Shown here: positions 1-64,000 of the stretch, in pieces
How the letters are laid out: each line of letters opens with the position of its first letter
How positions within the stretch are numbered: the first letter of the stretch is position 1
Assembly: GCA_036898135.1 (NCBI GenBank)
Contig: CM072515.1
Location: 54,196,736-54,260,735, forward strand
Source: Oncomelania hupensis
Taxonomy: Eukaryota > Mollusca > Gastropoda > Littorinimorpha > Pomatiopsidae
Length of the DNA: 64,000 nt
Reading direction: 5' to 3'
Notes under the pieces: model-generated
Databases searched by the model: none
What the model saw: the letters and a program-made list of their open reading frames with translations, nothing else
What the model was told of the DNA's origin: nothing
Program-made: the position numbers and the translations under genes

Positions 1-164
1 TGCTGCTCTCCTCCTCCCTCCCTCATCTTTTATATTTTACTAGTAAATATTATTTTTGATGGTTGTATTATGTCTTAGCTTAGTTTATTAGTGTATTGTT
101 TTTGTTTCAAGTCTTTTCGTATGTATTTGGATATAAACGTTAGGTATATGCGTAAAAATATGCG

Positions 165-218
165 TGAGAACTGCGCTTTGAACTGATATCATTAGGAAAA
201 AGCGCTTTATAAATACCC

Positions 219-299
<81 letters not shown>
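165..299 (+). repeat. SINE 3' end with (TTA)n tail
   Basis: The text aaaaagcgctttataaatac followed by about 80 bp of (TTA)n is the usual end of this SINE type. The region before it is too short to show a head. Confidence 0.4.
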
Positions 300-300
<1 letters not shown>

Positions 301-740
301 ATGGAACTAACTCAAGTGTTCCCATCGACGTTTTTCTATTTTTTGTCTACCTCTCTGCTATAGTCCAAACCAAACGATGTGATTCTTTCCGTGATAAATG
401 TTCGCATGTACAAAAGGCTATATGCCGTTTTAGCAAATATAACTGTGTTGAGTAGGGGACATTATATACAATTTTATGATTATGCCACATAAAATGAATA
501 CTAATTTAAACAAAACAACACCGAGTAGAAATAACAACAAACAATGGATCTGGAAAATGCATAGTGTACAAGCTTAGATCTAAATACCACCACAAACAGA
601 GGATTGATTCTTTATTTATTTTTATGCTTTAGCATATAATAAAGTGCAAACAATAATACAATATATATTTGTTGAAAGATACAACAACATGATTTCAAAA
701 TAATGAATTTCCATTTCAACTGTATCATTTAAAAAAAAGG
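300..740. other. AT-rich DNA, nothing recognised
   Basis: No exon, element end or conserved motif is visible. Confidence 0.5.
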
Positions 741-781
741 AAATGTTAGAGTATTTGATGAATTATAACAATTTGCATGAT

Positions 782-840
782 GAGGAGAGAGAGAGAGAGG
801 GAGGGAGGGAGAGAGAGAGGGAGGGAGAGAGAGAGAGAGA

Positions 841-922
<82 letters not shown>
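782..922 (+). repeat. (GA)n microsatellite
   Basis: About 140 bp of purine-only dinucleotide repeat with GGGA interruptions. Confidence 0.95.
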
Positions 923-923
<1 letters not shown>

Positions 924-1049
924 TTTTATAAGGCCAGCATCATGAATTAATTTCTTTATTCCGATCGCCGCTTTATTACCTCTGGTTCAAACTAGATTCA
1001 GGGTAACTATATTCCTGGTGGATTATTTTTCTTTCGTTGGGTTCTATTG

Positions 1050-1185
1050 CCTCTCCCCCCCCCCCCCCATCCTCACCCCTTCCTCTCCCTTCTTCTTCTG
1101 CCTCCTCCTTAATTTTCGTCCTCCTTCAACCTCCTCTTTCTTCTTCTTCTTCTTCTTCTTCTTCTTCTTCTTCTTCTTCTTCCGT
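1050..1185 (+). repeat. Poly-C and (CTT)n tract
   Basis: A C run at 1053-1068, then pyrimidine-only text and about 15 CTT units at 1138-1182. Confidence 0.9.
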
Positions 1186-1395
1186 CTTCCCTCGTCAGAT
1201 TTTAGACTACACGGCCGCTTTCAGGTAGGACTAATATAATAAATAGGAAGCCCGGTTCTTAAGTTAAGTTTTTAAAAAGTTAAATTGTTGGAACAAGAAC
1301 GTCTGCCCTTAACCCCAGAAGCTATCATGGAAGTTTTATTTATCACCGTAGGCCTATGCCGTAAAAACCATTACCCAAGGAGACAGCGAGAAGAG

Positions 1396-1447
<52 letters not shown>

Positions 1448-1450
1448 AGG
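1396..1450 (+). repeat. (GA)n microsatellite
   Basis: About 42 bp of GA followed by a G run. Confidence 0.9.
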
Positions 1451-1504
1451 AGTGGATGGCGGGGCTGGGAGGGGTTAGTTAGTTAGTTATTCGTTGCTTA
1501 CAGG

Positions 1505-1640
1505 TTCAAGCGGATTGCAATGAGCCCAATTAGGACCACAAAATCAGGACAACAATTTGGTTGAAAGAGGACTCACCACTGATCCGAATAAACGATCTGC
1601 TGAAACAACCTTAGTGGTAACACTGAAGGCACGTAAATGG
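1505..1640 (-). repeat. Old fragment of the 590-700 bp retroposon
   Basis: The plus-strand text gatctgctgaaacaacctt and the preceding aggaccacaaaatcaggac correspond to the 3' end of the family with about 20 percent changes and a short insertion. A smaller relic of the same 3' end lies at about 60160-60205 (gcagtccgctggacct). Confidence 0.5.
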
Positions 1641-1899
1641 AGGAGGGGGGGGGGGGGAGAGGGGAGGTACTGGGGGCGAACGGAATTAAATCACTCGATG
1701 ATTGGTATTTGTTCTTCTGGTTGGGCTCATTACATAATTGTTAGTCGAATCTTCAACATCTTTACATCACAGCAAAACAAATAAGTGTAAAGGGCTATCG
1801 CCAAAAACATCACGTACACCTCCGGTGTAATGAATTGCCCATCGACGCACGTGCGACCGAAAACAAATACCAAAGTAATGAGTCTCTTTACATGTCAAA

Positions 1900-2265
1900 T
1901 CCGAGACACCGTTGTATCCCAGCTCTATGTTCCTTTAGCTCTATGTTCCTGTTCCCCACGGCTGTTTTTTCTCACAGGTTTGTGGTCCCAAGGATGTTTA
2001 ATCCAATTTCCCGCGCTATGTTCCCGCAGCTCTATGTGCCCGAAGATGTAAGCCTATGTTCTCACAGTTTTGTGTTCCCCGGCCCTGTGTTTCTCTTCCC
2101 AAGGCTCAACGTTCTTGAATTTTTTTTGCCACAGCTCTGTATTCCCAACTTTGTGTTCTCACTGCTCCATGATCCCTTATTGTCGCCACAGCCCTATGTT
2201 ACACAGCTCAGTTCACGTGGTTTTGTGTTCCTACAGCTTTATGCTCCTGTTTCCTACGACTGAAA
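1900..2265 (+). repeat. Degenerate tandem array of a CTATGTTCCC-type unit
   Basis: Units of about 14-20 bases built on cagctctatgttcc recur some twenty times with substitutions (gctctatgttcctgttccc, agttttgtgttcccc, agccctatgttacac). The same kind of array is at 62820-63005. Open frames across it are artefacts of the period. Confidence 0.6.
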
Positions 2266-2584
2266 TACTGAAATAACTCTAATAACATTGCACAAGCTAT
2301 GGCATGTGCTATAGTAACGAATGTCAGGCCCGTTGGATTAAGATTGTTTCAGGGCACAAGCCAGCTAGCTGTCTGTGATATCCTTGGTGACGCAAGCAGT
2401 AATAAAAGAACCGTAATAATAAAGCAAGAACGGGGCGAAAAAAATCAATATATAAAGTTATCGTGACTGCCATTATTGGCTTTTGCAGGGACAATGTGAT
2501 CGATCGAGCGATATCACGCTGTTTGTGTACAATATTATGCATTTTGTGTGATTCACATGCGTTTACAGCAATACTAACAAATAT

Positions 2585-3800
2585 TAAAACGATAATATAA
2601 AGAAATAATTTAAATTTAAAACTACATTTTTATTTTTCGTGCAGGTAAAAAGAAAATGAAATCACCGTTTTTCACTTAATTATTGTTTTTCGTTTATTTT
2701 TTTACATTCCTATCCCATCCTGTCCTATCCTATCCTAACCCGTAACTCGGAGGTCGTAGGGGCACCACAGATGATCGTTTAACCAGCGTTCTCCATCTTT
2801 CCCTGTCATCAGCAACCCTGATGGTTTCGCTCAGTGTCAAACCAGTCCATTCTCGAATGTTGTCCTCCCACCTCTTCTTCGGTCTCCCTCTTCTTCTGCC
2901 TCCTTGCACTGTGCCTTGCAGGATGGTCTCTGCAAGACCTGATGATCTGGTGACGTGGCCATACCATCAGAGTTTTCGCTTCTTCATGTCATCGTGTTGT
3001 CCAATAGCTTGTGTGATGGTCTGTCGGACTTCGTCGTTGGTGATGTGCTGGGTATAGCAAATGCCCAGAAGTCTTCTGTAGCACCTCATCTACATGCTTT
3101 GTATTCTTCTTTGTAGATCTGCTATGAGGGTCCATGTTTCGCAAGCGTGTAGGAAGATGGAGACGACAAGTGGGCGCAGCAGCCTTACCATGGAATGTAG
3201 GTTGATGGTCCTGTCTTTCCAAATTGGCTTCAACCTCGCCAGGGCAGCAGTTGTTTGTGCGATCCTGTAGAGGACTCCCTGTTGGGACCCATTGTCTGAT
3301 ACAATGGCTCCTGAATATTTGAAGCTATGCACTGTGTTGAGGTATTGGCCTTGGACTTTGATGGCCGTGTTGATGCCACTGGTGTTGTTGGTCATTATTT
3401 TGGTCTTCTCTGCACTTTTTTCCATTCCATAGGCTCTAGAGGTGGTGTCAAGCCTCTGTACCAGCTGTTCAAGTTCTTGTTCCTCTCCAGCCAATGCACC
3501 AATGTCATCCGCAAAACGAAGGTTGGAGATTGCTCTACCCCCTATGCTGACTGTGCCTTCGTGATCTGCAAGGGCATATGACATGATATGCTCTAGGAAA
3601 ATGTTGAAGAGTGTTGGAGAGAGTAGGCATCCCTGACGCACACGATTGTTGTTCTGAACCAGTCTTTTTTAACATTAATTTATTAAAACAAATAATAAAA
3701 AAAACACTCATTTAAATTTAAAACTATATGTTTAATTTTCGTACAGATGGAGAAAAAATGAAATTAAAATGTAATTAATATTTTTTCGTGTAAAATTTCA
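2585..3800. repeat. Diverged direct repeat flanking the RTE fragment
   Basis: About 110 bp at 2595-2700 and 3690-3800 resemble each other: both contain catttaaatttaaaact-like sequence, then tttttcgt(g/a)cag, then a run ending in tttttcg. They sit on either side of the LINE fragment at 2708-3661. They are too long and diverged for a normal target duplication. Confidence 0.45.
2708..3661 (-). mobile_element. RTE-type LINE, 5'-truncated, 3' half of RT
   Basis: The minus strand matches the C-terminal half of the RTE copies at 38-43.9 kb: RQGCLLSPTLFNIFLEHI, the catalytic FADD, and the LRPLVVSIFLHACETWT region, down to the GGATA-type 3' tail (cctatcccatcctgtcctat on the plus strand). Frames are broken near 3080, where the coding frame switches. 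It is clearly older than the copies inside the 32-45 kb LINE. Confidence 0.85.
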
Positions 3801-6040
3801 ATTTCGGTGCCCTACAACCACCCCATTTTCCCAGCTTCATCCCCCCCTACCCCACCCCCTACCCCACCCCCTTTCCAATTCGATGTTTGTAAAGGATTTG
3901 TTCCTCAAAAAATTAACCACACTGAAGTTTGATCCATCCCACCTCTTGTCTTTACGAGTACCGCCAAAGACATTGACCACAAACAAATTGCCCAAATATG
4001 GATAATTACAGTAAATAAGGACAGGTTACATCTTTCTTATTTTTTAAGTAGTAATGTTAATAAAAGCTGGAACGCTCAACTTCAGAAAACAACACGAACA
4101 ACAATTGTTTCCTATTCCGTTTCTGAGGGCAAGGGATAGTAAAAGCAACAGCAGTAGCAACAGCTGCAGTAGAAGTATTAGTGGCATTAGCAATGCGTAC
4201 AATCGTGTTCACGTTAAGTATGTAGTCAAGAACCAGAGCCATCACAAATTCATATATCATGAGTATTGCACAGAATGAACATTTAGCAAAATATGATGAT
4301 AATACATGACAATTATCCTCCTTAAAAACAAACAACGTACATGTCACCTTAATTCTCTTATAAATCTAGCCATGACAAATTACTCACAGGAGTGTAGTGT
4401 ACAATTATAGCGAGTTAGTAAAATACGAAGACAATAATTATTACATTAGGAAACAAATTACAGTTGTACAGTGCAAAACGTATTGCACAATAAAACACAT
4501 TTTACATCAAGTCGAAAATCGACTTCATTTTTTGTCTGTCCTTTTTTTTCTGATGTGTTCACATCCCAGGAATTCCGGATTTTTGACCCCAAGTTTCCAC
4601 GATCCCAAGAACGTGTAAATCGAAAGAAATTGGGATTTGATCCAAAGGTCCAGAGAGCGTGTACATCTTAACAAACTGTGATCCCCCTCCCCACCACTCC
4701 CACTCTTCATACCCCTCACCCCCACCCTTCATACCCCACACCCCCACCCTCAACATTCCAACAGTGTGTACATTTTAAGGGGAAAAAATTGCGATTTTGG
4801 ATTCCAAGATCCCAAGGGTTTGAGATTGTTTTTTTAAGTTGTATTCGTCAATACAGTCTTTATTAAATCTTCTGTGTACTTTTTTGAAAACGATTTTGCA
4901 TAAGCTAACAGATGTTTGTATATAACATCTAAGTATACTGTAGTGTAAATCTAAAAACATAATCACGCTATGCATATGTGTAGTGCAGTCTAAATCTGAG
5001 TACAACAGTGTGATACTGTAGACTTAGACAAGAGATAACTAATGTTCTTTTTTGCAACCAACATGTCATATCATACTGAACCACGACAAGTATTCATTGT
5101 CCACATGAGCTCAAACCACAGAGGTTCGTTACTGTAAATGAAATTCCCCGTGCACAATATCTATAAATTATACGGCAGATGATATAGGTTTGTAGTAATA
5201 CATCTAGACTGTCTAACGATGTCAATAGTGAACAAGAAGAATTACCAATTTTGTACTCTGTGATTAACTAATTAACTAACTGCCTACTAAATACTAACTT
5301 CTAGAGTGATGTTTTTAAAGGGGCTAACGTCCACGCATTCAGCGACATAGTTCCTTTTCACATTAGCCATGAGTGTTGCCCTACTTGAAAAACAAGATTG
5401 AAGGCAAAATTAATCCCCTTTCACAAAGGACGTGTTGATATAAATCGATTTGCCTATTTGTCTTTTAATAGCGTGAAGTGCTAAATATAGCCGCGTCACG
5501 AGCTTACGTCCGATTCTACAACACAGCATCTAGCTGGTACAAATGTGCCTGCAGGGAGAGTTTGTAAACAAGCTTTTTGTGCATACAAAGGATCCATTAG
5601 AACCCTAAATTCAATCATCTTGTTTATCTGAGCAACGAGGACCCTCAAAATAACTTTTTAATGTAACAAATTCCCAGGTAAGCTCAGTGTCACGAAAAAT
5701 AAACGAAACCTTGAAAGTTAATCCCTTTAAGCAGATACAAGGTGCGTTGAAAGTTATGGGCACAGAGACAAAACAGGTGTCTTCGCTGAATGTGTTTTCA
5801 AATGTAAAGCTTACTTGTTGGCAAAAAATGTCATGTGCGAAGACTTTTGTCTACGACAGTGAATTAAAAATAACACTCGACATTAATTTGTTTACGACAG
5901 CAGTGCCCTTGTCCATGTCGATAAGTCGTTTTGATAGTAAGTTGCTTATGACCAATATCCACGCGTCCTTAAGAGTAAAACAGAACAAAAAATCGAAAAT
6001 AACATTTGCCGATGCGTCTTTCTGTCACCGCAAATTGTCA
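3800..6040. other. Intergenic DNA, nothing firm
   Basis: It contains a C-rich run (3838-3875), a related pair of short segments with gatcccaag (4600, 4808) and a 140-codon open frame at 5687-6109 that has no family resemblance, no splice context and AT-rich codons. I treat it as chance. Confidence 0.5.
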
Positions 6041-6690
6041 GTTGAAAAGATGTTTGGATATTTGTTTCGCATGAAGATGCTTTACCTTCGCAGATCTTTC
6101 TTATTTTGACCTTTATCCCCAGGAAGACAGCATACAATAAGAATTATGTCCAGGATACTGTCGTTTACCTTCTGTCCCACTTTCATTGGCGAGACAATCA
6201 CAACCTACAGTTTTTAGCTCGTTGATTCTCGTCAGAGGTCAATTTTCTTTACAATCTTGTGAAAAACTACCCCAACTGCAACCTGGATTTTAGAAATAGT
6301 TTAGGCTGTGAATTTATTTCTTCTCATTTCAGTTGCCTGCCAGCCAATTTGTGGATATTTGTTTCGCATGAAGATACTTTAAATCCTGACTTCACTTAAA
6401 CATCTTTATATGCTATTGGAAATCAGACACTTGAGTTTCATCAAGCCCAGCTGATGCACTGGCGAACTGAGAACACATTGAAATGGCCATCTGTACCTGT
6501 GGCATAGTTAATTCTACAAAATTAAACCTCTGGCAGCAGAATAGGGCGAGATTGATCTTTCCACTTTATATTCCCAGGAGGACAGCATCCTGGGCGTGAT
6601 CCCTATTGGATGCTGTCCTCCGGGGATGCTGTGGTTTACCTCCACTCCCACTGTCATGGGCGAGACAATCACAACCTAAAGGTTTGTTGT
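6040..6690. repeat. Tandem duplicated block downstream of the globin gene
   Basis: Two copies share gatatttgtttcgcatgaag (6057 and 6356 on), gacagcat..., and gcgagacaatcacaacctaa (6189 and 6660 on). The copies differ by many substitutions and internal rearrangement. Confidence 0.5.
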
Positions 6691-6897
6691 TGTGTTTTTT
6701 TCTCTCCCTTGTCATGGCTGGACATCAACATCTACCCCAATGTTCATATAGCAAGTGCCGGTAAACCTGGTAGTGAATGCACTGAATCGTATATTTCCAT
6801 CGACACTATCACTGCCCACCACAACAAAATGTCTCACGCCTACGAAAATGGTTGACATAGGGCTGTTCATGTACAACTCAAATGAAATGCTCGCATC

Positions 6898-7587
6898 CTA
6901 ATGAACCACGATGCTGTCAAAGTCATCATTGTTGGTGGAGTGTCGGCTTTGAGGGTTCACCCATCCACCGAGGCGAGGACTGTTTTCGGGAGCCACGGCA
7001 GCAGTTCTTCTGGACCCGGCATGCTTGGGCGTCGACGTTGTCAAACCGTCGTCGTCTTCGTCGTTGAAAACTCCTTCGCGTTGTTTTGCGCTGACGTTGC
7101 CATTTTGAGCATTGACGTCACCGTTTTTAGCGGCAGCGGCGTCAACGCCGTGAAGAACCTCCACTTGGTCGTAAGTCACCATGTTGTTGCTACCAGTGTT
7201 TGGGCTTGGCGGCGTTTCAGAGCTTTGGCCATATTGCATGTAGACTGCAGAGGAGGGGTCACTGTTGTTGACTGGACACACTTTGGACTGGTCACTGAGG
7301 GGCACCGGGCACACTTTTGGATGACCCTCGCTGGATACATCGTGGGGCGCTGGGCATTTTTTGGGCTGGTCATTCGCGTCATCACCTCCAGCCGGACATA
7401 TCTTGGGCTGAGTTTGACCGTTTGCTGCATAACCTGCGTACAGCCCATCGCTAGACATGGGAATTTCGGTGTAGTCTTCATTGATAACAGCCATTCTCTC
7501 AGCCTTGGCCTCCTGGTATCCATTCTGCAGCTTGAGGATGATGAACTTCACTACAGCCTCCCATGCGCGGTACAGCTCTCCTTTAAA
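6898..7587 (-). CDS. Globin exon 4: H helix and C-terminal tail with four Cys-Pro repeats
   Basis: The acceptor gtgtgcag| ends at 7588. FKGELYRAWEAVVKFIILK completes the G/H helices. The tail of about 200 residues has four tandem-like units around KICPA, KKCPA, KVCPV and KVCPV (Cys 270, 284, 299, 310; spacings 14, 15, 11). Each has Lys one or two residues before the Cys and Pro right after it. Such Cys-Pro pairs resemble heme regulatory motifs, a functional idea that is inference here. The rest is rich in Asn, Asp, Ser and Pro and looks disordered, with an acidic NDEDDDG patch and a DSIVVH end. An open frame on the opposite strand (6901-7608) is a by-product of codon bias. Confidence 0.8.
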   Translation of the reverse strand, partial: FKGELYRAWEAVVKFIILKLQNGYQEAKAERMAVINEDYTEIPMSSDGLYAGYAANGQTQPKICPAGGDDANDQPKKCPAPHDVSSEGHPKVCPVPLSDQSKVCPVNNSDPSSAVYMQYGQSSETPPSPNTGSNNMVTYDQVEVLHGVDAAAAKNGDVNAQNGNVSAKQREGVFNDEDDDGLTTSTPKHAGSRRTAAVAPENSPRLGGWVNPQSRHSTNNDDFDSIVVH

Positions 7588-7642
7588 CTGCACACAAACG
7601 TGAAATAATTATTAGCTATGAAGCGCATGTACACAAACATGT

Positions 7643-7697
<55 letters not shown>

Positions 7698-7698
7698 C

Positions 7699-7763
<65 letters not shown>

Positions 7764-10479
7764 CGATGACGATGAAGATGAAGATCATGATAACCATCAC
7801 GGCGATAATAATGATTGTGACGTCGTCGTAAAACTCCGTATCCACTTCAGCAGACATGCTCAAAGCGCACGCAGGGGAAAAAATAATCCTCAAAGATTCT
7901 GACTGCATGAAAATGAAAACTCAAGTAATTTCCGGGCATGCGCAGTCGTGTCTTTTTTCAGTTTTTGTACACTAAGCTAATCTATAATTGTATATGATGA
8001 AGCTGATACAATGCTGGGTTTAAACGAAATATAGTAGAAATTCTTTTCTTTTTTTATGTAAATGAAAACGCAGATTTTTTATTTATTTATTAAATCAAGC
8101 TAAACAAATGATGTTACCAAAGGAAATCACAACATGTACGTTCATAAATAACGTGGACTACACTTGCATTCATAGAGAAGTATAACTACAACATTCAGAC
8201 CTCCAGTTTTGATTGATTGATTGATTGTTGCTTTAAGTCCAGCGGACTCTTCCGAGCCAAATCAGGACCGGACAACCCCCTATCCGCATAAAAGATCTGC
8301 CGAAACAACCCTAGTGGGAAACTTGAATGCCCTCCACCGGCCAGTCACTTTACAATAAAGACATCCCACGCAGGGGACGGCTGAGGCTTTACCCCAACTA
8401 CTCGAACCCCCGGTTACAAAAACAAAATAGAATACAAACATCATTATAAATCATCAACAAAACACATATATATAAAATGCCTATAGTGCTAAATAATAAC
8501 ATCATAGGAAGCCCTAGTGACCACCCGGCAGAAAGCGTCCAACACTCCCAAGCTGATCCAACAGACCTCATACACAAACAAGGAGTCTTGTCCAGGAAGA
8601 GTTTTCAAGAAAAAAGGTAGGTCATTGATCTAGCGAAGAAGAAGATAGTATAGCAGAGTGATAGGACAGATCAGGAATGGGAAAGAGCAAATGAGGAAGA
8701 CAGCGACAGTGGGAATTTAAAGCACTAAATTTCCAGAAAGTGGGGATACTATTTATACTGAAACCCCGGCACTCCAACGGGGGTACTGTTGCCGCAGTGA
8801 ATCAGTCATGCCTACAAAGGCAAGACAGGTTTTCAACTGGGGCTTTCACTTTTCCCTAAATAGGTTAGACCAATCTACTGTGGCAAGATTGCTCATGACC
8901 CCAAGGGGTTGACCTCCAGTTATTAACTTATGAATATAGTTAGGCGGACTATGGGCATACTGTAATAGATATAATATGATAATACAGTACTAGTGGTATG
9001 TTTTGGTACCAAGTTTAGGTCATAATCATCAGCGCTGTGGTCCCTATAATATTATCATGTCAACATTGCTTTGCGGGAGAAAAAATGTCGTCGTCATCAT
9101 AATCATTAGCATCAGCAGCAGCATCTTTATTATCATCAACGCTACCTCCAACCAGTAAGCTTACAATTACCATCATCGTCATGACATGTACTTCTTTCTT
9201 GTTCGACTTCTGGCTTTTTAATTTTCATCATCGTTATCATCATCATCATCACCATCGTTATCGTCGTCGTTGTCGTCGTCGTCATCCGCCTCTTTCTCAT
9301 ACCACCACCAACATCATCATCATCAACGTCGTCGTCGTCACCATCCAACTCACCTCTTTCTTGCCGAACTCTTGCCCCATACAGTGCAGGAGGGCGATCT
9401 TGAAGATGCCGAAGTTGCCTCGCTGGAACCCCCTGACCTCCAGATGCTGAGCGCCGACCCTAGTGAACAGGGCGTTAGCTTTGTTGTCGCCGTTCTGGAT
9501 GGACTCGATGGCGCACGACACCATCGCCATGAAACGCGCAGAGTGCATGCGAAACTCCTCGTTCGTCTCCAGCTTATCTTCTGGCTGTAAATAAGATTGT
9601 ATTACCTCGAATCACGAAAGAAATGACAAAATGAACGAATCAATCAATGAATGGCAACTTCTTCAGCGCATACCATCTTCCACACTCAAAGGCGTGCTCA
9701 AATGACCACGTGACAAGGTAAAACAGCTAGGAATGCATTTAACATTCTAACAGTAGCGTTGTGTGGTTGTCTCGGCCGCTCGTATCTGGATGTGAGAGCA
9801 GTCTCTCTATTATACTAATATAATTATAGAGACCGATGCTATTACTTAACGCTTCGCATCTGTCACATTCACATACGCTTTTTTACATACACAACGAACA
9901 CGCATTCATCATTCAAACATGTGGTGTATTGGGAAAAAAAAGTTATTAGAAGACGGAAAAGAATTAAAATTTATTATTTTGAAACGTTACATTGACTGCC
10001 TCCAGTACCATTATTGAAGGTAGGGAGGAAGGAAACCGAAGCACCTGGAGACAACCCTCGGTTACTTGAACAGTCTCATGCCCAAGTCACACCACCCGCG
10101 ACACAGGCGCATGATATAGGAAACCAGTGTCTAAGCAACTGCGATTACCAGGGCTACCTCGAACATTATCTGACTTTTCTCTCACCTCATCCTTGAAGCC
10201 GAAGAATTCCTTCAGGTCAGGCCTCATGTGGAAGATGGTTTTGAACACACGCATACCCATTTCCTGGAGCTTGGGCCTCAGACGGTGCAGACTGCTGGCC
10301 ACCAAGTCCTTCTGCTCCTCTGTCAGGAAATATGGCTCTTCCGACCAACTTTCCGTCTGTAAAGGACAAGATTAATGAAATGTAAGATCGCATAGAGGGA
10401 ACGATAAAATATTGAACCGTATAACAGGATAAAGGTTTTAGGCGCGAAAGCCTATTCTTCCAACCTGTTGTAATAAACA

Positions 10480-10562
<83 letters not shown>

Positions 10563-10822
10563 ACAATTGCCTATTTAACATTAACAAGTAACAATAGGCA
10601 AAAAAAATCAAATACAATCAAAATAAATACAATGACGCAGCATCAATTCCAATCTTCTATCTAGACGTAAGCTTACTCTTATAGGAATCATGTAAAATAT
10701 TTTAAAAGGTTTCTTTTAAATGATGAGATAGTAGTTCCGTATGGTTTACACTCCAAAGGAAGGGAGTTCCATACAGATGGACCATAAAAGAAATACCTTG
10801 TTTATGTTGATCGCTTGTGGAG

Positions 10823-10900
<78 letters not shown>

Positions 10901-10919
10901 GAGAGAGAAAGAAAGAGAA

Positions 10920-10991
<72 letters not shown>

Positions 10992-11848
10992 AGGAAATCA
11001 AAGAGATTCAGATTCAGATTCAAATATTTTATTACGAGAAGAAAATGGTTTTAGCATTAATTTGCTAATCTTACAACCAGTCCTTCTTTCAGTCGCTCAC
11101 ACATTTAGTTTAATCATTCATCCGCATTCATGCATAGACGAACATAGAAATAACATTACTTTTTTTTTAAATCTCTCTTTAATAACTAATTGTGTAACAA
11201 GGAAACTAACAATAATTAATAGGAAACCTTTAACTGGAACCATTTAATTTAATAAAGAGAGAGATGTTTGAGGGATTTAAGGGGGTAGAATAGGGCGTGG
11301 GGACAGGTGATGAAAGATGAAAATCAATTGAGGCTGTATGTTTTTCGAAATTATTAAGAAGTAATTGTAAATCTTGTCCTTGAAGGTGTTTAATGATGTG
11401 CATTATAGCTGGTTTGAAGAGCTCATTGTAGGAGACAAGTCATCTGAATGAAAAGCATTTTCTTGTCGAGAGACATTGGAATATTTCATGTTTCTAGCTA
11501 AGGGTACGTTCATGCTAAACCCGGCAATTTGACGTCGGCTGCCGCCGGCAACTGGTTGGAATCTGTGGTAATGCCCTTTTCTTCTTTCCCACCATGAAAG
11601 CCGGCGATGCACGTTCAAGCTGCCAGCCGGTTGCCGTCGGCTGCCGTCAGCCAGCAAAATGCTTTGTCGCTTGTCACAAAAAAAACGGCTGGCTGGTCGA
11701 AGGGAAAGAATTGTTCACCATACCGACAGAGTGAATGCACTTGATTCGCGGCAAAATGTGTGCGTGTGTGTGTGTGTATGTTCATGCATGTGTTGGATTG
11801 ACATATAACCCTTCTCTCTCTCTCTTTCTTTCACACCCCTTCCTCCCT

Positions 11849-11912
<64 letters not shown>

Positions 11913-12534
11913 TTGCAATGTTCCCAGATCTAACCAGTTTTAGATCTTGTCTGAGTCTAAACAGTTTTAGATCTAGTCAGTCTAAGCAGTTTTAGATGAT
12001 TATGTCTTTCTCGCATTCATGTAACAGCTAAATACTTTACCTCAGTGTTACAATCAAGCGCTCCGCTGGCGAAATAGGCATTTGAAAAATTGTAGACTGT
12101 TTTGTCAAATCTTCACGGCATTGGCTAAGCAGATCTTGAAAAGTCTCTGTTCGCATCCTTATGTATTTTACACATTTCTGGGTATCGTTCATCACTTGCG
12201 GAATCAAATGACGATATTATCCATGCACTCTACGATTGCGGTGATTTGGGTGCACATTATATTTGCGAGAATTCCGTTTTAATAATCGATACATCACAGG
12301 AGTATGCGCCTCTTCCGCCTGGAAAGCGCGATCTTTGTATACAAAGTAGTGTGGCAGCAATTAGCGGGACAGCAACTTCGGGCTCTACCGTGAACACTGG
12401 TGACGGCAATTTGCACACGGCAACTGGCTGACGGCAACTTGCCGGGCTTAGCATGAACGTAGCCTAAGGCGAGTGCTCCTTTGAAACTTGGATGAAACGT
12501 CTTGATAAAGTGCTTGACGAGGGTGGCTGAGAGC

Positions 12535-12610
<76 letters not shown>

Positions 12611-14365
12611 TAGAGAGAGAGAAAGAGAGAAAAAGATAGGTGGTGGTGTGGTGAACGGTCTTTTTTCAAAGCCAGCTTCATGATGAGAGCTTTGCCCGAC
12701 TCCTCTCACTAGTTGGGCTGCCTTTTTAGTGCTAAAGAGATCCGGTGTAACAGGCCGGAATATACCCCTGGCTACTTTATACCCTGGGTATAATGTAGCC
12801 TAGGTGGGTTTAACCCCCTGGGTATAGATCAGCCTAGGCCAGGTCATAACCCTCGCGCCCAGAATATACCCCCACCTAAAGAGATTTCACTCATGGGTTT
12901 GTTGTACATGACCGTTTGCGTGACCAACTCTCAGGTAACAGCCTTTTGCTTGCGTGTAAAAAAAAAAAAAACAAAAAAAAAAACTGAGTGAACTCAGCTA
13001 ACAGCCTTTATCTTGCGTGTAAAAAAAACAAACTAAAAAAAACTTTTAAAAAACTAACCCTAACTATCTATCTATCTATCTATCTATCTATCTGAGTGCA
13101 TCAGAACAATTACAACACATAAATTAAAGAGTAACGTGAAGGATAATATCTTCCGTAGTGGTGGGGGGGGGGGGGGGGGTATCACACTTTTCTGCTATCC
13201 TATGCACCAACGGGAATCCCCTCAATGAAACATACTTCCGGTTTCTTTCTCCGCGTGTTTTAGTGAGTTATTTCCAAATATTCAAGAATAATAACATGTG
13301 TCACTGGCTACCAGTATCGTACCCTCACATATTTTTTTTTTTTGGCTGCAGTTTATTATCCCTTTCTATCGCCAGTGGCGCGCCTAAACCCTACCTACAT
13401 TATTTGTGAATTTTTGAAAAATATTCGGAAAAACATAACGCCCAGATGCTGGCTCGAACCCACACCTGTCAGGCGCCATTGGTTTCTGGCTTGTGGACAA
13501 GGCAAGTTAGTCCCGCCTTAGCCCACTTGGCCACAACGCTCGCCTAACATAGTCAACTACTTTGTGTTTTGTGAAGGTTGCGACGGCGAAGCTATGGAAA
13601 ACTACAAGAGTCTTCAGGTCCTGTTTCACTTTCTGTCGATGATCGACGCACCTCCGAAGTCGCCACAAATACAGGCCTCTACGATTGTTTTTTGCATCCT
13701 TTCACTGAGCATGTACTTCCTCCACCGTTTTTATACTTATCCCACTCGTTTTCTGGCTCTAACAATCGTCGTTTTCGGCAATTTGCCATATTTAAAAGTC
13801 ACGCATCAAGCTTTGATAAAAGCAAAACGAGCCAGACCGGAACTTGGTTTCATTCTAACCTCGTTTTAATTTATAATGGCGATACCCACGAGTTTTTATG
13901 AGAGGTGCCGGAAAGTTGTGATATTGAGGCGGGGTATAATCTGGCCTGCTACACCGGGGTTACCAACTCACAGCTTTTTGGAGAAAGGTACAGGTCATAG
14001 CATAGTTAAGACCTTATGAATGTTAGTCTGGAGTTTGACCCTGACTTCAACTCATTATTCTGTGAAAGCTGCACCTCGGACACCAGCGCTAAGAGCGGTC
14101 CTTTAAGCTGAGAAGCGCGCTAAACAACAACGATCCTGAGTTCCCTAACCTTATGTAAACTGGTGTGGCTAGGCTTTCTCTGCTTCTCTTTCTCCTTCTT
14201 TGGCGTGGCCTTGCCCTTGACGCCGCCATTGCCTTTAACGTCCTTGATCATCAGCTTTTGTATTTCGGCCTTGAACTTGCTCTTGTCCCGCTCGATTTCT
14301 TTCTCAAGTTCACAGCTTACGTTTGCGTTGGACCCGACTTTTGTTGATGATGGTGTGCAACCCAT
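6898..14365 (-). CDS. N-acylated globin gene, four coding exons (14365-14150, 10356-10186, 9584-9354, 7587-6898)
   Basis: This is a heme-binding globin, probably membrane-attached. Four minus-strand exons join in phase 0 to about 435 residues. Exon 1 (1-72) begins MGCTPSS, a myristoylation plus palmitoylation type start, followed by a charged stretch and a lysine-rich linker. Exon 2 (73-129) covers the A to C helices and CD corner, with Pro118 (C2) and Phe124 (CD1). Exon 3 (130-206) holds the E to early G helices, with His143 as the likely distal E7 and His176 as the likely proximal F8. Exon 4 (207-435) finishes the G and H helices, then adds a long hydrophilic tail ending in a TAG at 6900-6898. 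Acylated N termini are known in globin X-like proteins of animals. Assignment to that group is inference. The ATG is preceded directly by an AG acceptor-like site, so an upstream non-coding exon is likely. Confidence 0.85.
7642..7775 (+). repeat. (GAT)n microsatellite in globin intron 3
   Basis: About 43 GAT units with a few GAC changes, some 55 bp upstream (in gene sense) of exon 4. Related (CAT)/(CGT)-rich text is at 9205-9345, directly behind the donor of exon 3. Confidence 0.95.
8209..8910 (-). mobile_element. 590-700 bp retroposon family, longest copy
   Basis: It is flanked by gacctccagtt at 8198-8208 and 8911-8921. In sense (minus) orientation it ends ...tccgctggacttaaagcaac followed by an (AATC)n tail. 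It contains the TATA-like cagtataaatagtatcc that all copies share, and here about 125 bp more upstream of it. No long ORF. The variable-length target duplication and simple tail point to LINE-driven retroposition. Confidence 0.7.
9354..9584 (-). CDS. Globin exon 3: heme pocket, E to G helices
   Basis: The exon has 77 codons, acceptor ttatttacag| at 9585 and donor GAG|GTGAGT at 9354/9353. It contains EEFRMHSARFMAMV (helix E with distal His), TRVGAQHLEVRGF (helix F with proximal His) and GIFKIALLHCMGQEFGKKE (helix G). The spacing of the two histidines is 33 residues, longer than the 29 of myoglobin and close to that of neuroglobin-type proteins. The following intron lies at the classical G7.0 position in phase 0. 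Confidence 0.87.
10186..10356 (-). CDS. Globin exon 2: A to CD region
   Basis: The exon has 57 codons, acceptor ctttacag| at 10357 and donor GAG|GTGAGA at 10186/10185. It starts TESWSEEPYF, then LTEEQKDLV begins helix A. The segment FKTIFHMRPDLKEFFGF is the B-C helix and CD corner with the near-invariant Pro (C2) and Phe (CD1). The intron at its end is in phase 0 between CD and E, not at the common animal globin position B12.2. Confidence 0.85.
10481..10560 (+). repeat. (TTA)n microsatellite
   Basis: About 26 units in globin intron 1. Confidence 0.95.
10822..10992 (+). repeat. (GA)n microsatellite
   Basis: About 170 bp in globin intron 1 with GAAA interruptions. Confidence 0.95.
11502..12464. 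mobile_element. Harbinger-like non-autonomous DNA element in globin intron 1
   Basis: The element runs from GGGTACGTTCATGC to GCATGAACGTAGCC, imperfect terminal inverted repeats of at least 25 bp. It is flanked by TAA at 11499-11501 and 12465-12467, matching the 3 bp TWA duplication of PIF/Harbinger elements. Subterminal sequence on both sides is rich in repeated GGCAACTGG/GGCTGCCG motifs. No transposase frame is present. It contains (TG)n and (CT)n arrays (11758-11910). Confidence 0.65.
12534..12635 (+). repeat. (GA)n to (GACA)n compound array
   Basis: GA units pass into about eleven GACA units (12567-12610) and back to GA. Confidence 0.95.
12742..12875. mobile_element. 134 bp insertion flanked by a 10 bp duplication
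   Basis: The insert begins ccggtgtaacaggccggaat and ends agaatatacccccac. The flanks carry ctaaagagat at 12732-12741 and 12876-12885, a clean target duplication. Inside are repeated, partly palindromic blocks such as ccctgggtata and agcctagg. A related end in inverted orientation is seen at about 13930-13965 (gtataatctggcctgctaca). Confidence 0.55.
13430..13545 (-). repeat. tRNA-like SINE head (Leu/Ser-like)
   Basis: On the minus strand, gtggccaagtgggctaagg is an A-box-like segment and gtgtgggttcgagcc a B-box-like segment, about 75 bases apart. The stem sequences do not pair well enough for me to call a functional tRNA. A SINE head or tRNA pseudogene is more likely. Confidence 0.4.
14150..14365 (-). 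CDS. Globin exon 1: MGC acylation signal and polybasic linker
   Basis: The exon encodes 72 residues. Gly2-Cys3 after the start Met fits N-myristoylation with adjacent palmitoylation. Residues around 20-45 are heptad-like and charged (ELEKEIERDKSKF). Residues around 50-66 are lysine-rich (KGKATPKKEKEKQRK), a polybasic patch that usually strengthens membrane attachment. The donor is AAG|GTTAGG at 14150/14149. The bases just before the ATG read ttaacag, a plausible acceptor, so the translation start probably sits at the very beginning of exon 2 of the transcript. An upstream (TTTA)n array replaces a good pyrimidine tract. Confidence 0.75.
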
Positions 14366-14374
14366 CTGTTAACA

Positions 14375-14409
<35 letters not shown>

Positions 14410-14742
14410 ATCATCATCATTATCGTTATTACAGCCATCACAATTATTACGAACGTGTTATCGTCGTCATCGTCGTCGTCATCATCATCACAACTATTAT
14501 CACAGCGAAATTACCAAATTTAAATATGAGTAATTCAATAGTTGAAAACTGGCAAGAAGAGAGGCTGGTGAGACAGATCTTTTGTGCTCACTCTTAACCG
14601 TTGCATCTATGAAAAGCATGCATAGATTGGTAATAGTATACAGTATCAAAATGTCAAAACGTTAGACGGTGGTTCATGCGGCATCTAACTTTCGGAAACG
14701 TCCGTGGCTTTATTTAGCAGTCGATGGCAGTATCGGTCCCTG

Positions 14743-15490
14743 TGATGATATCAATATTATATCTTTATTAGGAGCTGTACCAGAGACTTTTGGAATGGAA
14801 ATAAGTGCAGAGAAGATCAAAATGATGACCAACAACACCGATGGCATCAATATGGACATCAAAGTCCAAGGCCAATCCCTCAACACGGTGCATAGCTTCA
14901 AATATTTAGAAACCATTGTATGAGACAATGGGTCCCGACAGGAACTCCTCTCCAGGATCGCACAAAACTGCTGCCCTTATAAGTTTGAAGCCCATTTGGA
15001 AAGACAGGACCATCAGTCTACATTCCAAGGTAAGGCTGCTGCGCTCCCTTGTCATCTCTATCTACCAATACGCTTGTGAAACATGGACCCTCACAACAGA
15101 TCTACAACGAAGAATTCAAAGCATGGAGATGAGGTGCTACAGAAGACTCCTGGGCATTTCCTATATCCAACACATCACCAACGACGAAGTCCAACAGATT
15201 ATTACAGAAGCCATTGGACAACACGATGACCTGCTCACAGTGGTGAAGAAACGAAAACTCCGATGGTATGGCCACGTCACCAGAGCATCAGGACTTGCAA
15301 AAACCATCCTGCAAGGCACGGTGCAAGCAGGCAGAAGAAGAGAGAGACTAAAAAAGTGGTGGGAGGACAACATTCGAGAATGGACTGAGCAAAGCCATGA
15401 GGGTTGCTGAGGACAGAGAAAGATGGAGACCGCTGGTTAAACGATCATCTGTGGTGCCCCAACGACTTTCGAGTTACGGGATGGGATAGT
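14743..15490 (+). mobile_element. RTE-type LINE fragment, C-terminal part
   Basis: The plus strand encodes MEISAEKIKMMTNNTDG, TISLHSKVRLLRSLVIS, ETWTLTTDLQRRIQSMEM and KRKLRWYGHVTRAS, the terminal part of the same family as at 38-43.9 kb. A stop near 14921, a frame change near 14960-14980 and a second one near 15390 break it. The 3' end reads gagttacgggatgggatag. The first 60 bases are internally deleted against the full copy. Confidence 0.85.
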
Positions 15491-15692
15491 ACCGTCAAAA
15501 ATACTACTAATAATAATCGTCAATTTTACTTCTCGTCACTTTTGTACAGCTTTGAATGTCACTCAAGGACTTATTAGATGAGTGATTAGATATCGTAGTA
15601 GGATACATGACGTTAATATATAATGGGCGTATTAGTCTGTCTATGTCTGTGTATATGTCTATCTATTTGTCTTCAGCTCGATCTATATCAGT

Positions 15693-15945
<253 letters not shown>

Positions 15946-16715
15946 TTACTTTAGAACCCTTTAGGCTTGTTTTCGGATCCAATGCTAGTGGAACCGTACA
16001 CTTTTTCAAAAATTCTAATAATGTGACTATCTTAATTATAACATACATGACATGCTCACTTTTCAAGTTTGCTATCGATCCAAAATAATAGGTTCTATTC
16101 GCATTCATTGTTCTTTAGTTATTTTATTCAAAGTATAGTCTTTTTTAATGAATAAATTCCGTAGTTTTGTGTGTCTATTAATAGCAACAGCCATTAGCTA
16201 GCCAGCCACCATTCTGGAGCTTAAAATAGCAGCTACCAAAGCCTGTTAGACAAAGAACCCGTAAAAAAAATATATTGCTCGTTAAGGTTTTTTGTTTGAG
16301 GTTATTAAAACAGACCCTACCTTACCCCAGAAATCAAAGAGGCATTCCTCCAACCGCGTGGTTCATTCAAAAATAGGGTCAAATGCCACGCGGCTGTGCC
16401 GTTACAAACAAGGGAAATAACTCCCTGTCATGCCCGAAATGAAAACATTCCAACTGTAGCGGTTTGTTTGAGCAATAAAAGCTCACTTTACCATTGTGTA
16501 ATGTGTTATCACTTTACAACCCGAATCCACCCCCTTCCCCCTCTCCCCCATTCCCAGTCCCCTATTCGCTCATGTGACGCGGGACTTTAATCTACTTACC
16601 GTGTAATGTAATAACAAGGTTAATTTTAGTGTAAGCCCGTTTTCGACAACAGCAAACAAAGCCTTCCAATTGGGGCCTTGTTAAGGTCTGTACGCATTGT
16701 GGTTTTAGACCATAA

Positions 16716-16859
<144 letters not shown>

Positions 16860-17668
16860 CACAAATACAGACACATACACAGACACACATATTTGCAATA
16901 CATCACAAATGGGTTCATTTAAGAATGTAGGAATCGGAAAGTCATTTTTTGATGGAAAAGGGTTAGGTCAAGGGTTAGTTGCAGCGCTTGGGGGGGGGGG
17001 GGCATAACAAGTCCCAAGGAAAGAAATCTATGAGCGAGCCGCAGCGACAACCAATTCCGCCTCTTTAGTATTAGGCTAATTGGAATTAATTTTAGCGTGT
17101 GACCAATTGCTTCGTGCGGGCGGTCCTGAGGTTAAATCGCATGGAACAAGTTGTATGATTTAATCGGTAGGTCTGACTGGGCCTTTAGAGGAAACTTTGG
17201 TAAAGATAAGCATCCGCATGAAGTGGAGAGTGATATTGGTGCCGTCCTATTTAGCGGGTTAGTTTGGAGTCGAGGTCCACTCCAGAAATATAGCATCAGT
17301 GGGTCTACCCTAAATTTAAAAAAAAATGGGTAGATTTCGTTTGAAACAGTTTCATCCTTCACCCTCTGGGTCGATATTTAGAAATGAGACATCGTTTGAA
17401 AGGAAATTGAGTTTTCAGTCATAGGCAGCTAAGCACGTCGCTATAAGCACATGCGCACACACAATCGCACACAAACGCACGCACGCATACACACACGCAC
17501 ACACACACGTGAAACCACCACAAAATCCATCACAGAAGACTATAAAGCTGGATCTCTCTCTCCCTCTCTCTCTCCCCTCTCTCTCTTTCCCACACACCTA
17601 TACCACTACACACACATACACCCATCATCAAACATTAGACACATGAATGTTGTTGAGTAGTATGGTGT

Positions 17669-18256
17669 TACATTACATTACATTACATGATTATTGCTTT
17701 AGGTCCAGCGGACTCTTCCGAGCCAAATCAGGACCGGACAACCCCTGATCCGCATAAAAGATCTGCTGAAACAACCCTAGTGGTAATACTGTAAGCTCTC
17801 CACCAGCCAGTCACTTTACAATAAAGACATCCCACGCATGGGACGCTGAGGCTGTACTTTAATTTATCGAACCCCCGTTAACAAAAACAAAATAAAATAC
17901 AAACATCATTACATGTATAAATTATCAACAAAACACATACATATAAAATGCCTACACTGCTAAATAATAACATCATAGGAAGCCCTAATGACCACCTGGC
18001 AGAAAGCGTCCAATATTCCCAAGCTGATCCAACAGACCTCACACACAAATAAGGAGTCTTGTCCCGGAAGAATTTTCAAGAAAAACGGTAGGTGACTGGT
18101 CTAGCGAAGAAGAAGATAGTATAGCAGATTGATAGAACAGAGCAGGAATGAGAAAGAGCAAATGAGAAAGACAGCGACAGTGGGAATTTAAAGCACTAAA
18201 TTTCCAGAAAGTGAGGATACTATTTATACTGAAACCCCCGGCACCCTAACGGGGAT
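17669..18256 (-). mobile_element. 590-700 bp retroposon family, 588 bp copy
   Basis: It is flanked by tagtatggtgt at 17658-17668 and 18257-18267. The sense strand starts atccccgttagggtgccggg, has cagtataaatag 30 bases in, and ends gctggacctaaagcaataat with an (ATGTA)n tail. It is non-coding apart from a short hydrophobic frame shared by the family. Confidence 0.75.
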
Positions 18257-18408
18257 TAGTATGGTGTAATAATTATGAACTTTATGTAAAAGCAAAGGAA
18301 GGCCACCAACTTATTGGATTTTGCTAGGAACCCGAAGGAACTAGATGTTTCTGAGAAAATTGATAATAACATCAAAATTAATATGAGATCCAGTACTGAA
18401 TGAACATT

Positions 18409-18600
18409 AAAGTTTAAAGTCCTCACCCACCATATTATGGCATACGGAGAAAATCATCCCGGGGATGAAAGGGGTAGGGACCTAAATCAACATTGAACCA
18501 CCAGAGCAAGCATTCTGACAAGCGAAAAATGGCCACTTTTGTCTTGGGAATCGAACGTGGTTCATCGGTGTCCCATATCACTGCGCTACGCCGGTAGGTC
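18409..18600 (-). repeat. tRNA-derived SINE, family A, degraded
   Basis: Body and head are recognisable (catcggtgtcccatatcact, aaccaccagagcaagc) but the promoter boxes are mutated. Confidence 0.55.
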
Positions 18601-19230
18601 TACTGGGGGTTCGGAAAGCGCTGTATATAGCAAACCGCAGGCTTGTCGATGACCCAAAACAACGAAGGCACGAGCCAAGTACATTGGAGTCATGTTTGAT
18701 CAAAGTGCCACATTGGCACTTGGATAAGTTGTCATGGGCAGATCGTAGATAAGTGCCACGGCTTAATAAGCTTTACCAGCGTTGAAGGCTTGAAACCCAG
18801 AAGAAGAAGACGATGATGCTGAGGAAGTAGTATTGCATAGCGCAGGTATCCTGAGATAAAATATTTGCAGTGATAGCACTGAAAAACTATGATATGAACT
18901 GGTGTTATACAGCGCTTTTTTTCCATGGCTCAAAGAGCTAATCAAGGCGGTGAAAAAAAGCGACGTTTCATTGTATATAAAACTGTGCACCGTTGAGTCT
19001 GAATGTGTTTTATAAACTATGCATGTAGTTGTTTGCAGTGCCTCACATTAATGTATGTCCTGGGTTCTCATCATGTCACTTGGTAATAGAAACGGTGTTA
19101 TCTGTAATTTCTGATAAATGATACAGCTTACACCGCGGCATGTGGGGAGAGAAAGTCAAAATGACATGACGATCCTCACGTAACGTCAAGATACGAGACA
19201 TTGATGACGTGGCCGTAAACAAACACGTAC

Positions 19231-19265
<35 letters not shown>

Positions 19266-19423
19266 AGATAAACGTTGATTAAATTTACAATTATCAGCTA
19301 TAATTACGCACAGTTCCGCTATATGGTTGTCAGGCTCATCGATACTGGTGTTAATAAACATGGGCACACACCCAGTATGCACGCGCGCATGCACTCAAAC
19401 ATCCCAAAACGCAAACGGATATC

Positions 19424-19699
19424 ACACACATACACACACACACACACACCTATACACGCACGCACACACACACACAGTGAGAGAGACAGGGACAGACAGA
19501 CAAAGAGACAGACATAAACATTCATACACGCGGACACACGATTGCCCTCTCGCACAAGGTTAAAACCACGCCCATGATTTAGGATTTTTAGACTCACCGA
19601 CACACAGACACACATACATACTCCATGCACACACAAACACACACACACACATAAACACACACATACACCATGCCGATACACACACACACAGTGACACCT

Positions 19700-19700
<1 letters not shown>
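19424..19700 (+). repeat. (CA)n-rich region
   Basis: Several interrupted CA arrays (19424-19478, 19590-19690) lie after an A28 run at 19234-19261. No gene is visible here. Confidence 0.85.
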
Positions 19701-21205
<1,505 letters not shown>

Positions 21206-21919
21206 AGGTGGAAGTAAGGGCGGGGGGGGGGGGGGGAGGTAGGAAGGTGGAAGTGATAGAAGTAGAACTGTAGAAGTAATATCCTGAGGGAAAACCCATC
21301 TAAACCCATGAAGTCCAATTTATGCGGCGGGACGCCCATAGATTCCGTCCACCGATAGGAAGAATGAAATATTTTGTTACGGGAGATAGAAAGAATGAGA
21401 TATTCATTATTATTTACAAAGACTGCAGTCTCTGTTGATATGGAAAGACACAGTTGTTGACTCATTTACTGTTTCGTTTGTGTATGTCTTTTCCCGTCGA
21501 GGCGTGAAGACATCAATCCTCCTTCACATTATCTCTCGCGTTTGTGAGTGGGGGAGGAGAGGGAGGGAAGGTGAGTGAATGATGTCTTTCTGAATTTGTG
21601 TTAGAGGTTGCATGACTGCCTGGGTCTCTATGCCTCTGTATTCTGTGCGTGTGTGAGAGAGTGTGTGTGTGCGTGTATGTGTGTGTGTGAGAGAGTGTGT
21701 GTGTTTGTCTGTCTATCTGTCTGTTCATGAAAACTGTTGATGATCTCAACGTGGTGATTTTTCTAGTGTTGCTGCCAGCCAAGGATGGAGGAGGAAAAGT
21801 CTCCACACTCTTCAAAATAGCACGAATGCTGTAGCGGGCGAGAAGCCAACCTTTTAAAAATTGGCAATACTTTAGGAATTCATACCAGTGGAATAACTGC
21901 AGTTTTGGATGTAGAAGGA

Positions 21920-21990
21920 TGGAGAAGGTAGGAAAAGGTAGGGAAAAGGTAGGGAAAAGGTAGGGAGAAGGTAGGGAAAAGGTAGGGGGA
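21920..21990 (+). repeat. Minisatellite, unit ggtagggaaaa
   Basis: Five to six units of 10-11 bases (ggtaggaaaa, ggtagggaaaa, ggtagggagaa) are followed by a G-rich run. Confidence 0.7.
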
Positions 21991-22287
21991 AGGGGGGGTG
22001 GGAGGGGGAGTGGCAGAAGACAGAGGATGAAGTAGAAACCGAAGAGAAAAAGGAGAAAGAAAGAGTGGAGAAGCGGCGAGGAGCAGATGAAAGCCTTTAC
22101 AAAGAAAAAAGGAAGATCGCGTTTTTTTAATATTGCAGATAATACTTTCCTGTTCTAAGTTGGATGCAGGTTACATACATGGAAATAGACAGCCTCTCTC
22201 GGTAACTGGCTTACAAAGATGTGATTCACACTTATCGATTTTACAACAAACGTGTTTGTAAAGCCAAGAAACCATGAAGCTGGCAGA

Positions 22288-22475
<188 letters not shown>

Positions 22476-22539
22476 CAGAGGGTGGGGGGTGAGAAAGATC
22501 GGGTGGGTAGAGACAGTGAGACAGAGACAGAAATGAGCT

Positions 22540-23160
22540 TATGGGCGGGGATGGAGGGGTAGGGAGAGCAATCGATTCCGGACAGTCACGTTGACAGAAT
22601 TGGGCGTCTGAGGTAACTTTGGGGGTGGAGGTGGAGATGGGCTGCTTGTGTGCTTGTGGACATAGGTGGATGGGTGGGGCGGGGCGGAGCGGGGTGGGGT
22701 GGCGGAATCGAACTCGAGTAGAAACACTAACAGGATTATCAATGTGACGTTAGATTGGAGAAGACTTGGGAGGTGGGGGGCGGGGCGGGGTGGAAAGAAA
22801 CGGGATTAAGAAAGGGGAAGCGGAGTGGGAGGTGGTGGGGGTTTAAAGGGAGTAGGAGATGGGAGGGTGGGGGTGGGGGTGGGGGTTTAAATGAGGCAGA
22901 GAATATAAATTATGATATGAAAGATGAACGTTGGAGTAGGGTGGTGGTTGAAAGGCGAGGGATGGGCTGAAGGGGAAGGGGTGAGTGGGGGTAGATGGTA
23001 TAGACCAGCTCAGACAGGAAATCACAGGATTTGGAAAGTGACGTTAGAATGAGAAGGATGTGTGTGCATGTGAAAAGGGAGAGTGTTGCTGTTAGTGTGG
23101 GTTTGGGGAGTAGAAAGGAAGGGGACGGGGGGAAGGAGGGGGTGGTTAAAGAGAACATGA
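22540..23160 (+). other. G-rich stretch without a gene
   Basis: The plus strand is rich in G runs, including gggagggtgggggtgggggt at about 22860-22880, a clear G-quadruplex-type pattern. No exon or element is recognisable. Confidence 0.6.
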
Positions 23161-24240
23161 AACATCTATTTCGGACTGAGAAACTAACAAGATTTGGAGG
23201 GCGGGATTTTGGACAGTTTAAACAGCCTGGAGGGGGAAACGAGATTCTTTTTTCTCTGCCTTTACGTCCGCCCTTCTACACACGACACAGAAGAGGTAAG
23301 CTTAAGTTTCAGTTCTGCCCGTGCATGCAATGACAAAACAACGCAAAACCCAGCGACGCTAGTTCCACAAAAATCGACATCAGGGTAAGGGTACGCCTTA
23401 ATGGATCTCATTGGCTGCGTTTTGCCGACTTTCTTAAAGGGCCCCAGTTCGAAATATTTGATTTCTTTTGACGAAAACGGAGTTAACCCTAAAATTCGCA
23501 ATGTTATGACATTAACCAATGATAACGTGGGCTTTCCTTGCTCAAACCAACCGCGACAGTTTGACTTTTTTTCAATTTCATTGTTCTGACTGGAAGTTAT
23601 TTCCCCTGTTTAACGGTACACCAACACGTTCTACGATGCACTTGATATTTGTAGCGCTTCAGTGGTAGTTATCGCTTGCTATCAATAGGCACACAAAAAC
23701 GGAATGTATTCATTAAAAAAAAAAAACACCAAAAAAAACCTATACTTTCCAAAGAGTTGGGGTTTTTTTGGTTGCAAGCAATTTTCTTTTCAGCGGGCAA
23801 CACTCACTGTGAATGTTAAACGGATCTGTCGAGGGGGTATGGTCGAAGTGGGTCCCTTTAACTGGATTCGCGTGTATATAAAAATCAACGTCGGTGTCTT
23901 TTATCGCCATGATCTGTTTTGTTTTTCGGTGAATAGTTTATATGAAGGGCGTCTCGCACTGAAAATTCCCATTGAAGGTACCTCTCTTCATGTTCTATCA
24001 GGATCTAAACACACTGTTGGGGGGTGGGGGGGGGGAGACAAAACATGGCCTGGTTTTGTTTTGTCATCACTCGACTGACATAACAGAAAACACCGAAAAC
24101 TATAATTTTGTTTGGCAAAGTGTTCTTTTTGGGGGGAGCTGTTTTGACTCGGTTTTAGCCAAAAGGAGCAAAATACAAACACGGAACTATGGACCATTCT
24201 TTGAACTATCTGCAAGCTAAACAAACAAACCAATATAAAC

Positions 24241-24300
24241 AAACAAGGTAAGATAAGATAAGACAACTTTATTATCTTTTGCAAGAAATTACATTGTGGT
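24241..24300 (-). repeat. LINE/SINE 3' end with (ATCTT)n tail
   Basis: On the minus strand, gcaaaagataataaagttgt followed by (CTTAT)n is a typical retroposon end. Nothing more of the element is recognisable. Confidence 0.35.
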
Positions 24301-24477
24301 GTACAATTACAATCAACAAGGAATAAACATTACAATAATAATATCAACAACAATGATAATGACAATTAATGAGGATAAAACTGTCACACATTAATATAAT
24401 TACACTTATGCATGCTAACATTAAACGACAGCAATTGTTACATGACATTATTTTGGACAAATACAAACACCCACACT

Positions 24478-24483
24478 TACACA

Positions 24484-24515
<32 letters not shown>

Positions 24516-24516
24516 T
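24478..24516 (+). repeat. (CA)n microsatellite
   Basis: About 19 units with two interruptions. Confidence 0.9.
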
Positions 24517-25075
24517 GGGGGAAGGTCAAGGCCGCTGATTTCGTGTGTTGGAACTGTGCATAGCTCTGTCCTTTTAGTTCAAAAAAAGAGGAGTTTCAAC
24601 AATGAAAACATGTTTTATCTTGTAAACATTTTAATTTACAAGACAACCGGATACAAGGGAACATTTTCCGGGATAAAACTTCAAGTAGAAGGCCAGTAAT
24701 TTGTGTTTCTTTTTTTCAGCCGGTAATGGAGTTCAAGGGTTTGTTGGTGACTTGAAGATGGAGCCGAGTTCTACAATTCTGCAAAAATATGTCTTCAAGT
24801 TGTAAAGTACACTTTTGCTCTATCGGAGATTATATTATTCTAATCATTTGATGCGACTTTCTCTTTTTGAAAATGTGTTACTGACCGTTTTGTTGAAAAA
24901 GCTGTTATTTTTATTGACACCAGTACGGTTTTGTTTTCTGTTCTTAAAAGACATTCTACAAACACTCCTAAGTGCGCGTAAGGAATTTTTTTTTTCTACA
25001 CCGGAAATGACGTGAATTGTTTTATTTTTAGTCAACGTTTGCGTCATCTGTGTCTACTGACATAACAAAAATATG

Positions 25076-25587
25076 TGTAGCGGAAAGGGAGGCGACTGGT
25101 TGAGGCTTGGGAGAGAAATTGTCTACCTTGAATTTCTTGGTTAGACTAGCCTTGGGTGTCTCCTGCTTTGCAGAATCCTTTGGGGATGCCATTGGGTTAT
25201 GCAAGACAAGGCGACACGACATTTGTTCTCCCCGTCTGACCATTCGCCTTCTGCTTTTGGTGGTGAGCGGCACTACATTGTCGGCAGGCATTTTATGCTG
25301 GTCGGTGGCAGCGACTTTGCAGAAGAGTGCGTGGCACTAGTAGCCGGCAACCCGGTACTACCTATTCTCCTCTCCCCCCACTTTCCCAGTCCCCTATTCG
25401 CTATATGTGATGTGGGACTTTAATCTATCTACCTAACCTAACCTAACCAACCACGCTTCACCGCCTTGCAGGGCAAATATTTTTATGTCCCTCTTTTGAG
25501 GGATAAAATGAAAATAACAGCTCGGGTGGAGAAATGTTCTCAAGGTCGTGGCCGAGAGACGGGAGTCAAATACTCCGCTCGGCTACA
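25076..25587. mobile_element. Solo LTR family 1, copy 1
   Basis: It starts TGTAGCGGAAAGG and ends CTCGGCTACA, with TG...CA ends in a 6 bp inverted repeat. It is flanked by tatg on both sides (25072-25075, 25588-25591). It carries an extra 85 bp at about 25363-25447 that copy 2 lacks. No internal region or second LTR is nearby. Confidence 0.6.
25363..25447 (+). mobile_element. 85 bp retroposed fragment inside a solo LTR
   Basis: It is present in LTR copy 1, absent from copy 2. It contains cagtcccctattcgct and gggactttaatct and ends in a (CTAAC)n-type tail. A related stretch sits at 16535-16608 (cagtcccctattcgctcatg). This looks like the 3' end of a short LINE or SINE. Confidence 0.5.
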
Positions 25588-25834
25588 TATGAGACATAAT
25601 AAAGATTAATTTACAAGTATCGGTTAGTAGTTTTATTGGACGTCATTTGTATAAGTTATAATTATTTTCCAATTTTGATTGTGTAATTTGTTCAGTTTTG
25701 TGTACTTTGTTTAATCCATTTCTCCCTTCATTATGGCCATTCCTTATTTGTTTTATATTTTCCCCAGCTCCCATCAAGTCTAAAATCACTCAGGTGAACA
25801 GACCTTAAATTAAAGAAACAACAACGACAACAAC

Positions 25835-25835
<1 letters not shown>

Positions 25836-25875
<40 letters not shown>
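25836..25875 (+). repeat. (CA)n microsatellite
   Basis: About 20 perfect units just before the MITE-like element at 25897. Confidence 0.95.
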
Positions 25876-25878
<3 letters not shown>

Positions 25879-25896
25879 CCTACACATACATATTTT

Positions 25897-26178
25897 TGTA
25901 GAAACGACGTTCTGATGACTGTTGTGAAAAAAAAAACTGGGATTAGCCTATTTTGACACACTTTCCATTTCTTTGACATTATTTTTACATTTTCGAATTT
26001 TTGAAGCTATCCCTAACCCTAACCAACCCTAACACTAACCCTTAACCTAACACTAATGCTAAAACAGCTCTAACTCAACGGAGCACTATTTTGACGTCAA
26101 AATAGTACGGCCTTCCAAAAAAGTCAGAAGAAACCATGTGGAGTTTCATGTGTGTGTCATCAGAACGTCGTTTCTACA
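25897..26178. mobile_element. 282 bp MITE-like inverted-repeat element
   Basis: The ends TGTAGAAACGACGTTCTGATG and its reverse complement form an inverted repeat of about 22 bp. Inside are degenerate telomere-like (CCCTAA)n text at 26010-26060 and a perfect 22 bp palindrome at 26085-26106 centred on gacgtc. No target duplication is clear and no ORF is present. Confidence 0.55.
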
Positions 26179-26559
26179 TGCCCACAGTTAAATTGAAATG
26201 GAGGTCAAAAGAAGGACGTACACGCGCCAGCAGAAATAGCCAGCTCAGAGATACTAGTCCATAAGCAGCGCATGCAAACGATAGACAACATCAGAGAAGA
26301 ACTTCAAGCAGTTTCTAAAAGAAAGTTCAACCACAGTTGGCAAAGTTGGCATGTAAATTTAATGACAGCAGAGACCATGCCATCACAACACAGTACGTTC
26401 CAGGAATATCCGCAGTAACAAAACCTTTCCAACCTTGTAAGTTTCATACTAAAGTAAGATAGTTTGTTACATTGTATGGATCGAACATACAACCTTAGGT
26501 ATTGGCAATCTAAATAAACATTGATTTTTCTTCCGCCTTCTGTAATTGCGATATGTTCA

Positions 26560-26620
26560 GATCGACGCGTTTTGAGATCGATTGAATAAAAAGTGCGTTA
26601 CAGCATCCTGTATTAAATTA
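26560..26620 (+). repeat. SINE 3' end family C
   Basis: The text cagcatcctgtatta preceded by gttttgagatcgattga is repeated at about 62485-62537 (gttttgagttcgattga ... gcatcctgtatta). In both places a long trinucleotide array follows, (AAT)n here and (TTA)n there, as expected of a SINE tail. Confidence 0.5.
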
Positions 26621-26621
26621 A

Positions 26622-26915
<294 letters not shown>

Positions 26916-26959
26916 TTTAATGTTGTTATTATGATTATTATTATTGTTATTATTATTAT

Positions 26960-27351
26960 TGTAGCGGAAAGGGAGGCGACTGGTTGAGGCTTGGGAGAGA
27001 AATTGTCTACCTTGTTTTTCTTGGTTAGACTAGCCTTGGGTGGCTCCTGCTTTGCAGAATCCTTTGGGTATGCCATTGGGTTATGCAGGACAAGGCGACA
27101 CGACATTTGTTCTCCCCGGCTGACCATTCGCCTTCTGCTTTTGGTGGCAGGTCGGTGGCAGCGACTTTGCAGAAGAGTGCGTGGCACTAGTAGCCGGCAA
27201 CCCGGTACTACCAACCACGCTTCACCGCCTTGCAGGGCAAATATTTGTATGTCCCTCTTTTGAGGGATAAAATGAAGATAACAGCTCAGGTGGAGCAAGG
27301 TTCTCAAGGTCGTGGCCGAGAGACGGGAGTCAAATACTCCACTCGGCTACA
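26960..27351. mobile_element. Solo LTR family 1, copy 2, inside an (ATT)n array
   Basis: It is about 390 bp and nearly identical to copy 1 without the 85 bp insert and about 20 other bases. The ends are TGTAGC and GCTACA. ATT-type microsatellite sequence continues on both sides (to 26959 and from 27352), so the LTR landed in the array. Confidence 0.6.
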
Positions 27352-27409
27352 CTATTATTATGTTTAATTGTTGTTATTATGATTATTATTATTGTTGTTG
27401 TTATTGTTA

Positions 27410-27445
<36 letters not shown>

Positions 27446-27979
27446 GTCGTTAGTCCTTGTGTTCTACAAACGTGACAGTCTAAGCATGTATCTACAGCCC
27501 TAGGAAATTGCCGGCTGGCGTTTATTTCCAATAACTGCAATTAATACACTAAGCCGGTCATAGTGCATAAATAGTGCGCCGACTGCCTCTGGCTAAAGAA
27601 GACGGATGGACCAAGTAGAGCAGTCGCGTGTATAATTATATAGCATTATGGAGACGGAAGTTTGTTTAGAATCTGCTGAGTTAAGTGGTGTTGTCTTAGA
27701 AAACGGGATCAGAATCCAGAGGCTAAGGGAGTGATAGGAAAGATCTTCCGCTGTCGGTGTTGTCAATTGTTTGGATTTAGCCACAGCAGATAAGGTAGCT
27801 TATCTGCGCTGATATATGAAAGAGTGCCTTCTTTTGAACTATCTGGAATCCTCTTTCTACGACAGTTTAGACTTTTAGCAGAAGAAAGCCTTTCCGGCTC
27901 CATTCAAACATAGAAAATGGCTACAGGTAAAGGTTTCCTTGTCACATTTCGCTCGCTGGGGAGAAGGGATGCGTTAAGA

Positions 27980-28106
27980 ACCTCCTTTGTTTCAGGACCA
28001 GCTTCTTGATGGCGATGCCAATTTCCTCTCCTTCGCTGCCTTATCGTGTCTTCCCCTGTTCCAAACACAGCCAGGCACACTTTCCCAGCTTTGTGCGCAA
28101 ATTTCA
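27980..28106 (-). pseudogene. Possible second exon fragment, frame disrupted
   Basis: After a cgacccacag| acceptor-like site, one frame reads MKFAHKAGKVCLAVFGTGED and an overlapping frame then reads EGEEIGIAIKKLVLKQRRF. Both look coding-like, as if one indel separates them. It lies downstream of 28237-28362 in the same direction. The link is a guess. Confidence 0.25.
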
Positions 28107-28159
28107 TTCTGTGGGTCGTTCAATGATTGCACATCCATGTACTAACTTTCCCCATCCAA

Positions 28160-28230
28160 GTTGGTAACCTGGATTGACGATGCTTAGCGAGACAATTATA
28201 ACGTGTGCTCTAACCACTGCGCCACTCCAC
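28160..28230 (-). repeat. tRNA-like SINE head next to a possible exon
   Basis: The minus strand has gagtggcgcagtggttagag, a good box A, and a poor box B (atccaggttaccaac). It starts a few bases after the possible exon at 28237-28362. Confidence 0.4.
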
Positions 28231-28236
28231 AGCTAC

Positions 28237-28362
28237 TTCATAGCTTTCAGGAGCCCTGGCCATCTTCTGCAGGAAATGGTTGATGCGGCAGGAGAAGTCA
28301 TCAGCACGGATGAACGTGATACGAACTGTATTTGGGTACTTGGGGTCGGGGAAATGCTTGAT
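28237..28362 (-). CDS. Possible exon of an unrecognised protein
   Basis: Forty-two codons lie between an acceptor (gatgaggcag| at 28363, after a long pyrimidine-rich stretch) and a weak donor (GAA|GTAGCT at 28237/28236). The peptide starts IKHFPDPKYPNTVRITFI and continues RADDFSCRINHFLQKMAR. The amino-acid texture and third-position GC look like real coding sequence and differ from the surroundings. I do not recognise the family. Confidence 0.35.
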
Positions 28363-28399
28363 CTGCCTCATCGTAACACCCACATTTATGTGAAAAAGG

Positions 28400-29550
28400 G
28401 GTAAAGAAGAAGAAGGAGGAGGAGAAGGAGGAGAAAAGAAGAAGAAGGTTGTTACTTAAAGAATATAAAAATTTTACAATCTTACAAAACTTTAATGTAA
28501 ATGTAAGTCTAACGAAAATTATGTCTATTGACTGCAACATCCTCCTTCTCATCGTCACCATCAGCAGCAGAAGCATCAACAGTGTCAGCACAGCACGATC
28601 ATCGCTGAAGTTAGAACTACACGTATGTACGCTTTTATTTTTTTAATTATTTTTTTTGGCGAGGTTCAACGATGAGCAGCCACTGCGTCGTCGACACGTG
28701 TAAACTATAAGCTGTCCGGAAAAAGACGAGCTTTCCATTTCCTTTCAACACATTTCCACGACGTTGAACGAGTCGTTGATTATCCTATTTCATACCCATC
28801 GTAGGCACCTGTAATTCAGGCATGACTAGTACTTTTGTACTTTCACAGTGCATTTAATAAGTAACAAACTGCTGCTTTTCCCAGACCTGATTGCCGACCA
28901 GCAAATCACTAAAGTAGAAACTCCAGGAAACTGCAAAGAATATTATCAAATTATTACATTACCCGAAAAAAAATCAGACCTTCGACAAAAAACCTTCATT
29001 GTTTGTCTAACATCATGACGGTGAAGAGAAGAAATTTGAAGAACTCATTCTTGGTTCTTAAGCTTAACGACAGCAGATGAGATCTCTGTCAGCACACTGT
29101 ATAGATCTCAGCGGTGCAGAACAAATCGATGATGATGATGATGATGATTATAGGGCGAAGAAGGAACAAGAAATAAAGGCAAAGCGTAAATATTCCTAGA
29201 GGGCAACAGAATCACAAATTTAGAATATAGAATCTTGAGAGGACAACAAACATACATCTTAGAGAATCTGCCACCAAGGTGAACACTAGGATAATGATCA
29301 CGAAAATCCAAACACAAATACACACTAATTCGACCCGAGCTCTCAAAACCAATAACATTTATGTCGAAGCGTATTGACATTCAATTTGCCAAAACAAACT
29401 TGTCCACTTGAGCGAGGTACTATGCTAATAGCCCACAAAAACAAAGGCAAAGTAAAGGTCATCACGCACGATTTCGGTCGTGATAGTTTGATCGTCTCTT
29501 TCCTGACGGTTAGCTTTTATAAGAAAATTCCCCATATCCTCTTTACTTGC
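28400..29550. other. No gene seen
   Basis: A purine-rich AAG/GGA tract at 28405-28445, then AT-rich single-copy-looking DNA up to the hAT element. Confidence 0.4.
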
Positions 29551-29556
29551 TTTACC

Positions 29557-30761
29557 CAGCGTTTCCCATTACGCACATATGTGCGTAATTCACGCATAAA
29601 AATCGGAAGATGACGCAAAGATTTTGATTAAGAGGGTCCCACGGACGCACACGTTGTTGCGCCCAGCGAAAGTGTCGTACCCAGAGCTGCCAACCACTAC
29701 GGAATTTCCGTAGTTTACTCCGGAAATGAATACGCGGCTACGGAGCTACGCAAATCGAAAATTTACTACGGAAAGTCAATTTTCGACGATAGTATTACAG
29801 TTTTAACGAGTTTTATTGAGCGCCTGTGCCTCCCGTAGCACCTCAAGGTCACGGTCATTCGGTTTACGTGCACGGAGTAATAGATCACGCTCCCAGTGCA
29901 TGTTAGGAAATTCGACCAATCACCGTGAAGTGGTTTTGCAAACGGCCAATCGCTGCACAAAACCTCGACCTTTCTGTGACACTTTCGTTTCCGGGTCACT
30001 TTCTACACTGCGAGAAGAAAAGTTTGTGTGCGGCTTATTTTGAATCCGTGATGCCAAAAAGAAAGAAAACTAGCGATGAAAGCCCAGAAAAAAAGAAGAG
30101 GACAGCAAATCAAGAGTACAGGAAAGAGTATTCTGAAAAATTTCCGTGCATCACTGCGTCATCGAGATCAAAACACAGCGTGTATTGTACAGCGTGCTTG
30201 GCAGATTTTAGCATACAACATGGCGGCTTCCACGATGTGACGCGACACGTGAATGGCAATCGTCACAAAAGTCGTTGCCCTGATCCAGAAAAGTTAGTCC
30301 CTGTTCAGTCGGTAGCCACCTTCTTCCAGCCCGATATGGATCTCTCAATAATTCGTGCGGAAACACTCTTCACGACCTTCGTTGCAGAGCACAATTTGCC
30401 TGCGTCGGTAGCAGATCACTTCAGTAAGTTAGTGAAGGCAATGTTCCCGGACTCCCAAGTTGCCAAGAGCTTTGCATGTGAAAGTGCAAGGCTGCCACCA
30501 GATTGGGCCTTGCTAAAGACTAGACATGTTCCCAGAGAGAGAATAGAGCAAGTTCAGTAAATGTGGAGTATTGTATGAAGTGTGTCATCTTTCCTTGCAA
30601 CTGTGCTTGTTTAGTAGTGTGTGTGTATATGCATGTCTTCGTTAAAAAAAAAAAAAAAAAGCGAGGACGTATGGCTACTGAAAATGTCATAAAACTACTG
30701 AAATTCAGAATTTTTGCTACTGAAAACTTTTTTGGGGTTGGCAGCTCTGCGTACCCCACGT

Positions 30762-30825
<64 letters not shown>

Positions 30826-31030
30826 GGCATAGAGTTCTTGGGCTGTTTATTGACTGGTCAGCTGATATTGCACTATAAGACATTGTATAAGCACTACACT
30901 TTATCTTATTGACTTTAGTCACATTTGTATGCACACATGGAAGGGACCCTCAGAATTTTTAAAAGGACCCTCAAAATTTTCAACAGAGGGTCCCTTGGAC
31001 CCCTTGATTTGAAGCTTGTGGGAAACACTG
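29557..31030 (+). mobile_element. hAT-type truncated element, copy 1
   Basis: The 1474 bp element has ends CAGCGTTTCCCA and TGGGAAACACTG. The flanks carry ctttacc at 29550-29556 and 31031-31037. Near the left end lie a perfect 22 bp palindrome (29568-29589) and a second palindrome around actacggaa/ttccgtagt (29696-29714), both shared with copy 2. A (CA)n array at 30764-30823 is expanded here. The element encodes only the N-terminal part of a transposase, so it cannot be autonomous. Confidence 0.8.
30051..30560 (+). CDS. BED-finger protein, N-terminal hAT transposase remnant
   Basis: The frame has 169 codons from ATG 30051 (open 42 codons further upstream without ATG). The basic start PKRKKTSDESPEKKKRT looks like a nuclear localisation signal. 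SVYCTACLADF and DVTRHVNGNRHK give the Cx2C...Hx5H of a BED-type finger. AEHNLPASVADHFSKLV and AMFPDSQVAKSFACE match the segment that follows the finger in many hAT transposases. The frame then ends in VPRERIEQVQ, so the catalytic RNase H-like domain is absent. What remains is a DNA-binding module. A regulatory role would be inference. Confidence 0.65.
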   Translation: MPKRKKTSDESPEKKKRTANQEYRKEYSEKFPCITASSRSKHSVYCTACLADFSIQHGGFHDVTRHVNGNRHKSRCPDPEKLVPVQSVATFFQPDMDLSIIRAETLFTTFVAEHNLPASVADHFSKLVKAMFPDSQVAKSFACESARLPPDWALLKTRHVPRERIEQVQ

Positions 31031-31189
31031 CTTTACCATTCTCGAGGGTGGGATGAGAATGGGGAATTTGTGAGGGGTTATGGGAGATAAGATTTGTGTG
31101 TGTGTGTGTGTGTGTGTGATAGAGAGAGAGGGGGAGAGAGAAAGAGAGAGAGAGAGAGACTTTAATAATGAAAAATGGCCTTTGGTTCA

Positions 31190-31655
31190 CTGTTGTGGTT
31201 TACGATCAACATGATTGACATGAAAATCAAAGTTACACTCTTGACTAATAGGAAGAAAGGGTGCATTACAATCTTACATACTCCATTCATACAGTACAGT
31301 ATTTCCTTCAATTTACATTCTTTCTCTTGAATGTCACTGTCATGTAATCCTTAACTTGTCCATTGCATTATCGCTAATTGTTTATAATTGCCATTATCTT
31401 ACTCTTTATTTAATTAAGCAATTGATTTGACAATGTCTCTCTATTTCTCTTTCTCTCTCTCTCCCTCCTTTTATTATCACCTATTATCATTTTGTTATTA
31501 ACTTCACTCATCGCTGTCTGATTATTTTTACTTCATTTCCTCCTCATACTCTTTCTCACTCTTTCTCTTTCCACAACTCTTTATTATCAGTTATTATTTT
31601 TTTCTTTCTTCAGTCATCACTTCTCCGAAGTTTTAATTTGTTTCCTCTGACTCGT

Positions 31656-31739
<84 letters not shown>

Positions 31740-32223
31740 ATAATTTTTACCCTCGTCTAATCGTTAAAGAAATTCACTAATTAAAAGAAAGCCGACCCTA
31801 GAAGAAAAAAAAAGTTGACTCTGGGGTTAAAAAAAAAAATACCCGGCCATCTTTGGTAGTCTGTGAGCCTTCATTGCACGAATTATTTACCTAAACAATT
31901 ATAAGGACCACAAAAAAATGTTAAAAAAGAAAGAAAATGTTAAAAAATAAAAATAAAAACGCTACAGAGAAAAGTATAACTGTTATTATTACCACCACGC
32001 AAATTTTATATTTCGAATCAAAACGCAAATGTCCGTTAGATCACTTAGGTAAGAAATTTAAATTGCACTTTAAACTGAATTGATTACGTAATAGCTTTTC
32101 CCAAAAAAAGCGCTTCAAAGGGATAAAACAAATTCCAAACTTAATTATCCAAAAATGAGAAATTTATATTTATTTATTAATTTAAATCTCTCTCTCTCAA
32201 TCTCTCTCTCCCCACCCCACCCC

Positions 32224-32255
<32 letters not shown>

Positions 32256-32345
32256 ACGTCAAGTGAATCGGTTAAGAGGGGAATTAAATTTACGTTACCA
32301 TGACCCAAATTTTGCTCCCAAATGTTTTAACTTCTTCTCCATGAA
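31190..32345. other. AT- and CT-rich DNA, no gene
   Basis: Pyrimidine-rich text at 31430-31640 and AT-rich text at 31740-32200. Nothing conserved is recognised. Confidence 0.4.
31658..31739 (+). repeat. (GA)n microsatellite
   Basis: About 80 bp. A shorter (TG)n/(GA)n pair is at 31093-31160. Confidence 0.95.
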
Positions 32346-32362
32346 CACTCTCTCTCTCTCTC

Positions 32363-32447
<85 letters not shown>
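32346..32447 (+). repeat. (CT)n array, left flank of the nested LINE
   Basis: It is the left part of a microsatellite split by the LINE. A smaller CT array lies at 32210-32255. Confidence 0.95.
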
Positions 32448-32449
<2 letters not shown>

Positions 32450-32570
32450 GGGGCGCTGTTTGGCGCGCTTTTCAGTCAGGTGTGCTTTCTTGAGCTCTGA
32501 CATTTTTATCGCAAGATTCACTCAAAAGTTGGTCGGTGGATGGATACTGTGCCTCAATTACTTGCGTACC

Positions 32571-33575
32571 ATGCCTGCAGAATCATTGTCTTTTAGGGCC
32601 AAGTGTGGTTCATTCGTTGGAATTTTCCTCTATTTCATGTGGCGAAGAGGCAAGTCTATTTTTAGACCACGAGGGCTTCGGATACATTCGTACTCAGCCG
32701 GTTTGGTGGTAGGCTTGCTGTTTGCGCAGTTTACGTTTTGCAACTTGTTGTTACGCAGCGGAGATGTGGAGAGTAACCCTGGCCCTGGCCCTACTGGTCA
32801 CTCCAAGCAGGACACATCCATGAGGCAGACGCGATTGACCAGCACGGGTGGGGAGGGGACGAGTACCAGGAGAGACAGTGTTACCGCTGACGCTGGTGGA
32901 GACTCGATGCTGCGAGATATACTCAACAAACTGTCAGGTGTGGATACCAAACTGACGACCTTGGACTCGAACATCGACAAACGACTTGAAGGGTTGCGAG
33001 AAGAGATGAGAAGTACCTTTTCTACTGTCACCGCTGAGGTAAATGAGCTGAGAGAGGAGGTGGTGAGGTTGAGAGAAGAAAATAATGATTTGAGAATGCA
33101 GATGGACAAATTTGAGGTTAAGCTTGATGACCAAGAGTGTCGATCTAGACGTAATAACGTTCTTTTTTACGGATTGGCCAGACAGGATCCGATCGACAAA
33201 GATGAGGACTGTGAGCTTACTGTGAAAGAGTTTCTAACAGATAAATTAGACATGTCGGTGGATAACTTCGATCGGGTACACCGTACTAGTGACAAACCCA
33301 ATGCACCGATAATAGCAAGATGTACTTTTTACAAGGATAAGTTGGCGATTATGAAGGCCAAAAGCAAACTGAGAAACTCAAACATCAATGTGTTTATTGG
33401 TGAAGATTTTTCAGTGCGTGTTCGTGACGTTCGTAAGAGGCTGTCTACACACATGAAAGAAGCCAAGAAGGCTGGGAAAAGGGCTTTTTTAGTGTATGAT
33501 CACCTGGTGATTGATGGCAAAAAATTTGTTCTGTCAAATGATGATATTGTTGAGGAGGGAAGGAAAGGTAAATAA
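32571..33575 (+). CDS. LINE ORF1: 2A-like leader, coiled coil, L1-type RNA-binding protein
   Basis: The frame has 334 codons from ATG 32571; the frame is also open upstream without an ATG. Residues 1-71 form a leader with two hydrophobic stretches (about 14-23 and 44-60) ending in RSGDVESNPG|P, a canonical 2A ribosome-skipping signature (DxExNPGP), with the break expected after Gly71. Then comes a Ser/Thr-rich linker, a coiled coil (about 115-190, ending LREENNDLRMQMDKFE), an RRM-like part beginning RSRRNNVLFYGL, and a C-terminal basic domain (EDFSVRVRDVRKRL). This order matches L1-type ORF1 nucleic-acid chaperones. 2A motifs in animal non-LTR elements have been reported. No stop or frameshift is visible. 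Confidence 0.85.
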   Translation: MPAESLSFRAKCGSFVGIFLYFMWRRGKSIFRPRGLRIHSYSAGLVVGLLFAQFTFCNLLLRSGDVESNPGPGPTGHSKQDTSMRQTRLTSTGGEGTSTRRDSVTADAGGDSMLRDILNKLSGVDTKLTTLDSNIDKRLEGLREEMRSTFSTVTAEVNELREEVVRLREENNDLRMQMDKFEVKLDDQECRSRRNNVLFYGLARQDPIDKDEDCELTVKEFLTDKLDMSVDNFDRVHRTSDKPNAPIIARCTFYKDKLAIMKAKSKLRNSNINVFIGEDFSVRVRDVRKRLSTHMKEAKKAGKRAFLVYDHLVIDGKKFVLSNDDIVEEGRKGK

Positions 33576-33712
33576 TGGTGCGGCCAGCCCTGTAACCTCT
33601 GTACGAATAATGTGTTGTCTTGTCAAGATTTTTTCAGTCAATGTTCTTCTATGTGTGTGACGAACGGACTAGTTTAACCCTGCCTTATTTACGTTTTTGC
33701 TTGTTTCGTCAA

Positions 33713-34725
33713 TGTAATCTTAGAATGTTAATGTTAGGCTGCAGCAGACGATTACAGTATAACGGAGGTACACACACACAGCGAGTTTGACGCAGACAGT
33801 GTAGTGACGTCAGCACTGCGTGTGTTGACTCGGCAGGCAATGATATCATCGTAGCTACGTTAGGCGAGTCGATTACCAGCCTATGGGAACACAGTTTAGA
33901 ATGGATCAACCAGGTCTGGCTGATTCAAACAGAGAGAGAGACCGGCAGTCGAGTGGGAAACGAGGAGCAGTAGCCAGCTACACAGTTAGCAGTAATCTCT
34001 CCACTCATAGACCAGGAAGCAGGACTTGAGAATCTTAGAATTCAATCAAGTAGCCACGGGCCTGACTTTGTCAAACAGACGAGCGGGTGAGATATACCGT
34101 GCGCCCAACTCAACAGAACAAAACGAGTTGGCTGTTTAGCCTCTACAGCACAGGACTGAGAGAGCAACCCTGGAAAACACCCTCCAAGACAACACAGCGT
34201 GTCAAGGAACCAAACTACACGACGACCCAGCGTGTACCAGAAGCTACCTCAACGAAGGGCTTCAAACCCGCTACATGAAAGTTAAGTGGCGAGGAAACTG
34301 CACTAAAACTGATAGCAAAAGGACCACAGTAGTCCACTCTTCAGAAACTATAGTAAAACGGACCACAGTAGTCCAATCTTCAAGAACTCTAGTAGCCAGT
34401 GCCCTATGAAGACATAACAGCTGCCTAAACTATCAGCGATCAAATCATTTGCATTGACTCTTGACTTTTTAAGGTAGATTAGCACAATCGAAAATCTTAT
34501 ATAGAGTAGAAGAAATAAATGTGTGATTTTAACTGTTATCAAGTGGCTGGACTACATATGATTCATAGCCGTGTGAAAGCTAGTGTGACAGTGATCTTTT
34601 ACCATTTTTCTATCTATCTCTGTATCCCAGCCTTAACACAGACCGAGCTAAATAAATAAATGTATTAAAGTAATTCACCGGGTGACTAACTAGCGGTTCC
34701 CATCGAATAAAGCGTGAGGGTTACA
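33713..34725. mobile_element. Probable solo LTR between ORF1 and ORF2 of the LINE
   Basis: The 1013 bp block starts TGTAATC and ends GGTTACA, giving TG...CA ends inside a 5 bp inverted repeat (TGTAA/TTACA). It contains a cttatatagag TATA-like site near 34500 and aataaa signals near 34515, 34650 and 34708. The flanks tcaa and gcaa match in three of four bases. It makes the inter-ORF distance abnormally long. No internal retroviral genes are present. Confidence 0.45.
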
Positions 34726-34770
34726 GCAATCCATTGTGCAGAGCCCAGTAACAACTAAACCCCACGTTAC

Positions 34771-35847
34771 AATGTGTCAGTCACAAGTGTGTTCTGACCG
34801 TGTTTCTATAAATAGCTGCTTGCGTGTGCCTACAACTAGTGATGAAGTAGGCCTCAGTTCTGCTAGTGCGAATGAGAGAGATGAGTGTGCTGTGATTAGA
34901 TCACAGACGGAGGCGTGTGTAGGTCACAGTGAATCACGTGACCGGTTGTTTATGCCACAGAGTTCGCAAGAGGTCAGTTGTGTTTTCTTTGAAGAGTCGT
35001 TATTTGGTGCAGAAACTGAAAGTATTGATACTGATAGTTACAGTAGTTCTACACTCCCGGTGGTTGATAATAAAACATTTTCATTCTTTCATTGGAATAT
35101 TAATGGTGTAAAATCAAAATTATATGATGTTGAATTTGTATCTTTTGTTTCCCAGTTTGACTTTGTCTGTTTGGTTGAAACATTTGTTGATTCTTTTGAT
35201 GCCAATTTCTTCCCTGGGTTTAAGACTTTTTGTAAGCCATCAGTTAAGCTCTCAAAGGCAGGACGTCCTTCTGGTGGTTGTTTAACTTTAATAAAGAATA
35301 CCTTTCTCCCTTATGTTAAACAGATTGTAATTGATATTGGTTTCTTTTTGTTGTTTATTATTGACAAGAGTGTTTTTGGCTTATCAAAAGATGTTCTTTA
35401 TGCATGTGCCTATGTCCCACCTGAGGGCTCTAGGTATTATTCTGTGTTGGTTGATGAGAGTGATGGTGTGTCTTTACTGGAAAATTGCCTAATTGATAAT
35501 GCTCTGATTGATAATGATTATTTTGTTTTGTTGTCAGGTGATTTTAATGCTCGCACATCTAATATATCACAGCCGGCTTTTGTAGATGACAATGCTGATA
35601 TACACTTAACTCATTGCTCTGAAAATAATCCTAGAAACTCACAAGATAAAACTATAAATTCGTTTGGTAAAACATTGCTTGATATGTGCACTACTTTAGG
35701 CTTTTTTATTTGAATGGTGTGTGTTCTGGCGACCAGGATGGTTGCTACACATACATATGTGACCAGGGTAGTAGTGTTGTGGATTATTTTGTGATGTCAT
35801 GTGAACTTTTTGCTACTTTTTTTTTATAATTGTAAACTTGTTGTATG
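34771..35847 (+). pseudogene. LINE ORF2 segment 1: APE-type endonuclease
   Basis: From MCQSQVCSDR there is a Ser-rich N terminus, then FFHWNINGVKSKL, FVCLVETF and LLSGDFNARTS, the first three endonuclease motifs (Asn, Glu, Asp-Asn). The frame stops at 35713. A one-base shift restores NGVCSGDQDG and GSSVVDYFVMS. The segment ends where the hAT element begins at 35848. The last endonuclease motif is found across the insertion as TQHMPVV at about 37307. Confidence 0.8.
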
Positions 35848-37287
35848 CAGTGTTTCCCACAAGCTTCAAATCAAGGGGTCCAAGGGACCCTCTGTTGAAA
35901 ATTTTGAGGGTCCTTTTAAAAATTCTGAGGGTCCCTTCCATGTGTGCATACAAATGTGACTAAAGTCAATAAGATAAAGTGTAGTGCTTATACAATGTCT
36001 TATAGTGCAATATCAGCTGACCAGTCAATAAACAGCACAAGAACTCTATGCCGGTGTGTGTGTGAGCGACGTCCACTGTGATAACGTGGGGGTACGCAGA
36101 GCTGCCAACCCCCCAAAAAGTTTTCAGTAGCAAAAATTCTGAATTTCAGTAGTTTTATGACATTTTCAGTAGCCATACGTCCTCGCTTTTTTTTTTTTTT
36201 TTAACGAAGACATGCATATACACACACACTACTAAACAAGCACAGTTGCAAGGAAAGATGACACACTTCATACAATACTCCACATTTACTGAACTTGCTC
36301 TATTCTCTCTCTGGGAACATGTCTAGTCTTTAGCAAGGCCCAATCTGGTGGCAGCCTTGCACTTTCACATGCAAAGCTCTTGGCAACTTGGGAGTCCGGG
36401 AACATTGCCTTCACTAACTTACTGAAGTGATCTGCTATCTGCAGGCAAATTGTGCTCTGCAACGAAGGTCGTGAAGAGTGTTTCCGCACGAATTATTGAG
36501 AGATCCATATCGGGCTGGAAGAAGGTGGCTACCGACTGAACAGGGACTAACTTTTCTGGATCAGGGCAACGACTTTTGTGACGATTGCCATTCACGTGTC
36601 GCGTCACATCGTGGAAGCCGCCATGTTGTATGCTAAAACCTGCCAAGCACGCTGTACAATACACGCTGTGTTTTGATCTCGATGACGCAGTGATGCACGG
36701 AATTTTTTCAGAATACTCTTTCCTGTACTCTTGATTTGCTGTCCTCTTCTTTTTTTCTGGGCTTTCATCGCTAGTTTTCTTTCTTTTTGGCATCACGGAT
36801 TCAAAATAAGCCGCACACAAACTTTTCTTCTCGCAGTGTAGAAAGTGACCCGGAAATGAAAGTGTCACAGAAAGGTCGAGGTTTTGTGCAGCGATTGGCC
36901 GTTTGCAAAACCACTTCACGGTGATTGGTCGAATTTCCTAACATGCACTGGGAGCGTGATCTATTACTCCGTGCACGTAAACCGAATGACCGTGACCTTG
37001 AGGTGCTACGGGAGGCACAGGCGCTCAATAAAACTCGTTAAAACTGTAATACTATCGTCGAAAATTGACTTTCCGTAGTAAATTTTCGATTTGCGTAGCT
37101 CCGTAGCCGCGTATTCATTTCCGGAGTAAACTACGGAAATTCCGTAGTGGTTGGCAGCTCTGGGTACGACACTTTCGCTGGGCGCAACAACGTGTGCGTC
37201 CGTGGGACCCTCTTAATCAAAATCTTTGCGTCATCTTCCGATTTTTATGCGTGAATTACGCACATATGTGCGTAATGGGAAACGCTG
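35848..37287 (-). mobile_element. hAT-type truncated element, copy 2 (inside LINE ORF2)
   Basis: The 1440 bp element has ends CAGTGTTTCCCA and TGGGAAACGCTG, an imperfect inverted repeat of the CAGNG type usual for hAT. The flanks carry tgtatg at 35842-35847 and 37288-37293; hAT normally gives 8 bp, so the duplication is shortened or eroded. It is a near-identical inverted copy of 29557-31030, without the long (CA)n array. Removing it rejoins LINE ORF2 as VVWDKIDTQHMP. Confidence 0.8.
36419..36793 (-). pseudogene. BED-finger/hAT N-terminal protein, copy 2, frameshifted
   Basis: It is the same protein as at 30051-30560 from MPKRKKTSDES through the BED-type finger to AEHNLPA. A 2 bp difference there (cctgcagatagcag against cctgcgtcggtagcag in copy 1) shifts the frame and ends it early at DSRSLQ. 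The remainder (ADHFSKLVKAMFPDS) is still readable in another frame at 36286-36440. Confidence 0.75.
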
Positions 37288-37991
37288 TGTATGGGATAAA
37301 ATTGATACACAACATATGCCTGTTGTTCTTTCTATAAAATTCCCTTGTGAAAATGTTGATACTAAGATTAATGATGAGGAAACATATGTTGATAAATATG
37401 TATGGGACCCTGACCTTTCTGATGTCTTTAGAAACAATATTTGCTCTCAACACGCTCGTTTTAAGTTAGAAGAAGCTATTCATTTTATTGATGTGGATGT
37501 TGATCATGCCTTGTGTTTGTTTAATGCATGTTTAAAAGACTCCGCAGACTGTATGAAAAGACGGGTTCGTCTTCACAATAGGAAGATTGCATATGACTGG
37601 TTTGATGCAGAGTGCAAGAAAGGTAGAAAGCAGACTCGGAAACTGCTAAAAAAGTACAAGCGCACTTTGCTCAATACTGATCGGTTTGAATTTTGTAAGG
37701 CTAGGAGAGAATATAAACATTTGATTGTTGTCAAGAAAAAACTTTACAAGGCTAAGATGATTGAATATTTAGTTTCTTCTGTTAACGATCAAAAAACCTT
37801 CTGGCAAACTGTGCGCAAAACTATTCCAAAGCGGAAGTTTGTGAAAAATCAAATAACATGTGACCAATGGTTTGCACACTTTCAGCAACTACTTGAACAA
37901 GATATTGACAATTATGAAAATGTCGACACTGCGGATGATGAAGGTGAAAACTTTGATGATCTGGATTTTAATCGCCCAATATCAAGCGCAG
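37288..37991 (+). pseudogene. LINE ORF2 segment 2: end of endonuclease and linker
   Basis: It resumes immediately after the hAT element with DKIDTQHMPVVLSIKF, where His-Met-Pro corresponds to the catalytic His of APE endonucleases. The preceding Asp of the usual SDH triplet reads Gln. The rest (RRVRLHNRKIAYDWFDAEC and following) is the lysine-rich linker before RT. It ends in FNRPISSA, where the RTE copy at 37992 interrupts it. Confidence 0.8.
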
Positions 37992-40067
37992 TATATTTGC
38001 ACCACTGCTTATTTTGGGGGCAGGCGAAGTAGATGTCAACACCATGACCAATACCTTCAACTCAGCTGTAACAGATGCCGCCACTGAGATCCTTGGCAAG
38101 CACCGACCAAAGAAGAAGCCGTGGATCACACCTGAACTTTTGGATCTGTGTGATAAACGAAGAGAGTTAAAAAAGAAAAAGAACACCTCACATGGAGCTG
38201 ATGTCTACCGAAAAATCAACAATGACATCCGAAAAGGCATGCGCACAGCAAAGGAGAACTGGATAGAAGATCAATGCCAGGAAATAGAGAACAATCTGAA
38301 CAAGAACAACAGCAAGAAGGCCTACCAGACTGTGAAGCGGCTGACAAGTGTTAAACAGCCCAAAGTCTCCACTATCCAAAGCAAGTCTGGCATTTGCCTT
38401 ACAGAAGAACAAGAAGTCTTGGACAGATGGACAGAGTACTGCTCTGACCTTTACAACCATGCACCAAATGGAGACCCATCAGTTCTAGCATGTCCCGAGA
38501 GCAGAGAAGAAGAAGAAATCCTCCCAATTCTCCGGGAAGAAGTTGAGGCAGCAGTGCAATCGCTGAAGAAAGGGAAGTCAGCGGGAGTGGACAACATACC
38601 AGCGGAACTGCTACAAGCAGGAGGAGAAGCGATGACTGATGCTCTCACCATTATCTGTAACAAGATCTGGCAGAGTGGAGAATGGCCTACACCATGGACC
38701 CAGTCGCTTGTCATCACTCTTCCCAAAAAAGGTAACCTTCAGGAGTGTGAAAATTACCGCACCATCAGCCTCATCAGCCATCCCAGCAAGGTCCTCCTGA
38801 AAATAATACTCAACAGGTTGAAACCACAAGCTGAACAAATCATAGCTGAAGAACAAGCAGGATTCATGGCAGGGCGAAGTACCACTGAACAGATTTTCAA
38901 CCTCAGAATAATCTGTGAGAAATACCTACAGCACCAACAACATCTATATCATGTGTTCATAGACTTCAAGAAGGCATTTGACCGAGTCTGGCATGCAGCT
39001 CTATGGGCAACCATGAAAGTGTACAACATCAGCCCTAAAATTATAGAAGTCATCAAAAGCCTGTATGACAAGGCTACCAGTGCAGTCCTCCATAACAGCG
39101 TCATCGGGAACTGGTTCAGAACAACAATCGGTGTGCGTCAAGGATGCCTACTCTCTCCAACACTCTTCAACATCTTCCTAGAGCGCATCATATCAGATGC
39201 TCTTGCAGATCACGAAGGCACAGTCAGCATAGGGGGCAGAGCAATCTCCAATCTTCGTTTTGCGGATGATATTGATGGATTGGCTGGAGAGGAACAAGAA
39301 CTTGAACAGCTTGTACAGAGGCTTGACACCACCTCCAGAGCTTATGGAATGGAAAAAAGTGCAGAGAAGACCAAAATGATGACCAACAACACCAATGGCA
39401 TCAACACGGACATCAAAGCACAAGGCCAATCCCTCAACACAGTGCACAGCTTCAAATATTTAGGAGCCATTGTGTCAGACAATGGGTCTCGACAGGAAGT
39501 CCTCTCCAGGATCGCACAAACAACTGCTGCCCTGACAAGGTTGAAGCCCATTTGGAAAGACAGAACCATCAGTCTACATTCCAAAGTAAGACTGCTGCGC
39601 TCTCTGGTCATCTCCATCTTCCTATATGCTTGCGAAGCATGGACCCTCACAGCAGATCTCCAACGAAGAATACAAAGCATGGAGATGAGGTGCTACAGAA
39701 GACTTCTGTGCATTTCCTATACCCAACACATCACCAACGACGAAGTCCGACAGACCATCACACAAGCCATTGGACAACACGATGACCTGCTCACAATGGT
39801 GAAGAAACGGAAACTCCGATGGTATGGCCACGTCACCAGATCATCAGGCCTTGCAAAGACCATTCTGCAAGGCACAGTGCAAGGAGGTAGAAGAAGGGGG
39901 AGACCGAAAAAGAGGTGGGAGGACAACATTCGAGAATGGACTGGTTTGACACTGAGCGAAGCCATGAGGGCTGCTGAGGACAGAGAAAGATGGAGTATGC
40001 TGGTTAAACGATCATCTGTGGTGCCCCTACGACCTTCGGGTTATGGGACAGGATAGGATAGGATAGG
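37992..40067 (+). mobile_element. RTE-type LINE copy A, 5'-truncated, inside LINE ORF2
   Basis: It is flanked by atcaagcgcag at 37981-37991 and 40068-40078 (11 bp). It begins at a point inside the endonuclease-RT linker of copy B (atttgcaccactgc) and ends in the tandem tail ggataggataggat. Removing insert plus one duplication restores the host frame FNRPISSAEVLLALRKL, which proves a recent insertion into once-coding DNA. Confidence 0.92.
38014..40056 (+). pseudogene. RTE reverse transcriptase, copy A, lacking the endonuclease
   Basis: About 680 codons are open without interruption. Visible are KKPWITPELLDLCDKRREL, SAGVDNIPAELLQAG, NYRTISLISHPSK, EQAGFMAGRSTTEQIFNL, FIDFKKAFDRVWH (motif A Asp), RQGCLLSPTLFNIFLE (motif B), LRFADDIDGLAG (motif C, both Asp intact), FKYLGAIVSDNG and the C-terminal RWYGHVTRSSGLAKTIL with a basic GRRRGRPKKRWED. 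The endonuclease is missing through 5' truncation, so it is a dead copy despite an intact RT. Similar C-terminal sequence is typical of RTE-group endonuclease-reverse transcriptases. Confidence 0.88.
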
Positions 40068-40078
40068 ATCAAGCGCAG

Positions 40079-40564
40079 AAGTTTTATTAGCCCTTCGCAA
40101 ATTAAAACCAAATAAAGCAGCAGGGCCAGATGGAATAATAGGAGAAATTTTAAAATACTCCTCAGATGTCATTGTTATATTTTTAGTTACATTTCTTAAT
40201 GGCTTATTTACCAAGGGTATTTACCCTGAAAGTTGGTGTGAATCAATTATTCTTCCGCTGTATAAGAAAGCTGGTGTAAATAATCCTAGTAATTATAGAG
40301 GGATAAGTCTTTGCAATCTTGGTAGTAAAGTTTATGGAATTATTATTAATAAGCGATTGCAAGCATGGGTGGAAGAGAATAATAGTACTGGGGAATGTCA
40401 GGCGGGAACTTAAAGCCGGTTACTCAACAATTGATCATTTATTTACTTTGATGGCCTGTGTTCAAAAACAATTCCTTAAAAATAGAAAATTATATGTTGC
40501 TTTTATTGAATTTGAAAAATGTTTTGATAGTATTAATAGACATTTACTCTGGTCAATACTTCTC
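40079..40564 (+). pseudogene. LINE ORF2 segment 3: reverse transcriptase fingers
   Basis: Directly after the target duplication the frame reads EVLLALRKLKPNKAAGPDGI, then NNPSNYRGISLCNLGSK, KAGYSTIDHLFTL and AFIEFEKCFDSINR, which are RT motifs 1 to A with the catalytic Asp of motif A. A frameshift lies near 40410 (ECQAGT then stop in frame; the next frame continues KAGYST). The segment ends HLLWSILL at the RTE insertion at 40565. Confidence 0.8.
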
Positions 40565-43500
40565 TGTGGGTTCGGGCAAATAGAATAGACCCAACGTTTC
40601 CCGGCGTGTCGTAAGAGGCGACTAACAGGGGTGATGTTAGCACGGCATCACTGGGCGAAAGTCTTCTACACAGAAGTCACCGGCCAGGGCGGAGGAACCT
40701 CACGTTACTACAGGTTCAACGACCACGTGCTCAGGGCCAAGGCGAGCCACACTGTATTCGTGGATTTCGGCTGTGGCCAACAGCCTGGAGAGGATTGGGC
40801 CCTGCCAGGTCTTTTTTGCCCAAGACACACTACATGATGACACAATCCACTAATTCCATACCGGATCGGTCGTCGCCCGGGCCGTCACCCGGCACAAGGA
40901 CCGCGCCTTCCGTTGGCCACCAGGACGGAGGTGTTAAGTATGCTACTGATGGACAATATAGCAAGATCCGCACGAGAAACAACATCGTCATAGGAACCTG
41001 GAACGTCAGGACCCTAACTGCGGAAGGAAAATTAGAAGAACTGGCCCACGAGCTGGACCACTATCGATGGAACGTTCTAGGTATCAGCGAACTGCGCTGG
41101 AAAGGCCTAGGTGAAACAACGACTGACAAAGGCCACAAGCTCTATTTCAGCGGTAGAGATGACAGGCACGAACACGGCGTTGGATTCTTGGTCCACAAGA
41201 ACATTCTAGCCACTGTCATGGGTTGCCGCCCAGTCTCCAGTAGACTCATTACCATCCGTCTGAGAGCAACCCCTTTCAACATTACCATCATCCAGGCCTA
41301 TGCCCCAACATCAGACTATGAAGACAGCGAAGTGGAGGATTTTTATGAAAATATACAGGCGGTCCTTGACCAAGTGCCGAAGAAGGACATAGTCATAGTG
41401 CAAGGCGACTGGAATGCCAAGGTTGGCCAAGATGCGCACCGCAACTGGGGAGACACATGCGGACCCCACTGCAACAACGAGACAAATGACAGGGGTCTGA
41501 GGCTATTGGAGTTTGCCAGATACAACAATCTGGTACTGGCAAACACGCTTGGTCTCCACAAAAAATCCAGACGATGGACATGGCACAGTCCCGGCGGGGA
41601 ACATCACAACCAGATCGACTACATCATGGTCAAGAAACGCTTCAGATCAAGCATCAACATTGGCAGGACACGCACTTTTCCAGGAGCAGACATTGGAAGT
41701 GACCACGATCTCGTGATGATGTCTTTCCGGCTCCATTTGAAGAGAGTAAATACAGCAAAGTGCACTAGGCTGAAGTTCGACCTGGACAAACTGCAAGACC
41801 CGGAGGTGGCAAAAATATTTCAGGCCACAATTGGAGGGAAATTTGCACCACTGCTTATTTTGGGGGCAGGCGAAGTAGATGTCAACACCATGACCAATAC
41901 CTTCAACTCAGCTGTAACAGATGCCGCCACTGAGATCCTTGGCAAGCACCGACCAAAGAAGAAGCCGTGGATCACACCTGAACTTTTGGATCTGTGTGAT
42001 AAACGAAGAGAGTTAAAAAAGAAAAAGAACACCTCACAGGGAGCTGATGTCTACCGAAAAATCAACAATGACATCCGAAAAGGCATGCGCACAGCAAAGG
42101 AGAACTGGATAGAAGATCAATGCCAGGAAATAGAGAACAATCTGAACAAGAACAACAGCAAGAAGGCCTACCAGACTGTGAAGCGGCTGACAAGTGTTAA
42201 ACAGCCCAAAGTCTCCACTATCCAAAGCAAGTCTGGCATTTGCCTTACAGAAGAACAAGAAGTCTTGGACAGATGGACAGAGTACTGCTCTGACCTTTAC
42301 AACCATACACCAAATGGAGACCCATCAGTTCTAGCATGTCCCGAGAGCAGAGAAGAAGAAGAAATCCTCCCAATTCTCCGGGAAGAAGTTGAGGCAGCAG
42401 TGCAATCGCTGAAGAAAGGGAAGTCAGCGGGAGTGGACAACATACCAGCGGAACTGCTACAAGCAGGAGGAGAAGCGATGACTGATGCTCTCACCACTAT
42501 CTGTAACAAGATCTGGCAGAATGGGGAATGGCCTACACCATGGACCCAGTCGCTTGTCATCACTCTTCCTAAAAAAGGTAACCTTCAGGAGTGTGAAAAT
42601 TACCGCACCATCAGCCTCATCAGCCATCCCAGCAAGGTCCTCCTGAAAATAATACTCAACAGGTTGAAACCACAAGCTGAACAAATCATAGCTGAAGAAC
42701 AAGCAGGATTCATGGCAGGGCGAAGTACCACTGAACAGATTTTCAACCTCAGAATAATCTGTGAGAAATACCTACAGCACCAACAACATCTATATCATGT
42801 GTTCATAGACTTCAAGAAGGCATTTGACCGAGTCTGGCATGCAGCTCTATGGGCAACCATGAAAGTGTACAACATCAGCCCTAAAATCATAGAAGTCATC
42901 AAAAGCCTGTATGACAAGGCTACCAGTGCAGTCCTCCATAACAGCGTCATCGGGAACTGGTTCAGAACAACAATCGGTGTGCGTCAAGGATGCCTACTCT
43001 CTCCAACACTCTTCAACATCTTCCTAGAGCGCATCATGTCAGATGCTCTTGCAGATCACGAAGGCACAGTCAGCATAGGGGGCAGAGCAATCTCCAATCT
43101 TCGTTTTGCGATGATATTGATGGATTGGCTGGAGAGGAACAAGAACTTGAACAGCTTGTACAGAGGCTTGACACCACCTCCAGAGCTTATGGAATGGAAA
43201 TAAGTGCAGAGAAGACCAAAATGATGACCAACAACACCAATGGCATCAACACGGACATCAAAGTACAAGGCCAATCCCTCAACACAGTGCACAGCTTCAA
43301 ATATTTAGGAGCCATTGTGTCAGACAATGGGTCTCGACAGGAAGTCCTCTCCAGGATCGCACAAACAACTGCTGCCCTGACAAGGTTGAAGCCCATTTGG
43401 AAAGACAGAACCATCAGTCTACATTCCAAAGTAAGACTGCTGCGATCTCTGGTCATCTCCATCTTCCTATATGCTTGCGAAGCATGGACCCTCACAGCAG

Positions 43501-43907
43501 ATCTCCAACGAAGAATACAAAGCATGGAGATGAGGTGCTACAGAAGACTTCTGTGCATTTCCTATACCCAACACATCACCAACGTTGAAGTCCGACAGAC
43601 CATCACACAAGCCATTGGACAACACGATGACCTGCTCACAGTGGTGAAGAAACGGAAACTCCGATGGTATGGCCACGTCACCAGATCATCAGGCCTTGCA
43701 AAGACCATTCTGCAAGGCACAGTGCAAGGAGGTAGAAGAAGGGGGAGACCGAAAAAGAGGTGGGAGGACAACATTCGAGAATGGACTGGTTTGACACTGA
43801 GCGAAGCCATGAGGGCTGCTGAGGACAGAGAAAGATGGAGTATGCTGGTTAAGCGATCATCTGTGGTGCCCCTACGACCTTCGGGTTATGGGACAGGATA
43901 GGATAGG
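40565..43907 (+). mobile_element. RTE-type LINE copy B, full length, inside LINE ORF2
   Basis: It is flanked by aatacttctc at 40555-40564 and 43908-43917 (10 bp). The 3343 bp include a GC-rich 5' region (from tgtgggttcgggcaaa, with cgtgtcgtaagaggcgac), one long ORF and the ggacaggataggatagga tail. Removing it rejoins the host frame HLLWSILLKHGIKGK. It differs from copy A at only scattered bases over their shared 2 kb. Confidence 0.92.
40834..43901 (+). pseudogene. RTE endonuclease-reverse transcriptase, copy B, single frameshift at the catalytic motif
   Basis: From ATG 40834 the endonuclease is complete: IGTWNVRTL, GISELRWKG, HGVGFLVHK, IQAYAPTSD, VQGDWNAKVG, QIDYIMVKK and GSDHDLVMM, carrying the catalytic Glu, Asp-Asn and Asp-His. 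The linker and RT follow as in copy A up to LRFA. One G is missing at about 43109 (ttttgcgatgat against ttttgcggatgat in copy A), so the motif C Asp pair is lost and the frame ends at 43203. The correct frame continues DDIDGLAGEE from about 43110 to 43901. Confidence 0.9.
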
Positions 43908-45432
43908 AATACTTCTCAAGCATGGTATTAAAGGGAAACTGTACTCCTGTATTAAGAGCATGTACTCAAATGTTAAAGCACGTGTTCGATGTGGTACTAA
44001 TCTCACACAGTCGATTATTTGTAGTTCTGGTGTGAAGCAAGGAGATATATGTAGTCCTGTCTTGTTCAGTTTGTTTATTAATGAGTTAGCATTAGATGTT
44101 ATTAGAAATGGGAGACATGGAGTAACTTTTTTAATGGACACATTTGAATTATTTATCCTTTTATTAGCAGATGATATTGTTCTTGTATCAGAAACGAGTG
44201 TTGGTTTACAAAATCAGTTAAATTCACTGCACAGTGCTGCTTCAAATTTATGTTTAAAAGTCAACATGGACAAAAGCAATATTGTAGTTTTCAGAAAAGG
44301 AGATTATCTTGGAAGGCGAGAAATATGTTTTTTTGGTGGTGAGGTAATGCCCGTTTTGACAGCCTACAAATACCTGGGCATATATTTTTCTACCAAACTA
44401 AGTTTTGTTGCCGCGTGTCGTGATTTATCCAGTCGGGCAAAAAGAGCACTTCTTTGTATTTTGCAAAAGCTTCGAATGTTTAATAATTATTCACTGGATG
44501 TTTTTTTTTTTAAATTGTTCTGTTCTCTGTTCTGGATTAAATTTACGTCCCCAACACCAAAGCATATAGGGGACGAGTTTAAATTGTTTGACGCTCAAGT
44601 TCAATCTATTTTAAAATATGGATCCGAAATTTGGGGCTTAGAAAATGCTGCGCATCATTGTGAGAAGATTCATTTGTTTGCAATGAAGAAATTATTATGT
44701 GTTAATATGCGGACCCCAAATGACCTCGTATATAAAGAGTTAAACAGATTTCCTTTATTAATTAATTTCTCAATGAATACGATTCGTTACTGGTTGAAGT
44801 TATGTAAAATGCCTACTGATAGAATCCCGAGAAAAGCTTATTTTGTGTTGCTGTATTTAGACAATAGAGGGAAGACAACTTGGGCATCGAAAGTAAGACA
44901 GTGTTTAAATGTACATGGTTTTGGTAATGTTTGGCTAGCACAGGGTGTAGGAAATGAGAGAGAGTTTTTAAGAATGTTTAAGCAGCGCATGGTGGATTGC
45001 AGATGGCAAAATTGGAGTGAACATGTGAGCGAAAGCGAAAGATTCCATATGTATAGATTATTTTGCAGCCAATTAAATGTTGTTCCTCAATATTTGAGTA
45101 TGCCTCTTGACAGTCATCTGAACTTCATTATGACAAAATTCCGATTTGGTGTTTCAGATTTGTTGGTCCATTTTTATCGATATCGGCAATGTAAGTCAGA
45201 TGATCTAATTTGTCCGCTATGTAAAAACGGTGTGTAGAATGACATTCATTTCTTACTTTTTTGTCCTTTTCTAATAAATCTCAGAAAGAAGCTAATACCT
45301 ATAAAATTCCATAGAAATCCAAGTTTATGCCGTTTTCAGTTGCTAATGTCATCAAAACAACCTCATATTGTTAAAAATGTATGTGTTTACTTGTATCATG
45401 CTTTTAAAATTCGGGAAATTGCGTTATCCTGA
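43908..45432 (+). pseudogene. LINE ORF2 segment 4: reverse transcriptase palm to C terminus
   Basis: After the second RTE copy the frame continues ILLKHGIKGKLYSCIKSM, SSGVKQGDICSPVLFSLFIN (motif B), LLLADDIVLVSE (motif C, catalytic Asp-Asp intact) and AYKYLGIYFS. It then runs through the thumb and C-terminal domain. A TAG at 45235 falls inside a C2HC finger (CPLCKNGV, stop, NDIHFLLFCP). The frame then reads on to a stop at 45430. The 3' UTR contains taatggggctttggcc before the tail. Confidence 0.8.
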
Positions 45433-45595
45433 TTGTTATATATATTTATTTATATGTTTCTGCTAATGTCCTGATTGTTTATATATTTATAATTATGTTA
45501 CTATGCGCTTTGTAAAACGTTGTCATTGTAAATTACCCCCTTTCTAATGGGGCTTTGGCCTTATTGAAATTAAATTTCAAATGTCAAATTTCAAA

Positions 45596-45599
<4 letters not shown>

Positions 45600-45667
<68 letters not shown>
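45600..45667 (+). repeat. (CT)n array, right flank of the nested LINE
   Basis: It is the right part of the split microsatellite. It has the same dinucleotide and strand as 32346-32447. Confidence 0.95.
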
Positions 45668-45669
<2 letters not shown>

Positions 45670-47600
45670 ATTGGTTAATAAGGACAATAATCTCTCTGTT
45701 CCTCGCCCTTTTATCGCCTTATTTGCTTCCTGTCGTCCAGTTTTGACAGATTTATGGTCACGTAAAAAAGTTCTGTAGACCTCACAATCACAACTTATAT
45801 ATTTTTAAAAAAAAGTTTATTTACGGCGTAAAAACAAAACAAACACGTTTGATCGTACTGAAAGAAAAAGAAACTGTATAAACCTTAAAAAAAAAAAACT
45901 TCTTCATTGCGGATTTTTATCGTGCAGTTTTGAAGACAAGGACTCCATTATCAAACATTACAGCGTTGACAAGGTTCATTCTACACCTACTCGCGTGGCA
46001 CATTTGATTTATGATGAGAACGCAAAGGAGGGGAGGGAGTGGGAGGTGGGGGGTCCTAAACGCAAGCTGTGACATTCAAAACCAAAAAGCAAAGCAATGC
46101 TCACATAACTTCAATGATCTAGAAATCATATAAGAAACAGGTGCACAAGGTTTATTTTTCTAGTCAATATCTGGAAATACCCCTTCCGATGAAAGTATAA
46201 ATCGAGCTCTAGTTTGTGCACGCACGCATCCCACCGCATCGACTTTAAAGATCCTGACGCTCATGTCCTATAGACGGATGAGTGCCGGCTACACAAATAC
46301 ACCCAGCAAGCACTGGGTTCCTTCTCGCCCATCATCGGTCACCCAGAATTATGCTCAGTTGTCTGGGCGTCAGACAGCGCGCCCCAAGGCTACTAGTGGG
46401 CGCCTCGAGTTAGATCTTGCTTCGGCCAGCGCCTTGAGCAGCTCCGAAGCTGGAAAAGTGCTATATAAGAACGATTAAATAAATTAAGTAAATAAATACC
46501 TTGAAACAGTCGGGATTCTGAATAAGCCAAGTGTCGGTCTGTCTGCTGTCTTGTCAGTTGGTCTGTCCGTCCGTTGCAGTGAGTGACCCGCTTCCCGTGC
46601 CTTCATATTTGCTTTTCTGCACCGGTCAAGGTCGCTGGGATCAAATCGTTGCTAAACACGTTTCGCTCTTATTATGTCAAAAACAGCTTAACAGATTTTG
46701 GTTACTTTTAAAAAAAAATATTATTATAGAGGTAAGTCCACTCACTGGCGGTTCGGTTACCTGTCAGTCGGTCGGTGGGTCGGTCCGCTGCTACGAATTT
46801 CCCTGTGTTATTAAAAACACGTGTTTTGCTTTATCTCAAGAACGACTGAACCCAGTTTGATCATTTTTACTGATATTTAAGTTAAAATAATGCTACGAAT
46901 TTTGTGTCATTCATACTTTTACTCTCAGAACTCAAGGTCGCTGTGGTTGATTATTTCTAATTACGATTTGTGCTGTATCTCAAAACTGACTAAACGGAGT
47001 TTCATAATTTCTTTTGCTTGCCGATAGTTCAGTTTGGGACGGAGGATCAACAAAGGGTGCGAGTGCATCGGTAGAGAATCGTATGTTTCAAGTCGAGAAA
47101 TTCGGCAAAATGTTTTCTTTGAAAACCTTTTTATCCTCTATCCAGTCCCAGATTTTAGAGAATTTATTTCTTTCACTTAAACGAAGTTATGTGAGTTTAC
47201 AAAATATGAATTGTTATGTATTATCATGTTCTTTTGGGAAGTTGTTGATTTTTTTTTTTAGTTTGCTTGTTTGTGTGTTTGTTTCTTTGTTTTTGTTGTT
47301 TTTATTGTTTAATTTTTGGGGGCAATATTTTGGTTATTTTGTAGTGTTTCTCATTGCCACATTTCGTAAAAATGATATATACAGTTTAAAGAAATTAGTT
47401 TTTTTGTTTGTTGGTTTATTTCAAAGAAATTGCACCGTTAGTGTGTGTTAAATCAAAACGCTCTTATCACACACACACACAAACACCCATACACACCTGC
47501 ACACATACACATACACACACACAAACACACACACAAACATCAGAGAAGAGTGTCTGGAAATGCATTTGCCATTTTGTTTGCCATGCATTCTCAGTGCGCT
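45670..47600. other. No gene seen apart from a SINE end
   Basis: The T-rich frame at 47014-47451 encodes only hydrophobic runs from TTT/TTG codons. A degenerate ggtctgtccgtccgttgcag / gtcggtcggtgggtcggtcc pair occurs at 46560 and 46770. Confidence 0.4.
46395..46495 (+). repeat. SINE family B-like 3' end
   Basis: The segment cagcgccttgagcagctccg followed by gtgctatataagaacgatt and an (AAAT)n tail resembles the 3' half of the 54.1 kb SINE. Confidence 0.45.
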
Positions 47601-47602
47601 TA

Positions 47603-47612
47603 ATGTTGATGT

Positions 47613-47668
<56 letters not shown>
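47603..47668 (+). repeat. (GAT)n microsatellite
   Basis: About 20 units. Confidence 0.95.
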
Positions 47669-48102
47669 TTGAAGACGTCCGTCCCCAGCACGTGTCAGGT
47701 TTATTTGTTTCTTCATGCTTTCTACAGTTATGTGGCATGCCCGCTGTGCTTACATGGAAGGGTGGCGATAAATGCTCGGGGTGCAATAACGAGAGTCCCA
47801 GTAAGATGTCAAGGCCAGAGACTCGCAAAATGTTGGCACGGACTTTTGCCTTGCCAGAATGCGCCCCAAAATATAATATGACCCTCTTTGTGTTTGTACT
47901 TACGGAACCAAAGGCGCAGGTAATTGGATGTAATAAAGAGATATTATAGTTCTAGTAGGCCTATACGTTACTTTTTTTTTAACTATCAACTTCAGTTGTG
48001 TACGTGCGTGTGTGTGTGTGTGTGTGTGTGTTTGTGTGTGCGTAGGAGTGTGTAAGGAATACAAGTAATAGGAAAACAATAATCGATTAATTTTTTAATT
48101 TT

Positions 48103-48105
48103 CTT

Positions 48106-48185
<80 letters not shown>
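48103..48185 (+). repeat. (CTA)n microsatellite
   Basis: About 27 perfect units. A (TG)n run is just before it at 48007-48040. Confidence 0.95.
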
Positions 48186-48189
48186 GACC

Positions 48190-49120
48190 ACCCCCACAAA
48201 TTGCATGAGAAGGTTAAGGAAAAACGCGTGAAGCGGCAGCAAATCAACTGATTGCAACTTCTTTTTGATGGTTACTTGCCAAGGACACCCACAGTGAGAC
48301 AATCCCGCCGCCTCAATTTCCTGCTGCTGCGCGTTTCCCAGTCATGTGGATTCGTGCCTTTACATAAGTGTTCAAGGTTGATAACATGAATAAGTCGGGA
48401 CAGAATACCAAGTCCAGGCCAACGGTGACCGAAAGAACGAAAGGTAGCAGTCGATCATGTCCCAACATAAAACGATCCTTCTTCTAGAAATAATGGTTAT
48501 GTGTATATCCGAGGAATGATAGCGAAACGGCATTCTTCTTTGGACATTATGTTTGCGCTACCGTTTCGTTAAGGGGCCTTTCCGCACTATCAAATGTGTA
48601 GGCTACTTAAATTCATACATCAACGCCGAGGACATGAAAGTACCAAAAGTTGGCACAGGATTTGCGTGCTAGACCTAATATATTGGCATTTATTCTTGTA
48701 GCAAAAATGATGACTTGCTGTCTTAAACTGGTAGATGCTCTTGGGGAAACTCAACAGGCATAAATGATGGTAAGAGCAGGTCACGAGGTCAAACGAAGAT
48801 AAATTACAATGGTACTTTAAAGAAAAAAAACTATGACAAGGTCAACTGGCTGTGAAGAATGCAAATAAAATGTGGTCTATGGAGAAACGCCTTCAAAGAG
48901 TTTTATTTACGGTTAACAGGTAAAAGGTTTGCTGGTAAAAATCAACGGCTCTTTTAAGAATGCGAACTTCGGTAATATGCCTACACAATACAACATTACG
49001 ACATAGTTATCAGCACAAGCAATAGTAGCATCGTCGTCATCATCTCCGTCATCCTTCTCTTCTTCCTCCTCCTCCTCCTCCTCCTTATCCGGTCTTGCTC
49101 AGAAAGTCAGTCAAGCACTG
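48190..49120. other. No gene seen
   Basis: Single-copy-looking DNA with a (TCC)n run at about 49060-49085. Confidence 0.4.
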
Positions 49121-49129
49121 CTTTTGACC

Positions 49130-49890
49130 TTGAGGTCAACATAACTTACTGTCTGTGCATGCCTCTTGGAATACTCAACTTCATCAAAGACAAAATTGTT
49201 AAGCTCTAAAGTCTTCTCTAAAGGGCATTTCACAAACTTAAAAGGCTTGTTAACACTAGTTACAGTTCTCAGCTTTTTTACAGACAAAAAATATACGTTC
49301 TCGAGACCGACATTTAAGCAGTTTAGGGGCAATTGACGAGGTAATGAATATTATACATTACCTTCAACTGTAATTATTTACTGCCTTACAGTACTCAACC
49401 TCATTCTAGACAGACAAAAATAATAGGTGCTTGGAACTTTTTAAGAGCAATTGGGGTGGGTGTGTATAGATACTTTTGCTAGAATTACTTTTAGTAGTTT
49501 ATTATTATAGTATATGAAATGAACCTCGAAGTTTAACGTTTACACCCACCATTGGCGATATGGCAGACGGAGATAAATATCCCAGGGAAGAAGTGGTAGG
49601 GGACTTAAATCAACACTGAACCACCAGAGTAATCACACTGCTAAAATGGACAGTGAAAATGGCCACATTTTATATCGCCCACCACGGGATTCGAACCTGG
49701 GTCATCGGTGTACGAGGCGAAGGCTCTACCACTGAGCTACGGTAATGGGACGAATATAGTCAGTAAACATTACCGTAAACTACAAACATTTAGCCTTCTT
49801 TAACTGACAGGATCTTTTAAAGTACTCGTCTTCATCACAGGCAAAAATTAAAAGTTCTTTATACTTTTTAAGGCATTGATATTTTCATAT
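49130..49890. repeat. Decayed repeat series
   Basis: Related segments containing tactcaac(t/c)tcat and agacaaaaat occur near 49170, 49390 and 49825, each followed by an aactttttaag(a/g)-like stretch. A SINE (49521-49751) interrupts the series. Confidence 0.35.
49521..49751 (-). repeat. tRNA-derived SINE, family A
   Basis: The minus strand starts gtcccattaccgtagctcag, with box A tagctcagtggtagagcc and box B ggttcgaatcc, then a body with gtggttcagtgttgattta. Related copies lie at 15795-15945 (plus), 18409-18600 (minus) and 60732-60954 (minus). Confidence 0.7.
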
Positions 49891-49899
49891 TATAGAACA

Positions 49900-51800
49900 A
49901 GTTCACGCGGCTCTAGGTCATTATCATAGAGTACTGAAGTCTGAAGCAAATAAGGATCGTAACTTATAGTTTTAGACAATAACACTTTTATTTGACTTTC
50001 CACAAAGGGCAAAAGTCGCCATAATGTTCACGGTTACTCAATAAAGGTCAGTAGAAATTTAAATTTAAAAAAACAAACTGTATCAAAGTTGGTGGTAAAT
50101 TTTTAAGTGCGACGAAAACACGATCAAAGCTATTGTTTTAAAATTGAAATTGTGTTATTGCAACATGAAAATTAACAACTCTTTGATTAACAAACACAAA
50201 ACGAAGTTAGTCTACGCTTTAGACCTAAATTCGTTGTTCACCCTTCTGTAACGCGTCTCTATTATTTGCGTTATCTTGTGAGAGTTAATCTAAACTACTT
50301 AATTCTAAACTTGTACGGGGAAAGGGCATGACAAACCAAATTATAATATACAAGACAAACAAGGTAGAATCAGTCTCACTGCCATTCCAAAAGGGTTTGC
50401 CACGCGCTCAAATAAAACACAATAAACTACAGCTTGTCTCCATTTTTTATACAATTTTAATAATCTAACTAATACGTGTCAACCAAGAAACATAAAACTC
50501 GCATGCACATATATTCTAACTAACAATGCAAATAATAGTCAAGTAAATTCATTGTTTCTTACCGTATCTTTCCATTTTCTTTCGCCCTTCGTTCCTCCAT
50601 TGAAAACACGAACTTTCACCCTATACTAACAGTAATAGACTAAAACAGCAGTCTAAGCTATGCACATACCCTTAGAACCGACCGGCCCTAACTTATTTAT
50701 CAGCTCATTTACTGATTAACTTTCAATCTCACTTTTGCCTCTAAATAACAAAATCACCAATTAAACAACTACTAAATGCAAGCCACCAAGCTTTGTAGTA
50801 ATTATCCTACACACATCCTAACTCATTATGCGCAAGAGAAAAGAGCCCGCAGTCTCTTTACATTATTAAATTCGCTACATATTATATACTGACTGCCCTA
50901 CGTTCTAGCATTCTGTACAGAAGAGCGGACTGGACGAAGCAGGAGGTCAAAAGCTAAGAGAAAGATTTCTTTGTTCCTCCGGCTTTTATAGCATAACTTC
51001 GAAAAGACGTACCTCTCTACATAAGGAGATGCCCTAACTACTACGTCATTGCCCCACCCAAGATTTCTGGGACTTGTACCTATCACGTGGTCAGAACTGA
51101 CCACACTCTTTACATACAAGAGACCAATGGTTGCCGACCATAGACCTGCTGCATGTACATGCACTAAACGTGGCCGTTAGTCATTCTTGCCGGACAAACA
51201 CAGCTGACCCATCGCACATGTATCGCACGTGCTAGCTAATACTAACACTTCTGCCCCTCTGACTCACTACGATAACCATGTCGAGCTTACAAGTTCTATA
51301 ATCATCCCTTATCATCATCCTCTTCCCCCGTATAACTTTCCCTCAAAGGTTATACTTCTTTGATTTAAAAAAAAAAAAAAGCTTATGTCTACGTTATTAG
51401 AGTGATTTATATCCATTTTCAGTGAAGCGGGGCTGTCCAATACTGCTGCTGGAAACCAAACTGGCGTCTAACCATGTCGTCTGCTTCCTGTTGGTCTGCA
51501 TCGTTAGACTTCGAAATGAATTGAAACGAATTCTGACTCCAGGGCAATGCAAACATGCTTCGGGTCTGAAGTTTGAATGTCTGAAGTTTTGCACTTTCGT
51601 CTGGCCTCTCTGCAACTAATGTGTTTGTTTTTTTCCTTTTTAACTTTTCTCGTGCACTTTTTGCTTTTTTCTCCCTTTATTCTTCTTGTTTTCCTCCTTC
51701 TCTTCATCATTATTCGTCTACTCCTTCTACTTCTCTTTATTCTTCCTCTGTAATCAATTTTCTGAGCAATTCCTCACTCAATAAGCCATCAGCTGCTTCC
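49900..51800. other. AT-rich DNA, no gene
   Basis: Low complexity in places; short frames at 50898-51164 and 51397-51615 show no motif. Confidence 0.4.
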
Positions 51801-51814
51801 AAATTTTGCATTGA

Positions 51815-52095
51815 AATTCACTCAAAACATTTAATGCATTCTCCTCCTTCTTTTCTTCTTCTTCTTCTCTGCTCTCAACAGTCTGAATTTTTCATCCCTC
51901 GAAAATCTCTATCCTCTGCTCTTCACAATCCTCACTCAAAACATTTATTCACATTCTTCTTCTCCTCGTCATTCTTCTTCTCTGCTCTCAACCTTCTGCA
52001 CAATTTATTCTTGAAGCAATCAAGAACTCTTTCATCCTCGGTTCTTCACAACTGCGTTACAAAACTCACTCAGAAACATTTATATCGCGTTCGAC
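51815..52095 (+). repeat. Imperfect tandem repeat, unit 115-135 bp, pyrimidine-rich
   Basis: The text cactcaaaacattta starts units at about 51820 and 51934 and, as cactcagaaacattta, at 52067. Each unit continues with a cttcttctctgctctcaac block. A long open frame here follows from the low stop content of the repeat. Confidence 0.5.
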
Positions 52096-52466
52096 AGTTC
52101 CTTGGTTCACCTAATTAGTTATGTAGAGATAGAATTATAAACCATGTTGATAAGTGAAGAATGTGAGCTATATATTTAAGTAGCAAAACAATGCTACTGT
52201 CTGTCACCTCTATTCATCGTTTCAAATTCTTTGTCTTTAATGTTACATTCTTTATAGAGATCTATCTAAAAGACAAATGGATTCAGGTAACTAAAGAAAA
52301 CAACAACACGTGATGCCGGATAGTAGGCAGACATCTTCAGAAATCGAGGAACTGGTGTTTCTAATCTGGTTTTCTAAACTAGTTTCGTCAACGGGTTTCA
52401 TCGACGCTAGAGACACAGGATATTTTTTATGTCAATCTTCGGAGGGCAACATCTTACAGAATGGTC

Positions 52467-52535
52467 TACAATGCAAGTGGTCTAGAGATCGTTTCTAACG
52501 CCGAAGGTTATGGGTTCGACTCCCCTACTCCCACT
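52467..52535 (+). repeat. tRNA-like SINE head
   Basis: The text gtggtctagagatcgtttct and aggttatgggttcgactccc resemble boxes A and B of the 62.2 kb SINE. No body is recognisable after it. Confidence 0.4.
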
Positions 52536-53002
52536 TCACACAATATCTCCATTCCCTATTCCTCCCCTTTCTCTCTTACCCTCCCCCACCCTCAACTCCC
52601 TTCACCCACTCCCATAGCTCCAGGGAACTGAGCTATTCAAGTCATGAAGGATACAGCTAATTGATTACCCAGTCTTCTATCACTTGGAGTGGGTGGAGAA
52701 GGCATTGCGATATACTCATAATGCAGGAATTTAAATACCATGAATATTCATGACGACAGAGCTGCCTTCGGTCTTCAGCATGAAAAACTGCGCACAGCCA
52801 CACGTGCACGTGCTTTTCATCCACACGTTAAGGAGACCCCATGTTGTCTTTGTCAAGTTACGACAGCAGAACGAATATAATATATATGTGTTTTGTGTTT
52901 TTTTTTTAAAAGGTAATTATCCTGCTGTCAAAGGTGGACAAAAAGTGCGACATAGTGGCTTTCAGTTCCATGTGCTTCTACATGAGATAAAAGAGCTTGA
53001 AT

Positions 53003-53572
53003 GTATTACATTACATTACATCATTATTGCTTTAGGTCCAGCGGACTCTTCCGAGCCAAATCAGGACCGGACAACCCCTGATACGCATAAAAGATCTGCT
53101 GAAACAACCCTAGTGGTAAAACTGAAAGCTCTCCACCAGCCAGTCACTTTACAATACGCAGGGGACGCTGAGGCTGTACTCTAATTTATCGAACCCCCGT
53201 TTACAAAAACAAAATAGAATACAAACATCATTATAAATTATCAACAAAACACATACATATAAAATGCCTACATTGCTAAATAATAACATCATAGGAAGCC
53301 CTAGTGACCACCTGGCAGAAAGCATCCAATATTCCCAAGCTGATCCAACAGACCTCATACACAAATAAGGAGTCTTGTCCCGGAAGAGTTTTCAAGAAAA
53401 AAGGTAGGTGACTGGTCTAGCGAAGAAGAAGATAGTATAGCAGATTGATAGAACAGAGCAGGAATGAGAAAGAGCAAATAAGAAAGACTGCGACAGTGGG
53501 AATTTAAAGCACTAAATTTCCAGAAAGTGGGGATACTATTTATACTGAAACCCCCGGCACCCCATCGGGGGT
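53003..53572 (-). mobile_element. 590-700 bp retroposon family, 570 bp copy
   Basis: It has the same layout as the 17.7 kb copy, with an (ATGTA)n tail at 53003-53022 on the plus-strand left side and the hairpin-like cccccggcaccccatcgggg at its 5' end. The flanks gaatgta and gaatgca match in six of seven bases. Confidence 0.7.
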
Positions 53573-53878
53573 AGAATGCAGTACAACTGCCCCTGCATTC
53601 ATAAAGCCTAGTTCTCCTGGCGCATTTCGACCTTTACCAAAGGTCTCATCAGAGGAGGTTTGGCCTTGAATGCTTAGACTACACTGAGTGCAGTCTATAT
53701 GTACTGCATGGGTAGTCACAAAGACAACCTTTGAGAAGTTCACATTAGCAAAGGTTGTTTAGCGAACACAAAGAAGGAGCTTAACTCCCGGACACGCAAA
53801 ACCGAAAGTTGCCAGCGCCACCAAGCGGTCAGCGTGATAGAAAATGACCGACGGCATGGAACGAGACATTGTTCTTAG

Positions 53879-53994
53879 AGGAAATTGTACAAAAAGACGT
53901 GTGGGAGTGATCACTGCAATGCTATAAACTGCACAAACAGTCGTTACAAGTGCCCTGGACTTTCATTCTTCAGATTCCCGAAGGATGAAACAAG
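53879..53994 (+). CDS. THAP-type zinc-finger exon (partial)
   Basis: The frame reads TCGSDHCNAINCTNSRY then CPGLSFFRFPKDETR, the start of a THAP C2CH finger (Cys-x4-Cys, then SFxRFPKD). A good donor, ACAAG|GTGCGT, follows at 53994/53995, which is where THAP genes often have an intron. There is no in-frame ATG: the codon at the expected start is TTG (53885) and a TAG precedes it. An acceptor-like cattgttcttag ends at 53878. It is either an internal exon or a decayed first exon. The rest of the finger and any partner exon were not found. Confidence 0.5.
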
Positions 53995-54118
53995 GTGCGT
54001 ATCACACATGATTGAAACTACGTTTGTTTGTAGACGAATTGAACCGGTCGGTTTGCCATCAAGCTGTGTGGGCATATTACGTGAAATAAATCATTCTCAA
54101 TAATTGTTATAACGTTAA

Positions 54119-54310
54119 CAATAATAAAAAATAATAGAAAGAGATTTCTCTTATATAGCGCAATTACAAGCTCAGAGTGCTTCTCAAGGTGCTGGCCCGT
54201 AATATCCAGCAATCACACAATAGTTTGCTGAAGTCAGGATTCGAACCCACGTCGCCCAAAACGCACTCACACAAGTCGTGCGCTCTGACCACTGAGCTAT
54301 CCCTGCCGCC
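54119..54310 (-). repeat. tRNA-derived SINE, family B
   Basis: The minus strand starts ggcggcagggatagctcagt with box A tagctcagtggtcagagc and box B gggttcgaatcctg. The 3' part contains gcgctatataagagaaat and an (ATT)-rich tail. It sits against an (AAT)n array at 54311-54373. The same 3' end type is seen at 46395-46495 and just before the (TTA)n array at 217-299. Confidence 0.65.

Positions 54311-54373
<63 letters not shown>
54311..54373 (+). repeat. (AAT)n microsatellite
   Basis: About 20 units next to the 5' end of a SINE. Confidence 0.95.
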
Positions 54374-54379
54374 GATCTA

Positions 54380-56440
54380 CACCGTTTTTGAACTCGGCTA
54401 TAAAAAGCCTACATCTACTGCACTGCTGTTTGGCATCTTGCTAAACTCTATTCAGGGCAAATGTTGTCTTTTATAACCTTTCTCGGATGACAAAAAGCCA
54501 TAGCATGTTCATCGGCAGTCTTTCTTATATTGGGCTTGATCTAGGGTTAGTTAGATGAGTATTAACGGCGTGCTGGATCTATTATGCCTATGCTGTCATT
54601 GCCGGCATTGATAGAAAACCGGGCTCAGTGCAGGGAGAAAAAAGGGATCATTTAAAGCAAAAGCGTAAGATACCCTAAAATACTAGTGAATCGATAAAAG
54701 GATGAACTTTTTGGAGTGCTACTAGACTATCGGTTTTGTGATGATATTCTGGGGAAGATAGGCCTACGTTTATCTTACTAGGGGGTAAGACTTATTGATA
54801 GATGGGCGATGGGCTACCACTATCGATCGTTCTTTTACCAGAATTCCGAAGCTGTGTGAGAGACTGATCACGGCACTTTGGTCACATAAAATTTATATTT
54901 GTTCTTGGGCTTTTTAGTATCATTTGGCTCAACTTGAGAAACGCTGATTACTAATCAAAACACTAGATTATTATGTCTCGAGAGAAGAAAACTAATAGCT
55001 ACACAACAATACAAACAGAATGACACCAGTAATTTCCCTTTTTATATATTCAACACAACTTTTACATGTACTTCATTAAACAGGTAAGTTAATAATTCTA
55101 AGAGTTCGGTGTGCTGGGAAAGTTTGTCAGCAGGTCTTCTTCATCATAAGCTACGCGAATATATTCATAGTTCACTAAAAGATCTAGTGGTCAATTATGT
55201 TTTCTCGAGGGTAGAACTCAGTTTGCATTTGTGGGTGACTTAGCTGCTCTGTCGTTGAGAGTGCTTGGGTCCTTCTGAGAAGTCTTGCCTCTCAGGTTGA
55301 GCGGGTGAGTTGTTTAGCTCTTGTAGCTACGAGGGTAGGACCTGGAGAGGTAGAATCTTGGTTGTTCTCCTTCTGTACCACGGGAGCAAGCGTCATGCGT
55401 TTGTCCCCACAAACCATCCCAGAGCTGACCTGTTAAAGTCGGAGCTCTGGCTACAATATTCTCGTTAGATATAAGTGTGCGGTCTCCTCTGCAAAGTGTT
55501 CATAGCATCAGACACCTGCAAGGTTCCCATGTGCACAATTTGATTCGAATCTTAAGGCTAAGATACATCAATCCACATGCATACTGTCTCAGAAACAATA
55601 ATCTGTTTCTGTAACTATATATATATATATATTTATTTTATATTGATTGCCTATATATATATATATCAAGAACATATTATTAATACATGGCAATCAATAT
55701 AAAATAAACATACACATATCAAAACTACTAATGTTATCTTACTTCTAGACTCTGGGATCCGTGAAACCGTCTCTAGTCTATCTTGATGATAAGCGTTCAC
55801 TGCAGCTTGTTCCTTGGTTTGACCCTCGCAGCTTCGTATTTCATATGCGACTGACGAGCTAAGATTGGGCTACCAGTGGCTAGGACCGACCGAGAGAATG
55901 ACTTTCAAATAATTGTAAAATGTATAATTAATTCTATGTTATTGTTTATCCATCTGTTTTTCATTAAAGGTACCTGTCTGCTAAATTAATACATATTAAA
56001 CCAGTAAATAGGGTAAGATTTAACTATCTATCTGTGAAAATTAAAAGGACCAAAGATCACGCCATTGTTTTCAAATTTACAGTGAGTGTTGACCCACCGA
56101 ATAATCTAAGATTAAGTTGTTGTTTTTTTTAACTCTCCAAAAGCACGGTTTTGATATAAATCATTCATACTCACATATTCATTTGTTTATATGTTTATGC
56201 CCGTCTATTGCCATCAAGGTTGATTCTATAAAGAGCACGGCTTGGGAAGTGTATAGTGTGGCCCACAGCAGGGAACAGACGCCTAAAGTTCCAAGTTTAT
56301 AGCGGTCGGTTGAAGCGACGATTACCCGTAGATCAGCTTTCTTACACAGTTCTTCCTATACTGAGCCAATGTAAACTTTAAAACGGGTGTTCGTGTGACA
56401 TTTTGGACAGTTGTCTTCTGATGACTATGGCGCATGCAAT
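54380..56440. other. No gene seen
   Basis: Only the AT-rich inverted repeat at 55617-55708 stands out. Confidence 0.4.
55617..55708. repeat. AT-rich inverted repeat
   Basis: A perfect 20 bp inverted repeat (arms 55632-55651 and 55689-55708, arm text tttattttatattgattgcc) encloses an (AT)n loop, and another (AT)n run precedes it. Confidence 0.75.
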
Positions 56441-56445
56441 GGTCT

Positions 56446-56447
56446 TT

Positions 56448-56505
<58 letters not shown>
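56446..56505 (+). repeat. (TTG)n microsatellite
   Basis: About 19 units; poly-Leu and poly-Gln frames across it are artefacts. Confidence 0.95.
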
Positions 56506-56744
56506 GCCGGTTTATTTTGTTTTTGTTTTTGGAAATTGTGTTTGTAATCCCTGGTCCCCATTTCTTCCTCTCTGAGATAAAATGCCACCATCCCCCTCTC
56601 CTTCCTCCCGCATTCCACCCCTCGCTTCGGGCTATAAGCCTTATTTCATTTTGAAATTGTGTATGGTCTGGTTAATAAATGGACAACGTTCCCAAGTTTA
56701 ATGTGACAACGATGCAATTTCCCCCAGTAAATTCATACTAAAAT

Positions 56745-57148
56745 CCTATCCTATCCCGTAACTCGAAGGTCGTTGGGGCACCACAGATGATCGTTTAACC
56801 AGCGTACTCCATCTTTCTCTGTTCGCAGCAAGCTCTAAGTGTCAAGCGCAGCCAGTCCATTCTCGAATGTTGTCCTCCCATCTCTTTTTCTATGTCCCTC
56901 TTCTTCTGCCTCCTTGCACCATGCCTTTCAGGATGGTCTTTGCAAAGCCTGATGCTCTGGTGACGTGGCTAGACCATCGGAATTTCCGTTTATTCACCAC
57001 TATGAGCAGGTCATCATGTAGTCCAATGGCTTGTCTGATGGTCTATCGGACTTCGTCATTGGTGATGTGCTGAGTATAGGAAATGCCCAGAAATCTTTTG
57101 CAGCACCTCATCTCTATGCTTTGTATTCTTCGTTGTAGATCAGATCTA
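56745..57148 (-). mobile_element. RTE-type LINE, 404 bp 3' fragment with 11 bp target duplication
   Basis: The minus strand matches the last 390 bp of the family, ending in the TAGGATAGGAT tail. It is flanked by catactaaaat at 56734-56744 and 57149-57159. The fragment is strongly 5'-truncated, the usual result of incomplete target-primed reverse transcription. Confidence 0.85.
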
Positions 57149-57529
57149 CATACTAAAATAAACATCATTAATACTAAGACCCTTTAAAATAAACTGCTCA
57201 AATAGAATAAAAATAAATAAAGCATTTTCTCTGAAGAAGAAAGTCACTTATGACAGTTCAAAGGATTGTTTGACATTTTGAATATGTGGGTTTTTTTTTC
57301 CCCCCAATTCAATTCAATGTTCAATATTTTTCCAACTTTCCAAATTGTATACAGACTAAAACATGCCTTCGGCGACGGCTCATTTAGCGACTTCTTTTTT
57401 TTAAAGGTTAAATATCTGTTATTCTTTTAATTGATTTTTTTAAAATTCTGTATCATTGAACAGTTTTAATTTGTTTCTGGGAGGGGAAGAGAGAGTGCGA
57501 GAGAGAGTATGTTTGTGTGTCTGGGTGTG

Positions 57530-57556
57530 TGTGAGAGAGAGAGAGAGAGAGGGAGA

Positions 57557-57592
<36 letters not shown>
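57530..57592 (+). repeat. (GA)n microsatellite
   Basis: About 60 bp with GGGA interruptions. Confidence 0.9.
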
Positions 57593-57595
<3 letters not shown>

Positions 57596-57889
57596 TGTTA
57601 GACGCTTTTGGTTTCAGATTCAATTGTTGGGTTCTACGGTTTTCGGTTTTCTTTTCTTCGTATTTCTTCATTGTCACACAAAACAGACGTGTGTTTTTTT
57701 GTGTGTTTTTTTTTAATCAATTTTTTTTTCTGAAGGGATTGTCTTCACATCTTTCTTGTCTAGACGTTCTTAAGTGTCTTGAAAACGAAGTGAATGTCTT
57801 AGATAAGGCTTGCGACCTTGCTACTTTTTTATTTGACATCAGACTCAGCCAATGCCTTGAGCAACTGTATGCTGGCTATATTATTTGGC

Positions 57890-57950
57890 TTGCAATTTGG
57901 GCTCAATGGGTACAAGGATGCGCGTTTTGTGCGACGAGGGTTCGATTCTG
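57890..57950 (+). repeat. tRNA-like SINE head, weak
   Basis: The stretch gctcaatgggtacaaggatg then cgagggttcgattctg has box A/B-like spacing. The stems do not fit a tRNA. Confidence 0.3.
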
Positions 57951-58215
57951 AGTTCATCACACATATTTTTTCCTGGATCCCAGAGGATTTTTGATGGAAG
58001 TGAATGTGCGTATGCTTGACGTAGGTTTGATCATGACTATTACTTTGCGCATTCTGGATGAGGTGGTAATCCCGCTATAAAAGGACATTCTGATGAGGTG
58101 GATCTCTGTACCACACAGTCTATCTGACTACTCGTTTTTGATATGATGATGATGAACGTGGTGATTAGTCCTTAACGCTAACGCAATAGGACGTTAAGCT
58201 TTGTTATTCCTGGAT

Positions 58216-58361
<146 letters not shown>

Positions 58362-58527
58362 TTTTGGTTCTCCCTCTGATGAAGGGCGAGGGTATCATGA
58401 AGGGCGAAAGGTGGTGGGGTGGTTTGTTTATTAGTTCCCCAGCGTAAGCGAGGTAGGAAAGGGATAGGGTGGGGTGGGGAACTATTGTGGGTTTTTTAAT
58501 TGAATTTATTTTGTGTGTGTGTGCGTA

Positions 58528-58562
<35 letters not shown>

Positions 58563-58799
58563 TTAACAATGAGTTTATTTGGAAAATTGCATTGTCGCAT
58601 TAACAATGATGATATAATGGGCATCCGTTGCTCAAACTGACCGCACAGCTTGGACTTTTAGGCGTCTCTTCCTTGCTGTGTGTAAACAAACAACTATTGT
58701 ATACGCTTTTTCGCAGCGGTGCTATTTTTTTTAATCATCTTTGGTGCTATTAATAGGCATATAGGCTTAAATAAACTAATGAATTTATGGATTTATAAC

Positions 58800-59354
58800 T
58801 ATTACGATTGAAACGCGCACGATGGTTCCGATCATGTTATTTTGCAAAGCATGCGCTGATAGCTTGTATTTACCTTTGATTAGATTCTGTGCTGTTGTTA
58901 GAATAAGCTTTGTATAATGTTGATAATTTTCGTCGAGCAATATGGTTGTAGTATCGTTGAGAATTTTCCGGGAATGCTTGTTTGTTGTTCATGAAATGTT
59001 CCAGGTGTTTCTAGTGATAGCTGGTCGAATCTTGTAGATTCGTAAACGTTATATGACGTAAGGAAGTGCATAGTTCCGGTGACGAGTTTTATTTTGATTG
59101 GGTGTTGTTGCGTCATTGCAGAGAGGCTATATAAAAATGCACTGTCTGCATGAAAAAAGTGATTTTTTGAACGGTTATCGGAAAGCTTTATTGTATGCAA
59201 TTATTGGTGTTTGCTGAATAAAGTTAGAAAACCTTATACGACGATTCCTGCCTTGTTGCTGAGTGAACAGGCTGCGTGGATAAACGAATTCGAGTTACAC
59301 ATATCAAGTTTCAAACATCGGGGCTGAATCGACTGTTGATAAATACGTGTAACA
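58800..59354 (+). mobile_element. Solo LTR family 2, copy 1
   Basis: The block is about 555 bp, from tattacgattgaaacgc to cgtgtaaca, and resembles the copy at 63039. It has a TATA box (ctatataaaaa, 59128) and a polyadenylation signal (aataaa, 59218), followed by tgccttgttgctgagtgaac. Flanks ataac and gtaac differ by one base. No internal genes. Confidence 0.6.
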
Positions 59355-59359
59355 GTAAC

Positions 59360-60730
59360 GAAACTGCGCTTTTGAAAGAGGTTACATTTTGGTTTAATCT
59401 CTTCATTTTTTCTCCTTCTAGTGGGCCAACAACCATTGTGAATGTGAAAAAGGATCTGTGATACCGAAATGTGTAGTCTTAAACAAGGCTGCTCCTCCGT
59501 CCTGGATCTCGGTTACCATCCCTTTGAGCAAGAACAATGGATTTTTTGTCTTACTTATTAGCATTGATGCTCTACTAAAAACTCTTCTTGTTTAAAGCTA
59601 AAAGAGACTAGATTAAATACATACGCGCGCGCAAACTCACACACACGCGCACACACACACACGCACAGACACACACATGCGCGCGCGTCCATTTTAAACG
59701 ATTTGCTCAAAACTTTTTTTTTCTTTTTAACTTCATTTGCAACAAACACATTATTTGTTCTTCTTTCAATTTAATCTATACCCATTCACATCGATTGTCC
59801 TCTCAATCAATGTTTTTCATAATTTGTTTTCACTACTGTGCGTTCTTCTGAAAACAATTTTTTTTCCATGCATTCATCACTTTTCTTCCAAAAACTGCTC
59901 GCCGCGCCAATTTGTCTGATTGGGTATTTTTTATATTGACATTGTCCTAGCGATTTTCTGTGTGCTTCTCTCTCTTGTGTCTGTCTGTATGACTGAGTTA
60001 GATCTAGACCGAGACTGAGACTCTTTAGTCGCCCATGAACAGTACACAGAAATTCGCCATTCGGCTGCTCAAACATATATATATATAATAAATGTTAACA
60101 TGTAAAATATATGTAAACCACGAGAAACATGTAAACAAAACAAGTCGAAACATGTAAACAAGTCCTGATTCGGCTCTTTGCAGTCCGCTGGACCTTATAA
60201 ACAATGACTAATAAACTCTATAAACAAGAAACAATTGTGCAGGCGAGAGGCGCCGACAGTGTCGCGCCCCTGAGTTATTTCCCCTGTCTTTATGTCTGCC
60301 TTTTCCCTACTCCCCCCCCCCTCTCTCTCTCTCTCTCTCTCCCTCTCTCTCCCTCTCACTTCTATCTACGCTGTTGTGTTGGCAAATGCTGATGGCCGCT
60401 TTTGATGCAGCGATCATCATAATGGAATCGTCAGCAGCAGAGCTTAGCTAATGGGTATTTAACTATCAAGAGATTTAACTGACGACGTTCAATCGGAGTG
60501 CTGTTTATCCCTATATCTCATAACAGCAAGTTTATTTCAGGTCCCGCAGCCCTCTGATTAAACTGTCAACATTCAGTGTCGAAACATGAAAGCAGGGCAA
60601 CAATGCGTCAGAGAGGGCCTTCTCTCATTACGCTCCCAAAACTCCGGAATGCACTCCCACTAAATTAAAATAAATATAAGTGTCAAGTTATGTTTTTTTT
60701 TTTTAATTCCTGTGTAACTGAATGAATGAT
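59360..60730. other. No gene seen
   Basis: A CA-rich stretch at 59625-59695, a CT array at 60318-60358 and an old retroposon end at about 60160 are all that is recognisable. Confidence 0.4.
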
Positions 60731-60731
60731 T

Positions 60732-60954
60732 GAACAGTGAAGTTTATCGTCTACACCCACCATTGGTAATATGGAAGACGGGGATAACCATCCCAGGGGT
60801 AGAGACATTAATCAACACTGAACCACCAGAGCAATCATACTGCTAAAACGGACAGTGAAAAATGGCAACTTTTATCTTGCTCTTCACGGGATTCGAACCT
60901 TGATCATCGGTGTGCCAGGCGTAAGCTCTACCACTTGAGCTGCAGCGATGGGAC
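60732..60954 (-). repeat. tRNA-derived SINE, family A
   Basis: It has the same head and body as 49521-49751. Box A reads agctcaagtggtagagct and box B aaggttcgaatcc. It abuts the 575 bp retroposon that starts at 60972. Confidence 0.65.
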
Positions 60955-60971
60955 ATCGTAACTGCCTCTGA

Positions 60972-61546
60972 ACCCCCGTTGGGGTTCCGGGGGTTTCAGT
61001 ATAAATAGTATCCCCACTTTCTGGAAATTTAGTGCTTTAAATTCCCACTGTCGCTGTCTTTCTTATTTGCTCTTTCTCATTCCTGCTCTGTTCTATCAAT
61101 CTGCTATACTATCGTCTTCTTCGCTAGACCAGTCTCCTACCTTTTTTCTTGAAAACTCTTCCGGGACAAGACTCCTTGTTTGTGTATGATGTCTGTTGGA
61201 TCAGCTTGGGAATATTGGACGCTTTCTGCCAGGTGGTCACTAGGGCTTCCTATGATGTTATTATTTAGCAATGTAGGCATTTTATATGTATGTGTTTTGT
61301 TGATAATTTATAATGATGTTTGTATTCTATTTTGTTTTTGTAAACGGGGGTTCGATAAGTTGGGGTGAAGCCTCAGAGGTCCCCTGCGTGGGATGTCTTT
61401 ATTGTAAAGTGACTGGCTGGTGGAGAGCTTTCGGTTTTACCACTAGGGTTGTTTCAGCAGATCTTTTATGCGGATCAGGGGTTGTCCGGTCCTGATTTGG
61501 CTCGGAAGAGTCCGCTGGACCTAAAGCAATAATAATGTAATGTAAT
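60972..61546 (+). mobile_element. 590-700 bp retroposon family, 575 bp copy
   Basis: It is in the opposite orientation to the other three. It is flanked by gtaactgcctctga at 60958-60971 and 61547-61560. It starts acccccgttggggttccggg, has the TATA-like motif at about 61000, and ends gctggacctaaagcaataat plus (aatgt)n. A small frame (SVGSAWEYW...CKRGFDKLG) is shared with the 53 kb copy but is explained by overall identity. Confidence 0.75.
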
Positions 61547-61559
61547 GTAACTGCCTCTG

Positions 61560-62225
61560 ACCTCAGAATGCATCAGCAGCAGCAACAGCAGCGTCAAGTA
61601 CCACTGAGAAGACGCTATTATGGCTTACTTATAATAAAATCAACAGCCTACTCCAAATCCAAACTCACCTAATCTATATACCTTGTGATTAATGTCTAAA
61701 TTAATTAATGATAACGTCTCCTTAACGTCTTCTATTTTGCATAATGTACACATATAGGGCGGCGGGAAACCTCAGCCAAAAGTTGGTTTGCCTCAGCCTG
61801 ACACGCAATGAATCCGAGTTCGATTCTTATTGGAGACAGAAGACCCTTTTTTTTTTAATCTCATGAGTCGATTTTCTGTAATTTCGCTTTCAAAAGTGTT
61901 CCACGTGCTCACTTGGTTGCATGTAAAGAATCCGGTAATTCTGTCAAACGTAGACTACTAGTAGGAGACGGGCTCAAATAAACACAATTAATGTGCACAC
62001 GTCTCAGACGCTTGTATTTGGACACGCGTGCGCCTATGTCTGTGACGCTTCTCCCTTCGGATATCTAGATAATTAATACATACCAAAATGGAGACGCGTC
62101 ACAGGAAGAGGCGTATGCATGTCCAGATACAAGCGCCTGTGGCACAGGTCAAGCTAGGTGGATTCGTGACCTGGGTTTGCATACGCAGTAAGCTTGTATC
62201 TTGCCAGACTAGAGGTTGATCCTCA
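61560..62225. other. No gene seen
   Basis: Contains an imperfect inverted pair around 61995-62135 (cttgtatttggacacgcgtg against gtccagatacaagcgcc), possibly the ends of a small MITE. Confidence 0.35.
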
Positions 62226-62226
62226 G

Positions 62227-62405
62227 GTCGTCTGTGCGCAGTGAGCCGCTCCATGAGCTGGTAGCCCAGTTGACAGTGGGCTTGTTTCCTACGCCGAAGG
62301 TCGTGGGTTCGAACCCAGCGTGGGACGAAACACGTGACTTAGACACGACTTTTCAGGACACTGAGGGTTTTCTCCGGGTACTCCGGTTTACTCCCTCCCT
62401 TCAAT
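62227..62405 (+). repeat. tRNA-derived SINE with CCGGGTACTCCGG core
   Basis: Box A tagcccagttgacagtggg and box B gtgggttcgaacccag are followed by tttctccgggtactccggtt, a core motif found in several animal SINEs. A related head occurs at 52467-52530 (aggttatgggttcgactccc). Confidence 0.6.
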
Positions 62406-62479
62406 AATGGCATTGGAGGCAGTCAAACTAAAATTTCAAAAAAAAATATTTCTACTCTCACTGTGTTATAGCGATTTCT

Positions 62480-62640
<161 letters not shown>

Positions 62641-62819
62641 GAAGAAGAAGAAATAGACCTACTTCATTTCTTTATTAAATGTTTAATGAAGAAATAGACC
62701 TTCTTCATTTCTTTATTAAATGTTTAAGTTAGCGAAACCCAGCCTCTATCTCTTCTGCCGCAGCATTGAATTGTTTCTGTCTCTGGACTCGGCATCCCTG
62801 CACATAGGTGGGTCAGCCT

Positions 62820-63005
62820 GATGGTCCTGCAAGTCAATATTCCCACAGGTCTATGCCCTCTCCAGGCTTTTCAGCTCTGTGTTAGCCCAGCCATGTGTTC
62901 TTCCAGGTCTTTTTCACTCCTACGGGTCTTTGTTCCTCAAAGTCTATGTGCTACCAGCACTATTTCACTCGAGGCCAATGTTCCCAGGATCTGTTCGCAT
63001 GTTGT
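62820..63005 (+). repeat. Degenerate tandem array of a CTATGTTCCC-type unit
   Basis: Units such as caggtctatgccctctc, cagctctgtgttagccc, gggtctttgttcctc and gaggccaatgttccca repeat at about 17-20 bases. It lies just before solo LTR 63039. Confidence 0.5.
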
Positions 63006-63038
63006 TTGTGTGCCTGTTCGCGCGTGTGTGTTTGTATA

Positions 63039-63627
63039 TGTTACGTTTGAGACGCGCACGATAGATCCGATCGTTTTGTTTTGAAAAGCATGCAATAACA
63101 GAGTGTTTACCTTTGATTTGATTTTGCGTTGTTGTTAGAAGAAGCTTTGAATAATGTTGATAATTTTCCTTGGTCGATATTATTGGATTATTTTCTTGAA
63201 TTAGGCCTACTTGTTTACTAGCGATCAAAGCTTGTAGATAAATCCAGTAATAGCTAAGAGATTTTTCTAACCTAAATAAAGTTATATGACGTAAGACAGT
63301 GCAAAGTTCCGGTGACGATTTTTATTTTGATTTAGTGTTATTGCGTCTTGCTGGAATGCTCGAACTTTCTCTCGAATTATAGAGAGACTATATAAGTAGG
63401 GCACTGTGTCTGTTTAGAAAGTGAAAAAGTGAGAAAAAAACAACTATTGAGCGATCTTGTATGCAGTTGCTGATGTATGCTAAATAAAGTTGGAAAACTT
63501 CCTACGACGACTCCTGCCTTGTTGCTGAGTGAACTGGTTGCGTGGATAAACGAATCTGAGTTGCACTTATCAAGATTCAAGCATCGGGGCTGGATTAACA
63601 ATTAATAAAAATAACAACCGTGTAACA
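63039..63627 (+). mobile_element. Solo LTR family 2, copy 2
   Basis: The 589 bp run from TGTTACGTTTGAGACG to CCGTGTAACA, so the ends form TGTTAC/GTAACA. A TATA box (ctatataag, about 63389) and aataaa (63483) are spaced as in copy 1. Flanks gtata and atata share four bases. Confidence 0.65.
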
Positions 63628-64000
63628 ATATATGTGAATATTAGCGACACTATACTCTATTACTAAAGGATCACACACATATGTGGAAGAAAGAGGGGAG
63701 AGGGAGGGGCGAGATAGAGATCAGTGGAAACCAGGGAAGGGGTGAAAATCTGAGGGAACATAACCATGCTCCCTACACAACCTGTGCATAGTTTAAGGGA
63801 AAGAAATGAAAGCAAACCAGGGAAATGAAGTTTTTTTTTTTCTTTTTTTGCACTAGTATAAATATCTGACGTTATTTGCCTGCAAAAGAACGCCACTTAC
63901 TTAGTTAATTAGCGTTCCTTAATTAAAACCGTAACAAGCTCTTGCCTTTTTCTCATTTGGAAAACATTTTGTTTTGCTTCAATCCATCCAGTTCGGTGTA

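Follow-up and report, generated by a model that had tools for sequence, protein, structure and literature searches.

What a globin that combines a membrane anchor with a long tail of Cys-Pro units might do is the question raised by a minus-strand gene of the gastropod Oncomelania hupensis. The gene lies in a 64,000-nucleotide stretch of contig CM072515.1, referred to here as the window. Joining its four exons gives a protein of 435 amino acids, with three introns after residues 72, 129 and 206, all of them GT-AG and in phase 0 (Table 1). Together with a match to the Pfam Globin family, this open reading frame bears out the preliminary description, in which four exons had been proposed to join in frame to a globin. 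An acceptor-like TTATTTATGTTAACAG (AG) directly abuts the ATG of exon 1. Because this acceptor-like sequence ends right at the ATG, a 5' exon may precede the ATG exon, although the genomic DNA has an in-frame TAA a short way upstream of the start. Exon 4 contains two donor-like sites, at residues 309 and 343, with a score of 7 that equals two of the three donors of the gene model. Microsatellites fill the introns of the gene. No Rfam family matched at its gathering score and no tRNA was found in the window. Judged from the sequence, the gene is real.

Table 1. Positions within the window of the exons, N-terminal signals, heme pocket residues and Cys-Pro units of the globin gene
Feature	Position	Strand	Remark or basis
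Exon 1	14150..14365	-	72 aa N-terminal extension, starts MGC; donor AAG/GTTAGG
Met-Gly-Cys start	14357..14365	-	Candidate N-myristoylation (Gly2) and palmitoylation (Cys3), from sequence
Polybasic stretch	14150..14245	-	Residues 41-72, net charge +8
Exon 2	10186..10356	-	Residues 73-129, helix A to start of CD; uninterrupted over B12
PheB10 (Phe110)	10243..10245	-	Cytoglobin alignment
PheCD1 (Phe124)	10201..10203	-	Cytoglobin alignment
Exon 3	9354..9584	-	Residues 130-206, from CD through helix G; no interruption at E10 or G7
HisE7 (His143), possible distal heme ligand	9543..9545	-	Cytoglobin alignment
PheE11 (Phe147)	9531..9533	-	Cytoglobin alignment and genome globin rows
HisF8 (His176), proximal heme ligand	9444..9446	-	Cytoglobin alignment
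Exon 4	6898..7587	-	Residues 207-435 and stop; helix H and 200-residue tail
Cys-Pro unit 1, KICPA (Cys270)	7390..7404	-	Joined protein sequence
Cys-Pro unit 2, KKCPA (Cys284)	7348..7362	-	Joined protein sequence
Cys-Pro unit 3, KVCPV (Cys299)	7303..7317	-	Joined protein sequence
Cys-Pro unit 4, KVCPV (Cys310)	7270..7284	-	Joined protein sequence

Residues 109-222 match Pfam Globin with 58.5 bits, against a cut-off of 22 (E 1.1e-15), and the protein carries both HisF8 and PheCD1, the marks of the globin superfamily. Pocket residues were assigned by alignment to human cytoglobin, which places His143 at E7 and His176 at F8, in agreement with the heme pocket suggested earlier from these two histidines. 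The best solved relatives of the globin part are plant non-symbiotic haemoglobins and cytoglobin, which are hexacoordinate. As aligned, a distal pocket in which PheB10, PheCD1 and PheE11 accompany HisE7 is a new observation; of the 16 globin rows from this genome, 2 combine PheB10 with PheE11, and a tree of all 16 gave the gene no supported place. On the helix numbering that we assume, positions B12, E10 and G7 lie at about residues 112, 146 and 189, and C4, counted from CD1, is presumably Leu120; the only cysteines in the globin part are Cys153 and Cys197.

At the N-terminus, the MGC start and polybasic linker of the preliminary description are both present, and the first residues, MGCTPSS, fit the PROSITE myristoylation pattern. 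The N-terminal extension and the Gly2/Cys3 signal for predicted acylation resemble those of globin X (clade III) and globin X-like proteins (clade II), which are predicted or shown to be membrane globins (PMC3176823, PMC7771090, PMC7457136). In zebrafish globin X, membrane binding via Gly2 and Cys3 has been shown with G2A and C3S mutants (PMC3176823). Known globin X proteins are about 200 amino acids long (arthropod mean 228), compared with 435 here. Their introns lie at B12.2, E10.2 and G7.0 (PMC7457136, PMC3206486), with H10.0 in addition in fish and amphibians, whereas none of the four is found in this gene and B12, E10 and G7 fall inside exons 2 and 3. Fish globin X also has a CysC4-CysG14 disulfide (PMC3176823). 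The earlier label 'globin X-type' holds as a likeness; the introns reported for globin X are absent, as is one cysteine of the disulfide pair. In its predicted features, the protein is an acylation-type globin, a variant within the already described group of N-acylated, globin X-type proteins.

Two further globins share part of this arrangement. Caenorhabditis elegans GLB-26 combines a myristoylation signal with a bis-His globin, as the predicted HisE7/HisF8 pair would here (PMC2867796, PMC3520999), and a redox role has been proposed for it (PMC3520999). It differs in having Ile rather than Phe at CD1 (PMC2867796), and the accessible text of both sources mentions no Cys-Pro tail. Worm globins are described as often having introns at unusual places and extensions at either terminus (PMC2867796). 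Haemoglobin I of Lucina pectinata has the same distal cage of PheB10, PheCD1 and PheE11, but carries GlnE7 in place of HisE7 and has 142 instead of 435 residues (PMC2657002).

The 200-residue tail with four Cys-Pro units was likewise found as described, the units lying at C270, C284, C299 and C310. These are the only four cysteines in the last 200 residues, and each is followed by Pro. At least four CP pairs arose in 9 of 200,000 residue shuffles of the tail, a figure that should not be read as the chance of their arising independently, since the units are probably duplicates. They are spaced by 14, 15 and 11 residues and share a core, P/S-K-x-C-P-A/V, that is wider than Cys-Pro. The tail has a net charge of -13, and the Cys-Pro nonapeptides have net charges of +1, +2, +1 and +1 (units 1-4). 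Over the six codons of the cores, the pairwise mismatch is 0.19, 0.19 and 0.64 at codon positions 1, 2 and 3, and no DNA tandem array was found over the units. As most differences between the cores fall on third positions and no such array is present, the Cys-Pro motif looks selected at the protein level. When the bases of the tail were shuffled 20,000 times, its frame stayed open in 5 cases. Scored with a codon-usage model built from the remainder of the gene, the tail showed no preference for its sense frame (-0.256 bits per codon; in-register antisense -0.162; sense displaced by one base -0.205, containing 3 stops), and the antisense frame in codon register is open as well. By charge-hydropathy, the tail (0.408, with the boundary at 0.437) falls only slightly to the disordered side. 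The tail is single copy in its own genome, and residues 240-435 gave no match among PDB sequences at E up to 10. A tyrosine motif, VTYDQV, is present at residues 343-348; an ITIM-like assignment was dropped, such a match being found in 10% of shuffled tails.

The contig carries a paralogue, L010, at a distance of 16 Mb; it is 23% identical. It keeps PheB10, PheCD1, HisE7, PheE11 and HisF8, has the MGC motif, likewise lacks both classical globin introns and bears a long tail in its last exon. Since pocket, MGC motif and last-exon tail are shared, this architecture is no chance product of a single gene. The L010 tail is His-rich (22 of 128 residues) and has no Cys-Pro units. The MGC codons of L010 are immediately preceded by an ATG; translation from that ATG would give a Met-Met-Gly-Cys start and so be expected to prevent myristoylation. 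The 10 kb examined for L020, the other nearest relative, yielded no exon besides the central one.

In protein searches, no homologue was obtained for the whole protein among 5410 word-sharing candidates (E 0.001), for the globin part among 11 candidates (E 0.01) or for the tail among 939 (E 0.01). The small number of candidates for the globin part suggests a collection without animal globins of this kind, and the absence of homologues accordingly says little on novelty. Among viral contigs, 82 stretches matched a pattern and none was a relative; no NCBIfam family matched. Among the papers listed from the literature searched, which left most subscription papers outside, none showed a globin with both a membrane anchor and a Cys-Pro tail, and this is weak evidence of novelty.

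We favour, with a probability of roughly 0.6 for the reading as a whole, a functional single-copy, membrane-anchored globin with a Phe-lined bis-His heme and a selected Cys-Pro tail that acts as a thiol contact site. Myristate on Gly2 and palmitate on Cys3, together with the basic stretch, would hold the globin on the inner face of the membrane. Its heme would probably be bound by both HisE7 and HisF8 in the three-Phe pocket, which would suit redox chemistry or small ligands such as NO, H2O2 or sulfide, rather than oxygen transport. The long acidic tail encoded by the last exon is probably a lineage-specific and largely disordered extension, in which selection appears to keep the four Cys-Pro units; these would place four thiols close to the heme at the membrane. 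These thiols would most likely form a redox- or ligand-responsive contact site, of which labile heme binding is one specific, putative form. Counted against this reading are the mildness of the tail disorder, the codon model with the open antisense frame, the lack of Cys-Pro in L010 and the Met-Met-Gly-Cys of L010.

A serious contender, which we place somewhat below even odds, is that the Cys-Pro units have no relation to heme and serve as ordinary thiol sites, for S-palmitoylation, a disulfide or metal binding, or as docking peptides with a linear motif for a partner. The extension of the conserved core beyond the Cys-Pro pair speaks for it, as do tail tyrosine motifs such as VTYDQV, with the reservation just given for shuffled tails; no partner or modification is known, however, and the unit spacings differ from those of the usual zinc site. 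It is unlikely that the tail is a functionless, neutral low-complexity growth of the last exon in a repeat-rich genome. The microsatellite-filled introns and the quite different composition of the L010 tail would fit such growth, but the Cys-Pro cores retain their residues while third codon positions vary.

Rather doubtful is the more specific proposal that the units are heme regulatory motifs which bind labile heme through a five-coordinate thiolate, the protein sensing heme or exchanging it with the globin pocket at the membrane; this would be a specific form of the favoured thiol contact site and is not exclusive of it. CP pairs alone are also present in proteins without heme regulation, which counts against the proposal. 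All four units combine Cys-Pro with a positive nonapeptide (net +1 to +2) inside the strongly acidic tail, and the His-rich tail of the paralogue fits as well, His being another heme ligand. In peptides, heme affinity is higher where the net charge is positive, and negative charge is inhibitory (PMC6356037). About 87% of known Cys-Pro proteins have an aliphatic residue in the four positions before Cys and about 40% an aromatic one in the four after it (PMC10377097). Here, three of the four units have the aliphatic residue and none the aromatic, A or V standing right after Cys-Pro in every unit, and the paralogue tail differs in lacking Cys-Pro. The nonapeptides therefore match the published preferences in part, and a heme-sensor reading of the tail is possible. 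Like proteins of the ALAS/Bach2 type (PMC6356037, PMC10377097), this one carries positive Cys-Pro nonapeptides, in a region that may be flexible; unlike them, it has no aromatic residue past Pro, and the units are attached to a heme protein. Least probable of the four alternatives is a partly wrong gene model, with the ATG exon internal to a longer protein or a main transcript spliced within exon 4 to omit the Cys-Pro tail, as the abutting AG and the two donor-like sites of exon 4 (residues 309 and 343) might indicate. Against this, an acceptor-like AG also precedes the MGC codons of L010 at a short distance, which fits a 5' UTR intron in both genes, the third-position pattern of the cores suggests translation of residues 267-312, and Gly2/Cys3 at a globin N-terminus is already known elsewhere.

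If the tail binds heme, this would be one globin with two kinds of heme site, of which the literature searched offered no example. More speculatively still, the lineage may have a small group of membrane-anchored globins in which a Phe-caged bis-His heme is joined to a long tail rich in heme or metal ligands, Cys-Pro in one and His in its paralogue. These would be two-module membrane heme proteins, with a second heme site in the tail beside the pocket, that detect labile heme, sulfide or oxidants or pass them on. Acylated globins occur widely among animals and their role is described as still open (PMC7771090). A tail with four thiol sites and the His-rich tail of L010, set on matching Phe-caged pockets, would offer a direct handle on acylated globin function.

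The preliminary description had joined four exons into a globin with an MGC start, a pocket histidine pair and a Cys-Pro tail, and this gene is borne out at the sequence level. Its product of 435 residues is interrupted in the gene by three introns, all GT-AG and in phase 0. Residues 109–222 match Pfam Globin at 58.5 bits (cut-off 22), and the nearest solved structures by sequence search are plant non-symbiotic haemoglobins and cytoglobin (E about 1e-8). A polyadenylation-like AATAAA lies ~580 bases 3' of the stop codon. Computation directly gives the gene model and globin domain, the residues of the pocket, the motif at the N-terminus, and the tail with the codon pattern of its Cys-Pro cores.

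Coordinates of the window gene, its relatives and the retrotransposon domains; the window is C5:54196736-54260735
Feature	Location	Strand	Basis
Exon 1, window gene	14365-14150	-	gene model
Exon 2, window gene	10356-10186	-	gene model
Exon 3, window gene	9584-9354	-	gene model
Exon 4, window gene	7587-6898	-	gene model
Relative of window gene	C3		residues 1-239 query, E 6.9e-4
Relative of window gene (L010 36-1381)	C5:38216036-38217381		residues 1-239 query, E 1.4e-3
Endonuclease and reverse transcriptase	window 40615-43200	+	domain search
Reverse transcriptase	window 43813-45234	+	domain search

Pocket positions were taken from an alignment to human cytoglobin and its helix names. They place Phe110 at B10, Phe124 at CD1, His143 at E7, Phe147 at E11 and His176 at F8, and the heme is predicted to be probably six-coordinate. 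Lucina pectinata haemoglobin I likewise has PheB10, PheCD1 and PheE11 in its distal cage (PMC2657002), but Gln at E7 where the window protein has His. Using myoglobin helix numbering, introns B12.2, G7.0, E10.2 and H10.0 would be expected near residues 112, 189, 146 and 217, all of which are exon-internal; the introns of the window gene follow residues 72, 129 and 206. B12.2 and G7.0 are described as the classical globin introns, E10.2 as that of globin X, and H10.0 as occurring in fish and amphibians (PMC3206486, PMC7457136). By its gene structure, the window gene is not typical of either globin X or globin X-like genes.

The protein begins with MGCTPSS, residues 41–72 carry a net charge of +8, and acylation is putative. 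In zebrafish globin X, membrane placement by Gly2/Cys3 double acylation was shown (PMC3176823), and acylation is reported as predicted in animal globin clades II, III and IV and the spiralian-only Sp-globins (PMC7771090), as well as in numerous arthropod globins (PMC7457136). In genomic DNA, an in-frame TAA and an acceptor-like AG both stand just 5' of the ATG. An acceptor-like AG also lies a short way 5' of the MGC codons of L010, a paralogue on the same contig, as would be expected if each of the two genes had an intron in its 5' UTR.

A Pfam Globin search of the genome (1.45 Gb, 428 contigs), with 25 candidates scored and counts being lower bounds, gave at least 16 matches, one of them exon 3 of the window gene. 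Residues 1–239 as query recovered four pieces of the window gene and two other matches. The gene model of one of these, L010, has two coding exons for 299 residues, with MGC and a Pfam Globin match of 75.3 bits. Its start is ambiguous because another ATG stands directly 5' of the MGC ATG. It shares 23% identity with the window protein over the globin part and has all five pocket residues. Introns B12.2 and G7.0 are likewise absent; its sole coding-part intron, in the CD region, is ~7 nt off the window-gene position and in a different phase, so the two CD introns need not be the same. The L010 tail, in the last exon as in the window gene, has 128 residues with 22 His and no Cys-Pro; it is a candidate metal- or heme-binding tail. 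PheE11 occurs in 4 of 16 aligned globin rows of the genome (window gene, L010, L023 and L024), and together with PheB10 only in the window gene and L010, B10 being visible in nine rows and the remaining seven having ValE11. A tree of the 16 rows gave the window gene no supported placement. Four globin genes, L011, L012, L023 and L024, lie near one another at C5:30.73-30.78 Mb, the globin domain of each within a single open frame; the motif MGCCGGKPQ and a long run of poly-Pro occur in L012, and E7 and E11 of L024 are both Phe.

The tail (residues 236–435) is acidic, with a net charge of -13, and predicted to be disordered; S, A, V, D, P, N and G are abundant in it. It is single-copy in the genome (next match E 0.18). 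Its frame stays open in 5 of 20,000 shuffles; counting against coding, a codon-usage model found no sense-frame preference in the tail, and the codon-aligned antisense frame of exon 4 is open too (240 codons, window 6886-7605, +). All four tail cysteines sit in P/S-K-x-C-P-A/V cores, spaced by 14, 15 and 11 residues. Tandem Repeats Finder detected no array across the units, its sole exon 4 match lying elsewhere (7092-7131). Pairwise mismatch at codon positions 1, 2 and 3 is 0.19, 0.19 and 0.64 over the six-codon cores, 0.33, 0.37 and 0.60 over ten codons, and 0.42, 0.48 and 0.56 over sixteen, a contrast based on four short units and partly built in, since columns were picked around the motif. 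As read from these codons, it is the pattern of old duplicates in which the amino acids were retained but the silent sites and the linkers diverged.

Peptides are reported to bind heme with higher affinity when their net charge is positive, negative charge appearing inhibitory (PMC6356037), and the four units carry +1, +2, +1 and +1. In known Cys-Pro proteins, an aliphatic residue usually precedes Cys (about 87%) and aromatic residues are often near Pro (40%) (PMC10377097); here, three of the four units have the former and none has an aromatic residue after Pro. Taken together, these results make the units fair, but non-classic, heme regulatory motif candidates. Heme binding and a thiol function of the tail are both putative.

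Elsewhere in the window, a long ORF (32331-33572, +) carries a 2A-like peptide (DVESNPGP at 32763) and is perhaps ORF1 of a non-LTR element; a Pfam search of it gave a below-cut-off match only. It is flanked by two ORFs, near-identical by eye, in opposite orientation and ~6 kb apart (29907-30557, +; 36422-36937, -). Non-LTR retrotransposon pieces, possibly inserted into one another, occupy 37972-45234 (+), of which 37972-40053 (+) resembles its neighbours by eye.

As the most likely mode of action, we propose that the globin, membrane-tethered and probably six-coordinate, would work at the inner face of the membrane in redox or small-ligand chemistry, the role also proposed for globin X and GLB-26, a myristoylated C. 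elegans globin. Its tail would display thiols that report on, or are coupled to, this chemistry. The confidences given to this explanation and its rivals are not mutually exclusive. There is precedent for acylated globins, for globins with extensions and for non-classical introns in globin genes; a Cys-Pro tail on an acylated-type globin is, as far as the searched literature shows, new.
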